Shown: positions 1-64,000 of the stretch, piece after piece
Numbering within the stretch: the first letter of the stretch is position 1
Layout: every line of letters starts with the position of its first letter
Source: an uncultured Bacteroidales bacterium
GTDB taxonomy: Bacteria; Bacteroidota; Bacteroidia; Bacteroidales; Paludibacteraceae
Direction: 5' to 3'
NCBI GenBank assembly: GCA_900316845.1
Contig: ONEG01000008.1
Location: 47,507-111,506, forward strand
Length of the DNA: 64,000 bases
The notes under the pieces: generated by a model
Told to the model about the DNA's origin: nothing
The model's database searches: none
The model's input: the letters and a program-made list of their open reading frames with translations, nothing else
Translations under genes and position numbers: made by a program

Positions 1-1
1 T

Positions 2-754
2 GTGAAAGGCGAGACCTGGTATGAGTTAGGCGCAACGACGATGCCTTGGTTCATGCTCGAGTACGAAGAGGAGCACCGGCCTGTCTATGAGCAAGTGCTG
101 AATCTCACTCTTTCGCAGCGAAATGAGATCTGGCAGGCGCTGGTTCGCAACTACGAACCCGAGAACCGGCAATACCTCTATAATTTCGTCTTTGACAACT
201 GCGCCACACGGCCTTACTTGTTGATACAGAAGGCTTTAGGCGACACTATCCATTCGGACTACACCGGCTTTACCGGCACTACTTACCGCCGTTTCATCCG
301 CCGTTATACAGGCTCTATGACTTGGGCGAACGCGGGCATCAACCTGCTCTTCGGTCCCAAAGCCGACAAACCGATGAGTAGCGACCAGCGGCTCTTCCTG
401 CCCGAAGAACTTATGCTCTACTTGGCGCAAGCGCGCTTAAGCGACGGCACTCCGCTGGTTCGCGAAGGACAGATCGGCGCCTTCGAACGGCCGCACACGC
501 CGTGGTACGCCTCATGGCCTTTCGGTTTAGTTCTCTATTTCCTTTTCGTGGCTGGCATCAGTTATTGGGACCGCCGCCGCATGAAACGCTCAAGGTGGCT
601 GGAGATAGTTGTCGGCATCCCGTATATACTACTGCTGATTTTAGTGACGTTTTTGACATTTTTCTCCTGCCATCCGCTCGTCGGATTCGGATGGAGATTG
701 TTAATCCTTCCTTTGACACATCTATGCGCAAGATTCATATATATATTACGTTAA
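2..754 (+). CDS. DUF4105 (Lnb-type) membrane protein, 5' end cut by window
   Basis: The open frame runs in from the left edge, so the true N-terminus is missing and the GTG at position 2 need not be the start. The first 110 residues match the DUF4105 / Lnb N-terminal periplasmic domain, including the FDNCATR segment around residue 65 with its conserved Asn-Cys. The C-terminal third has two or three hydrophobic membrane segments (about residues 175-190, 203-222 and 228-245) separated by a basic loop. DUF4105 proteins are envelope proteins, some linked to lipoprotein acylation, but no activity is assigned here. The last 31 nt overlap the start of the next gene, suggesting translational coupling. 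Confidence 0.75.
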   Translation: MKGETWYELGATTMPWFMLEYEEEHRPVYEQVLNLTLSQRNEIWQALVRNYEPENRQYLYNFVFDNCATRPYLLIQKALGDTIHSDYTGFTGTTYRRFIRRYTGSMTWANAGINLLFGPKADKPMSSDQRLFLPEELMLYLAQARLSDGTPLVREGQIGAFERPHTPWYASWPFGLVLYFLFVAGISYWDRRRMKRSRWLEIVVGIPYILLLILVTFLTFFSCHPLVGFGWRLLILPLTHLCARFIYILR

Positions 755-2184
755 TAGCCCTCCTGACGGCTCTTCCGCTGTTCGCAGCCCCGCGGCTGAC
801 GGTAGTCGCTGTCGTGGACGGACTGACTTCCGAAAACCTCGCAACCTTGCGGCCGTACTGGCAACAAGGCGGTCTCCGCACACTCAGTGAGGAGGCTTTC
901 CAGACCCGCGTCACGTATCCTCATCTCGTCTTCGGAGGCAATGAGACGACCGCGACGCTCATGACAGGTGTCACCCCGGACCGGCATGGTTATACCACCG
1001 ACCTGTATTTCTCCCGCTCCGACAGAAAGACCCACTCCATGCTCGAAGATCCCTCTGTCAGGGGTATCGGCACGCAGGAGCATCTCTCCGCCAAAGCCCT
1101 GCTCTCGCAGACCATGACGGATCGCATGCGGCTCAGCTATCCTTCCGCGAAGATCTACGCTATCGGCATTCAGGGTCCCACGACCATCCTTCTGGCGGGT
1201 CACTGTGCCAACGCGTGTTGTTGGCTCAGCGAGAAAGAGCTGCAATGGGTAGCTACTGCGGCTTACACAGAGGGCCTGCCTTCTTCCGCCTATGAGCAGA
1301 ACAAGATGATGCGCGTCTCTTCCATGGCGGCCCGACAATGGACTCCGCGCATGGATATTCTCACCTATACTTCCCCCACGGAGCAAGAGCGTAAGAAAAG
1401 TTTCTTGTACGACGTGAAGGACGTACTCCTGCATTCGCCCGAAGCGAACACCTTAGTTATCGAACTGGCGTTGGCGATCCAGCGGGACGAGAAACTCGGC
1501 ATGGATGCCACGCCGGACATGCTCATGCTGCAGCTCAACACTCTGAGTCCCACCGCACAATCCGACCGCATCGCCTCTGCCGAACACGAAGATATGTACC
1601 TCCGCCTCAATCAGGACTTAGGCTTCCTCATGGAGCAGTTGGACAAACGTATCGGCCGCAGCAACTACCAGATTCTCGTGGTCGGCAGACCTATCAAAGG
1701 CACGGACGCGCAGACCCTGAGCGACATTCACATGCCTGTGCATACTTTCAACGCCGACCGCGCTGCAGCCCTCACCGGCACGTATCTCATGGCGCTTTAC
1801 GGACACGAGCGATGGGTCGATGGTGTCTATGGACAGTCCATCTACCTCAACCGAACCCTCATCGAGCAGAAACGCCTGAACTTAGAGACCCTGCAACGCC
1901 AAGTGGCGAATTTCCTCATGGATTTTGAGGGAGTGCAGATTGCCATGCCGGGCCACGAAGCTATGAACTATCCTTATCTGGGTTCATCCCTCTGCAAGCG
2001 CCACACCGGCGATGTGGTTTATCTACTCCAACCCGGATGGCGGATGATGCAGGATGAGAAAAAGACCGTGGATCACGTCATCGACGACAACCCTGCCTCG
2101 CCCCTTTTGCTCTGGAGCGGAGCTATCCGGCCTATGCCGCAAGGAAACCTCGATGCCACCGGCGTCGCAGAACTCATCTTTTGA
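724..2184 (+). CDS. Secreted alkaline-phosphatase-fold protein, predicted pseudoenzyme
   Basis: 486 residues from ATG 724, chosen because a clean signal peptide follows (MRKIHIYITLIALLTALPLF, cut near AAP). The frame is open further upstream, but only inside the preceding gene. The body follows PafA-type alkaline phosphatases of Bacteroidetes: VVDGLT near the mature N-terminus, the nucleophile region NETTATLMTG, LLAGHCANACCW, and a DMYLRLNQDLGFLMEQLD helix. Residues that make the family catalytic look replaced. The KDR substrate-binding stretch is QGP, the STDxxGH metal motif is NTLSPTA, the TADHG metal motif is VGRPI, and the C-terminal metal His region is DNPASP. The fold call is firm; loss of phosphatase activity is an inference from these substitutions. 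It is probably a periplasmic binding or scaffold protein. Confidence 0.75.
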   Translation: MRKIHIYITLIALLTALPLFAAPRLTVVAVVDGLTSENLATLRPYWQQGGLRTLSEEAFQTRVTYPHLVFGGNETTATLMTGVTPDRHGYTTDLYFSRSDRKTHSMLEDPSVRGIGTQEHLSAKALLSQTMTDRMRLSYPSAKIYAIGIQGPTTILLAGHCANACCWLSEKELQWVATAAYTEGLPSSAYEQNKMMRVSSMAARQWTPRMDILTYTSPTEQERKKSFLYDVKDVLLHSPEANTLVIELALAIQRDEKLGMDATPDMLMLQLNTLSPTAQSDRIASAEHEDMYLRLNQDLGFLMEQLDKRIGRSNYQILVVGRPIKGTDAQTLSDIHMPVHTFNADRAAALTGTYLMALYGHERWVDGVYGQSIYLNRTLIEQKRLNLETLQRQVANFLMDFEGVQIAMPGHEAMNYPYLGSSLCKRHTGDVVYLLQPGWRMMQDEKKTVDHVIDDNPASPLLLWSGAIRPMPQGNLDATGVAELIF

Positions 2185-2185
2185 A

Positions 2186-2243
2186 AAATGACCCATACGG
2201 CAAAGCAGATCGTATGAACGAAGTGAATAAAGAAATAGTAAAT
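2186..2243 (+). repeat. Non-coding copy of a 58-bp direct repeat shared with yggS
   Basis: Positions 2186-2236 are identical to 4960-5010 (51 bp), and after one mismatch a further 6 bp match. Here the copy lies in the gap after the alkaline-phosphatase-like gene; the other copy is coding sequence inside yggS. Both end in the GTAAAT-type junction repeat. Confidence 0.9.
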
Positions 2244-2261
2244 GACTAAATAGTAAATAAT
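2238..2261 (+). repeat. 15-bp junction minisatellite, degenerate copy
   Basis: GTAAATGACTAAATAGTAAAT fills the last bases before the DUF4494 start. It belongs to the GACCAAATGGTAAAT-like family also seen at 5131-5166, 33566-33598, 42101-42130 and 43948-43990. Confidence 0.6.
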
Positions 2262-2678
2262 ATGATTTATCACGAGATTAAAGTTAAGTATGACCGCCAG
2301 ACCGGAGAGGACAACCCCGGCAAAGTAAAAGAGACCTATCTCATAGACGGCGCTGTCAGTTTTGCGGACGCTGAAAACTGCCTCATGGAGGAAATCAAGC
2401 CCTTCATCTTCGGCGATTGCGAAGTGCAGAATTGCAAACGCTCGCAGTTCTTTGAGACGTTTGCCAACCCCGATGGCGCTTTCTGGTACAAAGCACGTGT
2501 GGAGATGATCACCATCGACGGAGAGAAAGAGACGCGTAAGAATGTAGCGGTTCTGATTGAGGCAAACACCCTCACAGACGCCGCAGAAGCACTCAAACAA
2601 GCCCTCAATTCGTATGATTGCGAGTTGATATCCATCGCGAAAACACCGATCGTGGATATCCTCCACGCCGTACAATAA
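2262..2678 (+). CDS. DUF4494 family protein
   Basis: 138 residues, the usual size of the Bacteroidetes-only DUF4494 family. Recognisable parts are the opening MIYHEIKVKYDRQTGEDN, the KVKETYLIDGAVSFADAE stretch and the acidic, aromatic middle (FWYKARVEMITIDGEKE). There is no signal peptide or membrane segment, so it should be cytoplasmic. The function of the family is unknown. The stop codon overlaps the ATG of the next gene by one base (TAATG), the same arrangement used between later genes of this operon, so it is co-transcribed with the lipid acyltransferases. Confidence 0.8.
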   Translation: MIYHEIKVKYDRQTGEDNPGKVKETYLIDGAVSFADAENCLMEEIKPFIFGDCEVQNCKRSQFFETFANPDGAFWYKARVEMITIDGEKETRKNVAVLIEANTLTDAAEALKQALNSYDCELISIAKTPIVDILHAVQ

Positions 2679-3511
2679 TGCCACTGCAGTTCGACATACG
2701 AGCCATTCTTCGGGAGAAAGCACCGAAAGCACATGTGCCGGATTTCCTCATCCGGTATCTGGAGCGCATCGTACATGTGAAGCAGATGAATGCCTTCCTC
2801 CGCAAGTACCCCGACCTGGAGGGTTATGATTTCATCCGCCGCGTGATCGATGAGGAACTTTGCTGTTCCGCCTCCATTGAAGGTATTGAAAACATCCCCA
2901 CCGACGGCAAACCGGTTATCTTCGTTTCCAACCATCCTTTAGGTGGTTTGGACGGCATGATTATCGCGCAGATGATTCACGAGTCCCGAAAAGAGAAGCG
3001 CGAACTCAAAGTCATCGTCAACGAGCTGCTGATGTTCATGAAACCCATCGCAGGCCTTTGGGCACCGGTCAACAAAACCGGTTCGCTGAGCAAGGAACAG
3101 GTCCTTCAGCAACAAGCCATGTGGGAATCCGAGACAGACGTCTTGACCTTTCCCGCGGGCGCATGCAGCCGCCTCCAACGCATCAACCATACATGGTCGA
3201 TCCAGGACCTGGAATGGCAAAAGAACTTCATCCAGCGGGCCCGGGAGTACCGGCGGGACATAGTGCCCATCTATTTTGAGGGGAAAAACAGCCGCTTCTT
3301 CTACGCACTCGCGTACATCCGCAAACTGCTGCGTATTCCTGTCAATATCGAGATGCTCTACCTCGTGGACGAGATGTACGGCGCGCATGGTAAACACTTC
3401 CGCGTGCATGTCCTGCCGCCTATACCCTATACCACTTTTGATAATTCGAAAACACCCAAACAATGGGCTCAATATGTAAAATCTATTGTATATGCAAGCA
3501 ATAATTCCTGA
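2678..3511 (+). CDS. glsA: PlsC-type O-acyltransferase, probable glycine/ornithine lipid synthase subunit
   Basis: 277 residues from ATG 2678, which overlaps the DUF4494 stop. The acyltransferase HX4D motif is visible as SNHPLGGLDG (about residues 88-97) and the second glycerolipid acyltransferase block as FPAGACSR. It transfers an acyl chain from a thioester donor to a hydroxyl. Placed directly before a hemolysin-type GNAT N-acyltransferase, it matches the GlsA half of the Bacteroides glycine-lipid pathway, which esterifies the hydroxy-fatty acid of N-acyl-glycine. The equivalent OlsA acts on ornithine lipids, and the sequence alone does not say which amino acid is used. It is expected at the inner face of the cytoplasmic membrane. 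Confidence 0.72.
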   Translation: MPLQFDIRAILREKAPKAHVPDFLIRYLERIVHVKQMNAFLRKYPDLEGYDFIRRVIDEELCCSASIEGIENIPTDGKPVIFVSNHPLGGLDGMIIAQMIHESRKEKRELKVIVNELLMFMKPIAGLWAPVNKTGSLSKEQVLQQQAMWESETDVLTFPAGACSRLQRINHTWSIQDLEWQKNFIQRAREYRRDIVPIYFEGKNSRFFYALAYIRKLLRIPVNIEMLYLVDEMYGAHGKHFRVHVLPPIPYTTFDNSKTPKQWAQYVKSIVYASNNS

Positions 3512-4415
3512 AGTTGACAGAGACCTCCTGGAGAAGGAGCTGGAGGGGCATTTGCTCCGTCCGTCCAACAAGGCGGACAACCTCATCTATGACATCACTT
3601 CGCACGAATGCCCCAACGTCATGCGTGAGATTGCGCGGCTGCGCGAAATCAGCTACCGCGACGGTGGAGGAGCTACCGGGCGGGAGATGGATATAGATGA
3701 GATGGACACGATGCCCAAACCCTATCACCAACTCCTCGTCTGGGATCCGACCAACAGACAGATCATCGGCGGCTACCGGTACCTCTTTGGCAGCGAAGCG
3801 GAGATTCGAGACGGACAACCGTTCATCACCTCCGCTCACCTCTTCCATTACTCGGAGCGCTTTATCCGCGACTACCTGCCCAAGACCATTGAGTTCGGCA
3901 GGGCGTTCGTCCAGCCGATGTACCAGAAACGCGAAATGGGTGTCAAGGCGCTCTTTGCCTTGGATAACATCTGGGACGGTATTGGCGCAATCATGCACAA
4001 CCACCCGCAGCTCCAGTACATGATCGGCAAAGTGACCATCTACCCGGACTACAACGCCACGGCGCGCGAGTTGATTTACGCTTATCTCGACCGTTTCCAC
4101 CGAGGTGAAGAAGGACTCATCGCACCCTATCACCCGCTGCCGTTGCCGACGATCGACAAGCCCTTTGAGGGCACCGATCCGCAGGAGAACTACCATATTC
4201 TCCAGCATGCCGTGCGCGAGCAAGGGACCGTCATTCCGCCTATGTTCTCCGCCTATCTCAACATCACCAACGACCTGCAGTTCTTCGGCAATGCCATTAA
4301 CGACGAGCTGGCAAATGTCTATGAGACAGGAATCATGGTGGACCTCAACACCGTCTATCAGGAGAAAAAAGAACGCTATATCACACCGTATATCCAATGG
4401 CTGAACCAACAATAA
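3492..4415 (+). CDS. glsB: GNAT-type N-acyltransferase (GlsB/OlsB-like)
   Basis: 307 residues. ATG 3492 is preferred to the in-frame TTG at 3486; either overlaps the previous gene by 20-26 nt. The protein belongs to the hemolysin/OlsB-like branch of acyl-ACP-dependent GNAT enzymes: an EIARLREISYR segment near residue 40, then QLLVWDPTNRQIIGGYRYLFG, then LPKTIEFGRAFVQPMYQKRE. The expected reaction is N-acylation of an amino-acid headgroup (glycine in Bacteroides) by 3-hydroxyacyl-ACP. Pairing with the PlsC-type partner just upstream supports this. It is cytoplasmic or membrane-peripheral. Confidence 0.72.
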   Translation: MQAIIPEVDRDLLEKELEGHLLRPSNKADNLIYDITSHECPNVMREIARLREISYRDGGGATGREMDIDEMDTMPKPYHQLLVWDPTNRQIIGGYRYLFGSEAEIRDGQPFITSAHLFHYSERFIRDYLPKTIEFGRAFVQPMYQKREMGVKALFALDNIWDGIGAIMHNHPQLQYMIGKVTIYPDYNATARELIYAYLDRFHRGEEGLIAPYHPLPLPTIDKPFEGTDPQENYHILQHAVREQGTVIPPMFSAYLNITNDLQFFGNAINDELANVYETGIMVDLNTVYQEKKERYITPYIQWLNQQ

Positions 4416-5131
4416 TGCCGACGGACTTCTCTATTACTAATAATATACGGAACGTGCGTGCGCATATACCCGCGCACGTCACGCTCGTGTGCGTGAGTAA
4501 GTTCCACCCCGTAGAGGCGATTCGCGAAGCGTACGACGCCGGAGAGCGACATTTCGGCGAGAGCAGAGTCCAGGAACTCAAACAAAAGGTCCCGCTCCTG
4601 CCCGACGACATCCACTGGCATTTCATCGGACATCTCCAGACCAACAAAGTGCGCGACCTGCTCAAACTCCGCCCATACCTCATCCACTCCGTGGACTCCG
4701 AACGACTCTTGAATGCACTCAACGAAGAGGCGATCAAACAAGGAATCGTCCAAAATATCCTGCTCGAAATCCACGTAGCCAAAGAAGAGACAAAAACGGG
4801 GTTAAGTAAGACTCAAGTAAGACTAATCCTAGACCATAGCGCTACTGTTTGGCATGGATTACGCATCGTTGGACTCATGGCGATGGCGACAAACACCGAC
4901 GACGAAACCGAAATCCGCCGCTGCTTCGAAGAGGCTGCAAAATGTCTAAATGACGCAATAAATGACCCATACGGCAAAGCAGATCGTATGAACGAAGTGA
5001 ATAAAGAAATGGTAAATAACCCAGCGATCCTCTCCATGGGCATGTCCGATGACTACCGGATAGCTATTGAGTGCGGCTCCAACATGGTTCGCATCGGCTC
5101 GACCATCTTCGGCGAAAGGACATATAAATGA
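4415..5131 (+). CDS. yggS: YggS/PLPBP pyridoxal-phosphate homeostasis protein
   Basis: 238 residues from ATG 4415 (TAATG overlap with the previous stop). An in-frame ATG at 4397 exists, but family alignments fit the shorter form. The PLP-binding lysine is in VSKFHP (K29), followed by GERHFGESRVQE, IHWHFIGHLQTNK and the C-terminal LSMGMSDDYRIAIECGSN and MVRIGSTIFG blocks. The protein is an alpha/beta barrel without enzyme activity that buffers PLP. Two segments look inserted: residues about 131-142, an 11-bp tandem repeat, and residues about 183-200, a 51-bp stretch repeated outside the gene. Both lie in loops, so the fold is probably intact. Confidence 0.9.
   Translation: MPTDFSITNNIRNVRAHIPAHVTLVCVSKFHPVEAIREAYDAGERHFGESRVQELKQKVPLLPDDIHWHFIGHLQTNKVRDLLKLRPYLIHSVDSERLLNALNEEAIKQGIVQNILLEIHVAKEETKTGLSKTQVRLILDHSATVWHGLRIVGLMAMATNTDDETEIRRCFEEAAKCLNDAINDPYGKADRMNEVNKEMVNNPAILSMGMSDDYRIAIECGSNMVRIGSTIFGERTYK
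4804..4838 (+). repeat. 11-bp tandem repeat plus 28-bp sequence shared with rimO
   Basis: AAGTAAGACTC at 4804-4814 is followed by AAGTAAGACTA at 4815-4825. Positions 4811-4838 match 33969-33996 inside rimO at 27 of 28 bases, but the two genes read the sequence in different frames. Confidence 0.85.
4960..5017 (+). repeat. Coding copy of the 58-bp direct repeat
   Basis: Identical to 2186-2236 over 51 bp. Translated within yggS as NDPYGKADRMNEVNKEMVNN, a stretch that interrupts the usual short linker before the LSMGMS motif. Confidence 0.9.
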
Positions 5132-5850
5132 TAAATGACAAAATGGTAAATGATAAAATGGTAAATAGTCAAAAAATACGTGCAGTATTTTTTGACCAAG
5201 ATGGTGTGCTTTTTGACTCCATGCCTTGCCATGCCAAGGCTTGGGAGATGGCGATGAACGAGAACGGAGTGCCTTATACCGCCATGGACTGTTACCGCAA
5301 CGAGGGCAGAACCGGTCCCGGCGTCATCAACGAGATCTACCAGCGCCTCCACGGTACCGACGCGCCGCAGGAACTGATCGACCACATATACGATACCAAG
5401 TCCCATTATTTCCTCCAACTCAATAAAGGCGAACTACCCGCACTCATTCCCGGGGTGCGCGATGTGCTGCAATACCTGCACAAGAACGGCATCCAATGTT
5501 GGGTCGTTACCGGTTCGGGCCAACGGAACCTCATCAATTCGCTCAACGACACTTTCGATGGGGTCTTCACGGGCATCATCTCTGCCTTTGATGTGAAGTA
5601 CGGCAAGCCGAATCCCGAACCGTACCTCAAAGCCTGGGAGCGTTCCGGTTTCAAAAAAGAGGAATGTATGGTGGTGGAGAATGCTCCTTTGGGAACGCGT
5701 GCCGCGAAAGCCGCAGGACTCTTCACTTGCGCCGTGAATACAGGTATTCTGCCCGACGCTGACTTGGAAGCGGAGCACGCCGACAAAGTCTTCCCGAACA
5801 TGGCGGCGCTTCTCAAATGGCTGCAAGATTCTGCCATTTTGTCAGTTTGA
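5128..5850 (+). CDS. HAD-superfamily phosphatase/phosphomutase-like
   Basis: 240 residues. Motif I is FFDQDGVLF (D23, D25), the Ser/Thr motif is VVTGSG, the lysine motif is KYGKPNPEPYLKA and the acidic motif VVENAPLG. This arrangement is typical of subfamily I HADs such as beta-phosphoglucomutase or 2-deoxyglucose-6-phosphatase. Substrate is unknown. The first 14 residues (MINDKMVNDKMVNS) are translated from a 15-bp minisatellite, so true initiation may be at 5128, 5143 or 5158. The ATGA overlap with yggS supports 5128 and coupling. Confidence 0.85.
   Translation: MINDKMVNDKMVNSQKIRAVFFDQDGVLFDSMPCHAKAWEMAMNENGVPYTAMDCYRNEGRTGPGVINEIYQRLHGTDAPQELIDHIYDTKSHYFLQLNKGELPALIPGVRDVLQYLHKNGIQCWVVTGSGQRNLINSLNDTFDGVFTGIISAFDVKYGKPNPEPYLKAWERSGFKKEECMVVENAPLGTRAAKAAGLFTCAVNTGILPDADLEAEHADKVFPNMAALLKWLQDSAILSV
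5131..5166 (+). repeat. 15-bp minisatellite encoding the HAD N-terminus
   Basis: Two units of GACAAAATGGTAAAT / GATAAAATGGTAAAT, read in frame as NDKMV NDKMV. Same family as the junction repeats elsewhere in the window. Confidence 0.85.
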
Positions 5851-5892
5851 ACCCGTTTGGAACATAGTTTGTGTATTGTTTAGTGAACTAGT

Positions 5893-5924
5893 ACTCTAGT
5901 ACCCTAGAACTCTAGTACCCTAGT
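5893..5924 (+). repeat. 16-bp tandem repeat upstream of clpB
   Basis: Two units, ACTCTAGTACCCTAGA then ACTCTAGTACCCTAGT, fill the short gap before clpB. No recognisable -7 box overlaps them. Confidence 0.85.
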
Positions 5925-5950
5925 AAATTATAACTAAACGATATACAACT

Positions 5951-8023
5951 ATGAACACGAACAATTACAATTCCAACAACCAGAACGAGAACCTCAAGAA
6001 GTTCGCTATCAACCTCTGTGAGCGGGCTCGAGAGGGGAAGTTAGACCCCGTCATCGGACGTGATGACGAGATCCGGCGTGTGCTCCAGATCCTGAGCCGC
6101 CGTACGAAGAACAACCCGATTCTCATCGGCGAACCGGGTGTCGGTAAGACTGCCATCGCGGAAGGCCTCGCCCATCGTATCGTACGCGGCGATGTGCCCG
6201 AGAACCTGAAAAAGAAACAAATCTACTCCCTCGATATGGGTGCCCTGATTGCGGGTGCGAAGTACCAGGGTGAGTTTGAGGAACGACTCAAAGGCGTCGT
6301 CAACGAAGTAGTGGCGGCGGCCGGAGAAATCATCCTTTTCATCGATGAGATACACACCCTCGTCGGAGCAGGAAAGTCAAGCGGTGCGATGGACGCAGCG
6401 AATATCCTGAAACCGGCTTTGGCACGTGGCGATCTGAGAGCCATCGGTGCTACCACCCTCGATGAGTATCAGAAGTATTTTGAGACCGACAAAGCCCTGG
6501 AGCGGCGGTTCCAGAAAGTCATGGTCGATGAGCCGGACGAGGCGGCGACGATCTCTATCCTCCGTGGTCTGAAAGAGCGCTACGAGACCCACCATAAGGT
6601 GCGTATCAAAGACGATGCCATCATCGCAGCGGTAACCCTCTCCGCGCGGTATATAACCGATCGATTCCTGCCGGATAAGGCGATTGACTTGGTCGATGAA
6701 GCCGCAGCCAAACTGCGTCTCGAGGTGGACTCCAAGCCCGAAGAGATTGATTCGCTCGACCGTCAGATCAAGCAGCTTGAGATCGAGCGCGAAGCGATTA
6801 AGCGCGATAAGGACGAAGTCAAACTCAAAGCCATTGAAGCACAGTTGACGGAGCTGAAAAAGCAATCCGACGAACTCAACGCACGCTGGAACAAAGAGAA
6901 AGGATACGTGGCTACCATCCAGAATGAGAAAGCACGTATCGAGACCCTCAAACACCAGGCGGAAGTAGCCGAGCGCGAAGGCGATTACGGCAAGGTAGCG
7001 GAGATCCGGTACAGCCAGATTCCTGCCGCCGAAGCGAACATCAAAGCCGCTCAGGACACCCTGCATCAGCTCGGTACCGATTCCCTCATCAAAGAGGAAG
7101 TCGATGAAGACGATATCGCCGAAGTAGTAGCTCGTTGGACGGGTATTCCGGTTGCAAAGATGATGCAATCCGAGCGCGACAAACTGCTCCATCTGGAGGA
7201 AGAGCTCCATAAACGTGTCATCGGCCAAGACCAAGCCATTGAAGCGGTCTCCGACGCTATCCGGCGTAGCCGTGCTGGGCTCCAGGATCCCAAACGTCCT
7301 ATCGGTTCGTTCATCTTCCTTGGTACCACCGGTGTCGGTAAGACCGAGTTGGCGAAAGCCCTTGCGGATTACCTCTTCGACGACGAGAATATGATGACGC
7401 GTATCGATATGTCCGAGTACCAGGAGAAGTTCTCCGCGACGCGACTCATCGGTGCGCCTCCGGGATACGTGGGCTACGATGAAGGCGGACAGCTGACCGA
7501 AGCCATCCGGCGTAAACCCTACTCCGTCGTCCTCTTCGATGAGATAGAGAAAGCGCACCCCGATGTCTTCAACGTCCTGCTGCAAGTGCTCGATGACGGT
7601 CGTCTGACGGATAACAAAGGTCGTTTGGTCAATTTCAAGAACACCTTGATTATCATGACTTCCAACCTCACGGAGGAGCAACTCCGCGCACAGGTTCGAC
7701 CGGAGTTCATCAACCGTATCGATGAGATCATCCACTTCTCTGAACTGACCGAGTCGGATATCAAAGCAGTCGTCGGTCTGCAAGTGAGCCGCATCCACAA
7801 GATGCTCGAAGAGCAGGGTATCGACCTCCGCGTCACGGACGACGCGATCAACTATATCGCCAAGGAAGGATACGACCCGCAGTTCGGCGCACGGCCTGTC
7901 AAGAGAGCCCTCCAGCGCCTCGTCCTCAACGAGCTGTCCAAGGCCATCATCGGCGGCAGAGTAGATCAATCCAAACCCGTCATCGTCGAGCTCCGCGACG
8001 GCGAACTCAAGTTCCGCAACTAA
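5951..8023 (+). CDS. clpB: ClpB-type disaggregase lacking the N-domain
   Basis: 690 residues against about 860 for Bacteroidetes ClpB. The substrate-binding N-domain is absent: an Asn-rich leader ([17 protein letters not shown]) leads straight into the first AAA module. D1 has Walker A GEPGVGKT (60-67) and Walker B LFIDEIHT. The coiled-coil M-domain (about 260-385) that recruits DnaK is complete. D2 has Walker A GTTGVGKT (about 457), the pore loop GYVGYDEGG and LFDEIEKA. In D2 about 30 residues usually found between TSNL and RPEF are missing. It should still form an ATP-driven hexamer that extracts aggregated proteins, resembling the short ClpB isoform of E. coli. Confidence 0.93.
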
Positions 8024-8029
8024 CGGATT

Positions 8030-8052
8030 TTATGGTAGCTTTTTTACCATAA
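8030..8052 (+). terminator. Hairpin after clpB
   Basis: TTATGGTA and TACCATAA pair around a T-rich 7-nt loop. There is no downstream T tract, so it may be an mRNA 3' end stabiliser and not a full terminator. Confidence 0.4.
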
Positions 8053-8120
8053 TCAATCACTAATTTTCAAAAAATGGCATACAAATTTGCGTATGTCATT
8101 TTTTTATGTACCTTTATATA

Positions 8121-8151
8121 CAGAGTTTCGGGAACGAGGCTCTGTTTTTTT
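8121..8151 (+). terminator. Rho-independent terminator, copy 1 of a repeated element
   Basis: CAGAGTTTCG / CGAGGCTCTG form a 10-bp stem with a GGAA loop, followed by seven T. A near-identical element is at 9596-9626. Confidence 0.8.
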
Positions 8152-8215
8152 GTGCCTGCTTTTCTGCCCGTAGATGCATCAAAATATGCAAAAATCAAAA
8201 ATACTACCTTACATA

Positions 8216-8247
8216 TTTGCATATTTCAGAAAAAAGTTGTAATTTTG
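8216..8247 (+). promoter_or_regulatory. Bacteroidetes-type promoter
   Basis: TTTG at 8216-8219 and TAATTTTG at 8240-8247, with an A-rich spacer and the extended TTTGCATAT form of the upstream element. It precedes the WYL remnant and the DUF1016 gene. Confidence 0.8.
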
Positions 8248-8269
8248 CAAGCCATTTGATAAATACGCT

Positions 8270-8404
8270 ATGCCGCAAACGAAACAAAAACTCATACGAC
8301 ATTATGCGCTTGACCGCTGTTTGAAAAATCACAATGTTTTGAATATTGAGAAAACAGGCAAAATGCACGATTTATATAATAGAAATATATTCAACTATGG
8401 CTAA
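8270..8404 (+). pseudogene. N-terminal remnant of a WYL-type regulator
   Basis: A 44-codon frame placed just behind a good promoter. Its first 20 residues (MPQTKQKLIRHYALDRCLKN) resemble the opening of Bacteroidetes WYL/HTH regulators, in which an RY-x-LD-x-C-x-N pattern leads into the helix-turn-helix. After that the frame runs into the sequence before the DUF1016 gene (NHNVLNIEKTGKMHDLY...) and stops 8 nt inside it, so the DNA-binding and WYL domains are gone. A short functional leader peptide is the alternative. The call rests on recognition of a short motif only. Confidence 0.4.
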
Positions 8405-9503
8405 TATAGAAACAACGCAAAGGATTGAAGCATTGTTCGAGCGCATATCGTCCTTAATTGACCAAGCGCGGACTTATGCGATAAGTGCTGTCAAAATAGC
8501 AGAAGTCAAAACCCGCTATGAAGTGGGGCGCTATATCTTAGAAGACGAGCAGCAAGGCGAACGGGCAAAGTACGGAGAACAAGTCCTCAAACAATTATCC
8601 GCACGTTTAATGGAGCGATATGGGGCTGACTGGACGTATGATACGCTCGTTAGATGTCGTAAGTTCTATCAGGCTTATGCGAATGCTTCAATTGTAGCAA
8701 CGCCGTTGCCACAATTAGGAAATCAAGGTGAAGCGCCTGATTCTAAACAAGTTGCAGATTGTGGCAACGGCGTTGCTACAATTCAATTGCCTCGATTTAT
8801 CCTCTCTTGGTCGCACTATCTTATTCTGATGCGCATAGAGAATATCGAAGCACGCAGTTTCTATGAATTGGAGTGTGCGCAGCAACAATGGTCTGTCAAG
8901 CAACTCAGCCGTCAAGTCGGGAGCAGTTTGTATGAGCGTCTTGCGCTTAGTCGTAAGAAAGAGGAGGTGATGCGTTTGGCACAAGAAGGTCAGACAGTAG
9001 AGAAGCCGGAAGATATAATAAAGAATCCGCTTACTTTGGAGTTTCTTGGTCTTAAACCGGAGACCGTATATACAGAATCGAAGTTAGAAAATGCTATTAT
9101 CAGCAAGATGCAGCAGTTCCTGCTTGAACTGGGCAAGGGATTCTTGTTCGAGGCTCGCCAGAAGCGTTTTACATTCGATGAACGCAATTTCTATGTGGAT
9201 CTGGTGTTTTATAACCGTCTGCTCAAATGTTATGTACTGATTGATCTCAAAACCGGCGATTTGACACATCAAGACCTTGGTCAAATGCAGATGTATGTCA
9301 ATTATTACGACCGCTATGTTAAGCAAGACTTTGAGAACCCGACAATAGGTATTTTGCTCTGTAGTGAAAAGAGCGATGCCTTGGTAGAACTGACTTTGCC
9401 GGAAGACTCTAATGTGTATGCTTCGCAATATTCACTGTATTTACCGGACAAAGCACTGCTTCAACGCAAGCTCAAGGAATGGCGCGAAGAATTAGCGGAA
9501 TAA
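8397..9503 (+). CDS. DUF1016 / YhcG-type PDDEXK nuclease-domain protein
   Basis: 368 residues from ATG 8397; the in-frame TTG upstream lacks support. The N-terminal DUF1016 helical domain is followed by the family signature LSWSHYLILMRIENIEARSFYELE and WSVKQLSRQ. The C-terminal half has a PD-(D/E)XK nuclease core (FYVDLVFYN ... VLIDLKTG). Such proteins are common in accessory DNA and near restriction or toxin loci; no reaction is proven. Residues about 99-129 are encoded by a 25-bp perfect inverted repeat and its spacer, sitting in the variable linker before LSWSHY. The gene is more A+T-rich than clpB, suggesting acquisition. Confidence 0.85.
   Translation: MANIETTQRIEALFERISSLIDQARTYAISAVKIAEVKTRYEVGRYILEDEQQGERAKYGEQVLKQLSARLMERYGADWTYDTLVRCRKFYQAYANASIVATPLPQLGNQGEAPDSKQVADCGNGVATIQLPRFILSWSHYLILMRIENIEARSFYELECAQQQWSVKQLSRQVGSSLYERLALSRKKEEVMRLAQEGQTVEKPEDIIKNPLTLEFLGLKPETVYTESKLENAIISKMQQFLLELGKGFLFEARQKRFTFDERNFYVDLVFYNRLLKCYVLIDLKTGDLTHQDLGQMQMYVNYYDRYVKQDFENPTIGILLCSEKSDALVELTLPEDSNVYASQYSLYLPDKALLQRKLKEWREELAE
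8691..8782. repeat. 25-bp perfect inverted repeat inside the DUF1016 gene
   Basis: Left arm 8691-8715 and right arm 8758-8782 are exact reverse complements around a 42-nt spacer. Both arms contain GGCAACGGCGTTGC-like palindromic cores. The arms are translated as IVATPLPQ and CGNGVATI. Confidence 0.9.
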
Positions 9504-9595
9504 GACCTAAAATGGGAGACGATTTCACATATTCAAATAATCCAGGCAATGTTTGGAAAATTGAAAAATAGGCAAAAATGCACGATTTATATTTG

Positions 9596-9626
9596 CAGAG
9601 TTTCGAAAACGAGGCTCTGTTTTTTT
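9596..9626 (+). terminator. Rho-independent terminator, copy 2 of a repeated element
   Basis: Same 10-bp stem as 8121-8144 but with an AAAA loop, followed by seven T. It terminates the DUF1016 transcript before the rhuM-like gene. A GGCAAAAATGCACGATTTAT stretch just upstream is shared with 8357-8376. Confidence 0.8.
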
Positions 9627-9680
9627 GTTTCTATAAAAATGCAGATTTTTTTGTGGATGCTGGAAAAAAGAGAGATTTAT

Positions 9681-9711
9681 TTGCATAATTCAGAAAAAAG
9701 TAGTACCTTTG
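9681..9711 (+). promoter_or_regulatory. Promoter of the RhuM-family gene
   Basis: TTGCATAAT at 9681-9689 and TACCTTTG at 9704-9711, separated by an A-rich spacer. The start codon is 22 nt downstream. Confidence 0.85.
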
Positions 9712-9733
9712 CAAGCGCAATTAGATTCTTTTT

Positions 9734-10768
9734 ATGAATACACAAGATCTTACAAAAGATACCAAAGGAGAGATTGTTATCTATCAATCTGAAGAAGGGA
9801 GAGTTTCTGTTGATGTATTGTTTCAAGACGAAACGGTTTGGTTGCCTATTGAGCAAATGAGTATATTGTTTGGAAAATCGCGCTCTACCATCAACGAGCA
9901 TATTCTGAATATTTACAAGGAAGGTGAACTTTCCGAAGCAGATACGGTGAGAAAAATCGGAATTTCCGACTTTTCTACCAAACCCACCAATTTCTACAAC
10001 CTTGATGTCGTCATTTCTGTCGGTTATCGTGTTCATTCCGTGCAAGGTACGCGTTTCCGTCAATGGGCTACTCAGCGCATTCACGAATATATCATAAAAG
10101 GCTACACATTGGATGACGAACGGCTAAAAGGTAACGGAGGACGTTATTTCCGCGAATTACTCCAGCGTATCCGCGATATTCGTAGTAGTGAGCGCAACCT
10201 CTATCAGCAAGTGACCGACATCTATGCAACTGCGGTGGATTATGATCCGAAAGCCGAGATTACACGTCAGTTCTTTGCTACGGTGCAAAACAAGATGCAC
10301 TATGCAGCACACCAACATACAGCGGCTGAGGTGGTCTATGACAGAGTCGATAATGAAAAGCCGATGCTCGGCATGACGAACTTCAAAGGGAACTATATCA
10401 CAAAAGATGATGTAACTATTGCCAAGAACTATTTGACGGAAATAGAACTCCAGCGACTAAATCTGTTGGTGTCTCAGTTCTTCGACTATGCGGAATTGCA
10501 AGCGATGGAGCAACATCCTATGACCATGCAAGAGTGGATAGACGAACTCGATCGGGTGCTAAGCAATAACCGTCGCCCGTTGTTAGAAGGAAGCGGTTCT
10601 ATAAGCCACCAACAAGCGCAAGAAAAAGCCGTGCACGAATACACCATCTATCGTCAGCGAGAGATGAACCAATTAGAGTCCGACTATGATCGCGCCATAC
10701 GACAGTTATCTCTTTTCAGCGGTTCCACCGAACAACTCTCAGGAGAAACATCAATAGATGAAGAATAA
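9734..10768 (+). CDS. RhuM family protein
   Basis: 344 residues of the virulence-RhuM family. Visible family parts are the N-terminal module (EIVIYQSEEGRVSVDVLFQD, then ETVWLPIEQMSILFGKSRST), which looks like a helix-turn-helix region, the VVISVGYRVHSVQGTRFRQW segment, and the C-terminal Fic/Doc-like helical part. RhuM genes usually travel with mobile and defence-related DNA, and no biochemical role is established. It is monocistronic, with its own promoter 22 nt upstream and two palindromes after the stop. Confidence 0.85.
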   Translation: MNTQDLTKDTKGEIVIYQSEEGRVSVDVLFQDETVWLPIEQMSILFGKSRSTINEHILNIYKEGELSEADTVRKIGISDFSTKPTNFYNLDVVISVGYRVHSVQGTRFRQWATQRIHEYIIKGYTLDDERLKGNGGRYFRELLQRIRDIRSSERNLYQQVTDIYATAVDYDPKAEITRQFFATVQNKMHYAAHQHTAAEVVYDRVDNEKPMLGMTNFKGNYITKDDVTIAKNYLTEIELQRLNLLVSQFFDYAELQAMEQHPMTMQEWIDELDRVLSNNRRPLLEGSGSISHQQAQEKAVHEYTIYRQREMNQLESDYDRAIRQLSLFSGSTEQLSGETSIDEE

Positions 10769-10831
10769 AGGTTACTCTTAGCAATTGGGTGACATGAATA
10801 GATGAACGCCGCTCACCCCTTCGTCTATTGC

Positions 10832-10867
10832 GTCGGGATTAAATCCCGACATCGGCTCTCTGAGCCG
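10832..10867 (+). repeat. Two adjacent perfect palindromes after the RhuM gene
   Basis: GTCGGGATTAAATCCCGAC at 10832-10850 (9-bp arms) is followed by CGGCTC-TCT-GAGCCG at 10853-10867. There is no T tract. It could be a REP-like element or an mRNA 3' end structure. Confidence 0.7.
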
Positions 10868-10968
10868 CGTTCTGCCTTCGTCCGTTCAATATAAATAATT
10901 TTTGGATCCCAAGTGCAGATTTTTTTGTCTATTGTCTTTCTACTTTTGTCTAAAAATCTTTGATTATA

Positions 10969-11000
10969 TTTGCATATTTGAAAAAAAATCTATAAATTTG
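10969..11000 (+). promoter_or_regulatory. Distal promoter of the WYL operon
   Basis: TTTGCATATTTG at 10969-10980, an A tract and TAAATTTG at 10993-11000. It is the common extended class found elsewhere in the window, and lies about 30 nt upstream of a second, different promoter. Confidence 0.65.
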
Positions 11001-11013
11001 CACACTCTTTCAG

Positions 11014-11041
11014 TTTGTGGGAGTATGAAGCAGTAATTTTG
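11014..11041 (+). promoter_or_regulatory. Proximal promoter of the WYL operon (cluster-specific class)
   Basis: TTTGTGGGAG from 11014 and TAATTTTG at 11034-11041, with a 16-nt spacer instead of about 20. It shares TTTGTG...GTAATTTTGCA-CGTGA with the promoters at 13184 and 13899, so the three units of the cluster carry related control regions. Confidence 0.75.
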
Positions 11042-11063
11042 CACCGTGAAAAATTTAACGCAC

Positions 11064-11990
11064 ATGGAAACGAAGAAAAAACTTAAATCATCAACTGCTT
11101 ATCTTTTCAACTGCTATATTTGGCTGTTGAACACCATCGCACGCGGTCCTATTTCACGCGCAGCGATAGATGAAAAATGGGCACACTCGTCCGTTAACGA
11201 GTACAAACAGGACTATCTCCCGGAGAGTAATTTCCATCGGTGGAAAAGCACGGTTGAAATGCTTTTTGATGTCCATATCAAATGCAATGCCTATAATGAG
11301 TATTATATTGAAGAGGCATCTGACTTACGCGGCACAGATCTGCGTTTGCGCTTATTGAACTTAATGTCGATGGATAGCCTGCTTAAAGACAGCAAGGAAC
11401 TATCCGACCAAATTCTATTTGAGCCGATACCGTCTGGAGAAAAGTTCCTTGCGCCTATCATTGAAGCCCTGCGCGATAAGACAGCTATAGAAATGACTTA
11501 TCAGAGTTTTACAAAGGACTATCCCGCAACATTCATCGTTGAGCCATATTGTCTCAAGATGTTCAAGCAACGTTGGTACGTATTGGCATACTCACCCGGT
11601 ATAGATCAAACGTATTTGTATTCGCTTGACCGCATCCATGCCATTGAACCGACTACGCAGAAATATAAGTTGCCCAAAGGCTTCAATGCGGAAGCGTATT
11701 TCAAAGACGCTTATGGTACTGCTGATTTGAATTACGAGCCGGTCGAGGTTAAAATATCCGTTTCAGCCGAGCAAGTACCTTATTTGCGTTCCTTGCCGTT
11801 GCATACTTCGCAAGAAGAAATAGAGACGAATGAAGAGTATTCTATCTTCCGGTATTTTATTATTCCGAGCACCGACTTCAAGCAGGAATTATACAAATAC
11901 GGTTCCGATGTTGAGGTGCTTGCTCCGGAATCGATGCGGAAAGAGTTTGCGGAAGATGCAGATAGAGTAAATAAAATGTATAACCACTAA
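11064..11990 (+). CDS. WYL-domain transcriptional regulator
   Basis: 308 residues from ATG 11064; the GTG at 11046 lies almost on the transcription start. The N-terminal part (about 1-90) is a winged-helix-like DNA-binding region. The WYL domain follows with the sequence RWYVLAYS (R170-W171-Y172) after VEPYCLKMFKQ, and then a WCX-type C-terminal domain (YFKDAYGTADL to the end). WYL regulators of this build (BrxR/CapW-like) repress defence or stress operons and bind nucleic-acid or nucleotide ligands. Here it is first in an operon with two further genes (12 and 17 nt gaps) and is the likely regulator of the three sister promoters nearby. Confidence 0.85.
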   Translation: METKKKLKSSTAYLFNCYIWLLNTIARGPISRAAIDEKWAHSSVNEYKQDYLPESNFHRWKSTVEMLFDVHIKCNAYNEYYIEEASDLRGTDLRLRLLNLMSMDSLLKDSKELSDQILFEPIPSGEKFLAPIIEALRDKTAIEMTYQSFTKDYPATFIVEPYCLKMFKQRWYVLAYSPGIDQTYLYSLDRIHAIEPTTQKYKLPKGFNAEAYFKDAYGTADLNYEPVEVKISVSAEQVPYLRSLPLHTSQEEIETNEEYSIFRYFIIPSTDFKQELYKYGSDVEVLAPESMRKEFAEDADRVNKMYNH

Positions 11991-12002
11991 AAACTTAATA
12001 AT

Positions 12003-12803
12003 ATGGATTACGTAAAAAAGAATGAAGACATCTTACATAGATGGGAGCAAGAATATATTAAGCGTGGTCATAATGTGTCATTTACTCCTGATGGCATTAT
12101 GTATCGTGGTAAGGAATATCGGGATGGCGCCAATTGGGTACATTTAGAATCTGGCAGAGAAAATGAGTTGTGGGCCAAAGTTCCTTTGCGCATATTATTT
12201 TTAACAAAAGATCAAAATGGAGGCGACGATCATTCTAATTGGTGGGACTTACGAGGTGATTCTTACCATCATCCAGATAGTGATTTTGAGGAATACCGTT
12301 TATATAAACAATACGCATTTAATACCAATATTGTTAATATTTTATACGGTCTCGTGAAAACTATCCCTAATATGATGATTAACTTCGAAGATATCAACGT
12401 GCAGGAAGCATTAAAACTTGCAGATAGCTATCCATATGCGAGAATAAATTGTAAAAAGGAGACTGGTGGAAGTGATTGCAAAGATGAGGTGTTATCAAAA
12501 GCTATTGATGATTATAGAGACTTTTTACAGGAACAAATATGTAATTTGGATGCTGATATTTTCGTTTGTTGCGGGAATCACAACGACAATAACATTATTC
12601 TTAATAATCTTAATGAGTTTTATTGTGGAAAGTTTAAATGGATTGATTATGCCACTTGGTACAATGAGGAAGAAAACAAACTTGCGATAGATTTGTATCA
12701 TCTTAGTCGTCCTTACTATGCAAGAAAGACAATGTATGAAGATGCAATTATACCATATCACAACTTCATACAGAAGCACCCAGAATTTGTTAAACATCGT
12801 TAA
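12003..12803 (+). CDS. Unknown protein with uracil-DNA-glycosylase-like sequence pattern
   Basis: 266 residues, no signal peptide. The order of short segments recalls the uracil-DNA-glycosylase superfamily. A hydrophobic strand with an Asp-Gln-Asn turn (LRILFLTKDQN) is followed by ARINCKKETGG and a helix, then a strand ending in Cys-Gly (ADIFVCCG, the place of the usual LG), and a C-terminal YHLSRPYY where the HPS motif would be. The catalytic residues are not convincingly conserved, so activity is open. It is very A+T-rich and directly follows the WYL regulator, so the two are probably one functional unit. Assignment is tentative. Confidence 0.6.
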   Translation: MDYVKKNEDILHRWEQEYIKRGHNVSFTPDGIMYRGKEYRDGANWVHLESGRENELWAKVPLRILFLTKDQNGGDDHSNWWDLRGDSYHHPDSDFEEYRLYKQYAFNTNIVNILYGLVKTIPNMMINFEDINVQEALKLADSYPYARINCKKETGGSDCKDEVLSKAIDDYRDFLQEQICNLDADIFVCCGNHNDNNIILNNLNEFYCGKFKWIDYATWYNEEENKLAIDLYHLSRPYYARKTMYEDAIIPYHNFIQKHPEFVKHR

Positions 12804-12820
12804 TTTTAAATAATTTAGTT

Positions 12821-13165
12821 ATGCCTAACATGATTACACTCGGCAGTGAACTGATTAGAATCAATCCTGCAAAAAACACAATTGAGTATTCAACAAATGG
12901 TGGACGTTTCTGGGTGTCTCGTTGCACAAGTTCTTCGTATGGAACATTTGTTGACTTATTGCCATTTGGGAATGAGCTTATTGCAATTACAAGCAAAGGA
13001 GTCTATGCTTCCACAAACAAGGGCAGTTTTTGGGTATCAAGATGTACAAGTTCTTCCTATGGAGAATTTCTTTCATTAACCGACGGCGGAAAAGAAATCT
13101 TGGCACAAACTTCCAAAGGTTTGTATTATAGTACAAATGGCGGTCGCTTTTGGGTAAGAAGATAA
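12821..13165 (+). CDS. Small Asp-box-like beta-repeat protein
   Basis: 114 residues built from about 2.6 copies of a 40-residue repeat. Each copy has GxELxxxTSKGxYxSTNxGxFW, then VSRCTSSSYGxF. The S-T-N-x-G-x-F-W core is an Asp-box/BNR-like motif with Asn where Asp is usual. The repeat units would form beta-propeller-like blades, but the chain is too short for a whole propeller and would have to oligomerise. It lacks a signal peptide and is third in the WYL operon. No function is recognised. Confidence 0.65.
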   Translation: MPNMITLGSELIRINPAKNTIEYSTNGGRFWVSRCTSSSYGTFVDLLPFGNELIAITSKGVYASTNKGSFWVSRCTSSSYGEFLSLTDGGKEILAQTSKGLYYSTNGGRFWVRR

Positions 13166-13183
13166 AAAATGTGCCTCTTCCTT

Positions 13184-13211
13184 TTTGTGGGAGTTTGGTT
13201 TTGTAATTTTG
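13184..13211 (+). promoter_or_regulatory. Promoter of the secreted-protein gene (cluster-specific class)
   Basis: TTTG ends at 13187 and TAATTTTG lies at 13204-13211, with a 16-nt spacer. The TTTGTGGGAG start is identical to that of the WYL-operon proximal promoter. Confidence 0.75.
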
Positions 13212-13238
13212 CAGCGTGATTCGTTTGGGTCACGCTGC
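13211..13238 (+). promoter_or_regulatory. Inverted repeat at the transcription start
   Basis: GCAGCGTGA (13211-13219) and TCACGCTGC (13230-13238) are perfect 9-bp arms around 10 nt, beginning on the last base of the -7 box. It may be an operator or a 5'-terminal RNA hairpin. A sister copy lies at 13927-13950. Confidence 0.75.
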
Positions 13239-13266
13239 ATTATTATAATAATCAAATTAACAAGTT

Positions 13267-13878
13267 ATGAGAAAAGTTATTCTTTTTGGTCTGCTTCTCT
13301 TCATGGGAGTAGCAACCGCATTTGGACAAAAGTCCGCAGTTCAAGTATTTGGTGTCCCTTTCGGGAGTACTTATGAGGAGTTCTTAACCGCTTTTAGCGA
13401 AAAGGGCTTTACAGGGAAAACGTACATCTATGAAGGAGGAAGTGATGTTGAAGTTAGTAGTATCTACGGCACTTTTATGACTTACGAGTGCTATATAGAA
13501 ATGCGCGCTACCAAACTTACACACACTGTTTACAAGATTAAGATTTCCTTCTCCGTTACCGACAAGTATAAAGACATCCCCGGAATGGAGCAGTGTCGCG
13601 CTATCATTTCGCGCTTTGAGGAGAAGTATGGTAAAGCTACTTTGATCCAAAAGATGCACGGCGGTAAGGTCGTTCAAGATTTGGAAGAAAGTAGTGCAGC
13701 AATCTGGCATTTAGACGATAAGATTGATTTGGAGTTATTCTATCGAGGCTTTGATGATTGTAAGGTGACTTATGGGGGCAAGGAAGCACTGGATGGTATA
13801 TTCCAGAAAGAAGTTGACCAATACAATCAGCAGAAAGCTCAGGAGATACAAAATCAACTATCCGGAAGCGATTTTTAA
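13267..13878 (+). CDS. Secreted protein of unknown function
   Basis: 203 residues with a clear signal peptide (MRKVILFGLLLFMGVATAFG, cut before QKS). The mature part is a mixed alpha/beta domain. VFGVPFGSTYEEFLTAFSEKG near its start recalls small periplasmic proteins that carry a similar FG-x-P-FG-x-S/T motif, but no family is recognised. The C-terminus is a polar, Gln-rich helix. It has its own promoter and +1 inverted repeat, so it forms the second transcription unit of the cluster. Confidence 0.7.
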   Translation: MRKVILFGLLLFMGVATAFGQKSAVQVFGVPFGSTYEEFLTAFSEKGFTGKTYIYEGGSDVEVSSIYGTFMTYECYIEMRATKLTHTVYKIKISFSVTDKYKDIPGMEQCRAIISRFEEKYGKATLIQKMHGGKVVQDLEESSAAIWHLDDKIDLELFYRGFDDCKVTYGGKEALDGIFQKEVDQYNQQKAQEIQNQLSGSDF

Positions 13879-13898
13879 TAAAAATAATGCTCTGCCAC

Positions 13899-13926
13899 TT
13901 TGTGAACGAGCGGAGCAGTAATTTTG
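13899..13926 (+). promoter_or_regulatory. Promoter of the third cluster unit
   Basis: TTTG at 13899-13902, 16-nt spacer, TAATTTTG at 13919-13926. The sequence GCAGTAATTTTGCA is shared with the WYL promoter. Confidence 0.75.
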
Positions 13927-13959
13927 CAGCGTGATTCGAAAGTCACGCTGTATTTTTTT
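13927..13959 (+). promoter_or_regulatory. +1 inverted repeat with T tract (attenuator-like)
   Basis: CAGCGTGA (13927-13934) and TCACGCTG (13943-13950) form an 8-bp stem with loop TTCGAAAG, followed directly by TATTTTTTT. As RNA this resembles an intrinsic terminator at the very start of the transcript; as DNA it could be an operator. Confidence 0.65.
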
Positions 13960-13971
13960 AATTGATAGATT

Positions 13972-14235
13972 ATGACAACACAAGAAATCAACGACCAGCT
14001 TGAATTGCTACGTCTTAAAGAACTCTTTATGTCAGACATTGACATCCGTAGCAAAATGGCGGTACTTATTTGCAATAACCGAGAGGAAGATCCGCCTTTC
14101 AAAGAATTTTGCGAACTAACGCATTGTGAACCGCACATTGCCAAGATGTTTTCTGAAATCACTTTGTTTGCTGTTATTCTCACTCCGGAGGAGATAGCAG
14201 CCGAGCGTGAAAGATTAGAAAGGAAGAAACTATAA
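13972..14235 (+). CDS. Small unknown protein
   Basis: 87 residues, mostly helical, without signal peptide or membrane segment. It has a Cys-rich middle (C48, C56, C61 region: LICNNREEDPPFKEFCE, then LTHCEP) and a charged C-terminal helix (EEIAAERERLERKKL). It resembles no family I know. It starts about 45 nt after the attenuator-like hairpin and is followed by the next gene after 12 nt, so it leads the third unit. Confidence 0.55.
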   Translation: MTTQEINDQLELLRLKELFMSDIDIRSKMAVLICNNREEDPPFKEFCELTHCEPHIAKMFSEITLFAVILTPEEIAAERERLERKKL

Positions 14236-14247
14236 TGCTGTAAAGCT

Positions 14248-14883
14248 ATGATACAATACGACGAACAAACTCTTCAACTTATAGAGGAGGAAATAAGCTA
14301 CATTTATGATTCTGATGCAACAGGTTATCCGGAAGGTGAATATTTGTTGGACTTACGAAAAAGAATCTTGAACGAGCAAGCATGTACGCGTAAAGCACAA
14401 GAAGAACTTCTGCCCGACATAATTGCCTTTAATGATGCCTTGCATGACGCGCTTAAACGTATGTATGATCGCGCGCATGAACTCTATCGTCAGATGTCTG
14501 CTATTCAGCCAGACATTATGTTAACCGCCAAATGTTATCTTGCATATGACTATCCTGCTTTGCATCCCTACCAAAAAGAAGATAGGCAAAAGTTGTTTAA
14601 TGCTATAAGCGATTTCGGTTGGAATAGTCTATATGCAGATGGAGTTACTTTTTCATTGGTATTGCCACGCGATATAGACATGCCTTTCGACACCATCAGA
14701 GGTATGGACTGCACGCCGTTTAACTGGAATGAAGGTCTTGACCCCGAACTTACGAAAGATCTCCATATCAATCGTGCCTTCCACAATCTTTTTGACCATA
14801 CAAAATTTGCTCTCACAGATTTTATCTTCTGCCGAGATTTTGTCTTTGAGTATAGCACAATTATACAAGAACAAACCAACTAA
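14248..14883 (+). CDS. Unknown cytoplasmic protein
   Basis: 211 residues, no signal peptide. The N-terminal 90 residues are strongly helical and acidic. A central segment (ALHPYQKEDRQKLFNAISDF) precedes a strand-rich part and a C-terminal segment with HNLFDHTKFALTDFIFCRDF, where His and Asp residues cluster. No family is recognised. It lies between the 87-residue protein and the LRR protein with gaps of 12 and 14 nt, so all three are one transcript. Confidence 0.6.
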   Translation: MIQYDEQTLQLIEEEISYIYDSDATGYPEGEYLLDLRKRILNEQACTRKAQEELLPDIIAFNDALHDALKRMYDRAHELYRQMSAIQPDIMLTAKCYLAYDYPALHPYQKEDRQKLFNAISDFGWNSLYADGVTFSLVLPRDIDMPFDTIRGMDCTPFNWNEGLDPELTKDLHINRAFHNLFDHTKFALTDFIFCRDFVFEYSTIIQEQTN

Positions 14884-14897
14884 TCTAATTAACAAGC

Positions 14898-15740
14898 ATG
14901 AAAACATTTGTTAGAAAACACTTTAGAGATGAGTATGGAGTGCAATTTTCTACTTGTGGAGACATTACCACACTCACACGTATGCCATCGGGGTTAAAGG
15001 GAGCATATCGAATACCGGATTTTGTGACTGACATTGGCGCATATGCCATAAATGGATGCAATGAATTGACGTCACTAATCATTCCGAAAACTGTATCGAT
15101 GATAGGGAAGAATAATTTTGAGTTGTGTGAGCAACTGACTTCTCTGGTCGTTGAGCAAGGAAATCCTATGTTTGACTCTCGTGAAAACTGCAATGCTATC
15201 ATTGTTACTGCGACTAACACACTGGTTCATGGTTGCAATAGTTCATCTATACCTGATAGCATTGAGGTAATTGCAGACTCTGCCTTTTCTCAACGGCGCA
15301 ATTTATCGCACATTTCTATTCCGGATAGCGTTGTGTATATTGGAGAATTCGCCTTCTTGGGCTGTTATTCATTAGAAAGCGAAATCAAATTACAGGGCAT
15401 CCATCAAGTGACAAGAAGTTGTTTCGACGGCTGCAGTAGTCTTAAAAAAGTCTCTATTGGCAGCGGTATTGAGTCTGTCGAGTCAGGTGCATTTGCCGCT
15501 TGCTCCATGCTATCAGAAGTAGTAATAACAGAGGGCACAAAATATATAGGAACTTATGCATTCAATGACTGCAATAGTTTGGCTTCTATTACCTTGCCTA
15601 AGTCAATAGAACGCATTGAGTCCACCGCATTTGATAGGTGCAATCGTATTGAGCGCGTGTTTATTCCGAAAGGCTCCACAGACTACTTTATGCGCTTCGA
15701 CGCGCTCAAACAATACCGTCACCGGTTTGTAGAATTGTGA
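14898..15740 (+). CDS. BspA-type leucine-rich-repeat protein without signal peptide
   Basis: 280 residues with about eight LRR_5 units of roughly 23 residues, pattern IxxxAFxxCxxLxxIxIPxSVxxIG. A typical family cap is at the C-terminus (IFIPKGSTDYF-like, then MRFDALKQYRHRF). BspA-like proteins are usually exported adhesins, but this one begins MKTFVRKHFRDEYG with no signal sequence, so it should stay in the cytoplasm. There it could act as a recognition module for the neighbouring proteins. It is the last gene of the third unit and is followed by a strong terminator. Confidence 0.85.
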   Translation: MKTFVRKHFRDEYGVQFSTCGDITTLTRMPSGLKGAYRIPDFVTDIGAYAINGCNELTSLIIPKTVSMIGKNNFELCEQLTSLVVEQGNPMFDSRENCNAIIVTATNTLVHGCNSSSIPDSIEVIADSAFSQRRNLSHISIPDSVVYIGEFAFLGCYSLESEIKLQGIHQVTRSCFDGCSSLKKVSIGSGIESVESGAFAACSMLSEVVITEGTKYIGTYAFNDCNSLASITLPKSIERIESTAFDRCNRIERVFIPKGSTDYFMRFDALKQYRHRFVEL

Positions 15741-15742
15741 TA

Positions 15743-15769
15743 AATGTGCGGCTAACGACCGCACATTTT
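15743..15769 (+). terminator. Rho-independent terminator closing the cluster
   Basis: AATGTGCGG (15743-15751) pairs with CCGCACATT (15759-15767) around CTAACGA, followed by TTT. It begins 2 nt after the LRR stop codon. Confidence 0.8.
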
Positions 15770-16108
15770 GTTGACAAGTCGGATGGTTTCTTTCTTTTGT
15801 ACAAATAAATATCGTCTTATGCAAGCATAGCCGCTATCTATGTAAAATAGTTAAAATTGCATTTTACTTGGCAAATTTATACCCGAAAATTTTCATATAT
15901 CAAAAAAATAATTTTTGATTCATTTTTGGTAATTTTGGACAAAAAAAAAAAATCTCCTCTTCCATTTTAGCCGCTTGTATAAAAATATTGTGCAAATACC
16001 TGTCAACCTCGTTTCAACATCGGTTCAAATGGTCATAAATCAGCAGACCTTGCGCTGACGTTGCGCTGAGGTTAGGGAGAAAGAAAAATGATAGAAAATC
16101 GGCATAAA
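15770..16108. other. A+T-rich gap without recognisable gene
   Basis: About 340 bp between the island and the FecCD permease. It is rich in A/T runs, with one imperfect short duplication (GCGCTGACGTTGCGCTGAGG near 16050). I see no tRNA, no conserved RNA and no credible coding frame. It may mark the island edge. Confidence 0.5.
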
Positions 16109-16140
16109 TTTGCATATCTCAAAAAAAAGCAGTACCTTTG
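16109..16140 (+). promoter_or_regulatory. Promoter of the FecCD-panB unit
   Basis: TTTGCATAT from 16109 and TACCTTTG at 16133-16140 with an A-rich spacer. The start codon lies only 18 nt beyond the -7 box, so the leader is very short. Confidence 0.85.
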
Positions 16141-16160
16141 CATCGTTTTTGCAAACGATG
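16141..16160 (+). promoter_or_regulatory. Palindrome spanning the transcription start and the ATG
   Basis: CATCGTTT (16141-16148) and AAACGATG (16153-16160) are perfect 8-bp arms with loop TTGC. The right arm ends in the start codon, so the structure could hide it in RNA or act as an operator in DNA. Confidence 0.65.
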
Positions 16161-17105
16161 AAGAGAAACGCAGGAATATTCATAGGGTTGGGCGTGCTTC
16201 TGGCACTCTTTTTTTGCCTGGATATATGTAGCGGCAGCATTTGGCTGTGGCCGTTTGACACATTGAGTGTCATGGAGCACAATATCCTGCATGCCATCCG
16301 TATCCCGAAAGCGATTACGGCGGTTCTTGCCGGCGCGTCGCTTTCTGTCTCGGGACTGATCATGCAGACCCTCTTCCGCAACCCTCTTGCCGGACCTTAT
16401 ACCTTAGGCGTCTCGTCCGGCGCGAGTCTGGGCGTAGCCTTCCTGACGATGTGCTCCGCGACGATGGTGATGATGCTGCCGATAGCCGCGTGCATCGGCG
16501 CGACAGGGGTCTTACTGCTGGTCCTGGCGGTCAGCCGGCGCGTGACGGGTAATGTCAGCCTGCTGATTGTGGGTATGATGTTCGGCTCCATCGCCGGCGC
16601 GTTAGTGAGCCTGCTGCAGAACTTCGCCAACCCCGATGCGCTGAAACTCTTCATCGTCTGGACGCTCGGTTCACTCAGCAGTGTCAGTTGGGCGGACATG
16701 CGGCTCTTGCTCCCTATCCTGCTCCTCGGCACGCTCTTTGTCATCCTGGCGATGAAGCCGCTGAACGGTCTGCTCTTAGGCGAAGACTACGCCCGCGGAC
16801 TGGGCATCCACGTTGAGCGCACGAGGCTCTATATCGTCCTCGCGACCGGTCTCTTAGCCGGCGGCGTAACGGCTTTCTGCGGCCCCATCGCCTTCATCGG
16901 CGTAGCGGTTCCGCATATCGCCCGGGGGATTTTTCAGACTTCCAACCACCGCATCACCATCCCCGCTTGTGCCCTCATCGGCGCTGGGCTGCTGCTGATT
17001 TGCGATGTGCTGTGTTCGCTCTTTGTCTATCCGCTTCCGATATCGACCATCAGTGCCTTGTTCGGAGCGCCGATTATTATCTGGATCATTCTAAAAAACA
17101 AATAA
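16158..17105 (+). CDS. FecCD/BtuC-family ABC transporter permease
   Basis: 315 residues from ATG 16158, which follows a promoter by 18 nt. There are nine or ten membrane segments. The family blocks are LHAIRIPKAITAVLAGASLS, then VSGLIMQTLFRNPLAGP near the N-terminus and FCGPIAFIGVAVPHIAR before the last helices; the latter contains the coupling helix that docks on the ATPase. Such permeases import iron-siderophore, haem or cobalamin complexes. No binding protein or ATPase gene lies next to it here, so the substrate is undetermined. panB follows after 3 nt, giving a bicistronic unit of unrelated functions. Confidence 0.88.
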   Translation: MKRNAGIFIGLGVLLALFFCLDICSGSIWLWPFDTLSVMEHNILHAIRIPKAITAVLAGASLSVSGLIMQTLFRNPLAGPYTLGVSSGASLGVAFLTMCSATMVMMLPIAACIGATGVLLLVLAVSRRVTGNVSLLIVGMMFGSIAGALVSLLQNFANPDALKLFIVWTLGSLSSVSWADMRLLLPILLLGTLFVILAMKPLNGLLLGEDYARGLGIHVERTRLYIVLATGLLAGGVTAFCGPIAFIGVAVPHIARGIFQTSNHRITIPACALIGAGLLLICDVLCSLFVYPLPISTISALFGAPIIIWIILKNK

Positions 17106-17108
17106 ACA

Positions 17109-17924
17109 ATGTCTGTACATGTACAAAATAGCCGAATGACGACTTCCAAACTGCGTCAGATGAAGGCTAACGGCGAGAAGATCGCCATGCTAACAAGTTA
17201 TGATTTTACCCTTGCCTCTCTCGTCGATGAGGCAGGGATTGATATGATTTTAGTGGGCGACAGCGCCAGCAACGTCGTTTGCGGAAACCAATACACGCTG
17301 CCCATCACCGTGGATGAGATGATCTTCCTCACCAAAGGAGTTGTCCGTGCGGCGCAGCACTCGCTCGTCGTTTGCGACATGCCTTTCGGCAGTTATCAGG
17401 TGAGCGAAGAGGAAGCCGTGCGCAACGCCATCAAGATCCTCAAGGAATCCGGTTGCGATGCCGTCAAACTCGAGGGCGGCGAAGAGATCCTTCCTGCTAT
17501 CCGCCACATGATCCAAGCCGGCGTACCCGTCATGGGACACCTCGGCCTGACGCCGCAGAGCGTCAATCAGTTCGGCGGTTACGGCCTCCGCGCCAAAGAA
17601 GAGGCAGAGGCTGCCAAACTGCTCCACGACGCCAAACTCTTGGACGAAGCCGGCTGTTTCTCTATCGTCCTGGAGAAGATCCCTGCGGCGTTGGCAGAGA
17701 AAGTAACGAAAGCCGTCTCCTGCCCGGTTATCGGTATCGGCGCCGGCAATGGTTGCGACGGACAAGTCCTCGTGCTTCACGACATGTTAGGCCTCAACCA
17801 AGGCTTCAAGCCCAAGTTCCTCCGCCATTTTGCCACCCTCGCTCAGGACGTCAAATCCGCAGTAAGCGAATACGTCAACGCAGTCAAAGACAGCTCCTTC
17901 CCCAACGCGGAAGAATCCTACTAA
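17109..17924 (+). CDS. panB: 3-methyl-2-oxobutanoate hydroxymethyltransferase
   Basis: 271 residues, full family length. PanB makes ketopantoate from 2-oxoisovalerate and 5,10-methylene-THF, the first committed step of pantothenate and CoA synthesis. Visible are MLTSYDFTLASLVDEAGIDM, ILVGDSASNVVCG with the Mg-binding Asp, AVKLEGG, GHLGLTPQSVNQFGGY and the C-terminal IGIGAGNGCDGQVLV. It lies directly behind the FecCD permease and ends at a two-way terminator. Confidence 0.97.
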   Translation: MSVHVQNSRMTTSKLRQMKANGEKIAMLTSYDFTLASLVDEAGIDMILVGDSASNVVCGNQYTLPITVDEMIFLTKGVVRAAQHSLVVCDMPFGSYQVSEEEAVRNAIKILKESGCDAVKLEGGEEILPAIRHMIQAGVPVMGHLGLTPQSVNQFGGYGLRAKEEAEAAKLLHDAKLLDEAGCFSIVLEKIPAALAEKVTKAVSCPVIGIGAGNGCDGQVLVLHDMLGLNQGFKPKFLRHFATLAQDVKSAVSEYVNAVKDSSFPNAEESY

Positions 17925-17950
17925 TCGTACATATGCACGATATACACAAA

Positions 17951-17977
17951 AAAGAGGCCCTCGAGCCTCTTTTTTTA
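17951..17977. terminator. Two-way terminator between panB and the convergent membrane gene
   Basis: AAAGAGGC (17951-17958) pairs with GCCTCTTT (17965-17972). There are T residues to the right and A residues to the left, so it can end transcription from either side. Confidence 0.85.
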
Positions 17978-17994
17978 TGGTATATAACTGGGTA

Positions 17995-18741
17995 TTACGG
18001 GATAAGTTTCTGGATCTCCGTAGCGATCTCGTCCATGTACTTGTTTCCGGTCTCCGGGTTGATCGGCAGTGCGCCGAAATCCAGCGTGATAAACGGATGC
18101 ATACTGTCGGATGTCACGAGCTTCAGGTCCTTGCGTCCCATGCGCACCTCCATGATCTCCGAGAAAGGAATAACGATTCCCTGGGCAAACAAGAGCCCCG
18201 ACTCACGGTTCGCGAGGATATTTCTGCCGGTGAGAATATCATGCTGGTACCAAACCTCATAATCATCGCCCAGCGTCTCCTTGATGAGCGCCTCCGCCTG
18301 CGGATTGAGAGTAGCTGCCTCACGTCTCCATTGCTCGCGTTGTTGCTCACGAGCCGCCGCTGCCTCACGCACGTGCTCCTCATTCTCATTCACGTATTCG
18401 TCGATGGAAGCCATATAAGCATTCCGACGGGAACGAAGCCCGATGAGTATCAACAGATCCGCCAGAATCACTACTGCCGGATAAGCCAACGTGCCATAGA
18501 AATCCTGCAAATAGAAAGGTATCGGGATATAGGCAATCGCCAAAAGCAGACTGACATACAACAACCAGCGGCATTTATTATGCGCATGGCGGATCGCATG
18601 AATCGTCTGCTCACGCGTCACTTCACGCACGACTTTCAGCCGGTCACGAGCGTCAAACCACTTCCATACCAGGAAGAAGGACACCAACATCAATCCAATG
18701 AGGATAAACAGTAAGGAATAGAGTAAAAATTCGAGTCTCAT
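17995..18741 (-). CDS. Membrane protein of unknown function
   Basis: 248 residues. Three membrane segments are seen (about 6-27, 59-78, 84-104). An Ala/Glu/Arg-rich helix (about 120-145) follows, then a soluble C-terminal domain (TLGDDYEVWYQHDILTGRNI, then IVIPFSEIMEVRMGRKDLKL), which looks like a small PH-like beta domain facing the cytoplasm. No family is recognised. It has its own promoter, divergent from galK. Confidence 0.7.
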   Translation of the reverse strand: MRLEFLLYSLLFILIGLMLVSFFLVWKWFDARDRLKVVREVTREQTIHAIRHAHNKCRWLLYVSLLLAIAYIPIPFYLQDFYGTLAYPAVVILADLLILIGLRSRRNAYMASIDEYVNENEEHVREAAAAREQQREQWRREAATLNPQAEALIKETLGDDYEVWYQHDILTGRNILANRESGLLFAQGIVIPFSEIMEVRMGRKDLKLVTSDSMHPFITLDFGALPINPETGNKYMDEIATEIQKLIP

Positions 18742-18790
18742 ACGCTTATAGATTTGAGGGTTAAATTAAGTCTATTTTTAAAACTCGCCA

Positions 18791-18821
18791 CAAAGTTACA
18801 ACAAATTTTCCGAATATGCAA
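18791..18821 (-). promoter_or_regulatory. Promoter of the membrane protein gene
   Basis: On the minus strand, TTGCATATTC (upstream element at 18817-18821) precedes TAACTTTG (18791-18798). Confidence 0.75.
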
Positions 18822-18859
18822 GAGTTCTTACTATTTTTATTGCATATTTCAATAAAAAC

Positions 18860-18890
18860 TTGCATATTTGAAAAAAAAAACGTACCTTTG
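18860..18890 (+). promoter_or_regulatory. Promoter of the galactose operon
   Basis: TTGCATATTTG at 18860-18870, an A10 run, and TACCTTTG at 18883-18890. The galK ATG is 39 nt downstream. Confidence 0.85.
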
Positions 18891-18928
18891 CATGCTATTT
18901 TTTGTTAAACTCTCATTTTACCACTACT

Positions 18929-20110
18929 ATGACAACACAAGAAATGAAACAGGCATTTGAGCAAGCCTATCATCAGAAAGCTCAGAAAATCTTCTTCTCC
19001 CCGGGTCGTGTCAATCTTATCGGCGAGCATACCGATTACAACGGCGGCGCTGTTTTTCCTTGCGCACTCAGCTTCGGCGCTTGGCTCTTGATCGCCAAGA
19101 ATAACGACCGCGTACTGCGGTTCCATTCGCTGAACATGCCGCAGGTGTATGAGATTCCGATGGACGCTATCGCTCCGCAGCCTGATCGCGCTTGGTGTAA
19201 CTACTCGCTGGGATGCATCGAGATCATCCGTCGCCGCCATCCGGAGGCGAAACTGGAGAGCGGATACGACCTGCTTTATTTCGGTAACGTGCCCGCAGGA
19301 GCCGGACTGAGCAGTTCCGCTGCCATGGAGGTGGTTACCGCACGCGCCTTCACTGAAGAGATGGGTTGGAAAGATCCGGACGACAAGAAATACCGCACGG
19401 AGTTGGCTCTCATCGGCCAGGCTTGCGAGCATGAGTACGCAGGTGTCATGTGCGGTATCATGGATCAGTTCGCGAGTGCGCAGGGTAAGAAAGATCATGC
19501 TATCCACCTCAACTGCGACACCCTCGAGTTCGAGCACGTGCCCGTCAAACTGGATGGCATCAAAGTGGTCATCACCAATACCCACAGCCCGCATCATCTG
19601 GACAGCGGCGCGTACAACGACCGCGTCCGCCAATGCCACACCGCCGTGGAGCAGATCAGCAAAGTGAAACCCATCAAGTTCCTCGCCGAGCTGACCGAGG
19701 ACGACTGGAAAGAAGTGGAATCCGCTATCACCGACCCGATTGCCAAGAAACGTGCCCGCCACGTCGTAGGCGAAGTAGCGCGTACCGCAGCAGCCGTAGA
19801 GGCGCTCAAGAAAGGCGAGATCGCGTATTTCGGCGAACTGATGACTGCCAGCCATGTGTCCCTCCGCGACGATTATGAGGTGACCGGTCCCGAGCTCGAT
19901 GCCCTTGCTGAAGCCGCTTGGCAGGTAGAAGGCGTGCTCGGCAGCCGCATGACCGGTGGCGGTTTCGGAGGATGTACCGTCAGCCTCGTCAAAGAGGAAG
20001 CTATCGACCGCTTCAAAGCTTTCGTCGGCGAAGAGTACGAGAAGAAGACCGGCCTCAAAGCCGATTTCTATGTTGCAGAAATTGGAGACGGCGTTTCCCG
20101 CTTGGAGTGA
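18929..20110 (+). CDS. galK: Galactokinase
   Basis: 393 residues from ATG 18929; an earlier in-frame ATG at 18902 lies within the probable leader. It is a GHMP kinase with the substrate motif GRVNLIGEHTDYN (26-38), the ATP-binding loop PAGAGLSSSAA and the C-terminal MTGGGFGGCT. It phosphorylates alpha-D-galactose to galactose-1-phosphate in the Leloir pathway. galM follows after 1 nt and a GH2 beta-galactosidase after that, so the unit covers release, anomer conversion and phosphorylation of galactose. galT and galE are not in the window. Confidence 0.96.
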   Translation: MTTQEMKQAFEQAYHQKAQKIFFSPGRVNLIGEHTDYNGGAVFPCALSFGAWLLIAKNNDRVLRFHSLNMPQVYEIPMDAIAPQPDRAWCNYSLGCIEIIRRRHPEAKLESGYDLLYFGNVPAGAGLSSSAAMEVVTARAFTEEMGWKDPDDKKYRTELALIGQACEHEYAGVMCGIMDQFASAQGKKDHAIHLNCDTLEFEHVPVKLDGIKVVITNTHSPHHLDSGAYNDRVRQCHTAVEQISKVKPIKFLAELTEDDWKEVESAITDPIAKKRARHVVGEVARTAAAVEALKKGEIAYFGELMTASHVSLRDDYEVTGPELDALAEAAWQVEGVLGSRMTGGGFGGCTVSLVKEEAIDRFKAFVGEEYEKKTGLKADFYVAEIGDGVSRLE

Positions 20111-20111
20111 T

Positions 20112-21107
20112 ATGAAACCGATCCAATTCTATACGATTAAGAGCAGCGGCGGTCTCAAAGCGGAGATCTCGAATCTCGGCGCGAAGATCACCAGACTGCT
20201 GGTAGCCAACCGCAAAGGGGAAGTCAAGGATATCGTCCTTGGCTTCCGCACAGCGGAGGAGTGGCGAACCAAAGAGACCTATTTCAACGCCATCTGCGGA
20301 CGCGTAGCCAACCGCATCAAAGACGGCAAGTTCACCCTCGACGGCAAGACCTACCAACTGCCCGTCAATAACGGCACGAACAGCCTGCACGGCGGCGTGG
20401 AGGGATTCAACGCGAAGATATGGGAGGTCGTCGAGCAGAGTATCTATGAGATCAAACTCCGCTACCGCGCCAAAGACGGCGAGGAAGGCTATCCCGGCAA
20501 CGTGGACATCTATGTCACTTATACCGCGACAAAGGACAACCGCCTCGTCATTCATTATGAGGCGAAGACCGACGCCCCCACCCTCGTGGCGATGACCAAC
20601 CATGCCTATTTCAACCTTGCAGGCGAAGACGGCGGACGCGTGGATGAGCATATCCTGCAAGTATTCGCAGACCGCTACACCCCCTTCGACGACACCGCTT
20701 GTCCGACCGGAGAGATCCTGCCTGTAGCCGGCACACCGATGGATTTCCGCCAACCCGTACGCATCGGAGACCGCATCCACGACAAGTTCTTCGAGCCGGG
20801 CAGAGGTATCGACAACAACTGGTGTCTATGCGACGGAGACGCGCCCAAAGAGCTCCGCCACGCCGCGACCCTCCAAGCCGACGGAAGGACTATGGAGTGT
20901 TGGACGACGATGAAGGGCCTGCAGGTCTATACCGGCAACTGGATCGAGAAGAACGAAGGAAAGAACGGCAAACTCTACGACGAGCAGCACGCCGTTTGTC
21001 TCGAGGCGCAGAACTGGCCTGACAGCATCAATCATCCCTCCTTCCCGAATATCATTCTCCGTCCCGGCGAGAAACTCGACGAGATAACCGAATACCGTTT
21101 TCTCTAA
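20112..21107 (+). CDS. galM: Aldose 1-epimerase (mutarotase)
   Basis: 331 residues from ATG 20112, one nt after the galK stop. It interconverts beta- and alpha-galactose for galactokinase. Family features are NAICGRVANRIKDGKFTLDG, NNGTNSLHGGVEGFNAKIW with the catalytic-site His, TNHAYFNLAG with the catalytic His, and the Glu in the C-terminal CLEAQNWPDSINHPSFPN. It has no signal peptide, so it acts in the cytoplasm. Confidence 0.95.
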   Translation: MKPIQFYTIKSSGGLKAEISNLGAKITRLLVANRKGEVKDIVLGFRTAEEWRTKETYFNAICGRVANRIKDGKFTLDGKTYQLPVNNGTNSLHGGVEGFNAKIWEVVEQSIYEIKLRYRAKDGEEGYPGNVDIYVTYTATKDNRLVIHYEAKTDAPTLVAMTNHAYFNLAGEDGGRVDEHILQVFADRYTPFDDTACPTGEILPVAGTPMDFRQPVRIGDRIHDKFFEPGRGIDNNWCLCDGDAPKELRHAATLQADGRTMECWTTMKGLQVYTGNWIEKNEGKNGKLYDEQHAVCLEAQNWPDSINHPSFPNIILRPGEKLDEITEYRFL

Positions 21108-21149
21108 CCCCTAATCCCCTAATCCCCTAATCCCCTAATCCCCTAACCC
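21107..21149 (+). repeat. 8-bp tandem repeat CCCCTAAT between galM and the GH2 gene
   Basis: About five copies of CCCCTAAT fill the whole gap, including the galM stop and the bases before the GH2 ATG. A related 15-bp repeat lies inside mutS2 at 56230-56261. Confidence 0.9.
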
Positions 21150-21150
21150 G

Positions 21151-23601
21151 ATGCTTTGCATTTTATTAGCGATTAGCACCCTCCTGACCTCCTGGCAGTT
21201 CCGCCAGGAGCCGTCGGCTCAGATGCCGAACGTCGATACCGTTTGGCGCGAAGTGACCATCCCTCACGACTGGGCAATCAGCGGACCTTTTGACCGCGAG
21301 AACGACCTCCAAAAAGTCATCGTCGTGCAGAACGGAGAGAACGAGGCTACCTGGAAAACCGGGCGCAGCGGTGGACTCCCATGGATGGGAAAAGGCCACT
21401 ACCGCACGCGCGTCAAAGTCAATAAGGACAAGTTCTACACACTCGTCTTCGATGGAGCCATGAGTCATGCCGACGTCTATGTCAACGGCGAAGAGATGGT
21501 CTATTGGCCCTATGGCTACAACACTTTCGATTGCTACATCCTCCCCCACCTCATCACCTCCGACTCCGTGGATATCGATGTCTTTCTGGAGAACAAACCC
21601 CAGCAGAGCCGCTGGTATCCGGGCGCAGGACTCTACCGCAACGTCCATCTCGTAGAGAGCCACCCCGTGCATATCCCGACTTTCGGTATCCTCATCCGGA
21701 CGCCTAAAGTGAGCAAGGATTTTGCGCAGATCACCTTTGCCGCCGAGCTTCAGAACGGTGTGGAGGAGTTAACGAGTGAAAGAGTGAAAGAGTTGATGAA
21801 TGAAGGGTTCAGCGTCCACACCGACATCCTCTTCGACGGCAGAGTGGTAGCCACCATCGACGGACAGGAAGGGGCAACGGACATCCGCAGCCCGCAGTTA
21901 TGGAGCCCGGAGACGCCGAACATCTATGTAGCGCGCACGCGCGTCTATAAAAACAAGGAGATCATCGACGAAGTGAACTCCCCCTTCGGTATCCGCTCTG
22001 TCAGCTACACCCCCGAGAACGGTTTTCAGCTCAACGGCGAGACCCGTAAGTTCAAGGGCGTGTGCCTCCATCATGACCTCGGTCCGCTCGGCGTGGCGAT
22101 TCATAAAGACGCTCTGCGTCACCAGCTGACCATGCTCAAAGAGATGGGGTGCGACGCTGTCCGCACGAGTCATAACATGCCCGCGCCGGAACTCGTGGAG
22201 CTCTGCGACGAGATGGGAATCATGCTCTGCGTCGAGCCTTTCGACGTCTGGAACCACGGCAAGACCGACAATGACTACCACGTGGAGTTCGATGACTGGT
22301 GGAAATGGGACATCACCAACATGGTCAAGCATTTCCGCAACAACCCTTCCGTCATGCTCTGGTCCTCCGGTAACGAGGTATGGAACCAAGTCCTGCCGGA
22401 TGGTATCGGCATCGTGAAGGAGTTGCAGGCTCTCTTCCATCAACTCGACCCCACACGACCTGTGACGAACGGCATGGACCAGGCGATGCACGTCATCCAT
22501 AATGGCTTCGGCGCGGCGGTCGAACTGCCGGGTTTCAACTACCGCACAGGACGCTATTTAGAGGCGTACGAGAACCTGCCGCAGAAGATGATTCTCGGCT
22601 CCGAGACTTCCTCTACCGTCTCTTCCAGAGGCGTGTATAAGATCCCTGCCGTCATCCAGCCCGACAAACTCTACTCCGACAACCAGTCCTCCGGTTACGA
22701 CCTCGAGTACTGCGCGTGGTCGGGTCTCCCCGAGCAGGATTTCCAACTGCAGGATGACTACCCTTGGACACTCGGACAATTCGTCTGGACAGGTTTTGAC
22801 TACCTCGGCGAACCCTCGCCGTACGACACCGATGCATGGCCCAGCCACAGTTCCTATTTCGGCATCATCGACCTCGCGTCCCTGCCCAAAGACCGTTTCT
22901 GGCTCTATCGCAGTCAGTGGAACAAATCCGACGAGACCCTGCATCTCCTCCCGCACTGGAACTGGAAGAAGGGCGACAAAGTGCCTGTCTTCTGCTATAC
23001 CTCCTACCCCGAAGCGGAACTCTTCGTCAACGGAAAGAGCTATGGCAGACTCCGCCATGCGACCCCCGAAGAGACCGAGCAACTCGCCAAAGGCGACCTC
23101 TCCGTAACTCTCCCGCAACCCAAAGGAAACAAGGCAGCGCGTGTGAGCCAAATGCCGCAAGTCGGCAAATTCGAGATCCCCGAATGGGGTTCTGCGCCGC
23201 GGCCGGAACTCTTACCGCGATACCGCCTCATGTGGTTCGACATCCCCTATAAGAAAGGAAAGATCGAAGTCGTAGCCTACGACAAGAACGGCAAAGAAGC
23301 GGCGCGCCAAACGATCCGCACAGCCTCCAAACCCCACCACTTGGTCGTAGAATGTGCCAACGCCGACGAGAATCCCGAAGAACTATACTACATGACCGTC
23401 AAGGTGGTCGATCGGAAAGGCAACCTCTGCCCCTTTGCCAATAACCTCATTTCCTACGAAGGCGAAGGTTTTGTCGCCGCTGCCAACGGAGATGCTACTT
23501 GTCTGGACAGCTTCGTAACACCTCAGATGCACGCCTTTGCCGGCCAATGCACCTTCATCATCCGCAAAGGTTCCAAAGGAAACTTCCGCATGAAGAAATA
23601 A
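21151..23601 (+). CDS. Glycoside hydrolase family 2 beta-galactosidase
   Basis: 816 residues. A hydrophobic N-terminus (MLCILLAISTLLTSW) suggests export, probably to the periplasm. The GH2 layout is a jelly-roll sugar-binding domain, an Ig-like domain, a TIM barrel with acid/base E409 (SSGNEVW) and nucleophile E485 (LGSETSS), and C-terminal Ig-like domains. Its place behind galK and galM supports beta-galactosidase, though GH2 also holds other exo-activities. Residues about 204-220 (VEELTSERVKELMNEGF) come from a short repeat, GAGTGAAAGAGTGAAAGAG, in the Ig-like domain. Confidence 0.9.
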   Translation: MLCILLAISTLLTSWQFRQEPSAQMPNVDTVWREVTIPHDWAISGPFDRENDLQKVIVVQNGENEATWKTGRSGGLPWMGKGHYRTRVKVNKDKFYTLVFDGAMSHADVYVNGEEMVYWPYGYNTFDCYILPHLITSDSVDIDVFLENKPQQSRWYPGAGLYRNVHLVESHPVHIPTFGILIRTPKVSKDFAQITFAAELQNGVEELTSERVKELMNEGFSVHTDILFDGRVVATIDGQEGATDIRSPQLWSPETPNIYVARTRVYKNKEIIDEVNSPFGIRSVSYTPENGFQLNGETRKFKGVCLHHDLGPLGVAIHKDALRHQLTMLKEMGCDAVRTSHNMPAPELVELCDEMGIMLCVEPFDVWNHGKTDNDYHVEFDDWWKWDITNMVKHFRNNPSVMLWSSGNEVWNQVLPDGIGIVKELQALFHQLDPTRPVTNGMDQAMHVIHNGFGAAVELPGFNYRTGRYLEAYENLPQKMILGSETSSTVSSRGVYKIPAVIQPDKLYSDNQSSGYDLEYCAWSGLPEQDFQLQDDYPWTLGQFVWTGFDYLGEPSPYDTDAWPSHSSYFGIIDLASLPKDRFWLYRSQWNKSDETLHLLPHWNWKKGDKVPVFCYTSYPEAELFVNGKSYGRLRHATPEETEQLAKGDLSVTLPQPKGNKAARVSQMPQVGKFEIPEWGSAPRPELLPRYRLMWFDIPYKKGKIEVVAYDKNGKEAARQTIRTASKPHHLVVECANADENPEELYYMTVKVVDRKGNLCPFANNLISYEGEGFVAAANGDATCLDSFVTPQMHAFAGQCTFIIRKGSKGNFRMKK
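21772..21800 (+). repeat. Short GAGTGAAA-type repeat inside the GH2 gene
   Basis: AACGAGTGAAAGAGTGAAAGAG (21772-21793) is an 8-bp near-tandem repeat translated as TSERVKE. It fits the pattern of minisatellites inserted into protein loops in this window. Confidence 0.6.
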
Positions 23602-23635
23602 TCCCTCCAAAGTGGGCATAAAATAAGCCAAATCC

Positions 23636-23668
23636 CGACGGTCAAACGACGGTCAACCGACAGTCAAA
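23636..23668 (+). repeat. 11-bp CGACGGTCAAA minisatellite, intergenic copy
   Basis: Three 11-bp units followed by GCCAACGTAA. The same array, with four units and the same trailing sequence, is inside the ABC-F gene at 43653-43696. Confidence 0.9.
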
Positions 23669-23706
23669 GCCAACGTAAGTACTCTGTAAGTTCTCCGTAA
23701 CCACAA

Positions 23707-23738
23707 AAAATAGCCCGAGCAAATGCCCAGGCTATTTT
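23707..23738. terminator. Two-way terminator between GH2 and the SusE-like gene
   Basis: AAAATAGCC (23707-23715) pairs with GGCTATTTT (23730-23738). The A and T runs allow termination in both directions. Confidence 0.8.
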
Positions 23739-23759
23739 GTTTATCAGAAGACAATAACT

Positions 23760-24923
23760 TTATTGAATTTCGAAGGAAGCCTCGAAAGTCTCGCCATCGA
23801 ATACAACGTTATCACCAGCTGCCCATGCGCCATTATAGATAACTTTGTACTGGAAATTAGCAGGATAATCACCTGTCCAACTCCAAGTAGCAGAATTAGC
23901 ATCGTAAGTCATCTCACGGTCAGAATCACCCCAGGACTTCTCATCGAAGTTACCAGTGAAGATACACTTGTCACCTTCTGTGTATTCACGATTTGAGATT
24001 GTTACAGTAAAGGTTCCATTTCCAGCAGGTACTTCCTGTGCAGGCTCTTCCGGACAAACCTGATCCTCAGTAATACCGAAGTTCATGAAGCCATAAACGG
24101 TCGGCTCCATCGTTGTGAAGTCAACTTTCATGTTACCTGCTTTCTCGATACAATCTCTCTCAGTATTGAGAACCATCTGGTCATTGTCCCAGTTTGCGTT
24201 CACGCAGAACTTGTACTCTTTACCTACGATTGCCGGAAGAGTGATTGACCAGTTCTTGCCGGCACCCTCCATCGGGTAAGCGGTGTTATCCCAAGATTTC
24301 TCAAATGCATCACCCACGATGTAAACGATACCACCATCTGCTACAGGAACCTCAACGGTCAGGTTGAAGGTAACTTGATCGAACACTGCATCAACGCACG
24401 GGTTGGTCTTGAAGGCATACGATTTAACGTAAACTACGTCAGCATCAGCAGCGCAAACGAGTTTGGACTCAACCTCATACTCGGTCTGGAGTTCAGCAGA
24501 ACCGCTGATGATCTCGCACGGATGATCCTCAGTACCGATCCATTGATTAGCCCAAGAGCTCTCGAAAGTACCATCCTTCTGCAGTGCGCAGGGTTTACCC
24601 TCAAGGTGATCAACGCCCTCTACCAAAGGAATTACTACCATGAACCAGTCATCGTAGCCCTCAATTTTCTTAAAATGAGCCATTGCCTCTACATCAGCGG
24701 TATTCCAGTTGTTGTAGTTACCTGCGAATACGAAACCGATCTCATCGCAAAGCTCACTTAGATTAGCGATTTGCCAAACAACCGTTACTGCGCCCTCAGT
24801 AGCAGCTACGTCAGGAGTAGTTTTCTTGATTTCCGGCTCTTCGTTACCGCCAGATTTCTTACATCCAACTGCCAAAATGGTACATGCCATCATGACAATT
24901 GCCATAAATTTACTTGCTTTCAT
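23760..24923 (-). CDS. SusE/SusF-like surface glycan-binding lipoprotein
   Basis: 387 residues with a lipoprotein signal (lipobox LAVGC, Cys21) followed by acidic and basic residues typical of surface export. The mature part holds three beta-sandwich domains: about 40-175, 185-290, and 300-387 with GNGTFTVTISNREYTEGDKC, then IFTGNFDEKSWG. The last two look like the starch-binding modules of SusE/SusF. It should bind the target glycan at the cell surface. It is last in the SusC-SusD operon; sequence conservation in this family is low, so the call relies partly on position. Confidence 0.8.
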   Translation of the reverse strand: MKASKFMAIVMMACTILAVGCKKSGGNEEPEIKKTTPDVAATEGAVTVVWQIANLSELCDEIGFVFAGNYNNWNTADVEAMAHFKKIEGYDDWFMVVIPLVEGVDHLEGKPCALQKDGTFESSWANQWIGTEDHPCEIISGSAELQTEYEVESKLVCAADADVVYVKSYAFKTNPCVDAVFDQVTFNLTVEVPVADGGIVYIVGDAFEKSWDNTAYPMEGAGKNWSITLPAIVGKEYKFCVNANWDNDQMVLNTERDCIEKAGNMKVDFTTMEPTVYGFMNFGITEDQVCPEEPAQEVPAGNGTFTVTISNREYTEGDKCIFTGNFDEKSWGDSDREMTYDANSATWSWTGDYPANFQYKVIYNGAWAAGDNVVFDGETFEASFEIQ

Positions 24924-24995
24924 AATGAATTTAATTTAAGTTAATAAAAAAGTTGATTAAAAGTTTTTGTTAATAAATATTAATTCCTTATCGGA

Positions 24996-26681
24996 TTAAT
25001 AACCTTCGTTTTGTTTGAGGTTATGGTTAGCCGTTACCTCAGCCAGCGGCAGCGGATAGAGATTGCGGTACTCCGGGATATCTGCTTGCGCACCCAGAAT
25101 AGCGCCGCCTTTCCACTCCCATGCATACGCCTTGCCGGTGAATTTATGGAAACGGATAAGATCGCTACGGCGGAAACCTTCCGCATACAACTCACGTCCG
25201 CGCTCATCAAGGATGTTCTTTCCCCCCACAGCACCCGGTTTGTCAGTAATGTTCCAACCGGTGACATCGGAAAGAGAAGTATCGGCAATAGAACGACGAC
25301 GAACGGTATTGACAGCCTCATCTACGGTCAGTGTCTTTTGTGCACCGCCGCGGAGAACTGCCTCCGCATAGTTCAGATAAGCCTCCGCCTTACGCATAAG
25401 AACAAGGTCGGTATCCGGGAACTTGGTATCACGGGCGTTACGGGTTCCGTCAGCCATGAGGTTGCTATACTTCACAATGCCCCAGCCCGAATAGAAATCA
25501 TCGCCGTCGCGGGTCTTCCAGAAATTAGTTACATAGCCATCACCATTGCAGTTGATCAGCATCGCACGATCGTCTTTGGCAGCAGCGGTAATCTCTGCCG
25601 GACCACCTGCGCATGCTCCATATACGGTAGCTGCCTCTGCGGCGGTCTTTGCTTCTACAGGACGTTTGAATTGCGGGCAGAAGAGTTGAACCAATTGGGC
25701 ACGAGAACGGATACATTTCCATGCCTCGGTCGTTCCGGAAGCCGGCATACCGCCGGTATAGCAGGAAGCGATAAGGAAGAGCGAACCACCCCAGGACTGG
25801 GTCTCTATACCGTCCTGACCTACCGGGAGGATGATCTCTTTATAAGCATCGTTGACCGCAGAGAGGTTGTCGTTGTCGCCCATGAAGAGGAAGCGATATT
25901 CGGATGCCAGATCATAGGAAGAATTGATGACCTTGTCCGCATACTCAGCGGCTTTGTCATAATCCGCTTTGCACTCCGCCTCGGGTTTGCCGGTATAGAT
26001 AGCGGCATTCAGATAGATACGTGAGAGAAGCAGCCAGGCAGCGGCCTGATCTACGCGGTAGTAACTCTCGCGGTTGCCTGCCGGAGCCAGATCACCCTCG
26101 AGACTCTCCAACTCAGCGATCAGATCTTTGTAGAGGTCCGCACGCTGGTATTGCTCGGGAAGATCCATAAGGCCGGATTTCCATACCTTGGGCACATTGC
26201 CGAACATATCCAGCAGATAGTAGTAGTTGAGGGCACGGATGAAACGTACCTCTGCTGTCTTACGCGGACCTGCCTCCTCTGCGAACTTGTCGATAAAGAG
26301 GTTGCAGAGCGTGATATCAAAATAGAAACGGGAGTACACGCCGCGTACAAGTGCGTTGGACGAATTCCACGTTGCTTTACGGATATCATCCACGCATACA
26401 TCCGGCCAGATCCAGTAAATCTGGTCTGCGCAATACTCGTTAAGGGAGAACATCATACGGTAGAAAGACGAAGTACCCTCATCGAGACCGGCAACGTCTC
26501 CATTGCCGTCAGGACCTTTCTGTCCGGTGAGTGCCAGCGTTGCATAGCACTTCACGAAGAGCTCTTGCATGTCAATGGTGGACTTGGTATTGGGGTCAAT
26601 GGACTCCACATTCAAGTTATGCACGCAGGAAGTCATGCCCATCATCAACACAGCTCCAACTATTGCAAATATCTTTTTCAT
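24996..26681 (-). CDS. SusD/RagB-family outer-membrane glycan-binding lipoprotein
   Basis: 561 residues. Lipobox GMTSC (Cys19) puts it on the outer surface. TPR-like helices carry the family sequence AEVRFIRALNYYYLLDMFGNVP and the C-terminal block ILDERGRELYAEGFRRSDLIRF. SusD closes as a lid over the SusC pore and captures oligosaccharide. It follows SusC by 25 nt. By partner genes (MFS maltose-type transporter, SusE-like protein) the substrate is probably an alpha-glucan, an inference only. Confidence 0.95.
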   Translation of the reverse strand: MKKIFAIVGAVLMMGMTSCVHNLNVESIDPNTKSTIDMQELFVKCYATLALTGQKGPDGNGDVAGLDEGTSSFYRMMFSLNEYCADQIYWIWPDVCVDDIRKATWNSSNALVRGVYSRFYFDITLCNLFIDKFAEEAGPRKTAEVRFIRALNYYYLLDMFGNVPKVWKSGLMDLPEQYQRADLYKDLIAELESLEGDLAPAGNRESYYRVDQAAAWLLLSRIYLNAAIYTGKPEAECKADYDKAAEYADKVINSSYDLASEYRFLFMGDNDNLSAVNDAYKEIILPVGQDGIETQSWGGSLFLIASCYTGGMPASGTTEAWKCIRSRAQLVQLFCPQFKRPVEAKTAAEAATVYGACAGGPAEITAAAKDDRAMLINCNGDGYVTNFWKTRDGDDFYSGWGIVKYSNLMADGTRNARDTKFPDTDLVLMRKAEAYLNYAEAVLRGGAQKTLTVDEAVNTVRRRSIADTSLSDVTGWNITDKPGAVGGKNILDERGRELYAEGFRRSDLIRFHKFTGKAYAWEWKGGAILGAQADIPEYRNLYPLPLAEVTANHNLKQNEGY

Positions 26682-26706
26682 ACTGTTGAATTTGTTTTAA
26701 GGTTGA

Positions 26707-29700
26707 TTAAAATTGCAGACTTACACCTACAAGAGCGGTGAGGCTACGCGGATAGATGTTATTGTCAATTCCGCCGAATACCTCAGGATCCAGACCCTTG
26801 TAACCGGTGATTACCAGCGGGTTGGAAACCGAACCATAGAGACGGGCGCGGATAGCCGGTTTGTTCCAGGTGTAACCCAATGTGATATTATCAATGCGGA
26901 GGAACGAAGCGTTCTCTACCCAGATATCCAGTTTATATGCATTGGCGCTGACGGAAACACTCTCCGATCCGGAGATACGTGCGTACTCAACCTCCGTGCC
27001 TTTGAGGACGTTGGTGTAACCACCCGAACGCTCCGGCGTCTGGAGACCGTTCATACGGCCTGCGCGAACATCGTTATATACATAGTTGCCGATGTTGGAA
27101 CGGAGCGTAATACCGAGGTCGAAGTTATAGAACTGCCATTTGGATTGAAGACCCATCGTGACAGGCGCCATGCCGTTGTGGTACGGCTTGAGGTCCTTGG
27201 AGTCGATGACGCCATCCTGGTAGCGGTCAACGATCTCATAGAAGCCTTCATCATTAACCGTGGTCTCATATACGAAGAACGTAGCAGCCGGCAGACCCTC
27301 TTGGTGACGCTGGATAGTGTTACCCGTTCCGGCAGAGATACCACCGGTCTCCACGAAGTATGGATTCTCCGGATCTACGGTCGTTCCGGTCGTCAGCTTG
27401 AGAATCTTGTTCTGGTTATAGGTAATATTGAAGCCCAGATCCCATTTCAGTTTCTTGTTATCGATGGCAACTGCGTTGATAGAGAACTCAACACCTTGGT
27501 TGGAGAGCGAACCGATATTCGATACTACCTGGTTCTTGAAGTTCATTCCGGCAGCGACATCCACAACGGAAATCAGATCGCTCGTCTTACGATAGTAGTA
27601 CTCCAGGGCACCGGTAATACGTCCGTTGAGGAAACCGTAATCGATACCTACGTTGTAAGACGTCGTCTTCTCCCAAGTCAGGTCGGTGTTGTATGCCTCC
27701 GGACGATAGCTCTGATAGTAGATATAGTTGCCGTTTGCATCTACCTCACCAAGGGTGTAGGAAGCGTGCTCAAGGCTACGGCTGTAGAGCACAAGACCCG
27801 GATAGTCACCCTGACCGATTTCCTGCTGACCGGTGATACCCCAACCCAGACGGAGTTTCAACTCGCTTAACCAGTTAACATCCTTCAGGAAAGTTTCCTC
27901 TTTAATCTTCCAACCGAGAGCTACAGAGGGGAATACACCCCATTGTTTGCCTCGTGCGAAACGGGAAGATCCATCACCACGGACATTCACGGTAACCATA
28001 TAGCGGTTGAGAGCGATATAGTTCACACGACCGAAGAACGAAACGAGGTAGTTCTCGGAAGCCCACTCGGAATGATAGATATTATATTTCTGACCGGCGT
28101 TATTAGTTCCTAATTCGGCATCATTGTACGTCATCGGATATGATCCGTTACCATCGGAGTTACCCCAATTCTTAAAGTGCTGCCACTCGTAACCAAGCAT
28201 TGCGTCGAAGTGATGTTTATCATTGAAATCCTTGTAGTATTGCGCTGTAGCATTGAACTGAAGGTTGTATTTGGTCTTCTGAGTATAACCATCCCATCCG
28301 TAGTAGTTATTGGAGGACGAGTTGCGGTTAATCGAGGTATTCTGGATACCATACGAATAGTCCGCACCGAAGTTTGCGTGGAGACGAAGATCCTCAAAAC
28401 CGTGAACCTTATAGTCTGCCTCCAAGTTACCTACGAACGCACCTGCTTTTGCCTTATCATCCTTCGTTTCCAGAGTTGCTACAGGGTTGTTCGGCACGTT
28501 GGTATCAATCATATAACGCCATTCCGTATCAAAGTAACGACCCTGATCATCCGGTTTGATTTCCATCGGTGTCTGATAATATCCGCCGTACTCCGTCTTG
28601 TGCTCATCGCTGTAGATAGGACGAGTCGGATCCATTGCCAATGCTGCACCGATCAAACCACCACCATCGGTATAGGTATTCATGATATACATACCCTTTG
28701 CGTTGAGGTTGAAGGTCAGGTGCTTGTCCAAGAACGACGGATTGAGGTTAATGGCAGCCGTTACACGTTGCATGTTGGATTTCTTGATAGTACCATCCTG
28801 ATACGTGTAACCTACAGAAGCACGATAAGGCATGTTCTTCGTTCCACCCGTAACAGAGAAGTTATGATCCGTGGCAAAACCCGGACGGGTGAGTGCACTC
28901 TGCCAGTCGGTTCCTTTTCCCGTGAGAGGGCCAAGACCGGAAGCCTTGTCGCCATATACCGCAGCATTCTTTACCAGGAAAGCGCGATACTCGTCAGCGT
29001 TCATCACCTCCAGACGGTTGGTCAGGATGCTGGCACTTCCGTTACCCTCATACGAGAATTTCGGTTTAGACCCTGCGGCACCTTTCTTCGTAGTGATGAT
29101 GATGACACCGTTCGAAGCACGGCTACCGTAGATGGCGGTTGCCGAAGCGTCCTTGAGGACGGTGAAGGTCTCGATATCACTCGGGTTAACCATAGACAGA
29201 GGGTTCGACACACCCTGAATACCGTTGTTATCCATTGCCAGACCATCGATGACTACGAGCGGGTCGTTGGACGCAGAAAGGGATGAACCACCACGGATAC
29301 GGATGTTCGCTCCGGCACCAGGCTCACCACCGGAAGTAGTGACATTCACACCGGCGATCTTACCGGAAAGCATGTCCTGAGCGTTCGTAACCAGACCCTT
29401 GTTCATGTCATCCGGTTTGATTGCGGTGACAGAACCGGTAGCGTCGTTTTTCTTAACGACACCGTAGCCGACTACTACGACTTCGTCCAGAAGCTCGGTG
29501 TCCTCACCCATACGAACATTCAAGTTCGGGCCGGCCGCCAACTCGACGGTTTTGTAACCCATGTACGAGATAGAGAGTTTCGCACCGGGCTTAACATTCA
29601 GAGAGAAATTACCGTCAAAATCGGTAATCGTACCATTGGTTGTACCGATCTCCAGGATGGAAGCCCCAATAATGGGCTCGCCGTTAGCGGCATCGGTCAC

Positions 29701-29796
29701 CACACCATTTGCAGCCACCTGTGCGTAAGCCACCATGCCCGAAACGAGCATCAGAGCCATGAACACAGCGCGCAATGAAAGGAAAATGTTTCTCAT
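26707..29796 (-). CDS. SusC/RagA-family TonB-dependent receptor
   Basis: 1029 residues: signal peptide, carboxypeptidase-like N-terminal domain (VVTDAANGEPIIGASILEIG), TonB-box region, plug (LSGKIAGVNVTTSGGEPGAG, then IRIRGGSSLSASNDPLVVID) and a 22-strand barrel ending in a Phe (VGVSLQF). It imports oligosaccharides across the outer membrane using TonB energy, together with SusD. No promoter is seen in the 40 bp to the MFS gene, so the whole operon probably reads from the promoter at 31241-31271. Confidence 0.96.
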   Translation of the reverse strand: MRNIFLSLRAVFMALMLVSGMVAYAQVAANGVVTDAANGEPIIGASILEIGTTNGTITDFDGNFSLNVKPGAKLSISYMGYKTVELAAGPNLNVRMGEDTELLDEVVVVGYGVVKKNDATGSVTAIKPDDMNKGLVTNAQDMLSGKIAGVNVTTSGGEPGAGANIRIRGGSSLSASNDPLVVIDGLAMDNNGIQGVSNPLSMVNPSDIETFTVLKDASATAIYGSRASNGVIIITTKKGAAGSKPKFSYEGNGSASILTNRLEVMNADEYRAFLVKNAAVYGDKASGLGPLTGKGTDWQSALTRPGFATDHNFSVTGGTKNMPYRASVGYTYQDGTIKKSNMQRVTAAINLNPSFLDKHLTFNLNAKGMYIMNTYTDGGGLIGAALAMDPTRPIYSDEHKTEYGGYYQTPMEIKPDDQGRYFDTEWRYMIDTNVPNNPVATLETKDDKAKAGAFVGNLEADYKVHGFEDLRLHANFGADYSYGIQNTSINRNSSSNNYYGWDGYTQKTKYNLQFNATAQYYKDFNDKHHFDAMLGYEWQHFKNWGNSDGNGSYPMTYNDAELGTNNAGQKYNIYHSEWASENYLVSFFGRVNYIALNRYMVTVNVRGDGSSRFARGKQWGVFPSVALGWKIKEETFLKDVNWLSELKLRLGWGITGQQEIGQGDYPGLVLYSRSLEHASYTLGEVDANGNYIYYQSYRPEAYNTDLTWEKTTSYNVGIDYGFLNGRITGALEYYYRKTSDLISVVDVAAGMNFKNQVVSNIGSLSNQGVEFSINAVAIDNKKLKWDLGFNITYNQNKILKLTTGTTVDPENPYFVETGGISAGTGNTIQRHQEGLPAATFFVYETTVNDEGFYEIVDRYQDGVIDSKDLKPYHNGMAPVTMGLQSKWQFYNFDLGITLRSNIGNYVYNDVRAGRMNGLQTPERSGGYTNVLKGTEVEYARISGSESVSVSANAYKLDIWVENASFLRIDNITLGYTWNKPAIRARLYGSVSNPLVITGYKGLDPEVFGGIDNNIYPRSLTALVGVSLQF

Positions 29797-29836
29797 GTTG
29801 TGTGTTTGTTTGTTAATATTATGTTTATTTGTTATC

Positions 29837-31183
29837 TTAATCTTCTTTTTCTTTGATCATAAATACCGAGCATGCACCCAGTATCAGCAGCACTCCGGCT
29901 ACTACCAGCATTCCGGCTTGCACGTGCGCGCATATATATATAAGGAGTAAACCTCCGCACAATGCTGCTACAATCTGCGGAACGCAGATCGTACAGTTGA
30001 ACAAACCGAGGTAATATCCCATGTTTCCGCCTTTAATAGCGTTCGTCACGATCGTGAACGGCAAGGCCAACATAGCTGCCCAGGCTGCGCCGATAAGCGC
30101 GTAGCTGAGCCAGAGCACATACGGATTCGTCACAAACCAGATGGAGATGAATCCGGCAGCTCCTACAAGCAACGAGATAGCGTAAGCACCCTTGTTGCCG
30201 GCTATCTTCTCCAACATCGGCAGAATCATTGCCCACAACAGCGAACCGACTGCCTGAATAGCAAATACCACGCCAACCCAGTTTCCCGCGGTCTGGAAAG
30301 CTTCGTCGGCAGCGCTCACACCGTCCCAGCCGTAGCAGTTGGCAGCGATAGCGCCGTTGGAGTAGGTCCACATATACATAAACGCCGCCCAGCAGAAGAA
30401 CTGCACGAGACCGACCGACCAGAAAGCGGAAGGAGCTTCTGCAAGAAGCGAGATAAAGCCTTTCTCATCCTCTTTCTCTTCTTTCTTTTTCAAATCAATG
30501 CCGTGGAACTCTGCGTACTCCTCGGGGTTAAGTTCCTTGACCGTCGCAAAAGTATAAAGCGAGCAGAGAATCAGAATCGCTGCGCCGCAGTAGAACGACC
30601 ATTTCACGGAATCCGGAATGACGCCTTCAGGAGCGGTATTGGCGATACCGATCCAGGTGAAGAAAATCGGAAAGATATATCCCATGAGCGAGCCCGCGTT
30701 ACAGAGCGCCGACTGGATCGCATAAGCCGTTCCCTTCTGCTCCTCGTTTACCATATCACCCACCATCATCTTGAACGGCTGCATGGCGATATTGATAGAG
30801 GTATCGAGGAACATCAGACTAAAGAGTCCGAACCACATAGCTGCGTTGAGACCGAGGAAAGCGGCCTGCGTAAAAGTGAAGTTACCTGCATTCGGCAACA
30901 ACAACATGACCGCGACCGCGATGAGCGCGCCCACGAGTAAATAAGGTTTACGACGACCAAGACGATTCCAGGTCTTGTCCGAATACTTACCCACTAACGG
31001 CTGCACAATCATACCCATCAACGGCGGAAGAATCCAGAAGAAACTCAGCGTGTGGGGGTCTGCGCCCAATGTAGCAAAAATACGGGAGATATTTGCGCTC
31101 TGGAGAGCGTAAGCAATTTGTACTCCGAAGAATCCAAAACTCAGGTTGAAGAGTTGAGCAAAGGATAAATTTCGTTTCACCAT
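29837..31183 (-). CDS. MFS sugar transporter (SLC45/maltose-type)
   Basis: 448 residues with twelve membrane segments. The loop after helix 2 has GKYSDKTWNRLGRRKPYLLVG, characteristic of the glycoside/SLC45 branch of the major facilitator superfamily. An N-terminal LSFGFFGVQIAYALQSANIS segment and a charged central loop (about 230-250) are also typical. In Bacteroidetes such proteins carry maltose or maltodextrin across the inner membrane in starch loci. As first gene before susC it would take up what the outer-membrane complex delivers. Confidence 0.88.
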   Translation of the reverse strand: MVKRNLSFAQLFNLSFGFFGVQIAYALQSANISRIFATLGADPHTLSFFWILPPLMGMIVQPLVGKYSDKTWNRLGRRKPYLLVGALIAVAVMLLLPNAGNFTFTQAAFLGLNAAMWFGLFSLMFLDTSINIAMQPFKMMVGDMVNEEQKGTAYAIQSALCNAGSLMGYIFPIFFTWIGIANTAPEGVIPDSVKWSFYCGAAILILCSLYTFATVKELNPEEYAEFHGIDLKKKEEKEDEKGFISLLAEAPSAFWSVGLVQFFCWAAFMYMWTYSNGAIAANCYGWDGVSAADEAFQTAGNWVGVVFAIQAVGSLLWAMILPMLEKIAGNKGAYAISLLVGAAGFISIWFVTNPYVLWLSYALIGAAWAAMLALPFTIVTNAIKGGNMGYYLGLFNCTICVPQIVAALCGGLLLIYICAHVQAGMLVVAGVLLILGACSVFMIKEKED

Positions 31184-31240
31184 GGTATGTTTTTATTTCT
31201 TAAATTTGCGATTTGGCAAACGCACTTTACAAATCGGGCA

Positions 31241-31271
31241 CAAAATTACTGCTTTTTTTTTACATACGCAA
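31241..31271 (-). promoter_or_regulatory. Promoter of the MFS-SusC-SusD-SusE operon
   Basis: On the minus strand TTGCGTATG (upstream element at 31267-31271) and TAATTTTG (31241-31248) lie about 20 nt apart. Confidence 0.8.
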
Positions 31272-31317
31272 GAGGGACATGCATTTTTTTTTAATTTTTT
31301 TAAATTTTTTCAAAATT

Positions 31318-31350
31318 ATTTGCATATGTAATATTTTTTTCGTACTTTTG
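31318..31350 (+). promoter_or_regulatory. Promoter of recQ and the downstream gene run
   Basis: TTTGCATATG from about 31318 and TACTTTTG at 31343-31350. It is divergent from the Sus operon promoter. Confidence 0.8.
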
Positions 31351-31373
31351 TGGCCAAATTGAGTTTTTTGGTT

Positions 31374-33557
31374 ATGGAAGTAACACATGAGGAATTAGTG
31401 AAGGCGTTGCAGGACTATTTCGGGTTCGACACGTTTAAGGGTAATCAGGAAGCCATCATACGCAATGTGATGACCGGAAATGACACGTTTGTGTTGATGC
31501 CGACGGGAGGAGGAAAGAGCCTGTGCTACCAGCTGCCTTCTTTGCTGATGGACGGAGTGGCTATCGTGATCAGTCCGCTGATCGCGCTGATGAAGAACCA
31601 GGTGGATGCGATGCGCAACTACTCGGAGGAAGAAGGTGTGGCGCATTTTATCAACTCGAGTCTGAGCCGCGGTGAGATCAACGCCGTGAAGGATGATGTT
31701 ATAGGTGGAAAGACGAAGTTGCTGTACTTGGCGCCGGAGAGCCTTCAGAAGGCGGAGAACGTGGACTTCTTGAAAGGCGTGAAAATCTCTTTCTACGCCG
31801 TGGACGAGGCACATTGTATCTCCGAATGGGGACATGATTTCCGTCCGGAGTACAGCCAGATCCGCAGTATGGTACAGCGTATCGGAAAAGCGCCGATCAT
31901 TGCGCTGACAGCGACGGCTACGCCGAAAGTACAGAAAGATATCCAGAAGAACCTCGGCATGCCCGATGCTACGGTCTTCAAATCCAGTTTCAACCGACCG
32001 AACCTCTACTACGAAGTACGGCCGAAGACCGCGGACGTGGACAAGGATCTCGTGCGTTTCATACGCAGTATGGAAGGCAAGAGCGGTATCGTATATTGTC
32101 TCGCGCGCAAAGAGGTGGAAGATCTCGCGCAAGTACTACAAGTAAACGGAATCAGCGCGCGTGCTTACCACGCGGGCATGGATGCGCAGACGAGAACAGC
32201 CAACCAGGATGCCTTCCTCATGGAGGAAGTCCAGGTCATTGTAGCAACCATCGCGTTCGGTATGGGTATCGACAAACCCGATGTGCGCTTCGTCGTACAC
32301 TACGACATACCCAAGAGCCTCGAGGGCTACTATCAGGAGACCGGACGTGCCGGACGTGACGGCGGAGAAGGCATATGTCTCTGTTTCTACTCCCCGGATG
32401 ACATCGAGCGCCTGCGCCGCTTCCAGAAAGACAAGACCCCAAAAGAGATCGGCATCGGAAACCAACTCCTCTTCGAGACGCAGAGCTATGCGGAGAGCAC
32501 GCTCTGCCGCCGCAAACTGCTGCTGCACTATTTTGGCGAAGAGTACAACGAAGAGAACTGCGGCAACTGCGACAACTGCCGCAAGACCTATAAACAGGTA
32601 GATGCAAGCGAACTCTTGGAACTGATCTTAGAGACCATCCAACAGGTGAACGAGCACCACAAAGCCGAACATATCGTAGATATCCTCCACGGAAACCAGA
32701 CGGCGGAGATCATGAGTTATCACCACGAAGAACTGGAGAACTACGGCGCCGCAAGCGACGAGGAAGAGAGCACCTTACACGCCATCATCCGTCAGGCTCT
32801 GGTGGCAGGTATGCTGAAGAAAGATGTAGATTCGTACGGTGACCTGAAACTGACCAAAGATGGTCTGAAATTCCTGCGCAAACCGGGTAAGTTCGAAGTG
32901 CCGATCGAGATTCAGGACGACGAAGATGCCATCATGGAAGGCGCAGGAGCTACGTGTGCGGCAGCCGATGAAGTACTTTTCTCCATCCTCAAAGATATCC
33001 GTCGCAAAGTAGCGAAAAAGAACGACGTTCCGCCGTTTGTGATCTTCCAGGATCCGAGTCTCGAGGCCATGGCAACGACGTATCCGATTACCATGGAAGA
33101 GTTACTAACCATCCCCGGTGTGGGTATCGCAAAAGCAAAACGCTACGGAGACGAGTTCCTCCGGATCATCAAAGAGTACGTCGACGAGAACGAGATCATC
33201 CGTCCCGAAGACCTGCGCATACGTACCGTAGCCAAGAAATCCACCCGTAAGAAACAGATCATCCAAGCCATCGACCGCCGTGTCGATCTGGACGACCTCG
33301 CGGAGAGCAACGGTATGTCCATGGAGGAGATGTTGGACGAGTTGGAGGCAATCGTCTTCTCCGGCACGAAAATCGACATCAATTATTTCATTCAGGAAGT
33401 GGTCGATCCCGACGAAGAAGAGGAGATATACGAGTACTTCAAAGAGGCGGAAAACGATAACATCAAAAAAGCCATGGAGGAACTGGGTGAAGACGACTAC
33501 GACGAGATCCATGTGCGCCTTGTTCGCATCAAATTCCACTGCGACCTGGGGAACTAA
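31374..33557 (+). CDS. recQ: ATP-dependent DNA helicase RecQ
   Basis: 727 residues from ATG 31374 (the frame is open to 31350, on the promoter). The superfamily 2 core has Walker A MPTGGGKS, DEAH box AVDEAHCISEWGHDFRP and QETGRAGRDG. The RecQ zinc module follows (CRRKLLLHYFGE, CGNCDNC), then a winged helix, an HRDC domain (about 525-605) and a C-terminal extension of about 120 acidic residues that is standard in Bacteroidetes RecQ. It unwinds recombination and fork intermediates. rimO follows after 47 nt. Confidence 0.96.
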   Translation: MEVTHEELVKALQDYFGFDTFKGNQEAIIRNVMTGNDTFVLMPTGGGKSLCYQLPSLLMDGVAIVISPLIALMKNQVDAMRNYSEEEGVAHFINSSLSRGEINAVKDDVIGGKTKLLYLAPESLQKAENVDFLKGVKISFYAVDEAHCISEWGHDFRPEYSQIRSMVQRIGKAPIIALTATATPKVQKDIQKNLGMPDATVFKSSFNRPNLYYEVRPKTADVDKDLVRFIRSMEGKSGIVYCLARKEVEDLAQVLQVNGISARAYHAGMDAQTRTANQDAFLMEEVQVIVATIAFGMGIDKPDVRFVVHYDIPKSLEGYYQETGRAGRDGGEGICLCFYSPDDIERLRRFQKDKTPKEIGIGNQLLFETQSYAESTLCRRKLLLHYFGEEYNEENCGNCDNCRKTYKQVDASELLELILETIQQVNEHHKAEHIVDILHGNQTAEIMSYHHEELENYGAASDEEESTLHAIIRQALVAGMLKKDVDSYGDLKLTKDGLKFLRKPGKFEVPIEIQDDEDAIMEGAGATCAAADEVLFSILKDIRRKVAKKNDVPPFVIFQDPSLEAMATTYPITMEELLTIPGVGIAKAKRYGDEFLRIIKEYVDENEIIRPEDLRIRTVAKKSTRKKQIIQAIDRRVDLDDLAESNGMSMEEMLDELEAIVFSGTKIDINYFIQEVVDPDEEEEIYEYFKEAENDNIKKAMEELGEDDYDEIHVRLVRIKFHCDLGN

Positions 33558-33565
33558 GACATTTT

Positions 33566-33598
33566 CGCATTTGGTCATTTACCATTTGGTCATTTATT
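33566..33598 (-). repeat. 15-bp junction minisatellite before rimO, inverted orientation
   Basis: On the minus strand AATGACCAAATGGTAAATGACCAAATG. It is the only copy of this family in the window that points against the direction of its flanking genes. Confidence 0.75.
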
Positions 33599-33604
33599 GA
33601 GGCA

Positions 33605-34924
33605 TTGAAGTATCGCGAAGGAGAAATAGATTTTATCACATTAGGGTGCTCGAAGAATCTGGTAGATGCAGAGCGTGTGATGCGGCAGCTGGAAGCGGCC
33701 GGATGGAACTGTGTGCATGACCCAGAAGAGCCCAAAGGTGAGATATGCGTCATCAACACCTGCGGATTCATCGGAGATGCCAAAGAAGAAAGCATCAACA
33801 TGATCCTACAAATGGCGGAACGCAAGAAAGCCGGCAAACTCAGACTCCTCATCGTCATGGGATGTCTCTCCGAGCGCTACCGCGCAGAACTCGAAGCGGA
33901 AATGCCCGAAGTCGATGCCTATTATGGCAAATTCGATTTCGAACAGATGAAAAACCGTATTGGAACACACTCAAATAAGACTAATCCTAGACCATACAGC
34001 ATCTATGAGAGGCATATTACAACCCCCTCGCACTATGCCTATTTGAAAATTTCGGAGGGTTGCAACCGGATGTGTTCCTACTGCGCAATCCCGCTGATCA
34101 CCGGCAGACACACCAGCCGCCCCAAAGAGGAGATCCTCGCAGAAGTGCGGTGGTTAGTGTCGCAAGGCGTCAAGGAACTGAACGTCATTGCCCAGGATCT
34201 GAGCAGCTATGGTCTCGACATCGCCAAACGCCACCTCTTGCCCGAACTCATCGACGAGATGGCGCAGATAGAGGGCGTGAAATGGATACGCCTGCATTAT
34301 GCCTACCCGACGGATTTTCCGGAGGACTTACTGGACGTAATGGCGAAGCACCCGAACGTCTGCAAATACCTGGACATCGCTTTGCAGCATTGTACGGACC
34401 ATATGTTGTCCCTGATGCGGCGGCATATAACCCGTTCCGAACAGGATGCGCTCATTCGCAAGATCCGCGAGAAAGTGCCGGGGATTTGCATCCGCACTAC
34501 CCTTTTGGTCGGCCATCCGGGCGAGACAGAAGAGGATTTCGAGCAACTCAAAACATGGGTCAAAGAGATGCGTTTCGACCGAATGGGCTGTTTTGCCTAT
34601 TCCGATGAAGAAGGTACATACGCCAACCGGCACTACCAAGATGACATTCCGCAGGAAGTGAAAGAAGCTCGTGCAGCAGAACTGATGGCAATCCAACAAG
34701 AGATCAGCGGCGAGTTGATGCAGCATTTTGTGGGCAAGACAGAGAAAGTGATCATCGACCGCGAGGAAGGTGAATACCTCATCGGCAGAACCCAGTACGA
34801 CAGCCCGGAGGTGGACTGCGAAGTGCTGATCAAAGCGAAAGGCGAAAAAGCGAAAGTGGGAGAGTTCGTTGAGGTGAAGATCACCAAGGCGGAGGAGTTT
34901 GACCTATACGGAGAAATAGAATAA
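33605..34924 (+). CDS. rimO: Ribosomal protein S12 methylthiotransferase
   Basis: 439 residues. No ATG is available ahead of the conserved IDFITLGCSKNLVDAE start, so TTG 33605 is used. The UPF0004 domain binds one [4Fe-4S] cluster through three Cys; the radical-SAM domain has the motif CNRMCSYC; a TRAM domain closes the protein. It adds a methylthio group to Asp of ribosomal protein S12. Residues about 123-131 between the first two domains (HSNKTNPRP) derive from a 28-bp repeat shared with yggS, read in another frame there. Confidence 0.93.
   Translation: MKYREGEIDFITLGCSKNLVDAERVMRQLEAAGWNCVHDPEEPKGEICVINTCGFIGDAKEESINMILQMAERKKAGKLRLLIVMGCLSERYRAELEAEMPEVDAYYGKFDFEQMKNRIGTHSNKTNPRPYSIYERHITTPSHYAYLKISEGCNRMCSYCAIPLITGRHTSRPKEEILAEVRWLVSQGVKELNVIAQDLSSYGLDIAKRHLLPELIDEMAQIEGVKWIRLHYAYPTDFPEDLLDVMAKHPNVCKYLDIALQHCTDHMLSLMRRHITRSEQDALIRKIREKVPGICIRTTLLVGHPGETEEDFEQLKTWVKEMRFDRMGCFAYSDEEGTYANRHYQDDIPQEVKEARAAELMAIQQEISGELMQHFVGKTEKVIIDREEGEYLIGRTQYDSPEVDCEVLIKAKGEKAKVGEFVEVKITKAEEFDLYGEIE
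33969..33996 (+). repeat. 28-bp sequence shared with yggS, in the rimO linker
   Basis: 27 of 28 bases equal to 4811-4838. Here the frame reads SNKTNPRPY; in yggS it reads TQVRLILDH. Confidence 0.85.
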
Positions 34925-34934
34925 CAAACATACC

Positions 34935-35213
34935 ATGCTAACAAAAGAATTTTTAGGCTTGGTTGCCGACAAATCGGGACTGAGCAAAAAAGAAACCGAG
35001 CAACTGATGACCACGATGAATGCCATCATTCGCGAGAGTTTGATGGACGGTAAGTCTATCCAGTTGCAGGGGTTGGGAACACTTGAGATAAAGGAGCGCC
35101 CGGCGCGTGCCATTGTGCACCCGCGCACAGGAGAACGTAACATCGTTCCGAGTAAGAACCAACTGGTGTTCAAACCGGCAGGAACCATTAAAGATGAATT
35201 CAAAAAACTCTAA
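34935..35213 (+). CDS. HU-family DNA-binding protein
   Basis: 92 residues, complete HU/IHF fold. Two N-terminal helices are followed by [20 protein letters not shown] and the DNA-clasping arm ([20 protein letters not shown], where the usual arm Arg/Pro tip is present). It bends and compacts DNA in the nucleoid as a dimer. The next gene, 2 nt on, codes for a second HU domain fused to a membrane anchor, which might be its partner. Confidence 0.92.
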
Positions 35214-35215
35214 TT

Positions 35216-36373
35216 ATGGCAGATAAACTGAGTTGGACCGATTTGCGGCGTGTGTTGGCTGCGCGTGCGGGCGTAAGCGAGAAGCAAGCAGGCGCATTTC
35301 TGAATGCTATACAGGGTCAGTTAATAGAGGCTCTGAAGGGTGATAAACAGGTCAAGATCAACGGTTTAGGAACGTTCAAAGTGCAAGCTGTTGCACCTCG
35401 TAAGAGCGTGAACGTGAATACCGGCGAAGAGATTATAATCGAGGGGTATAACAAATTGGTTTTTGCGCCGGAAGCCGGAGTGAAAGAGCTGGTGGAGAAG
35501 AGTGTGCCCAACAGCGCAGAGCCGGCCGAAGAGAGCGAACAGCCGAAAGAGATCGACCCGTTGAAGAAATTAGGTGCCCAGGCCGAGGAGATCGTAGATC
35601 TCTTAGGTGATCTTGGACAAAGCCCGAATACGGAACCGGAACCGGAACCCGTTGTAGAACCGGAACCCGAGCCGGTTGTAGAGCCCGAGCCGGAACCAGC
35701 GCCAGTATTTGTAGTGCCGGAGCCGGAACCCGAACCCGAACCGGAACCCGAACCGGAGCCCGTGGTACCAAAGAAGAAGAGCCATTTCCTGCGCGATACA
35801 CTCATCTGCATAGTAATTCTGCTGATGATCCTGTTGGTCGGATACTTCTTCCTTCGTCATCAATTAGGAAACATCCTTCAGTCGCTAATCCAACCGAACG
35901 AGACCGAAGTCGTGGCAGACACGACGGAGAATGCCATGCCCGTGGAGGACGCGACCGTGGAGACCGCTGAAGAGGCTGCTCCGGAAGTCGAATTAGGCGA
36001 AGCGACAGAGAACGAAAACTTAGACAACATCCCTGACGGACGCATCCCGAAGGAGCAGATCATGGCGGAATGGATGGAGGCATCGCGATCCTTGAGCCCG
36101 GCGGACAGCAAGTACCCGGAACTGATCACAACCGAGCCGATGCACGAAGCAAGCCGGCTGACATGGATGGCGAAGCGTTACTACGGAGCAAAAATCTACT
36201 GGCCGTACTTGTTCGACGCCAACCGTGACGTGATCAGCGATGCCAACAGGATTGACGTGGGAACGCCGATTCGTGTACCGAAACTGACACAATTGCAGCT
36301 GGACACGACGAATGCAGAGACGATGGCAACCTTGGAAAAACTGCGTGAGGAAGCATTAGGCGGTGGAGAGTGA
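35216..36373 (+). CDS. Membrane-anchored HU-LysM fusion protein
   Basis: 385 residues. An HU-like domain (1-95; [20 protein letters not shown]) is followed by an acidic linker and a Pro-Glu repeat (139-185, built from 12-bp CCGGAACCCGAA units). Then come a basic stop and one membrane segment (about 193-214), an acidic region, and a LysM-like domain (about 310-357; [20 protein letters not shown], then IRVPKL). By the positive-inside rule the HU part lies in the cytoplasm and the LysM part in the periplasm, so the protein could tether chromosome to cell wall. Similar fusions occur in other Bacteroidales; the role is not established. Confidence 0.85.
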
Positions 36374-39104
36374 TTACATTCATATAGAAGGAGCAGACAC
36401 CCATAACCTCAAACATATATCGGTAGATATACCCCGCAACAAGTTGGTGGTAATAACGGGTGTGAGCGGCAGCGGAAAGAGTTCGCTGGCGTTTGACACG
36501 CTGTATGCCGAAGGGCAGAGACGATATGTGGAGAGCCTTAGCGCTTACGCGCGACAGTTCATGGGCAGGATGCAAAAACCGGAGGTGGAGAAGATAGAAG
36601 GCATCCCTCCGGCAATCGCCATCCAACAGAAAGTTACAAGTCGTAATCCCCGTTCCACGGTCGGTACCGTGACGGAGATTTACGACTACTTGAAATTATT
36701 GTACGCGCGCGTCGGGCACACCTACTCGCCCGTGAGCGGAGAAGAGGTGCGCAGAAACACCATACGCGACGTCGTACAATATATGGAATCGCAGGAAGAA
36801 GGCGCACGGCTCTATCTGATGAGCCCGATAGTGCTGCCGGAAGGACGAAACCTCAAAGACCAACTGGCCTTATGGCAGAGCCAGGGATTCAGCCGAATGA
36901 TGATCGACGGCGACAGTGTGCGACTGGACGATACGACATGGCTCAAGATCGAAGGCCACGAAGCATACCTGCTGGTTGACCGCGTAGTCGTTGACCATGA
37001 GCAGGCAACGAGTAACCGTTTTGCGGACTCCGTACAGACTGCTTTCTTCGAAGGCAACGGCGAGTGCCGCGTGTGGGTGAACAACAAAGAGAAAGTGTTC
37101 TCCGAGCGCTTTGAGGCGGACGGAATACAGTTTATCGAACCCAACGAGCACCTCTTCGATTTCAATAGCCCGGTGGGCGCTTGTCCGGAGTGTAAAGGCG
37201 TGGGAACGGTCATGGGTATTGACCCCGATCTGGTGGTTCCCGACAAGTCCAAGACCATCTACGAACAGGCCATCGCCTGCTGGCAGAGCGAGAAGATGAA
37301 GCCGTGGCTCGATGCGTTGATATACAATGCGGCGAAATTCGACTTCCCGATCCACACACCTTTCTACGCACTGACTGCCGAGCAGAAACAGCTGCTCTGG
37401 AGCGGTAACGAGTATTTCAAAGGCCTGCATGAGTTCTTCAAAGAACTGGAGAAAGAGCAGTTCTCCAAGCTGCAATACAAAGTGATGTTAGCCCGCTATA
37501 AAGGCAAGACCACCTGTCCTGTCTGCAACGGCTTGCACCTGCGCAAAGAGGCGGGTTATGTACTCGTCGGCGGCAAGAGTATCCAGCAGCTCTGCACCAT
37601 GCCCATCACGGAACTGGACGAGTGGTTCGACCAGCTCCGGCTGAACGAGACGGAGACAAAAACAGTGGAGATGGTGCTCGCGGAGATCAAGAGCCGGCTG
37701 CAGTTCATGAAAGATGTGGGACTCAGTTACCTGACGCTCAACCGCCAGAGCACCACCCTCTCCGGCGGTGAGAGCCAGCGTATCAGCATCGCTAAATCAT
37801 TAGGCAGCAGCCTGGTAGGATCGTTATACGTCTTGGACGAACCGTCTATCGGCTTGCACCCACGCGACACAGAGAGGCTGATTCACGTGCTGCAACAGCT
37901 GCGCGACTTAGGCAACACAATCGTTGTCGTGGAGCACGACGAGGATATCATCGCCGCAGCGGATCACATCATCGAGATCGGTCCGGATGCCGGCAGACAC
38001 GGCGGCGAAGTGGTCTATGAAGGCAAGCCGAGGATGGACCAGTTCCGCTATGAGATTCCCGCACAGAGACGCCATTGGAGCAATTATATCGAAGTTGAAG
38101 GGGCGTGTGAGAACAACCTCAAGAACCTGACGGTACGTTTCCCGCTGCATGTGATGACCGTCGTGACGGGCGTGAGCGGAAGCGGCAAATCGTCTCTGGT
38201 AAGCAAGGTGCTCTACCCTGCCCTCAAGAAACACTACGGCGCGATGTTCACAGAGCACACCGGCGATTTCGGACACCTGCACGGTAGCCTCCATCTGATG
38301 AAGGATATTGAGTTTGTGGACCAGAACCCGCTCAGCCGTTCCAGCCGCAGCAACCCCGTGACGTACCTCAAGGCCTATGACGAGATCCGGCGCCTCTATG
38401 CAGAGCAACCTTTATCCAAACAATTAGGGTTCACGCCGGCACACTTCTCCTTCAACACCCCGGGCGGCAGATGTGAGACCTGCCAGGGCGAAGGAACGAT
38501 CACCATCGAGATGCAGTTCATGGCGGACTTGATTTTAGAGTGCGAACAATGTCACGGCAAGCGCTTCAAACAGGATGTGCTCGATGTCCATTACCGCGAT
38601 AAGTCCATCTACGACATCCTATGCATGACCGTCAATCAGGCGATTGATTTCTTCAGCCAAGACCCCGATTGTGAACGCATCGTGCAGAAACTAAAACCCC
38701 TGCAGGATGTGGGAATCGGCTATATCCAGCTGGGACAGAGCAGCAGCACTCTCTCCGGCGGCGAGAGCCAGCGTGTGAAATTAGCTTCTTTCCTCGCCCA
38801 GGAGAACAGCACACCGACGATCTTCGTCTTCGATGAACCTACCACCGGTCTGCACCACCGCGATATAGAAGTGCTCCTCAAAGCCCTCAACCGGCTCATC
38901 AGCAAAGGCCACACGGTCATCATCATCGAGCATAACCCCGCAGTCATTCTCGCGGCAGATCATGTGATTGACTTAGGTCCTGAAGGCGGCAAAGAGGGCG
39001 GACAGATTGTCTGCACCGGCACGCCGGAAGAGATCTGCAAATGTAAAGAAAGTTACACAGGCAAGTACCTTGCCCAAATTCTTAATAACCATGAAAAAAA
39101 TTAA
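36363..39104 (+). CDS. uvrA: Excinuclease ABC subunit A
   Basis: 913 residues from GTG 36363, overlapping the previous gene by 11 nt. It has two ABC ATPase halves, each with Walker [10 protein letters not shown] and signature LSGGES, and Cys clusters for zinc ([18 protein letters not shown] and CEQCHGK). UvrA scans DNA for bulky lesions and loads UvrB in nucleotide excision repair. It is slightly shorter than E. coli UvrA, and the UvrB-binding insertion is present. uvrB and uvrC are not in the window. Confidence 0.95.
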
Positions 39105-41046
39105 CATGAACGAACTACGCAACTCGGATATCTTCTCCCATATTCCGCAGATGAGTTATCTTCCGCGATGGGGTGTGTTGTTGATGGATACGATGCTCTG
39201 TATCATCGCTTTTTGGCTTAGCGTATGGGTCGGCAGCGGGTTCTTCGATTATGTAAATCTGCACAGCCAGATTGTTCCCATCGGGTCTCAGTGTATCATT
39301 GTGATGGTCGTTCAGATCATCGCCTTCTGGGTCTTTCATACCTATTCGGGAATATTGCGGTATTCGACATTTATTGACACCATCAAAGTGCTGCTCTCGA
39401 ATGTCAGCACAGGCCTGCTGCTTATTCTGATCAACCTGATCTTCCAGCACTCGTTCAACTGGCATCCTATTATGAACACCGTGGTGGCGGTCTATGTTCC
39501 AACGGCGTTTGTGCTGCTTTTCTCGCTGCGCGTGGGAGTAAAAACGCTGAGCGAGACCTTGGAGCGCAATCAGGCAAGCCCGCGCGTCATGATTTTCGGT
39601 ACACGGGCAGCTGGAATAGCTATTGCCAAGATGCTCCGCTCGGCGGGAAATGCACCGTATAGGCCTGTCGGTTTCATTGCCGGTAAGAACGAGCGCTACG
39701 GATACGACCTGGCGGGTCTGCGCGTACGTCCCCTGAACGACCGGCTCTTTGAGTGGATGAATGCTCACGGAGTCAACCATGTGATCATCTCGCCGCTGAA
39801 AATGAAAGAGCTTGATCCTACCAAAGACTTGCAGGTCTTCATCGATCATAACATCCGAATTCTCACAACCCCGTATTTCACCCAATGGGACAACCTCGAC
39901 GAGATTGACACCCAGCGGATCGGGCGCGTCGAAGCCATCCGTATTGAAGACCTCCTGGAGCGGCCGCAGATTGATATCAACACCGAGAACGTGCGGCAGA
40001 TCATCCAAGGCAAAGTGGTACTGGTCAGCGGCGCAGCGGGCAGTATAGGTAGCGAACTCGTGCGACAGATTCAACCCTACGCTCCGCAAGCAACAATCCT
40101 CCTGGAAATGGCGGAATCGCCTTTGCACGATTTGATGCTGGATCTGCAAAAACAATTCCCCGAAGCACGTCTGATTCCTGTAATCGCTGACGTTCGCGAC
40201 CGCGCACGCATCGAACAGGTCTTCAGTGAGATGCGCCCCGACATCGTCTATCACGCTGCCGCATACAAGCATGTGCCCCTCATGGAGAGCTTCCCTAACG
40301 AGGCCATACAAGCCAACGTCTCCGGCACGAAGAACATGGCGGACATGGCAGTCAAATATGGCGTAAAGCGCTTTGTCATGATCTCTACCGACAAAGCCGT
40401 CAACCCCACCAATATCATGGGAGCCAGCAAGCGTATCGCAGAGATTTACGTCCAGTCCCTCTTCCGCAAACTGCATGTCGAGAACCCCGATTGCACGAAA
40501 TTCATCACTACCCGGTTCGGTAACGTCCTTGGCAGCAATGGATCGGTCATCCCGTATTTCCGCAAACAGATTGCCGCCGGAGGACCGGTGACGGTGACCC
40601 ACCCGGACATCATCCGTTATTTCATGACCATCCCCGAAGCTTGCTGCCTCGTCATGGAGGCAAGCACTTTAGGAGACGGCGGAGAGATATTCGTCTTCGA
40701 CATGGGCAAACCCGTCAAGATCCTTGACCTCGCGCGCAACATGATCCGACTCGCAGGCTACACCCCGGAGAAAGATATCATGATCGAGTTCACGGGACTC
40801 CGTCCGGGCGAGAAACTCTACGAGGAGCTCCTGAACCAGAAAGAGACTACCCTGCCGACCGCCAACGAGAAGATCATGGTCGCACGGGTTCGCGAGTTCG
40901 ATTTCGATGAGATAAGCTCCAAAGTGGATGAACTCATCAAGACCAGCCGACTCGCCAAGCCTTTCACTACGGTAACTCTCATGAAACAATTAGTGCCCGA
41001 ATACATCAGCAAAAACTCTATTTACGAGCAATTAGACCCACAATGA
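39091..41046 (+). CDS. Membrane-bound UDP-GlcNAc 4,6-dehydratase (WbpM/CapD-like)
   Basis: 652 residues from ATG 39091, overlapping uvrA by 14 nt. Four N-terminal membrane helices and a CoA-binding-like domain precede an extended SDR domain with NAD motif GAAGSIGSEL, YHAAAYKHVPLM and STDKAVNPTNIMGASKR. A Met stands in the place of the usual catalytic Tyr, as in WbpM. It should convert UDP-GlcNAc to the 4-keto-6-deoxy sugar for surface polysaccharide. The next gene overlaps by 4 nt and supplies the lipid-linked starter. Confidence 0.92.
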   Translation: MKKINMNELRNSDIFSHIPQMSYLPRWGVLLMDTMLCIIAFWLSVWVGSGFFDYVNLHSQIVPIGSQCIIVMVVQIIAFWVFHTYSGILRYSTFIDTIKVLLSNVSTGLLLILINLIFQHSFNWHPIMNTVVAVYVPTAFVLLFSLRVGVKTLSETLERNQASPRVMIFGTRAAGIAIAKMLRSAGNAPYRPVGFIAGKNERYGYDLAGLRVRPLNDRLFEWMNAHGVNHVIISPLKMKELDPTKDLQVFIDHNIRILTTPYFTQWDNLDEIDTQRIGRVEAIRIEDLLERPQIDINTENVRQIIQGKVVLVSGAAGSIGSELVRQIQPYAPQATILLEMAESPLHDLMLDLQKQFPEARLIPVIADVRDRARIEQVFSEMRPDIVYHAAAYKHVPLMESFPNEAIQANVSGTKNMADMAVKYGVKRFVMISTDKAVNPTNIMGASKRIAEIYVQSLFRKLHVENPDCTKFITTRFGNVLGSNGSVIPYFRKQIAAGGPVTVTHPDIIRYFMTIPEACCLVMEASTLGDGGEIFVFDMGKPVKILDLARNMIRLAGYTPEKDIMIEFTGLRPGEKLYEELLNQKETTLPTANEKIMVARVREFDFDEISSKVDELIKTSRLAKPFTTVTLMKQLVPEYISKNSIYEQLDPQ

Positions 41047-42137
41047 TACAAGATTTTTTTACTGCCCATAGCTATCTCATCGGCCTCATCAGCTTCTTTC
41101 TCGGCCTCATCGGAATGCCGCTCGTGATCCGTATTGCGAAGGCGAAAGGCTTTGTCGTACGCCCCAACAAACGAATGAGCCACACCGGCAACATTCCCAA
41201 TATCGGCGGACTCAATATCTACTTCAGCTTCATGCTGACCTACCTCCTCTTCGAGTACGACCAGCTCAACCAGAGCCAGTTCTTCTTAATCGGCCTTTTG
41301 GCGATCATGGCAGTCGGATTCGTTGACGACGTGCTGGTACTCACGCCGACAGCCAAACTGTTGGGCGAGACGCTGGCAGGCATCGCACTCGTAGGTTTTG
41401 CAGACATGCGCATCACCCATCTGCACGGCATTTTCGGGATCGAAGAGATCGGCGTCATACCGAGTTATATGCTCTCGATCTTCGTCCTGCTGGCGATCAT
41501 CAACGCCGTCAACCTCATCGACGGCATCGACGGTCTGGCAAGCGGTCTGGGCATCCTTTACTGTCTCTTCTTCGCCACGTATTTTGGGCTGGCGGGAGAG
41601 GTCTATTGGTCCATCCTGGCAATATGCATGATCGGGTCGCTCGCGGTATTCTTCATCTATAATGTCTTCGGAAAGCGAGAGAAGATCTTCATGGGCGACT
41701 CCGGCAGTCTCCTCTTAGGCTACCTCCTGACTTCGTTTGTCTTCCATTTCTGCGAGATCAACGCCTATCATGAGGTGCCGGCAGCGCTTGAGATGAAAGC
41801 GGCTCCGGCGGTAGCCATCTGCGTGCTGACCATCCCTATTTTCGACACCATCCGTGTCAGCCTCACCCGTATCAAGCAACACCGCTCACCCTTCCTGCCG
41901 GACAAGAACCACATCCACCATCTGCTTCTTCGTACCGGACTCAACCACCTCCAGACAACCTGCGTCCTGCTGTCCGTCAGTCTCCTCTTTATCGTGCTGG
42001 CTGTCATCGGCAGAAACTGGAACTTCTGGGCTCTACTGATCTCCGATTTCGCACTCGCTACCGCCCTCACGATGCTCCTCTGGCGCATCATCAATAAGAA
42101 AATGGCAAATGACCAAATAGCAAATGATAACCATTGA
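41043..42137 (+). CDS. wecA: WecA-like polyprenyl-phosphate GlcNAc-1-phosphate transferase
   Basis: 364 residues with about eleven membrane helices. Family motifs are GFVDDVLVL, NAVNLIDGIDGLASG, FMGDSGSLLLG and DKNHIHHLLL. It starts surface polysaccharide synthesis by joining a sugar-1-phosphate to undecaprenyl phosphate at the inner membrane. The last ten residues (KKMANDQIANDNH) come from the 15-bp junction repeat, so the natural C-terminus probably ends near WRIIN. It overlaps the genes on both sides. Confidence 0.9.
   Translation: MIQDFFTAHSYLIGLISFFLGLIGMPLVIRIAKAKGFVVRPNKRMSHTGNIPNIGGLNIYFSFMLTYLLFEYDQLNQSQFFLIGLLAIMAVGFVDDVLVLTPTAKLLGETLAGIALVGFADMRITHLHGIFGIEEIGVIPSYMLSIFVLLAIINAVNLIDGIDGLASGLGILYCLFFATYFGLAGEVYWSILAICMIGSLAVFFIYNVFGKREKIFMGDSGSLLLGYLLTSFVFHFCEINAYHEVPAALEMKAAPAVAICVLTIPIFDTIRVSLTRIKQHRSPFLPDKNHIHHLLLRTGLNHLQTTCVLLSVSLLFIVLAVIGRNWNFWALLISDFALATALTMLLWRIINKKMANDQIANDNH
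42101..42130 (+). repeat. 15-bp junction minisatellite at the wecA end
   Basis: AAATGGCAAATGACCAAATAGCAAATGAT spans the end of wecA and the start of the ABC-F gene, coding in both. Confidence 0.75.
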
Positions 42138-43959
42138 TCATGTAAGTATGGAGTTTTCGTCCCGCCCTGTGCTGGACGACATTACGTTCCTCATCAACCG
42201 GAAGGAGCGTATTGCACTCGTGGGCAAGAACGGAGCCGGCAAAACGACCCTCCTGCGTCTCATCGCAGGCGAATACCAGCCCACCTCCGGACGCATCGCC
42301 AAGGACGCGGACATGACCATCGGTTACCTCCCGCAGGTGATGCTCTTCCAGGACGACAAGACCCTCCGCGAAGAAGTAATGTCTGTATTCTGTCAGCGAA
42401 GCGGTCTGTATTCTGTCAGCGAAGCGGTCTTTGTTGCCGAGATGGACCGGACCATCATCGGTTTAGGCTTCGAGCGCAAAGACTTTGAGCGCCCTTGTTC
42501 GGAGTTCTCGGGCGGTTGGAGAATGCGTATCGAGTTGGCGAAAATCCTCTTGTCTCATCCGGACTTGCTGCTCCTTGACGAGCCGACCAACCACCTCGAC
42601 ATCGAGTCTATCCAATGGCTCGAAGACTTCCTCAAGACCAGCCCATCGGCGGTACTCATGGTCTCCCACGACCGCGCATTCATAGATAACACCTGCCCGC
42701 GCACGATAGAAATAACGCTCGGGCGCATCTACGATTATAACGTCAACTACAGCCGCTTTGTGGAGCTCCGCAAGGAACGCCATGAGCAACAGGTCCGCGC
42801 CTACCAGAACCAACAGAAGATGATTCAGGACACCGAGGATTTCATCGAGCGGTTCCGGTATAAAGCCACCAAAGCCGTCCAGGTACAGAGTCGCATCAAG
42901 CAGTTGGAGAAACTCGAACGTCTCGAGGTGGATCTGGAAGACACCTCGCGTCTCAACCTGCGTTTTCCGCCAGCCCCGAGAAGTGGCGATTTTCCGCTCA
43001 TCATCGAAGACCTGCGAAAAGATTTCGGTGCCCACAACGTTTTCCATGACGTCACCTTCACCATCCGACGCGGCGAGAAAGTGGCATTCGTCGGCAAGAA
43101 CGGAGAAGGTAAATCCACTCTCGTCAAGTGTATCATGGGCCAGCTCGACTACATGGGCACCCTCAAGATCGGACACAACGTCAAGATCGGTTATTTCGCC
43201 CAAAACCAGGCAGCCCTTCTCGATGAGAACCTCACCGTCTTCGACACCATCGATTACGTCGCCGTCGGAGACATCCGTACGAAGATCCGCGATATCCTCG
43301 GCGCCTTCATGTTCGGTGGCGAAGCCTCCGAGAAAAAAGTCAAAGTGCTCTCCGGCGGCGAACGAAGCCGACTCGCAATGATCCGGCTTCTCCTCGAGCC
43401 TTGCAACCTCCTCATCCTCGATGAGCCGACGAACCATCTGGACATGCAATCCAAAGATGTCCTCAAAGCCGCCCTGCAGGACTTTAACGGCACAGTCATC
43501 TGCGTCTCGCACGACCGGGATTTCCTCAACGGGCTCGTCGAAAAAGTGTACGAATTCGGCGGCGGAAGAGTCAAAGAACACCTCGGCGGAATATACGATT
43601 TTCTCCGTGCCAAAAAGATAGAAACCCTTCAAGACCTCGAACGGTCCAATCCCGACGGTCAAACGACGGTCAAACGACGGTCAAGCGACGGTCAAAGCCA
43701 ATGTAACGCCCCTGTAGAGCCCTCGAATGCCAAACTCGACTACGCTGCCCAGAAAGCCGCAGCTGCCGAACGGCGCAAGAAAGAGAGACAGATTGCCGAA
43801 ACCGAAGAAGCCATCGCAGCCCTCGAGGCGCAACAGGCTGAAATAGAACAACTGCTCTCTCTCCCCGAGAACCAGACACAGGAGAACTTCCAGCGATACG
43901 AATCTGTCAAACACCAGATAGAGCAAAAAATGTACGAATGGGAAATCCTGAATGACTAA
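42124..43959 (+). CDS. ABC-F family ATPase (Uup/EttA-like)
   Basis: 611 residues: two ABC domains (Walker A GKNGAGKT and GKNGEGKS; LSGGE-type signatures FSGGW and LSGGE; DEPTNHLD twice), a linker of paired helices, and a C-terminal coiled coil (about 540-611). ABC-F proteins act on ribosomes or in DNA maintenance, with no membrane part. Two repeats lie inside. A 23-bp tandem at residues about 87-103 sits where relatives have a helical arm roughly 45 residues longer, and an 11-bp tandem at about 510-525 lies before the coiled coil. Both preserve the reading frame. Confidence 0.9.
   Translation: MITIDHVSMEFSSRPVLDDITFLINRKERIALVGKNGAGKTTLLRLIAGEYQPTSGRIAKDADMTIGYLPQVMLFQDDKTLREEVMSVFCQRSGLYSVSEAVFVAEMDRTIIGLGFERKDFERPCSEFSGGWRMRIELAKILLSHPDLLLLDEPTNHLDIESIQWLEDFLKTSPSAVLMVSHDRAFIDNTCPRTIEITLGRIYDYNVNYSRFVELRKERHEQQVRAYQNQQKMIQDTEDFIERFRYKATKAVQVQSRIKQLEKLERLEVDLEDTSRLNLRFPPAPRSGDFPLIIEDLRKDFGAHNVFHDVTFTIRRGEKVAFVGKNGEGKSTLVKCIMGQLDYMGTLKIGHNVKIGYFAQNQAALLDENLTVFDTIDYVAVGDIRTKIRDILGAFMFGGEASEKKVKVLSGGERSRLAMIRLLLEPCNLLILDEPTNHLDMQSKDVLKAALQDFNGTVICVSHDRDFLNGLVEKVYEFGGGRVKEHLGGIYDFLRAKKIETLQDLERSNPDGQTTVKRRSSDGQSQCNAPVEPSNAKLDYAAQKAAAAERRKKERQIAETEEAIAALEAQQAEIEQLLSLPENQTQENFQRYESVKHQIEQKMYEWEILND
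42381..42430 (+). repeat. 23-bp tandem repeat inside the ABC-F gene
   Basis: Unit 42381-42403 is repeated exactly at 42404-42426, with four more bases of a third copy. The core is TCTGTATTCTGTCAGCGAAG. Since 23 is not a multiple of three, the copies read as VFCQRS and LYSVSEA. Related sequence occurs at 53514-53582 and 57474-57528. Confidence 0.9.
43653..43696 (+). repeat. 11-bp CGACGGTCAAA minisatellite, coding copy
   Basis: Four 11-bp units read through all three frames (PDGQTTVKRRSSDGQS), returning to frame after three. Followed by GCCAATGTAA, almost the same as after the intergenic array at 23636-23668. Confidence 0.9.
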
Positions 43960-43990
43960 ATAAATGATAAAATGGTAAATGACCAAATCG
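43948..43990 (+). repeat. 15-bp junction minisatellite after the ABC-F gene
   Basis: Units such as GATAAAATGGTAAAT and GACCAAATCGTAAAT cover the ABC-F stop, the gap and the first codons (MVNDQIVN) of the next gene. Confidence 0.8.
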
Positions 43991-45123
43991 TAAATTATTT
44001 AATCACGTGGCTTTGCTACGGAGACGAAGAAGCCGCCAAACGCGTAGCGTACACGGCGGACGAGAAGGCACTGGAGACCTACGACCTCATCATTGTGCCT
44101 AACGGACATCTGGGCAAAGACCTGATTGTCCCGGAGTTAACACGCCCCGTGGTAGAGCAGCCCGCGAAGGACAAGACCATCATCCGCACGGACATCGTCT
44201 ATTCGGCGTTCTTCTTCACTTCCCGTGCGGAAGAGCTGCTCAATCCCAAGCGCGACGAGCACGGACGATTCGCCGCCAAGGACTCGATGCTCTCCTACAA
44301 GAGCCGCCTTCTCATCCCGCGGCTCGACGAGTACGCACGTCTCGTACTCAAGCAACTCAACCTGCCGCTGCCGGAAGAAGGATTTGGACATATTTACCTC
44401 ACCCACGACATCGACTCCATCTCCCAATACCGCCATCTGCGCGGAGCCGTCGGAGGTATCCTGCGCGGCGAATGGAAACAGGTATGGCGGTCGATCCGGA
44501 ACATCCACAACGATCCGATTTACACCTTCCCATGGTTCATAGAGCAGGATTCCAAGGTACCCAATGCCGATATGATTTATTTTGTCAAGCATACCTTCGG
44601 CTGGGGCTACGACTACCCGCAGTACTGCCTCCGAGGCTTCGACTGGAGGCACCTCAAGAAACTGCTCCGGCACAACAACGCCTACCTCGGTGTCCATGGT
44701 AGCTACTACGGCTACCTGCCGAAAATCAAATACAGTCGCATGTATCGCGCGCACTATTTAAGGTGCTCCATCGACCAGATGCAGCGGCTCGTGGATGCCG
44801 GCTATCGCGATGATTTCACGATGAGTTTCCCGGATCACATCGGTTTCCGTCTCCAGACTTCGCGCGCCGTTCGCTGGATCAACCCCAAGACCTACGAACT
44901 CACGCCGCTGACCCTCCATCCGCTGATGATCATGGATTGTACGCTGAGTAACGACAACTACATGCACCTCGACCAGGAGGAAGCACTCTTCATGTGCGAA
45001 CGCCTCATCGAGAAAGTGCAGCTCCACCACGGCGACCTTTGTCTCCTCTGGCATAATAATATCATCACCCCGAAGACTTACCATCGTTCACTTTATTCCA
45101 AACTACTGGAAATGCTGAAATGA
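43972..45123 (+). CDS. Polysaccharide-deacetylase-like protein
   Basis: 383 residues, no signal peptide. The N-terminal domain (about 10-130) is of the type found before Bacteroidetes carbohydrate-esterase-4-like domains. The catalytic part has IYLTHDIDS (HD of the metal site), LGVHGSYYGYLP, DFTMSFPDHIGFR, LHPLMIMDCTL and LCLLWHNN near the end. It probably removes an acetyl group from a polysaccharide or its precursor. The first eight residues stem from a junction repeat. wecB overlaps its end by 4 nt, which supports a role in the same glycan pathway. Confidence 0.78.
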   Translation: MVNDQIVNYLITWLCYGDEEAAKRVAYTADEKALETYDLIIVPNGHLGKDLIVPELTRPVVEQPAKDKTIIRTDIVYSAFFFTSRAEELLNPKRDEHGRFAAKDSMLSYKSRLLIPRLDEYARLVLKQLNLPLPEEGFGHIYLTHDIDSISQYRHLRGAVGGILRGEWKQVWRSIRNIHNDPIYTFPWFIEQDSKVPNADMIYFVKHTFGWGYDYPQYCLRGFDWRHLKKLLRHNNAYLGVHGSYYGYLPKIKYSRMYRAHYLRCSIDQMQRLVDAGYRDDFTMSFPDHIGFRLQTSRAVRWINPKTYELTPLTLHPLMIMDCTLSNDNYMHLDQEEALFMCERLIEKVQLHHGDLCLLWHNNIITPKTYHRSLYSKLLEMLK

Positions 45124-46196
45124 AAATCATTACCGTCATAGGTGCCCGACCGCAATTCATCAAGGCTGCGGTTGTCAGCAGAGCCATCCGGCAAATGGCG
45201 CTGCACGGAATCGATATGCAGGAATTCATCCTCCATACCGGACAGCATTATGATGATAATATGAGTGATTTGTTTTTCCGCCAGTTGGCGATTCCTGTTC
45301 CTCGGTGGCATCTGAATTGCGGAAATAACATGGAGGAGATGAAAGCCGCCATACGCCCTGTCTTGGAATCCGAACGACCGGATATCGTCCTCGTCTATGG
45401 AGATACCAACTCTACCTTAGCCGGTGCAGAGACGGCGCACGCCTTGTATATCCCTATCGCGCATATCGAAGCCGGACTCCGCAGTTTTAATGACTCCATG
45501 CCGGAGGAGCATAACCGCATTGTGACAGACCGGCTTTCTACCTGGCTCTTCTGCCCTACCCGCACTGCCGTGGAAAATCTGAAACGGGAAGGAATCACCC
45601 GAAACGTATTCCATACGGGCGATGTGATGTACGACGCCACCTTGCTTTTTACTCCCGAAGAAGATCAACAACAAGCGATCTTGCAGCATTTTGGCTTGAC
45701 ATCCAAGCACTTTGCACTCGCTACAATCCATCGGGCTTCTACCGCAGAGAATATCTCTGCGCTGAGTGCGATATTCGAAGCGTTGGCACAATTACCCGTT
45801 CCCGTTCTGCTGCCTCTCCATCCCCATACGGCAAAGACCGTGCAACAGAACAAAATCCTGCAGGACCTGTTGAATCTCTCGCAAAACATACGACTCATCC
45901 GTCCTGTCGGATATATAGAGATGTTGGCATTGGAGAAACATGCCCTGTACATCCTGACCGACTCCGGAGGAATGCAAAAAGAGGCGTACTTCCAACATAC
46001 GCCTTGTATCACCTTGCGCGAAGAGACCGAATGGATAGAGACGGTCGATGCCGGTTGGAACCGGTTAGCCGGTACAGATACCGAAAGAATACGAAAAGCC
46101 GTAGAACTACCCTTTGCCAAACAACCCATTACGGATTTCGGCGATGGCCGTAGTGCACAACAAATAATACAGATCCTATGTCCGAACGACCGCTGA
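45120..46196 (+). CDS. wecB: UDP-N-acetylglucosamine 2-epimerase (non-hydrolysing)
   Basis: 358 residues of the WecB/MnaA family. Features are IGARPQFIKAAV at the N-terminus, LHTGQHYDDNMSDLFF, YGDTNSTLAGA, HIEAGLRSF with the catalytic acid region, PEEHNRI and the C-terminal DSGGMQKEA. It makes UDP-ManNAc from UDP-GlcNAc for cell-surface polysaccharide. It overlaps the following glycosyltransferase by 19 nt. Confidence 0.94.
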   Translation: MKIITVIGARPQFIKAAVVSRAIRQMALHGIDMQEFILHTGQHYDDNMSDLFFRQLAIPVPRWHLNCGNNMEEMKAAIRPVLESERPDIVLVYGDTNSTLAGAETAHALYIPIAHIEAGLRSFNDSMPEEHNRIVTDRLSTWLFCPTRTAVENLKREGITRNVFHTGDVMYDATLLFTPEEDQQQAILQHFGLTSKHFALATIHRASTAENISALSAIFEALAQLPVPVLLPLHPHTAKTVQQNKILQDLLNLSQNIRLIRPVGYIEMLALEKHALYILTDSGGMQKEAYFQHTPCITLREETEWIETVDAGWNRLAGTDTERIRKAVELPFAKQPITDFGDGRSAQQIIQILCPNDR

Positions 46197-47428
46197 ACAT
46201 ATTGATGATTACGGACGCGTTCGTTCCGCCCATGCAAGGAACACGAATGCGTAATCTGGCACAAAACCTGTGCCGGATGGGGCATAACTGCCAACTGGTT
46301 TGCGAGGTCGTGGACGACTCTGTATTACCCGAAGACATATCCGTAATTCCTTTCCGTTACCTCGTTTCCGGGAAAAGCTTTTGGACACGATCCATCAATA
46401 ATCTTTTACGGTTGTGCGACAAGCTGTTCCTCCTCAAAGAGCGAAAGTTGGAACATCTGCTGCAACGCACTATTCATTGGTCGGAAACAGACCTCATCAT
46501 TGCCAGCGCATACCTCTTCCCCTTGCGAACCGCGCATCGTACCGCTCAACGCTACCACATCCCGCTAATCATGGATCTAAGGGACATTGTGGAGCAATGG
46601 GACAGTCTGCACTATCTTCATTTTCCGCAACATAACAAACTCGCCCGCGCTATCGCCAAACGATATATACAACGCACAACTACCGAGCGGAATAAGGCGC
46701 TGCAAACCGCACAAGCGGTAGTGACCGTGTCACCTTGGCACGTGAATACCTTACGGCCTTACAACCCCTCCACGCACCTGATCTACAACGGCTTTGATGA
46801 GAAGCAGTTCTTCTTCCAAGCCCAAAAGAGCAGCCATTTCTGCATCACCTACATCGGCAAACTATATGACCTCTCGCTGCGAAATCCGCAATTACTCTTT
46901 GCGGCCCTGCAGGACTTGGTGACCAACAAAAAACTGCCATTACAGGACATAGCCCTGCGTTTCTATGTGGAGCCGGACATGGCTTCCACCCTGACCGGAA
47001 TGGCACAGCACTACCAACTCGTTCCATCGCTCCAGATCCTTCCTTTTGTCCGCCATACGCAGGTCAACGATATGCTCGCACAAAGTGCCATTGCGCTGAT
47101 TCTCAATAATCCGAGTTCTGCCGAATCCCCCATCCACGGCGTTCTCACCACCAAAGTGTACGAGGCTATCGGGGCAGAAAAACCGCTCTTGTGTATCCCG
47201 GCTGATCATGACTGTTTGGAGGAACTGGTGAAGCAAACCCGGACTGGTTTATCTTCCGACGACATGGAGGAGATAAAATCCTTCATCCTCGACAAATATA
47301 ACGAATGGAAGACGAACGGCTTCACACATCAACCTGTGGACCCGGACGTCAAACGTCTCTTCACACGCCAATACCAGGCGCAGCAATTCGAGCAACTACT
47401 TTTGAAAGCAATCGATGAAAGAAGATAG
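46178..47428 (+). CDS. Glycosyltransferase family 4
   Basis: 416 residues with the GT-B fold. The N-terminal domain starts ILMITDAFVPPMQGTRMRNLA (Gly-rich acceptor loop), and the C-terminal nucleotide-sugar domain includes ITYIGKLYDLSLRNPQLL and an EX7E-like stretch, KVYEAIGAEKPLLCIP. Donor and acceptor are unknown; the neighbours (4,6-dehydratase, WecA, WecB) suggest assembly of a capsule or O-antigen-type repeat. It overlaps the next gene by 14 nt. Confidence 0.85.
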   Translation: MSERPLNILMITDAFVPPMQGTRMRNLAQNLCRMGHNCQLVCEVVDDSVLPEDISVIPFRYLVSGKSFWTRSINNLLRLCDKLFLLKERKLEHLLQRTIHWSETDLIIASAYLFPLRTAHRTAQRYHIPLIMDLRDIVEQWDSLHYLHFPQHNKLARAIAKRYIQRTTTERNKALQTAQAVVTVSPWHVNTLRPYNPSTHLIYNGFDEKQFFFQAQKSSHFCITYIGKLYDLSLRNPQLLFAALQDLVTNKKLPLQDIALRFYVEPDMASTLTGMAQHYQLVPSLQILPFVRHTQVNDMLAQSAIALILNNPSSAESPIHGVLTTKVYEAIGAEKPLLCIPADHDCLEELVKQTRTGLSSDDMEEIKSFILDKYNEWKTNGFTHQPVDPDVKRLFTRQYQAQQFEQLLLKAIDERR

Positions 47429-47954
47429 AACGATATTAGTGGACATCTGTTGGACCTTGTTTTACTCCAACACGACCTACGACTTCCTGCAGATACGCGG
47501 GAATAAGTTCAACTCGCTCTTCTATAAACTTTTCGGTATCGACCTGGTACGTACCAGAGCAATCCGCGCATTTAACCGTCTTCCCTTAGCCGAACGTCAG
47601 ACACGCGTGGAGCAGTTCTATACCGACTACCTCCTGCCGCGGAAGATTACGCCCGTCTGGCAGATGATTGAAGGCAGAAACATCGTCCTCGTCTCTCAGA
47701 CGATGGACCTCATCGCCAAGACTGTTGCCAACCATATCGGGGCAAAAGCTTACCATGCCACGCAGCATAAAGAAGAGGTTCTTTCCCTCTACCCAGAGTT
47801 CGACATCATCACCGATAACATGAGCGACCTGGCACTCATCCGCCGAGCCAAACAAGCAACCATAATCACCTATAACAACCGTTCACGGTGGGAGAAAATC
47901 CTGCCGAAGGACAAAAACGTCCATTTTATTGAAACAGGCAGAAACAAATATTAG
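47415..47954 (+). CDS. HAD-fold protein with altered motif I
   Basis: 179 residues. Motif I reads LVDICWTLF: the nucleophile Asp10 is present but the +2 position, usually a second Asp serving as general acid, is Cys12. Motif II (VLVSQT) and motif IV (DIITDNMSDLALI) are recognisable. It may be a slow or specialised phosphatase, or a non-catalytic HAD. The next gene overlaps by 26 nt and codes for a polytopic membrane protein; HAD domains are often paired with UbiA-like prenyltransferases. Confidence 0.7.
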   Translation: MKEDRTILVDICWTLFYSNTTYDFLQIRGNKFNSLFYKLFGIDLVRTRAIRAFNRLPLAERQTRVEQFYTDYLLPRKITPVWQMIEGRNIVLVSQTMDLIAKTVANHIGAKAYHATQHKEEVLSLYPEFDIITDNMSDLALIRRAKQATIITYNNRSRWEKILPKDKNVHFIETGRNKY

Positions 47955-48789
47955 ACTAAAATACGCACGTCCGTACATCCCGAACGCGGTTTTCTATATC
48001 CCGTTCGCGTATTACTATGCGGTACGGCTTGGCACGCTCCCGAAACTCTTTTCATGGATGCTGATCTACCTTATGCCGACTGCCTTCTATTCGGCGATGG
48101 GCTATACCGGCTCATGGCCACTCTTCGCCCTTAACTACGGACTCATCCTGCTTGCCGTCTTCTCCATCTACGAGTGTGGCTACATAGCGAACGACACACT
48201 CTCTATCCGCCATGAGGAGCTACCCTCTATCCGGCTCTACGCCAATAACTTCGAGCATTTCGAGCGCCACAAAGCGCTCATCTTCGCCTCTCGAATCGGC
48301 TATAGCCTCCTTGCCCTGCCGGCACTTTATGCCCTGAACGGCTTCGAAACCGCTCTTCGGATAGGTCTTTCGATCCTGGTGATGGCTTTCCTCTTCGGCT
48401 TCTACAACTGCTGGCGAAGCCGGTATAACGTGTGGCTCTACCCCTTCTTGGTTTGCTCGCGGTATATACCGTTCATGCTTCTCGTTCCGCATCCTTGGGA
48501 GGTGTGGCTACTGCTCTTCCTCTCCTTCCCGTTGCTCAATGCTTTAGAGCGGTTCTCCATGCCTCGCTATCGCTGGCCGTTGATGCGAAAACTCATCCCC
48601 TCGGAGAATTCCAAGACCCTCTTCCGCGCTGTCTATTATAGCGTAGTGCTTCTTTTGACATTCCTTCTCGTCCAGGCGAAAGGATATACCTATATTTTAC
48701 TGGTCCCCATTATGATCTTATGCCTCTATCGCGTGGCATTGGTCTTCTGGCTCAAAAAACATAATCCCGAAAACTACTTAAATGGCTAA
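47929..48789 (+). CDS. Polytopic membrane protein, possibly UbiA-like
   Basis: 286 residues from TTG 47929; no ATG lies before the first membrane segment. About eight hydrophobic segments are seen. A loop with YECGYIANDTLSIRHEELPS recalls the NDxxD prenyl-diphosphate motif of UbiA prenyltransferases, but the Asp residues are mostly replaced. Overlap with a HAD gene fits UbiA/HAD pairs such as those making polyprenyl-phosphoribose, yet the evidence is weak. It may handle a polyprenyl carrier for the polysaccharide made by the upstream genes. Confidence 0.55.
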   Translation: MKQAETNIRLKYARPYIPNAVFYIPFAYYYAVRLGTLPKLFSWMLIYLMPTAFYSAMGYTGSWPLFALNYGLILLAVFSIYECGYIANDTLSIRHEELPSIRLYANNFEHFERHKALIFASRIGYSLLALPALYALNGFETALRIGLSILVMAFLFGFYNCWRSRYNVWLYPFLVCSRYIPFMLLVPHPWEVWLLLFLSFPLLNALERFSMPRYRWPLMRKLIPSENSKTLFRAVYYSVVLLLTFLLVQAKGYTYILLVPIMILCLYRVALVFWLKKHNPENYLNG

Positions 48790-48792
48790 CAT

Positions 48793-50961
48793 ATGAAACA
48801 TTTTTTCCTCATCTCCGTATCCCTTGTAGCGATATCCCTTTGTTCCTTTGCAGCTACGTATTTTGCTTCACCTTCCGGCACCGGCGACGGGTCATCTTAT
48901 GCTTCGCCGACCTCGTTTGCTGCAGGCGTAGCCAAACTTTCGCTCCCCGGTGACACACTCTATCTTCTGGGCGGTACGTATGAGTTCACGGATAAGTTCT
49001 CCATCAACAAACAGGGCTCTTCCTCCAAGCGCATCGTCATCTCCGGATATCCGGGCGAAAAAGCGATTCTGGATTTCCATCGTGTCTCTTACGGCACACG
49101 TGGTATCACAGTGCACGCCAACTCGCTGTACGTCCATATCAAAGATCTTGCGATTGCCTGGTCCGGTAAGAACAACCTCTATAACGAAGGCTCGTACTGC
49201 CTCTTTGAGAATCTCGATATTTACGGCTCGGCCGATACCGGTTGCCAGATGAAGAAAGGCGGAAACAATGTCATCCTCAATGTGGACTCCCACGATAACT
49301 TCGACTACGAAACAATGTCCGGTACTACCGCTAATTTCGGCGGTAACGCAGACGGTTTTGCAGACAAGCAGTTTACCGGAGCCGGAAACCACTATATCGG
49401 TTGCCGCGCGTGGAATAACTCCGATGACGGATGGGATTTCTTCCAGCGCGTGAGCTCGTCCAACACCATCATCGAGAACTGCGTCTGCTACCAGAACGGC
49501 ATGCCCTACTACGACATGTCTCATAACCCACGTGCCTTAGGAGTGGATAAACCGTGGTTTGACTCCAAAGTGGGTACGCAGATGATTGACCGTTACGGTC
49601 AAACTATCACCATTTCCCTCGACCGCTATCCCTGCCAGGGCAACGGCAACGGCTTTAAGATGGGCGGAGCCGGAAAGAATCCCGACGGTACAGCAGCCCC
49701 TACCAACCATAAGATCCTCATCCACCACTGCCTCGCGGTAGCCAATAACGCCCGCGGATTCGACCAGAACAATAACGGCGGTACGATGTGGGTCTATAAC
49801 AACACCGGCTACGACAACGGCGTCAACTTCGGTTTCACGACCGCCTACGGCACCGACGAACTGCGCAATAACATCAGCTATCGGGGCAAGAACGCAGACC
49901 AACCCAAATCGAAGAGTGTCATCGCTATCGACCATAACTCCTGGAACGGCTTTAACCTCTCCTCCTCAGACTTCCAGTCACTCGACACGACGCAGATCCT
50001 TGCCCCGCGTGCAGCCGACGGCTCGCTGCCGGAGGGTACCTGTTTGCATCTGGCAGATGGTTCTTCACTCATCAACGCCGGCATCGACGTCAACCTCTGG
50101 TACAACGATTTCGCGCCGGACTTGGGATGCTACGAGACACCCGGAGAACGACATGATCCCGAGCCTCCGGGAGAAGATACCATTCCGTCTGTACAACCCG
50201 AAGGTACCCACGCCATAGCGTTCGTCACCATCCCCAAATCGCCGGAAGACAAAGCCCTGCTCCAATACCTCCGCGCCAACGACAGCCTCTGGGTTGTCGA
50301 GACTGACGCCACCGACCCCGAAGTGGACTATAGTACCTACGAAGTGATCGTGTTAGGCTCCAAACCCAATAGTGGTGCTCCGGGCTTCACCCCGCTCAAA
50401 GGCTACGACAAACCCATGGTGCTCCTCAAGCCTTTCCTGCTCAAAGCCAATGTCTGGAACTGGGGTACAGCGGTAAACACCCAGGACCTCTCTATCGCTG
50501 TGACCGACGCCTCTCATCCCCTTTTCGAGGGACTGAGCATCACAGAAGGCGAGGCAACACTCTTCGAGCGATGCGAGACAAACGCGGTTACCGCTATCTC
50601 CGCATGGATCAATACCGAAGGCTTCGATGTGCTTGCTTCTCCTGTCTCGCAAGCGGAATATACATCGATTGCGTTCTTCCCTCAGGGCACCGTCTGCAAC
50701 GGCACGACGCTTCCCCAGCCGATGTATATGATCGGCGTGAGCGAATACTCGACCGCATACCTCACTACCGATGGCAAGCGGCTCATCGAGAATGCGATAT
50801 GTCTCCTCTTAGGCATCCCCAACAACCATTCCGAACAACCGCTTAATATAGAAAATCATCAATCTGAAATCATAAATCATAAATTTATACAAAATGGCAA
50901 TTTGTTTATCCGTATGGGCGAAACGGTATATGATCTTACCGGTCGCCGTATTAGTCGCTAA
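48793..50961 (+). CDS. Secreted pectate lyase, PL9-like
   Basis: 722 residues. A signal peptide (cut after CSFA) is followed by a right-handed beta-helix (about 25-455) with the PL9 hallmark NADGFADKQFTGAGNHYIGC, then RAWNNSDDGWDFF, which holds the Ca-binding Asp cluster. An acidic Pro linker and a second domain (about 475-690) follow. PL9 enzymes cleave polygalacturonate by beta-elimination. The C-terminus (IQNGNLFIRMGETVYDLTGR) resembles the tail of the CE12-like esterase and may be a sorting signal. A short ATCATAAATCATAAAT repeat sits just before this tail. Confidence 0.85.
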   Translation: MKHFFLISVSLVAISLCSFAATYFASPSGTGDGSSYASPTSFAAGVAKLSLPGDTLYLLGGTYEFTDKFSINKQGSSSKRIVISGYPGEKAILDFHRVSYGTRGITVHANSLYVHIKDLAIAWSGKNNLYNEGSYCLFENLDIYGSADTGCQMKKGGNNVILNVDSHDNFDYETMSGTTANFGGNADGFADKQFTGAGNHYIGCRAWNNSDDGWDFFQRVSSSNTIIENCVCYQNGMPYYDMSHNPRALGVDKPWFDSKVGTQMIDRYGQTITISLDRYPCQGNGNGFKMGGAGKNPDGTAAPTNHKILIHHCLAVANNARGFDQNNNGGTMWVYNNTGYDNGVNFGFTTAYGTDELRNNISYRGKNADQPKSKSVIAIDHNSWNGFNLSSSDFQSLDTTQILAPRAADGSLPEGTCLHLADGSSLINAGIDVNLWYNDFAPDLGCYETPGERHDPEPPGEDTIPSVQPEGTHAIAFVTIPKSPEDKALLQYLRANDSLWVVETDATDPEVDYSTYEVIVLGSKPNSGAPGFTPLKGYDKPMVLLKPFLLKANVWNWGTAVNTQDLSIAVTDASHPLFEGLSITEGEATLFERCETNAVTAISAWINTEGFDVLASPVSQAEYTSIAFFPQGTVCNGTTLPQPMYMIGVSEYSTAYLTTDGKRLIENAICLLLGIPNNHSEQPLNIENHQSEIINHKFIQNGNLFIRMGETVYDLTGRRISR
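50846..50885 (+). repeat. AATCATAAATCATAAAT-type repeat before the pectate lyase tail
   Basis: The stretch encodes ENHQSEIINHKF, with 8-bp near-tandem units (AATCATAA). It separates the last domain from the presumed C-terminal sorting tail. Confidence 0.65.
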
Positions 50962-52615
50962 CCTCGTTTGCGCCGAGGATGCGCAGTATCAAGATGTGCA
51001 TTATACCGTCGATGACAACCGTCTGACGGCGGAAGTGACGCTTAATCCCAAAGCCTCCGGAGAACTGCTGATCCCCGAGACTATCGTCGTTGGTCAGAAT
51101 ACCTACACGGTCATCGCTGTCGGCGACAAGGCTTTCAAGGGCTGCAAGAACCTCACCGCCATCGTCCTGCCGAAGACCATCGAACGTGTCTATCGCTCGG
51201 CTTTTGACGGCACGGGTATCATGCTCAAAAAGGAAAACTGGAAAGACGGTTGTCTCTGGATAGACTCTATCCTCATCGCCACAGACAAGACCATCAAACC
51301 GCGGTTCGTCGTTCCCGAAGGAACACGCCTCATCGCTGCCGGTGCTTTCCAGGGCAATAAGGCGCTCCAGCGTGTCGAACTGCCGTCCTGCATCTCCCGC
51401 ATCGACCATGAGACCTTCCGCGATTGCAAGAACCTGCAGAAAGTGGTCATCCCCAAGACCATCACCTCCATCGGCGAGGACGCTTTCCTCGGTTGCGGCA
51501 TCTATCAGAATGATAAGAAATGGAAGAAAGGAGCCCTCATCCTCGACGACTGCCTCGTGGCGACCAACAACGACCTGCCTGCGAAATATATCTTCAAGAA
51601 CAAGATCCCCATCCGCCTTATCGCAGAGCGGGCGTTCGCCAACCGCAAGAACCTGCGCACCGTCGTTATCCCCGAGACCGTCACGGCCGTTCCTACCGCT
51701 TGTTTCTACCAATGTGAGAACCTAATTGATGTCACAATCCCTGCTACGGTCCGCACGGTAGGCAACTTCGCATTCTATAACTGCGGTCTTCTCAAGAACG
51801 CCCTCTTGCCGCGGGAATTGGAGCACCTCGGCGCCGGCGCTTTCTACGGCTGCATCAACCTCAAGGAGCAGATCCTGAGCGATAAGATCGAGGTTCTCGA
51901 GCGCGCTACGTTCTTCACCTGCCGCGGACTCAAAGAGATCAAACTCCCGGCCCGTTTACGCCGTTTGGACGCAGGGGTCTTCGCCGGCTGTACCAACATA
52001 GAGGCTATCGAACTGCCCGCCACCCTCAACTTCATGGGCGATCAGGTGTTTGCAGGCTGCGCGACTTTGCGTAAGATAGTCATCCCTTACGGCGTCAACT
52101 CGCTGCCCAAGCAGGCCTTCCAAGGCTGCACGCGGCTCTACCGCATCGACCTGCCGGACGGTATCTACGCCATCGGTGACGAAGCACTCGACGGATGTCT
52201 GGCGTTGGAGAAGATCAACATCCCTCTCTCTACTTTCCGTATCGGCGTGCGCGCGTTCCATAACTGCCAGCAGATACGCGGCATCGCCCTTGTGGACCAC
52301 ATCCACATGATTGAAGAAGGTGCCTTCCAGGAGTGTAAGATGCTGGAGGAGGTCAAACTGCCGGCATCGCTCGAACGCCTCCACCAAGGGGCTTTCGCAC
52401 AATGTATCAATCTTCAGAAACTCATCCTCAATGCTTCTCTCAAGCACATCGACGACGGTGCTTTCTACGGTTGCCGCAGCCTGCGAGAGGTACAATGGAA
52501 CGACTCCCTGAAGACCATCGGTGTCGAAGCCTTCATGGACTGCAAATACTTACGGACGCCTGTGCTGGCGCCCGAAGTAGTGATCGGCAAGAATGCGTTT
52601 AAAGGTTGTCGATAG
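50930..52615 (+). CDS. Exported BspA-type leucine-rich-repeat protein
   Basis: 561 residues from ATG 50930, chosen because a signal peptide follows (MILPVAVLVANLVCA); a frame start at 50894 is possible. About twenty LRR_5 units of 23 residues are seen (pattern AFxGCxxLxxIxLPxxLxxIG). No C-terminal anchor or sorting domain appears. BspA proteins bind host or other bacterial surfaces. The start overlaps the pectate lyase end by 32 nt, so the same bases encode a C-terminal tail in one frame and a signal peptide in another. The end overlaps the convergent phosphoesterase gene by 17 nt. Confidence 0.88.
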   Translation: MILPVAVLVANLVCAEDAQYQDVHYTVDDNRLTAEVTLNPKASGELLIPETIVVGQNTYTVIAVGDKAFKGCKNLTAIVLPKTIERVYRSAFDGTGIMLKKENWKDGCLWIDSILIATDKTIKPRFVVPEGTRLIAAGAFQGNKALQRVELPSCISRIDHETFRDCKNLQKVVIPKTITSIGEDAFLGCGIYQNDKKWKKGALILDDCLVATNNDLPAKYIFKNKIPIRLIAERAFANRKNLRTVVIPETVTAVPTACFYQCENLIDVTIPATVRTVGNFAFYNCGLLKNALLPRELEHLGAGAFYGCINLKEQILSDKIEVLERATFFTCRGLKEIKLPARLRRLDAGVFAGCTNIEAIELPATLNFMGDQVFAGCATLRKIVIPYGVNSLPKQAFQGCTRLYRIDLPDGIYAIGDEALDGCLALEKINIPLSTFRIGVRAFHNCQQIRGIALVDHIHMIEEGAFQECKMLEEVKLPASLERLHQGAFAQCINLQKLILNASLKHIDDGAFYGCRSLREVQWNDSLKTIGVEAFMDCKYLRTPVLAPEVVIGKNAFKGCR

Positions 52616-53486
52616 GAGGAAAATCGATGTAGTGATAGATGGCAGCATCGCCCATATTGACCTTCATATAGGACTGTCCCTTCTCACTGTCTTTCGTCGC
52701 GTTGAGCACTAAATAATTGACGCCCTTAAAGAATACCGATTGCCGTGCGTGTTGGTGACCACTCCACACGTACGGTATTTTGTATTCGGAGAGAAGAGTC
52801 GTCAACTCGTAGGTCTCTTCCAGAGCCATATTCGACGTGTGGCCTTGCGACATGTCGAGTTTCCATAGATGCGTATGCGTATAGACGATGATGCGGCGGT
52901 AAGCCTCTTTGGATTTAGCCTCCAACAACTCCTTCAGCCATTTCGTCTGCTCCGTGCCAAGCGTTCCTTCGGCGCTGTCCAGACAGATGAACAGATCTAA
53001 CTTCTTCGCGCCGTTGCGGGTCTCAAACCAATACGTACCGCTCTTGAAGAAACCGCGGTACTCCGACCACTGCTTGAAATAGATATCGTGGTTGCCGGGG
53101 GTCACAAAGACGGTATCGGCAATCGTCTGACCGGGGAAATGCAGGATGCTGTCGGCGCACGGAAAATTCTTCTGTGCATCAATCACGTCGCCTAAATGGA
53201 TCGCGATCTTCGGAGCTGTCTCTGCCTTGTATTGGGCTACGAAATAGTCGAGGTTCTTATGCGTCTTACGGGTGATATGGCTATCGGTACATACATAGAT
53301 TACGTAGTCGTCGGCGCCCATGTTAAGACTGATCTCCCCGCGGGTCTGGTTATACGCCATCGACTGCTCAAAACGCGTGTTCACCACCTCTCCGTTCGGC
53401 GAGAACATGCCGGCCATATCCAAGGTACTATCCTCGCTGCAAGCTGCCAGAAGAAACGCAGCTGCTATATAGAGATATTTCTTCAT
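52599..53486 (-). CDS. Calcineurin-like phosphoesterase lipoprotein
   Basis: 295 residues from ATG 53486. A lipobox LLAAC (Cys16) anchors it to the membrane. The binuclear metal site is complete: CTDSH, GDVID, GNHD, YTHTH and GHQH in the usual order. It hydrolyses a phosphate ester outside the cytoplasm; substrate unknown. The open frame extends 46 codons upstream only through repeat DNA, so that extension is not counted. Confidence 0.88.
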   Translation of the reverse strand: MKKYLYIAAAFLLAACSEDSTLDMAGMFSPNGEVVNTRFEQSMAYNQTRGEISLNMGADDYVIYVCTDSHITRKTHKNLDYFVAQYKAETAPKIAIHLGDVIDAQKNFPCADSILHFPGQTIADTVFVTPGNHDIYFKQWSEYRGFFKSGTYWFETRNGAKKLDLFICLDSAEGTLGTEQTKWLKELLEAKSKEAYRRIIVYTHTHLWKLDMSQGHTSNMALEETYELTTLLSEYKIPYVWSGHQHARQSVFFKGVNYLVLNATKDSEKGQSYMKVNMGDAAIYHYIDFPPIDNL

Positions 53487-53513
53487 TTTAATTTTAATTC
53501 TTTTAATGTATTT

Positions 53514-53582
53514 CGGTCTGTGCTCTGTCAGCAGGCTCTGCCTGCGGTCTGTATTCTGACAGCGCAGCGGTCTGTGTTCTTT
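53514..53582. repeat. TCTGTCAGC-type repeat array, intergenic
   Basis: Variants of CTGTGCTCTGTCAGCAGG and TCTGTATTCTGACAGCGC alternate with small palindromes (GCAGGCTCTGCCTGC). About 33 of 34 bases match the array inside the GH73 gene (57474-57507), and it relates to the 23-bp repeat in the ABC-F gene. Confidence 0.8.
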
Positions 53583-53583
53583 T

Positions 53584-54297
53584 TTAAAACCTATAGCTGA
53601 ATCCTGTCCTAAACGTAGCGCCATAGAACGTCGCGTCGAGATGGAACATACCGGTGGGTTTGCATTGTGCCCAGAAATTCAGTCGCCAATGGTCGGTCAC
53701 GTCGTAGTAAGCCCCGACCGAGAAAAGCGGCTGGTACATACGCTCCATCTGATAGTCATCTACATTGCTGAACATAAATGATAGATTCCACGGGTTATTC
53801 TGCGGCCGGCAGAAGACCTCGATGCGGTATAAGAGGTTGAACGGCTCCACCACAAAAGTCTCGTCGTTGTACCACGACCGATCCCAGTTATCTATCACGC
53901 GGCTATACAAGCCCAAAGTCACGGATACATAATCCATCCGGTACCCCACTCCGAGTGCAGCAGTCATGTCACCTATGCGATTCCTCGCCACACCGCGGTA
54001 GTAGATATCCGTCACCAAGAACATCTCTCCTACGGGCAGTTCGAATTTCGGCCGCAGCTGAAGAGCTCCGGAATGCACGTTCGCCGTGGAGAACTGTAAC
54101 CTCGCCTCCATCTCAAAATGCGGATTGAAGGGCATCAAACCCTGTACATCGAAATTCGCATGGTGTCCCCAGGTCTTGTTATAGCTGTACTCCACCATGC
54201 CGGAGACGGTGTACTTGCGCTCACCGAACCCCGGTTCACCTGCCCACGCCGCCATACTGCTCACGAGGCAAACTACCAAATACAAAATCTTCTTCAT
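53584..54297 (-). CDS. Outer-membrane beta-barrel protein of unknown function
   Basis: 237 residues with a signal peptide (MKKILYLVVCLVSSMAAWAG). The mature chain alternates hydrophobic and polar residues in about ten strands rich in Tyr, Trp and Phe and ends in Phe (TGFSYRF), the classical barrel end recognised by BamA. No family is recognised. It lies between mutS2 (11 nt) and the phosphoesterase gene and may share the mutS2 transcript. Confidence 0.7.
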   Translation of the reverse strand: MKKILYLVVCLVSSMAAWAGEPGFGERKYTVSGMVEYSYNKTWGHHANFDVQGLMPFNPHFEMEARLQFSTANVHSGALQLRPKFELPVGEMFLVTDIYYRGVARNRIGDMTAALGVGYRMDYVSVTLGLYSRVIDNWDRSWYNDETFVVEPFNLLYRIEVFCRPQNNPWNLSFMFSNVDDYQMERMYQPLFSVGAYYDVTDHWRLNFWAQCKPTGMFHLDATFYGATFRTGFSYRF

Positions 54298-54308
54298 ATC
54301 TAAAAATC

Positions 54309-56636
54309 CTAAATCCTCACCACCGTCAGCCCGGCGCCGCCGTGGTTCACATCGCCGTCGCCGAAATCCAAAGCTACCTGTCCGCGTTTGCGCCGCTGGC
54401 GGTTGAGGTCATTGAGGTAGTCCCTTGTCAGTTGCTTCAAAGCGCCCGTGCCCGTCCCGTGCAGAATCGTCACTTCGCCGGCACCGACCATCAGCGCATC
54501 GTCCATGTACGCAATCAGTTTCTCTAACGCCTCGTCTGCCCGATAACCGCGCAGATCCAAGGTCCGCTCGAACGCCAAGGTCCGCTGCCGAACGGTGCTT
54601 CGTACAGAGATATTGCTCTTCGTCTCCTGCTCTTTGGTCATCGTCTTGCTCAGTTTCCTCAGTTCCGAGAAGTCCCGCATCACGCCTTTCTTTCGACTTT
54701 CTTCTTTCGACTTTTGACTCTCTACTTTCGGCTTTTGACTTTCTACTTTTATCTTTAAACTCTCCACCTTCTGCCTTGCCGCTTTGGTTTTTTCCTTGTC
54801 GGCCTTGGCCTCTTTGATCTCGCGGATGGTACGTTCGATAGTGGCGTTGGATTGTTGCAACAACCGCTCCGCTTCCTGCCGAGCCTCTTCCAGAATCTCT
54901 TTCTTCTCTCTCTTCACACCCGCCATCCGCTCTTCATACTCCGCCATGCGTGCCTCCAAGGCTTTCTCTTTCTGGCGGATAGCCTGCCGCTTGTTTTCCC
55001 AGTAACGCTTGTCGCGGGCGATATCTTGCAGCTGCTTGTCGTAGTCGATATGCTCCTCGCCTACCAAGTCTGTCGCGTACCGGATGATCTCTTCGCTCAA
55101 GCCCGTTTGGCGTGCTATCTCGATAGCAAAAGAACTTCCGGCTTGACCGATAGACAGTTGGAACAACGGCCGCATCGCGCCGCGGTCGTACAGCATCGCG
55201 CCGTTCACTACCCCTTCGGTCTCTTCGGCGAAATGCTTGAGGTTGGTATAATGGGTGGTGATCACGCCGAATACTCTTCTCTGAACCAACTCGCGCAGTA
55301 TCGCCTCGGCTATCGCACCGCCGATCATCGGCTCCGTACCCGTCCCCATCTCGTCGATGAGGATCAGCGTCCGCTCATCTGCCTGGCGAAGGAATGCCCT
55401 CATGTTGCGCAGGTGGGACGAATAGGTCGATAACTCATCCTGAATCGACTGTTCGTCGCCGATATCGATCATCAGTCTGTCAAACACCCCTGCCCTGCTC
55501 TGCTCGGCTACGGGCACCAATAGACCGCATTGTAACATATATTGCATCATCGCCACGGTCTTGAGACACACGGATTTACCGCCGGCGTTCGGACCGCTGA
55601 TGACGAGCACCCGGTTCTTCTCTTGCTCCAGCCTGATAGAGAGCGGCACGACAGTCTTTCCCTGCGGCGCGTAGTGCAGCCATAATACCGGGTGTCGCGC
55701 TTCCGACCATTCGACCAGCGGACCGTCCACTAACTCCGGTCGTATCGCTTTCATCGCTTGCGCCAAGGACACTTTGGCGTTTAAGAAGTCCACCTCTGCC
55801 AACATCCGCTGACTCGCCATGATCTGCTCGCTCTGCGGCCGGATGAAATCCGTCACTTCGCGCAGGATACGTATCCGCTCACGCCGTTCAGCCCCTTCTA
55901 ACTCGCGGATCTTATTGTTCGCGTCCACCACCTGCTGCGGTTCAATATAAACCGTCTTGCCGGTAGCCGACTCGTCGTGTACGATACCGCCTATCTTCCT
56001 CTTGAATCCCGGCGAGACAGGGATCACGAGCCGTCCTTCGCGTAAGGTCGGCGCCGCATCGCTATCGACGTACCCGTCGGTCTTGGCTTGTCGCAATATG
56101 GCGGCCAACGTCCTGCTGACGCTGCCTTGCTGATTCGTGATCTCCCGGCGGATACGGGCTAACTCCGGCGACGCGTTATCGGCAATCTTGCCGTAGCGGT
56201 CTAACACACGGTCGATAGCTTTCACTATCCCCCCTAATCTACTAACCCCTAATCCACTAACCGTCAACCCCTTCAACGCGCCGTACCTCGTCTCGTCCAT
56301 CGCCGCAAAACACTGCTCGATCTCCACGGCGAAACTCAGGCTCTTGCGCAACTCGTCCAGCTCTGCTTCATCCATGAACAGACCCTCAATCCGTATCCGT
56401 GCGATGGACTCTCTGAGGTCATAGATCTCTCCGCGGGGCATGCTCACTCTCGCGTCCTCATGCGCCATCCGCATCTGGTCCGTGAGTAGTAACATCGCCT
56501 GCACTTTCGCGTACTCCGTCTCCATCTGCATCGCCTCCACACGCTCGCGTCCCAGACCCGACGTACACCGACGACGCAACTCTTCACGTATCACCGTGAA
56601 GTCAATCTTCTCTTCTATGTTATCCGGATAAAACAC
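54309..56636 (-). CDS. mutS2: MutS2-type ATPase/endonuclease
   Basis: 775 residues. It lacks the mismatch-binding domain of MutS. The ATPase has Walker A SGPNAGGKS (347-355) and LILIDEMGTGTEP; the C-terminal Smr nuclease domain has LDLRGYRADEAL and ILHGTGTGALK. MutS2 suppresses recombination and rescues collided ribosomes in some bacteria. Two repeat-derived parts are visible: residues about 122-136 (a 15-bp unit CCCCTAATCTACTAA on the plus strand) and a Lys/Ser-rich stretch at about 625-655 (KVESQKPKVESQK), from a 7-bp TTTCGAC array between coiled coil and Smr domain. Confidence 0.93.
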   Translation of the reverse strand: MFYPDNIEEKIDFTVIREELRRRCTSGLGRERVEAMQMETEYAKVQAMLLLTDQMRMAHEDARVSMPRGEIYDLRESIARIRIEGLFMDEAELDELRKSLSFAVEIEQCFAAMDETRYGALKGLTVSGLGVSRLGGIVKAIDRVLDRYGKIADNASPELARIRREITNQQGSVSRTLAAILRQAKTDGYVDSDAAPTLREGRLVIPVSPGFKRKIGGIVHDESATGKTVYIEPQQVVDANNKIRELEGAERRERIRILREVTDFIRPQSEQIMASQRMLAEVDFLNAKVSLAQAMKAIRPELVDGPLVEWSEARHPVLWLHYAPQGKTVVPLSIRLEQEKNRVLVISGPNAGGKSVCLKTVAMMQYMLQCGLLVPVAEQSRAGVFDRLMIDIGDEQSIQDELSTYSSHLRNMRAFLRQADERTLILIDEMGTGTEPMIGGAIAEAILRELVQRRVFGVITTHYTNLKHFAEETEGVVNGAMLYDRGAMRPLFQLSIGQAGSSFAIEIARQTGLSEEIIRYATDLVGEEHIDYDKQLQDIARDKRYWENKRQAIRQKEKALEARMAEYEERMAGVKREKKEILEEARQEAERLLQQSNATIERTIREIKEAKADKEKTKAARQKVESLKIKVESQKPKVESQKSKEESRKKGVMRDFSELRKLSKTMTKEQETKSNISVRSTVRQRTLAFERTLDLRGYRADEALEKLIAYMDDALMVGAGEVTILHGTGTGALKQLTRDYLNDLNRQRRKRGQVALDFGDGDVNHGGAGLTVVRI
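54686..54768 (-). repeat. 7-bp TTTCGAC minisatellite inside mutS2
   Basis: Degenerate tandem units (TTTCGAC, TTTTGAC, TTTCTAC, TTTCGGC) give a 21-nt period, read as KVESQKP/KVESRKS. The same unit recurs in murG at 58580-58619. Confidence 0.85.
56230..56261 (-). repeat. 15-bp CCCCTAAT-type repeat inside mutS2
   Basis: CCCCTAATCTACTAA and CCCCTAATCCACTAA in tandem, coding for LTVSGLGVSRLG. The core CCCCTAAT is the unit of the array at 21107-21149. Confidence 0.8.
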
Positions 56637-56659
56637 CCCTGAAACCTAAATCCTGAATC

Positions 56660-56956
56660 CTACCCCAATATCCTGCAATCCTTGATCGCCGGCGCGCCGA
56701 CGGCTTCATTGAGCTTGCGTACTAACTCAAACCGGTTCTCGAACAGCTGCGTCTTCAGCGCCGCGGAGTTGACCCGCACATAGAGCATACCGTCCTTCAC
56801 CTCCACCGATCGGGTGAGTTTCTGAACGGTCTCGCCCATCACTTGCGGCCATACTTCTTCTATCTGCCTGTCCATCACCGTCTGCTCCAAGCCGCTCTCG
56901 CGTAAGAAATCCACAAGGGCATCGGTGATCGAGAGGGTATTAGCGCTGGTAGGCAT
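56660..56956 (-). CDS. DUF721 (DciA-like) protein
   Basis: 98 residues from ATG 56956; a longer frame upstream runs antiparallel to nothing useful and overlaps the GH73 gene further. The DUF721 pattern is seen: N-terminal helices (ITDALVDFLRESGLE), the conserved WPQVMGETVQKLTR and the strand pair MLYVRVNSAALKTQLFE. DciA proteins in this family load replicative helicase; the short Bacteroidetes form is not characterised. It overlaps the GH73-LysM gene by 17 nt. Confidence 0.85.
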   Translation of the reverse strand: MPTSANTLSITDALVDFLRESGLEQTVMDRQIEEVWPQVMGETVQKLTRSVEVKDGMLYVRVNSAALKTQLFENRFELVRKLNEAVGAPAIKDCRILG

Positions 56957-58025
56957 CTTCTTCTTTGGTCTTGCGTAAGTAGATCCGCTGCCTGGTACGG
57001 AAAGTACGAATCTGTGGGTCCAACTCATTCCATTTCTGTATCGCCTCAATCTTCACGCCTACCTCCTGGCTCAGTTGCCAAATCGACTGGCCGGTATGGC
57101 TCCATACGAAGGCTTCCTCGCCGGTACTCTTCTTTGCCGCCAGGTAGATGCGGTCACCTTTCGCCAACTCGCGACCCAAAGCATCGTTATCCTCACGCAA
57201 ATCACGCTCGCGTACATTCAGACGGAACGCCACGTTCGCATACGTATCCTCCTCGCGCGCGGTGACATACTGAATGCCGTTGCATTTCTTACGGGGGTGC
57301 ATCAGGAAGAAACTATCCCTTTCCTCTTTCGCCGTCAGCGGTTCTACGTACGGCGGTTCGGGGTCGTTATGAATCACCATGATCGGCTCCGAACGACGAA
57401 CGACGGTAGCCTTCAGCGGACGCTTGGGTTTGGGTGCCGGCTTGGCTACACTGCCCGTTCCGGCATTCTCCTTCTGTGCTCTGTCAGCAGGCGCTGCCTG
57501 CGGTCTGCGCACTGTCTGCGAAACGGTCAACGTGTCCAGACGGTAGTCTTCAATGAGCTTGACCAACTTCGGCGCATACGACGGATCGGTCGCGTAGCCG
57601 CACTCCTTGAGCCTACGAGCCCAACCCTCATAGTCCTCTACCGCGATCTCAAAACAAGTCGAGTAACGCGGCCGCTTGAGGAAGATCGAGTGGTCCTTGA
57701 AACTCTCTGCGGCGTTGCCGTACTGACGGAAACACTCTCCCTCACTGTCGTCGTCGTGGTAATAGACACCGCCGAACCACTCGTTCGTACATTTGATACC
57801 GAAATGGTTCCTGGCATTGAGGGCCAACTCGCTCTGTCCGGCCTGGGACTCCAACAGCGCCTGCGCCATCGTAATACTCGCGGGGATGCCATAGTCCTCC
57901 TGCTCTTGGATAGCGATGGCTTTCCATTCCTCGATATACGCTAAATACGTCGGGTCCTGTTTCTGAGCCCAACTACTCATCGTGCCGATCATCAGCACGC
58001 CTAAAATAAACAGTTTTTTATTCAT
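56940..58025 (-). CDS. Secreted GH73 glucosaminidase with LysM domains
   Basis: 361 residues. Signal peptide (cut after SSWA) and a GH73 domain (about 22-165) with the catalytic Glu in AQALLESQAGQSELA and the family block NARNHFGIKC. A basic Pro/Ala linker follows, then two LysM-like domains (about 255-300 and 308-355). It should cut the glycan chain of peptidoglycan between GlcNAc and MurNAc while bound through LysM. Residues about 168-184 (QTVRRPQAAPADRAQKE) are encoded by a TCTGTCAGC-type repeat shared with 53514-53582. Neighbours murG and ftsW also act on the wall. Confidence 0.9.
   Translation of the reverse strand: MNKKLFILGVLMIGTMSSWAQKQDPTYLAYIEEWKAIAIQEQEDYGIPASITMAQALLESQAGQSELALNARNHFGIKCTNEWFGGVYYHDDDSEGECFRQYGNAAESFKDHSIFLKRPRYSTCFEIAVEDYEGWARRLKECGYATDPSYAPKLVKLIEDYRLDTLTVSQTVRRPQAAPADRAQKENAGTGSVAKPAPKPKRPLKATVVRRSEPIMVIHNDPEPPYVEPLTAKEERDSFFLMHPRKKCNGIQYVTAREEDTYANVAFRLNVRERDLREDNDALGRELAKGDRIYLAAKKSTGEEAFVWSHTGQSIWQLSQEVGVKIEAIQKWNELDPQIRTFRTRQRIYLRKTKEEDAYQR
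57474..57528. repeat. TCTGTCAGC-type repeat inside the GH73 gene
   Basis: CTGTGCTCTGTCAGCAGGCG and the following palindrome GCAGGCGCTGCCTGC match the intergenic array at 53518-53551 except at one base. Here it codes for the linker after the GH73 domain. Confidence 0.8.
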
Positions 58026-58048
58026 CTATTTATCTATTTATCTATCTT
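58023..58048 (-). repeat. 8-bp ATCTATTT repeat between murG and the GH73 gene
   Basis: About three units of ATCTATTT fill the 16-nt gap plus the murG tail and the region before the GH73 start codon. Confidence 0.7.
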
Positions 58049-59124
58049 CTATTATTAGCCAGCGCCATCACCTCTTTCGCTATCCGGGTAGCAGAGTCCG
58101 CCTGCGCGAGTTTCAACACATTCGTGTGCAGCACCTCTAACTTGGCTTTGTCCTCTAACAGGGTCAGCGCTGTCGGAATCAACTTCTCTGCCGCCTCTGC
58201 GTCGCGCACCAGCACCGCCGCATCGCGGTTCACGAGCGCCATGGCGTTATGCGTCTGATGGTCCTCCGCCACGTTCGGCGAGGGCACCAAGATAGCCGGT
58301 TTGCCTAACAGACATATCTCGCTGATAGACGAAGCCCCGGCTCGGGAGATGACCAGATCCGCCTGCGCATAGCGCTCCGGCATGTCGCTCAGGAAATCCA
58401 GACACTCGATATTCGCAGGCTTACCGGCTGCTTCCCATGCCGCCTTGCAAGACTCATGATACACCTTACCCGTCTGCCAAACGACATGAATATCGCTCTT
58501 GACCAAGTCAGGCAGCGCCGCCTTGATGGACTCGTTGATCGTCCGTGCGCCCAATGACCCGCCGATAATAAGGAGCGTCTTTCGACTTTCGACTTTCGAC
58601 TTTCTACTTTCTGCTTTCGTCAGATTCTGCCTCACCGGATTACCCGTCAGGATGATCTTCTCCGCCGGGAAGAACCGCTCCATGCCGGGGTACGCCACGC
58701 ATATCTTCGCAGCTTTGTTCTTCAATATCTTATTCGTCACGCCGGCAAAACCATTCTGCTCTTGCAGCAGGATAGGTATCCCCATGTTCGCTGCCGCCCA
58801 CATAGCAGCACCGGAAGCGTAACCGCCGACGCCGACGCCGACGTCCGGCCTGAAATCGCGGATGATCTTCTTCACCTGCTTAATGGACTTGACCAGATCC
58901 ACTAACACCGACACGTTCTTCCACGGCTGCGCGCGGTTGAACCCTCGTACCGGCAAGCCGACGATCTTATACCCCGCTTGCGGCACACGCTCCATCTCCA
59001 TGCGCCCTAACGCGCCGACGAAGAGGATCTCCGCCTCCGGGTCTAATTCTTTTAATGCATTCGCAATACTGATGGCAGGGAATATATGTCCTCCGGTCCC
59101 TCCTCCGGAAATTAAGTAACGCAT
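58042..59124 (-). CDS. murG: UDP-GlcNAc:lipid I GlcNAc transferase
   Basis: 360 residues of the GT28 family. The glycine loop GGGTGGH (7-13), VGVGGYASGAAMWAA and QEQNGFAGVTNK lie in the acceptor domain; LLIIGGSLGARTINES and SRAGASSISEICLLGKPAIL are in the donor domain. It forms lipid II on the inner face of the membrane. Residues about 169-182, joining the two domains, derive from the 7-bp TTTCGAC repeat (TKAESRKSKVESRK). It follows ftsW by 6 nt. Confidence 0.96.
   Translation of the reverse strand: MRYLISGGGTGGHIFPAISIANALKELDPEAEILFVGALGRMEMERVPQAGYKIVGLPVRGFNRAQPWKNVSVLVDLVKSIKQVKKIIRDFRPDVGVGVGGYASGAAMWAAANMGIPILLQEQNGFAGVTNKILKNKAAKICVAYPGMERFFPAEKIILTGNPVRQNLTKAESRKSKVESRKTLLIIGGSLGARTINESIKAALPDLVKSDIHVVWQTGKVYHESCKAAWEAAGKPANIECLDFLSDMPERYAQADLVISRAGASSISEICLLGKPAILVPSPNVAEDHQTHNAMALVNRDAAVLVRDAEAAEKLIPTALTLLEDKAKLEVLHTNVLKLAQADSATRIAKEVMALANNRR
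58580..58619 (-). repeat. 7-bp TTTCGAC minisatellite inside murG
   Basis: Three perfect TTTCGAC units, then TTTCTAC, TTTCTGC and TTTCG. It encodes the inter-domain linker KAESRKSKVESRK. Confidence 0.9.
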
Positions 59125-59130
59125 GGGCTT

Positions 59131-60363
59131 TTACTCTAATGTTACAATTGGTACTTCTTCCTGACTCTCGCTGATGGTCTCTTGTACGCGTTCGCGAAGG
59201 GCTAACTGCTCGCGGCTCACGCTCATCATGATGCCGAAGTATATCGACGTGATCAGCACCGACGTTCCGCCTCTGGATATCAGCGGCAGCGGCTGACCCG
59301 TCACCGGTCCCAAGCCTACCGCCACGAGCATGGATATCAGTGCCTGGCACGTGATCATCAGCGCCAGCCCCATCGTCATCAGCATCGCCGGCATGTCCGA
59401 ATAACGGCTCGACACATTGCAGGCCCTGAACAAAACCGCCAAGTACAGGAAGATCAAGCCAGCGGCACCGATGATACCCGACTCCTCCACGATGATCGCG
59501 AAGATATAATCCGCAAACGCCAAGGGCAGATAATCCCGCTCCTTGCTGTTACCGGGGAACACGCCAAACGGCGTCGTACCGCCGCGGGCGATAGCTACCG
59601 ACGAATAGACCTCCTGGATATTCTCGTCCGTCAGGACATATTTGGACGCACCGTCGTCGTTGAAATGCCGGTCGATACGGGATACCCACGTCGTTGCGCG
59701 CTTGAAGGGTCCGTGCATCTGTCTTCCCGGACGGACGAAACCGAACTCCACAATCGCGTAACCGAGCATCAGCGCCACGATGGCGATGCCTACTATCGAC
59801 AGCGTATATTTCCACGGGATACGTGCTAAGATCCATAGGCAGAACACGATCAGACCTATCAGCACCGCCGTCGAGAGGTTGGACGCCATGATCGGCAGCA
59901 TCACGATACCCGAGATGACCAAAGTCCGGATGAAGTATTTCCATTTATCTTCCTCCGTATGGATACGCGCAAGCTGATCCGCCACGACGATGATCAGACT
60001 CAGTTTCGCCAACTCCGAGGGCTGGAAAGTGATTCCCGCGATACGTACCCATCGCGCGGCGCCGTTAATCGTCACTACCAAGGGGTTGCCGGGGATCATC
60101 GTCGAATAGACCAACAACGTACTGATCGCTAATAACACGTACCCGCCGAAACGGATCCAATGCGTCGGGATATACTGGATGCCGAAAGCCGCAATGATGC
60201 CTAACACGATGAAGAACATCTGTTGTCCGATCGGGCCTAAGGCGGAGTGATGCATATATACCAAGGTAGAAGACGCCGAGAAGAGGGCGATGACAGCTAC
60301 GACGATCAGGGTGATAAAGAGCCCCCAGAACGTGCGGTCGATGTGTCGTAGATTCCAATTCAT
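59131..60363 (-). CDS. ftsW: FtsW/RodA-family SEDS peptidoglycan polymerase
   Basis: 410 residues from ATG 60363. There are ten membrane helices. Signatures are NGAARWVRIAGITFQPSELA and KLSLII (loop with the essential Glu/Lys region), YAIVEFGFVRPGRQ, and near the C-terminus GPVTGQPLPLISRGGTS. SEDS proteins polymerise lipid II with a partner class B PBP. Direct linkage to murG, as in dcw clusters, favours FtsW over RodA. It is first in the minus-strand wall operon, behind its own promoter. Confidence 0.9.
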   Translation of the reverse strand: MNWNLRHIDRTFWGLFITLIVVAVIALFSASSTLVYMHHSALGPIGQQMFFIVLGIIAAFGIQYIPTHWIRFGGYVLLAISTLLVYSTMIPGNPLVVTINGAARWVRIAGITFQPSELAKLSLIIVVADQLARIHTEEDKWKYFIRTLVISGIVMLPIMASNLSTAVLIGLIVFCLWILARIPWKYTLSIVGIAIVALMLGYAIVEFGFVRPGRQMHGPFKRATTWVSRIDRHFNDDGASKYVLTDENIQEVYSSVAIARGGTTPFGVFPGNSKERDYLPLAFADYIFAIIVEESGIIGAAGLIFLYLAVLFRACNVSSRYSDMPAMLMTMGLALMITCQALISMLVAVGLGPVTGQPLPLISRGGTSVLITSIYFGIMMSVSREQLALRERVQETISESQEEVPIVTLE

Positions 60364-60399
60364 ATTTCCATTAAGGTTTGTGGTTTGACAATTTGGGTG

Positions 60400-60430
60400 C
60401 AAAATTACAAAAAAATATTGATATACGCAA
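60400..60430 (-). promoter_or_regulatory. Promoter of ftsW-murG and downstream genes
   Basis: On the minus strand TTGCG (60426-60430) and TAATTTTG (60400-60407). The ftsW ATG is about 37 nt downstream. Confidence 0.8.
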
Positions 60431-60485
60431 GCGCCCGCGCGATTTTTTCTAAAATGTGTGCTGTTTAACTAATTTTGAATTTTAT

Positions 60486-60518
60486 TTTTTGGATTTTGAA
60501 TTATTTTAACTACCTTTG
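60486..60518 (+). promoter_or_regulatory. Promoter of the CE12-like esterase
   Basis: TTTTTG at 60486-60491 and TACCTTTG at 60511-60518. The leader carries a short palindrome TCGAAATTCGA and is 21 nt long. Confidence 0.8.
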
Positions 60519-60539
60519 CACTCGAAATTCGAAACAACC

Positions 60540-62438
60540 ATGAAAAAAATCTTTTCCTTCTTCGCAGCTATGCTGCTTAGCCTGCCGATGATGCAGGCCG
60601 CAATCAAAGTTCACACCATCGGCGATTCGACGATGGCGGAGTATGACGAATCGACTACCGACAAACGCGGTTGGGGTATGTACCTCGCTTCGTTCTTCGA
60701 TCCCGCTTTTGTCACTGTCAACAACCGAGGTAAGTCCGGTGCCGACACCCGTGGTTTCTACAACGGCGCCGCCTACTGGCCCTCCGTGAAGAGCCAGATG
60801 AGTGCAGGCGACTACCTGCTTATCCAGTTTGCCCATAACGACGAAGGTAACGACAGTAACCTCTCCGGTTTGGATAACCTCGAGTACGCTGCCTATTGCA
60901 CCGAGCATAGCCTGCCGGCTCCTTCCGATGCACGCGGTACCAACCCGCAGACGACCTATCGCGACTACCTGCGCCTCTTCATCGACGAAGCGCGCGCATT
61001 AGGCGTGAACCCGGTCCTCGTGGGTCCTATCTGCCGTGCTTATTTCAACGGCAATAACATCACCCGCAAAGGCCAACACGACCTCGGCGATAAGTTCGCC
61101 AAGATCGAGAACGGTGAACTCCTCCAGAACCAAAGCGTGCCGGCTACCGACCTCTCGATGAGTTATGTAGAGGCGATGCGTGTCGTAGCGGCAGAGAAAG
61201 GCGTGCCCTTCATCGACCTCACCGACGCTACCCGCCAGCTCTACCTCTCTTATGGCGAGAGCCAGTGTCTGAGCCTGCTCTTCTGCTCCGGCGACAAGAC
61301 CCACACCAACGCCATGGGAGGTAACCTCGTGGCACGTGCTGCTGCCCAGCTCCTCAAGAACGCAGGCATCCTCGCTGACCATATAGAGATCCCCACGGAC
61401 ATCACCGCTAATCCCGCTTCTATCCATATCGGCGAGACCTATTGCTCCGTGCCGCAGAACAAAGAGTTCCTCCTCACCGGTTACGGTCTCGAACCCGCGG
61501 CCGGCACCGTGAACCTCAGCGCGACTTCTAACCTCCTCATCTCCCTCGACAAAGAGAACTACGCTTCGACCGCACAGGCTTCGTACGAAGGCGGTTCGAT
61601 GTTCCAGAAAGTCTTTATCCGCGCAAACTATACCACCGGAGGCTTCCATTTCGACACTATCTATGCTACCTCGGGCGAACATGTAGTAGCCGTGCCGGTA
61701 GCCGCAAACGCCATCTCGCTTGATGGAGGAGCAGCCGTCAGCGCCTTCTGGGCAATCGGTGCCAAACCCGTACCCGCCCCCGTGGTTGAAGGCCCCATCA
61801 GCGCCGAGTTCACCATGAGCCAGATGGCTTGTATCGATTATAATGCCTCCAAAAACTATTTCGTCGATGGCGATGAACAAGGTATTATCCTCGCGCGTTT
61901 CCATAACTCTGCTGACGGTTCGGCACGTACCCCGTGGCCCGCAGGAGAGATCGATGAGAACGCCAACCGTTACCTCGATTTCGCGGTCACTGCACCGGCT
62001 GCCATGGACGTACGCATCACCCGCATCGCCATGGAGATCGCTTCCGATGGTACCTCTACCATGTGCTACCACCTCAATACCGGTTTCGGCTCCGAGTTCA
62101 CGGATGTAACAACTGTCTATGAGAAACGCAACATGACCTCACGCGTCATCGAGCACGTGGATCTCACGCCTACCCTCACTATCCCTGCCGGAGAGACCCT
62201 TCACGTGCGTATCCTCCCTTGGCATGACTACGGAGAGGTAAAGGATAGCAAGTATATCGGCCTGCGTAATGTCCGCATCGAGGGCATGGCGTTCGAGCCC
62301 GGTGAGGAAGGCATCGAAGAAGTCTCCTCTTCCCTTCAGGGAGCCGGGATGCCGGTTCGTAAGATTCTCCTCAACGGTCAGATCTTTATCCTCCGTAACG
62401 GCAAGACATATACCGCCACCGGAGCACAGGTTCGATAA
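60540..62438 (+). CDS. Secreted SGNH esterase, rhamnogalacturonan acetylesterase (CE12)-like
   Basis: 632 residues from ATG 60540. Signal peptide (cut after MMQA), then an SGNH hydrolase domain (about 22-285) with block I GDSTMAEY (Ser30), the Gly/Asn blocks GKSGAD and FAHNDEGN, and the catalytic DKTHTN dyad. Beta-sandwich domains follow. CE12 enzymes remove acetyl groups from pectin, which matches the PL9-like lyase elsewhere in the window. The last 26 residues (VRKILLNGQIFILRNGKTYT) are a conserved-looking tail similar to the pectate lyase tail and may direct export. Confidence 0.85.
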   Translation: MKKIFSFFAAMLLSLPMMQAAIKVHTIGDSTMAEYDESTTDKRGWGMYLASFFDPAFVTVNNRGKSGADTRGFYNGAAYWPSVKSQMSAGDYLLIQFAHNDEGNDSNLSGLDNLEYAAYCTEHSLPAPSDARGTNPQTTYRDYLRLFIDEARALGVNPVLVGPICRAYFNGNNITRKGQHDLGDKFAKIENGELLQNQSVPATDLSMSYVEAMRVVAAEKGVPFIDLTDATRQLYLSYGESQCLSLLFCSGDKTHTNAMGGNLVARAAAQLLKNAGILADHIEIPTDITANPASIHIGETYCSVPQNKEFLLTGYGLEPAAGTVNLSATSNLLISLDKENYASTAQASYEGGSMFQKVFIRANYTTGGFHFDTIYATSGEHVVAVPVAANAISLDGGAAVSAFWAIGAKPVPAPVVEGPISAEFTMSQMACIDYNASKNYFVDGDEQGIILARFHNSADGSARTPWPAGEIDENANRYLDFAVTAPAAMDVRITRIAMEIASDGTSTMCYHLNTGFGSEFTDVTTVYEKRNMTSRVIEHVDLTPTLTIPAGETLHVRILPWHDYGEVKDSKYIGLRNVRIEGMAFEPGEEGIEEVSSSLQGAGMPVRKILLNGQIFILRNGKTYTATGAQVR

Positions 62439-62529
62439 CTGCCTTTGCAGCAGATTTTGAAAGTTTTAGTATGAAAAAGTAATAAATAGCACAAATTTCA
62501 CTTTTGCATAATAAAAATCTTTCAAAAAA

Positions 62530-62561
62530 TTTGCTTTTTCAAAATAAAAGTTGTACCTTTG
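62530..62561 (+). promoter_or_regulatory. Promoter of the AAA ATPase gene
   Basis: TTTG at 62530-62533 and TACCTTTG at 62554-62561 with an A-rich spacer. The start codon is 29 nt downstream. Confidence 0.85.
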
Positions 62562-62589
62562 CAGCGTTTTTCAACCCTGATTATATATT

Positions 62590-63798
62590 ATGATACAAGA
62601 ACATCAATTTAGACAGTTACAAAATGAGTTTTTAGGGCGTGTGAACCACGTTGAGCTTACTCATAAGCGTTATCTCTATCATCAAATTAATTGGGATGCG
62701 CGTCTCATCGGTATTCGAGGTGCTCGCGGCACAGGGAAAACGACTATGCTATTACAATACATCAAAGAGCATTATCCGGATTTGAACAAAGTACTATATG
62801 TCTCATTGGATAGTTTCCATTTTCAATTGATGAGTTTATTTGAAGTAGCAGAATATGCCTACACCCACGGCATTGAAGCCCTTTTCGTTGATGAAGTCCA
62901 TTACTCGCAACATTGGGGGCAACAACTGAAAAACATCTTTGACTCTTTTGGCGAACTGAAGATCGTATATACGGGCTCATCCATGTTGCAGATAGACGAA
63001 GCTCAGGCGGATCTATCCCGTCGCCAAACAGTCTATGAGTTGCAAGGGTTCTCATTCCGTGAATATCTGCTCTTCATGGGCTATCTGCATCAAGAAGCTA
63101 TAAGTCTGGAGTACTTGCTTGCTAATCACACTTCGTTAGCCATGCACATAAGTTCAAAGATCAAACCGTTGATGCTCTTTGACGAATACTTACGTCAAGG
63201 CTATTACCCGTTTGTTTTAGAAGCCCAACAAGATTACCTACGGCGATTAGAACAACTGATGCTGCTCATCATCTATCAGGAAATTCCGAAAGTAGAAGAT
63301 ATTTCGCTACAGACTCTTCAGAAAGCCCAGAAACTGATGATGATTTTAGCAACACAAGTACCATTGGAGCCAAATATCAGTACGCTATGCCGGGAAATAG
63401 GAGCGACACGAGACATCGTCATTCGTCTGCTCTATACGATGGAAAAAGCAGGTCTATTGATGCTTGTTAATAAAGAGAGTAACAGTTACAAAACTCTTTC
63501 CAGACCGGACAAGATTTATCTGAATAACACCAACCAGATGTACTCATTAACCGGTTTTGTGAATGAAGGGACCTTGCGTGAGACTTTCTTCGTCAACCAA
63601 GTTCGTCAAACACACCAAGTTCTGCTTCCGCCCAAAGGTGATTACATCGTGGATAAGCATTATACGTTTGAAGTAGGAGGAGCTGGAAAAACATTCCAAC
63701 AGATTAAAGATATACCGAATAGTTATCTGGCTTTAGACGGGATAGAGTATGGGACAGGAAACAGCATTCCGCTTTACCTGTTTGGTTTCTTGTACTGA
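62590..63798 (+). CDS. AAA-family ATPase of the COG1373 type
   Basis: 402 residues. Walker A is GARGTGKTT (about 45-53), Walker B is ALFVDEVHY, and sensor 1 YTGSS follows. The middle has SRRQTVYELQGFSFREYL, typical of the COG1373 / DUF4143-linked ATPases. A winged-helix part lies near 270-310 (ISTLCREIGATRDIVIRLLY, where a DNA-binding helix is likely). The C-terminal nuclease-like domain is short. The family is common in gut anaerobes as strain-variable genes; cellular role unknown. It is A+T-rich with its own promoter, consistent with horizontal gain. Confidence 0.85.
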   Translation: MIQEHQFRQLQNEFLGRVNHVELTHKRYLYHQINWDARLIGIRGARGTGKTTMLLQYIKEHYPDLNKVLYVSLDSFHFQLMSLFEVAEYAYTHGIEALFVDEVHYSQHWGQQLKNIFDSFGELKIVYTGSSMLQIDEAQADLSRRQTVYELQGFSFREYLLFMGYLHQEAISLEYLLANHTSLAMHISSKIKPLMLFDEYLRQGYYPFVLEAQQDYLRRLEQLMLLIIYQEIPKVEDISLQTLQKAQKLMMILATQVPLEPNISTLCREIGATRDIVIRLLYTMEKAGLLMLVNKESNSYKTLSRPDKIYLNNTNQMYSLTGFVNEGTLRETFFVNQVRQTHQVLLPPKGDYIVDKHYTFEVGGAGKTFQQIKDIPNSYLALDGIEYGTGNSIPLYLFGFLY

Positions 63799-63818
63799 TA
63801 ACTATTCCAAACGCATCA

Positions 63819-63926
63819 TTACTTTTTCAAGCGGTAGTCACCACAAAACATGTTTCCGAATTTACCGGAAATAGCGGCGATACCCGCCATCATTTTGACT
63901 TTCGGCATAATAGGAATGATTCTCAT
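63819..63926 (-). CDS. Possible small basic protein, 35 residues
   Basis: ATG 63926 to TAA 63819, product MRIIPIMPKVKMMAGIAAIS plus GKFGNMFCGDYRLKK. The MAGIxxISGKxGN pattern looks like the start of small proteins seen in Bacteroidales mobile DNA, but the frame is too short to prove. It may be the 5' part of a truncated gene. No promoter of the common class is visible upstream. Confidence 0.35.
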   Translation of the reverse strand: MRIIPIMPKVKMMAGIAAISGKFGNMFCGDYRLKK

Positions 63927-63959
63927 ATCTTTTTTATTTTAGTGTAACAGTACGTAGAG

Positions 63960-63992
63960 GTCGCGGTCACGTCGCGGTCATATCGCGGTTTT
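63960..63992. repeat. 11-bp GTCGCGGTCAC minisatellite at the right end
   Basis: Units GTCGCGGTCAC (63960-63970), GTCGCGGTCAT (63971-63981) and ATCGCGGTTTT (63982-63992). The 11-bp period and CGGTCA core match the arrays at 23636 and 43653. Confidence 0.75.
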
Positions 63993-64000
63993 GAGCCGTA

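Follow-up and report, generated by a model that had tools for sequence, protein, structure and literature searches.

A WYL-regulator-headed gene array with recurring palindromic operators in an uncultured Bacteroidales bacterium

Gene content of the locus

The window, that is, the whole stretch of 64,000 nucleotides that was analysed, comes from an uncultured Paludibacteraceae bacterium (contig ONEG01000008.1, assembly GCA_900316845.1) and carries on its + strand, where the promoter elements, hairpins, terminator-like repeat and two upstream neighbours described below also lie, an array of seven genes in three units. The first unit opens with a transcription regulator of 308 aa (11064..11990, cluster c0; start at 11064, alternatively at GTG 11046), whose WYL (1e-14) and WCX (1.6e-10) domains both exceed the Pfam cut-offs, and continues with a 266-aa protein of putative function that resembles the UDG superfamily (12003..12803, cluster c3) and a 114-aa BNR/Asp-box-like repeat protein (12821..13165; weak Pfam BNR match, E 0.02), the slot of which is filled in other arrays by a DUF6140 protein. 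The second unit encodes a 203-aa protein without family and with an N-terminus that looks, by eye, like a signal peptide (13267..13878, cluster c5). The third comprises the conserved 87-aa protein c2 (13972..14235; alignment of 12 sequences, mean column identity 77%), the conserved 211-aa protein c1 (14248..14883; alignment of 11), which often lies immediately 3' of c2, and a 280-aa LRR_5 (BspA-type) protein (14898..15740; Pfam 3.5e-42). A terminator-like inverted repeat with a short T run, ATGTGCGG-CTAACGA-CCGCACAT (15743..15768), follows by direct reading of the sequence.

The sequence-only reading of this DNA had called the 266-aa protein glycosylase-like. The likeness is seen at the level of profiles, with a best PDB-profile match to UDG at E 0.03 and one relative that matches Pfam UDG at E 0.003, below the cut-off; the protein itself has no Pfam match above cut-off, and a firm family assignment does not follow. 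Some of its relatives contain GES and HPS stretches, which we take to be candidate UDG motifs. No significant family was found for c1 in searches that included Pfam, PADLOC and PDB, nor for c2 in searches that included Pfam and PADLOC.

On its 5' side the array adjoins genes for a YhcG/DUF1016 PD-(D/E)XK nuclease (8397..9503; Pfam, and PADLOC PDC-S02 at 4e-135) and a RhuM-family protein (9734..10768; Pfam, and PADLOC PDC-S05 at 6e-137). The block of approximately 8 kb that holds all of these genes (8024..16108, strand not assigned) is missing in one relative (genome G087, locus L271), in which blastn aligns the flanking clp and fecCD only 28 nt apart. Clustering of defence-type genes at a chromosomal site that varies is a trait that the locus shares with phage-defence islands. 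The flanks in the window, clp on one side and fecCD-panB-galK on the other, are of chromosomal type, and this argues against the distinctly improbable proposal that the arrays belong, as cargo or as remnants, to plasmids or integrative elements, whose maintenance the WYL protein regulates. That proposal is favoured by an array with an ArdA gene and a WYL protein 61% identical on a contig of a viral collection, and by a relative on the plasmid pE2-28; it is weakened further by the lack of matches for c1 and the UDG-like protein in phages, and for the latter in plasmids.

Promoters, operators and leader hairpins

It had been claimed that the three units start from promoters that share TTTGTG and a 16-nt spacer, and all three were located: TTTGTG-N13-GTAATTTTGCA occurs at 11014, 13184 and 13899, with 16 nt from TTTG to TAATTTTG. 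What had been overlooked is that the shared motif is a palindromic operator of the type CTTTCAC-TTT-GTGAAAG. Each promoter consists of a 17-bp imperfect palindrome (from 11007, 13177 and 13892), exactly 10 nt and TAATTTTGC, and lacks the usual -33 TTG. Operator 1, CTTTCAGTTTGTGGGAG (11007..11023), ends 10 nt before the TA of the -7 element of P1 (11034..11041); operator 2, CTTCCTTTTTGTGGGAG (13177..13193), stands before that of P2 (13204..13211); and operator 3, CTGCCACTTTGTGAACG (13892..13908), the right arm of which is weaker, before that of P3 (13919..13926), the -7 element being TAATTTTG in all three. The WYL gene also has an ordinary promoter of the Bacteroidota kind, P0 (10969..11000; TTTG at 10969-10972, 20 nt, TAAATTTG at 10993-11000), which was likewise overlooked; its -7 element precedes that of P1 by exactly 41 nt.

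In the window, GTAATTTTGCASCGTGA is found without mismatch at three places, all of them array promoters, and with up to three mismatches at five, where 0.33 are expected. TTTGTG-N10..20-TAATTTTGCA has five places in the bacterium's own genome, namely the three array promoters and two others with an 18-nt gap. The 16-nt spacing could also be told apart from the 20-nt class, as had been proposed: among 250 TAnnTTTGC sites the upstream TTTG has a distance of 16 nt in 46 cases and of 20 nt in 44, the share of the former being inflated by the choice of DNA around the signature, and TTTGTG is in the 16-nt register in 41 of 49 cases.

The replacement of the -33 box extends to the related loci. A TTG at the -33 distance is present at 217 of 430 other -7 sites, at none of the 43 other operator sites and in none of the 55 units, and so the array promoters should be weak unaided. 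The 41-nt arrangement seen at P0 recurs in 19 of the 43 operator sites outside leader-bearing units (0/55 units), and 18 of these 19 have TTG at 19-21 nt. The palindromes are also stronger at the 55 sites (4.67 of 8 pairs) than at 418 sites with neither operator class (1.94).

These observations bear on the proposal, rather unlikely in our view, that the WYL protein represses in the manner of BrxR/CapW, holding the units off at the palindromes until a ligand supplied by phage infection releases it. BrxR and CapW, the WYL proteins of defence loci that were compared, are repressors, and an operator just downstream of P0 would block P0. According to the available parts of the reports, however, the site of BrxR lies downstream of the -10 box (PMC9122601) and those of CapW overlap it (PMC9122588), whereas here the operator lies upstream of the -7 element and takes the place of a -33 box that none of the 55 units retains.

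Units 2 and 3 begin with 5' hairpins, which had also been overlooked. The first has 12 bp, GCAGCGTGATTC-GTTT-GGGTCACGCTGC (13211..13238; 80-nt fold -24 kcal/mol, z -5.1), and the second 11 bp, GCAGCGTGATT-CGAA-AGTCACGCTGT (13926..13951; 75-nt fold -16.8 kcal/mol, z -3.0). They score 57 and 60.1 bits with the leader model R1, of which both are themselves training sequences; the training leaders (n=26) were chosen from sites first located via operator or hairpin patterns. In the alignment 96.8% of cells are paired, three pairs are changed on both sides and GU exchanges occur. An operator accompanies 47 of the 48 examined matches of at least 51 bits. The idea that the hairpin is exclusive to arrays was rejected, as 11 of 21 matches below 51 bits have no operator by pattern; L130, L134, L135 and L137 are among several loci where other genes have a related hairpin, GCACCGTCATTC..GAGTGGCGGTGC.

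Distribution among related genomes

The exact signature TTTGTG-N13-GTAATTTTGCA is present in 19 of 101 genomes of the same genus, the bacterium's own included, and the reversed control gives none. A WYL orthologue is found in 19 of the 24 regions taken around it; L040 and L062 are signature places without such an array behind them, and L062 looks like chance. The gene set thus sought in other genomes was found, and it varies around a common order. The leader model, in which the operator is not included, finds 45 of the 101 genomes (26 at 51 bits or more), a figure that overstates the arrays because related hairpins occur at other genes. In an order-wide sample it finds 2 of 295 genomes, both of the same genus, with only 21 candidates scored per genome, so that weak leaders may be missed; c2 is found in that sample in 1 of 295 genomes, the window's own.

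Spread of the signature over unrelated genes would have spoken against a dedicated control region, and it is not seen. Of 526 -7 sites, 460 are not units of the leader model and 418 of these have neither operator class, while the remaining 42 are, by reading of the list, mostly leaders of WYL genes, with L040, L060, L113, second sites in L100 and L104 and one site in L133 as exceptions. In 12 of 28 loci the DNA upstream of the WYL gene contains a palindrome of at least 4 of 8 pairs that precedes a -7 box by 10 nt, compared with 2-10 loci for other distances; at the 10-nt distance L202 and L205 each have a palindrome of their own more than once, and L201 has its own a single time. The idea of multi-unit arrays throughout the order found no support: among 40 WYL loci of other genera the 10-nt palindrome recurs only in L222, and each of the control distances, 7 and 22 nt, likewise yields one locus.

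Operator class and WYL clade

Two operator classes were defined, class I as CTYYCAC-TTT-GTGRRAG and class II as CTGC-N9-GCAG. Units behind WYL proteins of at least 484 bits have class I in 33 of 33 cases, and those behind WYL proteins of 349-392 bits have class II in 16 of 16 by eye and in 15 of 16 by the strict pattern, the one failing site lying outside the Fisher tables. The table uses 69 of 70 rows, a reverse-strand duplicate (L059, 30.3 bits) being left out, and two of the 69 repeat a place present twice (L061, L099). With repeated places removed (31 and 15) Fisher's test gives 2e-12; if the 26 training leaders are left out (12 and 8), 8e-6; and with only loci taken by WYL or leader rather than by promoter signature (8 and 15), 2e-6. 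In a hold-out set 33 of 53 sites repeated earlier ones and were dropped, and the 20 new units are all class I by eye, 19 by pattern. The distances of operators and WYL proteins have a Mantel correlation of 0.79 (34 loci), which is no independent proof because both follow descent. Within class I, operators of the same locus were not significantly more alike than those of different loci (4.40 vs 4.74 mismatches, p 0.17), and that idea was not supported.

The notion that these are ordinary promoters alike by chance has in its favour that TAnnTTTG is the common -7 box, as stated in the available part of PMC7366714. It is rejected, with a probability that is practically nil, by the five matches against 0.33 expected, the recurrence across the genus, the match of class and clade, the hold-out units, the strength of the palindromes and the loss of the -33 box. 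The correspondence of operator class with WYL clade favours the sequence-only reading of a jointly controlled WYL array, as far as sequences can indicate. It might further be, and we propose this tentatively, that WYL protein and operator form a private address, other WYL clades having other addresses, and that any block becomes part of the induced set by landing behind an operator and hairpin that match. Class I, class II and GTCYCACGATTTGAGAC, the operator form of a few more distant Bacteroidales loci, would in that case be parallel addresses for one promoter geometry, and one cell could hold and shuffle several kits that do not interfere.

Array content and possible function

The content of the arrays is combinatorial, with UDG-like, exonuclease, PD-(D/E)XK, GmrSD/DUF262, PLD, FtsK and SprT genes, and varies around a common order; the module types include exonuclease, PLD, PDDEXK_4, FtsK, DnaB_C, SprT-like and GmrSD. 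The survey covered 103 WYL-headed stretches, reduced to 66 by near-identity. The UDG-like label occurs in 32 of 50 arrays with a WYL protein of at least 480 bits, a cut that assigns L105 and L184-L188, which score 432-463 bits and whose operators, where visible, are class I-like, to the lower group. We read the array as a single representative, in a gut bacterium, of a modular genomic island headed by a regulator; related bacteria keep the layout with other blocks and matching control elements, which points to a tunable set of antiviral or DNA-repair genes under a single regulator. The regulator had been described as of the type that controls defence operons: PADLOC matches of five of the eight array modules scanned and of both upstream neighbours agree with this, but within the window's array PADLOC recognises one of the seven genes, that of the WYL protein. 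The LRR, BNR and secreted-type proteins have no obvious place in a defence reading.

The best solved chain for the WYL profile is PafBC (1e-10), and DriD (8tp8) follows at 2e-5, behind several other WYL chains. The N-terminal part is conserved among the WYL proteins, and that of the window's regulator has no HTH family match in Pfam at E<=1. In 17 of 17 aligned proteins the position preceding LDR is occupied by S, G or A, the R of LDR is invariant, and one of the two PafB ssDNA-binding arginines appears replaced (by alignment reading), which makes ssDNA doubtful as the signal. Kinship with PafBC and DriD is one ground for the possible, if doubtful, alternative of an SOS-independent DNA-damage regulon for repair or checking of the host chromosome, as in their regulons, and not for phage defence; UDG-like, exonuclease, SprT-like, FtsK-like and ZapA-like genes, and an orphan class I promoter in L060 upstream of an ORF that is presumably RecA-like, point the same way. 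Repair regulons are normally core, and the patchy occurrence of the exact signature (19/101), the block missing at its site in one relative and the defence-like matches (GmrSD, PDC-S26, PDC-S48, DrmC-like) tell against it. A role in DNA damage is conceivable.

We consider it fairly probable that a WYL activator, PafBC/SiwR-like in its action, switches on a modular island for defence or the DNA-damage response. The ordinary promoter P0 would supply basal WYL protein, which would sense a signal, probably nucleic acid arising in phage attack or DNA damage. A WYL dimer bound to the 17-bp palindrome, in the -33 position and 10 nt ahead of the -7 box, would then recruit RNA polymerase to P1, P2 and P3; we thus infer activation rather than repression. 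All units would rise jointly, the regulator with the UDG-like and BNR proteins, the secreted-type protein, and c2, c1 and the LRR protein, while the hairpin at the start of each downstream mRNA probably protects the mRNA or sets its translation. The array would work against foreign or damaged DNA, and blocks could be exchanged without leaving the regulon because the same operator precedes every block. If this is correct, c1, c2, the UDG-like proteins and DUF6140 can be predicted to take part in an inducible response of defence or repair, and the promoter code, a palindrome 10 nt before the -7 box without a -33 box, can be read from genomes and used directly to search for further members. The open-licence literature searched yielded no account of this promoter geometry, or of an array of this kind, in the phylum.

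Comparison with known systems

Several modules of other arrays match GmrSD/DUF262, Ssp, DISARM DrmC and PADLOC PDC-S candidates, but as single proteins and not as a complete known system. The Prevotella sp. E2-28 plasmid pE2-28 (L214) has WYL, 3'-5' exonuclease, DUF262 and DUF262 genes in the same order as array L049, and a palindrome 10 nt before a -7 box at 12469; it differs in its regulator (41% identical), its operator GTGCCCCAAAACGGCAC and a leader hairpin of different sequence, and has no 10-nt palindrome directly before its WYL gene. With BrxR (BREX) and CapW (CBASS) the array shares a WYL gene placed first in a defence-like island, palindromic operators and likely autoregulation, but its operators lie upstream of the -7 element at P1-P3, being downstream only relative to P0, and of its seven genes PADLOC matches the WYL gene alone.

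The activators offer further parallels. As far as the available parts of the sources describe them, SiwR has its site, an imperfect palindrome of 19 bp, upstream of the -10 box (PMC10693628), PafBC recognises a -26 motif and inserts between sigma domain 4 and DNA (PMC11804915), and DriD activates from a 20-bp pseudo-palindrome (PMC12340889). The array has in common with all three a WYL-WCX regulator and targets tied to genotoxic stress, with SiwR and PafBC the placement of the site upstream of the -10 box, realised here as the operator 10 nt before the -7 box in place of the -33 box, and with PafBC the bypassing of the -35 box. It differs from them in its Bacteroidota -7 box and in the apparent replacement of the PafB arginine. 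The published WYL cases compared have one or a few adjoining operons per regulator, whereas in this array an entire set of exchangeable blocks stands behind one regulator, with up to four promoter copies seen.

Operators in place of the -33 box

The sequence-only reading had described three sister promoters in the window's array (the WYL gene at 11064..11990 and the downstream units to 15740). They are present as described, each (P1, P2 and P3) consisting of a 17-bp operator, 10 nt and TAATTTTGCA. TTTGTG-N10..20-TAATTTTGCA occurs at five places in the bacterium's own genome, namely these three promoters and two sites with an 18-nt gap. The exact promoter pattern was found in 19 of 101 same-genus genomes, own genome counted, and the reversed pattern in none. 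Around the exact pattern 24 regions of the genus were retrieved, and the ORF lists of 19 of them, as well as the window, contain the WYL orthologue (cluster c0). Among the remaining five, L044 starts at a contig end, the WYL gene of L063 is truncated by one, and the ORF lists of L040, L060 and L062 contain no WYL gene.

The Bacteroidota promoter consensus described in PMC7366714 has TAnnTTTG at -7 and TTTG near -33. Upstream of 250 TAnnTTTGC sites, a set retrieved around the promoter signature in which the share of the 16-nt class is thereby inflated, TTTG lies at 16 nt 46 times and at 20 nt 44 times, and 20 nt can be read from this count as the usual distance to the -7 box. TTG at 19–21 nt accompanies 217 of 430 ordinary sites, versus none of 55 leader-bearing array units (operator promoter, leader hairpin and genes) and none of the 43 other sites with an operator. 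The operator itself extends over the -33 box positions. Of 8 possible palindromic pairs, the 55 unit operators form 4.67 on average, versus 1.94 at 418 other sites.

Leader hairpins

Units 2 and 3 start with a stem. In an alignment of 26 sequences the 12-bp stem has 96.8% of its cells paired, versus 18–45% when it is slid. Three pairs have both partners changed, each time in a single sequence, and another sign is the 11 GU exchanges found in each of two pairs, which are expected of RNA and not of a DNA palindrome. The WYL leader shows no such fold (z -0.15). The hairpin family extends beyond the arrays, and a second 5' family, GCACCGTCATTC..GAGTGGCGGTGC, stands directly after the -7 boxes of operator-less genes (L137:9827-9871, on contig C26 of the own genome, L130, L134, L135 and L128); such hairpins at the start of transcripts may be common throughout the genus.

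Operator class and WYL clade

R1, a covariance model of 26 leaders that had been located by operator or hairpin patterns and that start at the -7 box, hence without the operator, gave 70 matches over 65 sources, 69 of which were examined. Where the nearest WYL protein upstream reaches 484 bits or more, all 33 sites have class I operators (CTYYCAC-TTT-GTGRRAG type); class II operators (CTGC-N9-GCAG or a near form) stand at all 16 sites behind WYL proteins of 349–392 bits, 15 by the strict pattern. The single site behind a 299-bit WYL protein has neither class, and the 19 sites with no WYL gene upstream in the stretch examined divide into 9 of class I and 10 of neither. An operator is present at 47 of 48 R1 matches of at least 51 bits versus 10 of 21 weaker ones.

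As a check on selection, class I and class II sites were recounted with each place taken once (31 and 15), with the training leaders left out (12 and 8) and at loci retrieved only by WYL protein or leader (8 and 15). Fisher's test of operator class against WYL clade gives 2e-12, 8e-6 and 2e-6, respectively, and none of the three tables pairs a clade II WYL protein with a class I site, or the reverse. A hold-out of 75 loci retrieved by WYL protein yielded 53 R1 matches, of which 20 were new: named genome contigs supplied 19 and a viral collection one (L208). Behind WYL proteins of 512–591 bits, all 20 resemble class I and 19 fit its pattern; class II units are absent from the hold-out. Distances between WYL N-termini correlate with operator distances (r 0.79, 34 loci; r 0.45 within class I, 24 loci); within class I, operator distances are not significantly smaller inside a locus than between loci (p 0.17).

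A 57.8-bit leader at L124:7380-7430 lacks both operator classes; TGGAA-N9-TTCCA near the operator position there is perhaps another class. The WYL proteins of L047 and L054 are nearly identical over roughly their first 190 residues and diverge clearly beyond, a break that makes the regulators themselves look recombinant in sequence.

Two promoters of the regulator gene

An ordinary promoter with its -7 box exactly 41 nt upstream is found at 19 of 43 non-unit operator sites (most of the 43 being WYL leaders), versus 0 of 55 units; the window's is one of the 19, of which 18 have TTG at the -33 distance. Four of nine class II sites without a leader hairpin have an ordinary promoter 51–52 nt downstream instead. 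Both arrangements point to a predicted basal promoter of their own for many of these WYL regulators. At 41 nt the operator directly follows the -7 box of the ordinary promoter, P0, and regulator binding there could block P0 while using P1.

Gene content, mobility and range

The WYL protein reaches 480 bits or more in 50 of the 66 distinct arrays. Labelled by best BLAST hit, and as lower bounds since many contigs end inside arrays and ORF calls are ATG-only, these 50 include UDG-like proteins (32), c1 (211 aa, 25), c2 (87 aa, 18), DUF6140 (14), exonuclease (14), PDDEXK_4 (9), BNR (7), PLD (6), FtsK (5) and SprT (4). Arrays usually open with WYL and at least one enzyme, frequently followed by a DUF6140 or BNR protein; after an operator and hairpin comes a second block, with c2, c1 and, in some arrays, LRR behind it. 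The small BNR protein at 12821-13165 is last in the first unit, a slot taken elsewhere by a DUF6140 protein. Array families include RNase_T, PLDc_2, PDDEXK_4, SprT-like, FtsK_SpoIIIE, DnaB_C, GmrSD_N, DUF6140, DUF3658, LRR_4 and ZapA-like (below or near cut-off). At L208:1704-3609, two more ORFs that look UDG-like by eye directly precede the WYL gene; the C-terminus of one of them is ZapA-like (Pfam 8e-4, short of the cut-off).

In PADLOC, the PDDEXK_4 module matches PDC-S26, the exonuclease DEDDh and PDC-S48, GmrSD HEC-06 and SspE over its N-terminal part, PLD DrmC, and FtsK SspH and mad8; the array's window neighbours YhcG and RhuM match PDC-S02 and PDC-S05. The second DUF262, SprT-like and HEAT-like proteins have no PADLOC match, and among the window's seven array genes the WYL gene alone matches (WYL models, partly a model labelled Cas3c).

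The clp and fecCD genes, which flank 8024-16108 in the window, are 28 nt apart in a relative's genome (G087, L271), so that the whole block of YhcG, RhuM and array is absent there. In L268, L269 and L270 fecCD is conserved, and the stretches examined (about 2 kb on the upstream side of L268) hold no WYL, c1, YhcG or clp; L270 carries two fragments resembling RhuM, roughly 12 kb away from fecCD. The array on viral-collection contig L208 has an ArdA gene downstream. The phage collection gave zero matches for c1 and the UDG-like protein, and plasmids zero for the latter.

At E 0.001, R1 matches 45 of 101 same-genus genomes, 26 of them with at least 51 bits, and 2 of 295 genomes in the order sample, both of the same genus. 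Most named relatives (69 loci) are MAGs of uncultured Paludibacteraceae or Bacteroidales from rumen or gut, and some, at 32–40% identity, belong to Bacteroidaceae, Prevotella and Salinivirgaceae. In other genera the promoter geometry occurs at some loci and the array is mostly not seen. Around WYL genes only 32–34% identical to the window's, GTCYCACGATTTGAGAC-like palindromes precede -7 boxes by 10 nt: L202 (1115, 4293, 6993) and L205 (6941, 8073) repeat them, and L201 (3984) has a single one. L195 (Salinivirgaceae, WYL 39% identity) has CTCCTATTATTTGAGAG, 10 nt and TATATTTGC before its WYL gene, by eye a putative class I-like operator far from the genus. In L214 (Prevotella sp. E2-28 plasmid pE2-28, 12440-12500), GTGCCCCAAAACGGCAC, 10 nt, TATTTTTGC and a GCACCAT..ATGGTGC hairpin follow WYL-exonuclease-DUF262-DUF262 and precede a gene annotated zapA. 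At L060:9232-9311 a class I operator-promoter stands as an orphan, its leader broken and no WYL gene found nearby; it lies upstream of an ORF (L060:9603-10610) that resembles RecA in sequence. Directly before this ORF is another with a relative in array L104, and an array-type PLD gene is nearby.

Comparison with known WYL regulators

Searches of open-licence literature on WYL regulators (activators, palindromes, cassettes or shared promoters, Paludibacteraceae) and Bacteroid promoter spacing found no description of such a system, and no paper was found on DUF6140 or joining WYL with UDG and anti-phage function. Among activators, SiwR is described as binding a 19-bp palindrome upstream of -10 (PMC10693628), PafBC a -26 motif (PMC11804915) and DriD a 20-bp pseudo-palindrome (PMC12340889); the repressors CapW and BrxR are described with sites on the -10 box (PMC9122588) and repeats after it (PMC9122601). 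The PafB arginine pair is half conserved in array WYL proteins, and their ligand may thus not be ssDNA. The array operators occupy the place of the SiwR and PafBC sites and the -33 box is gone, so that, by analogy, activation of the array promoters by the WYL protein is favoured.
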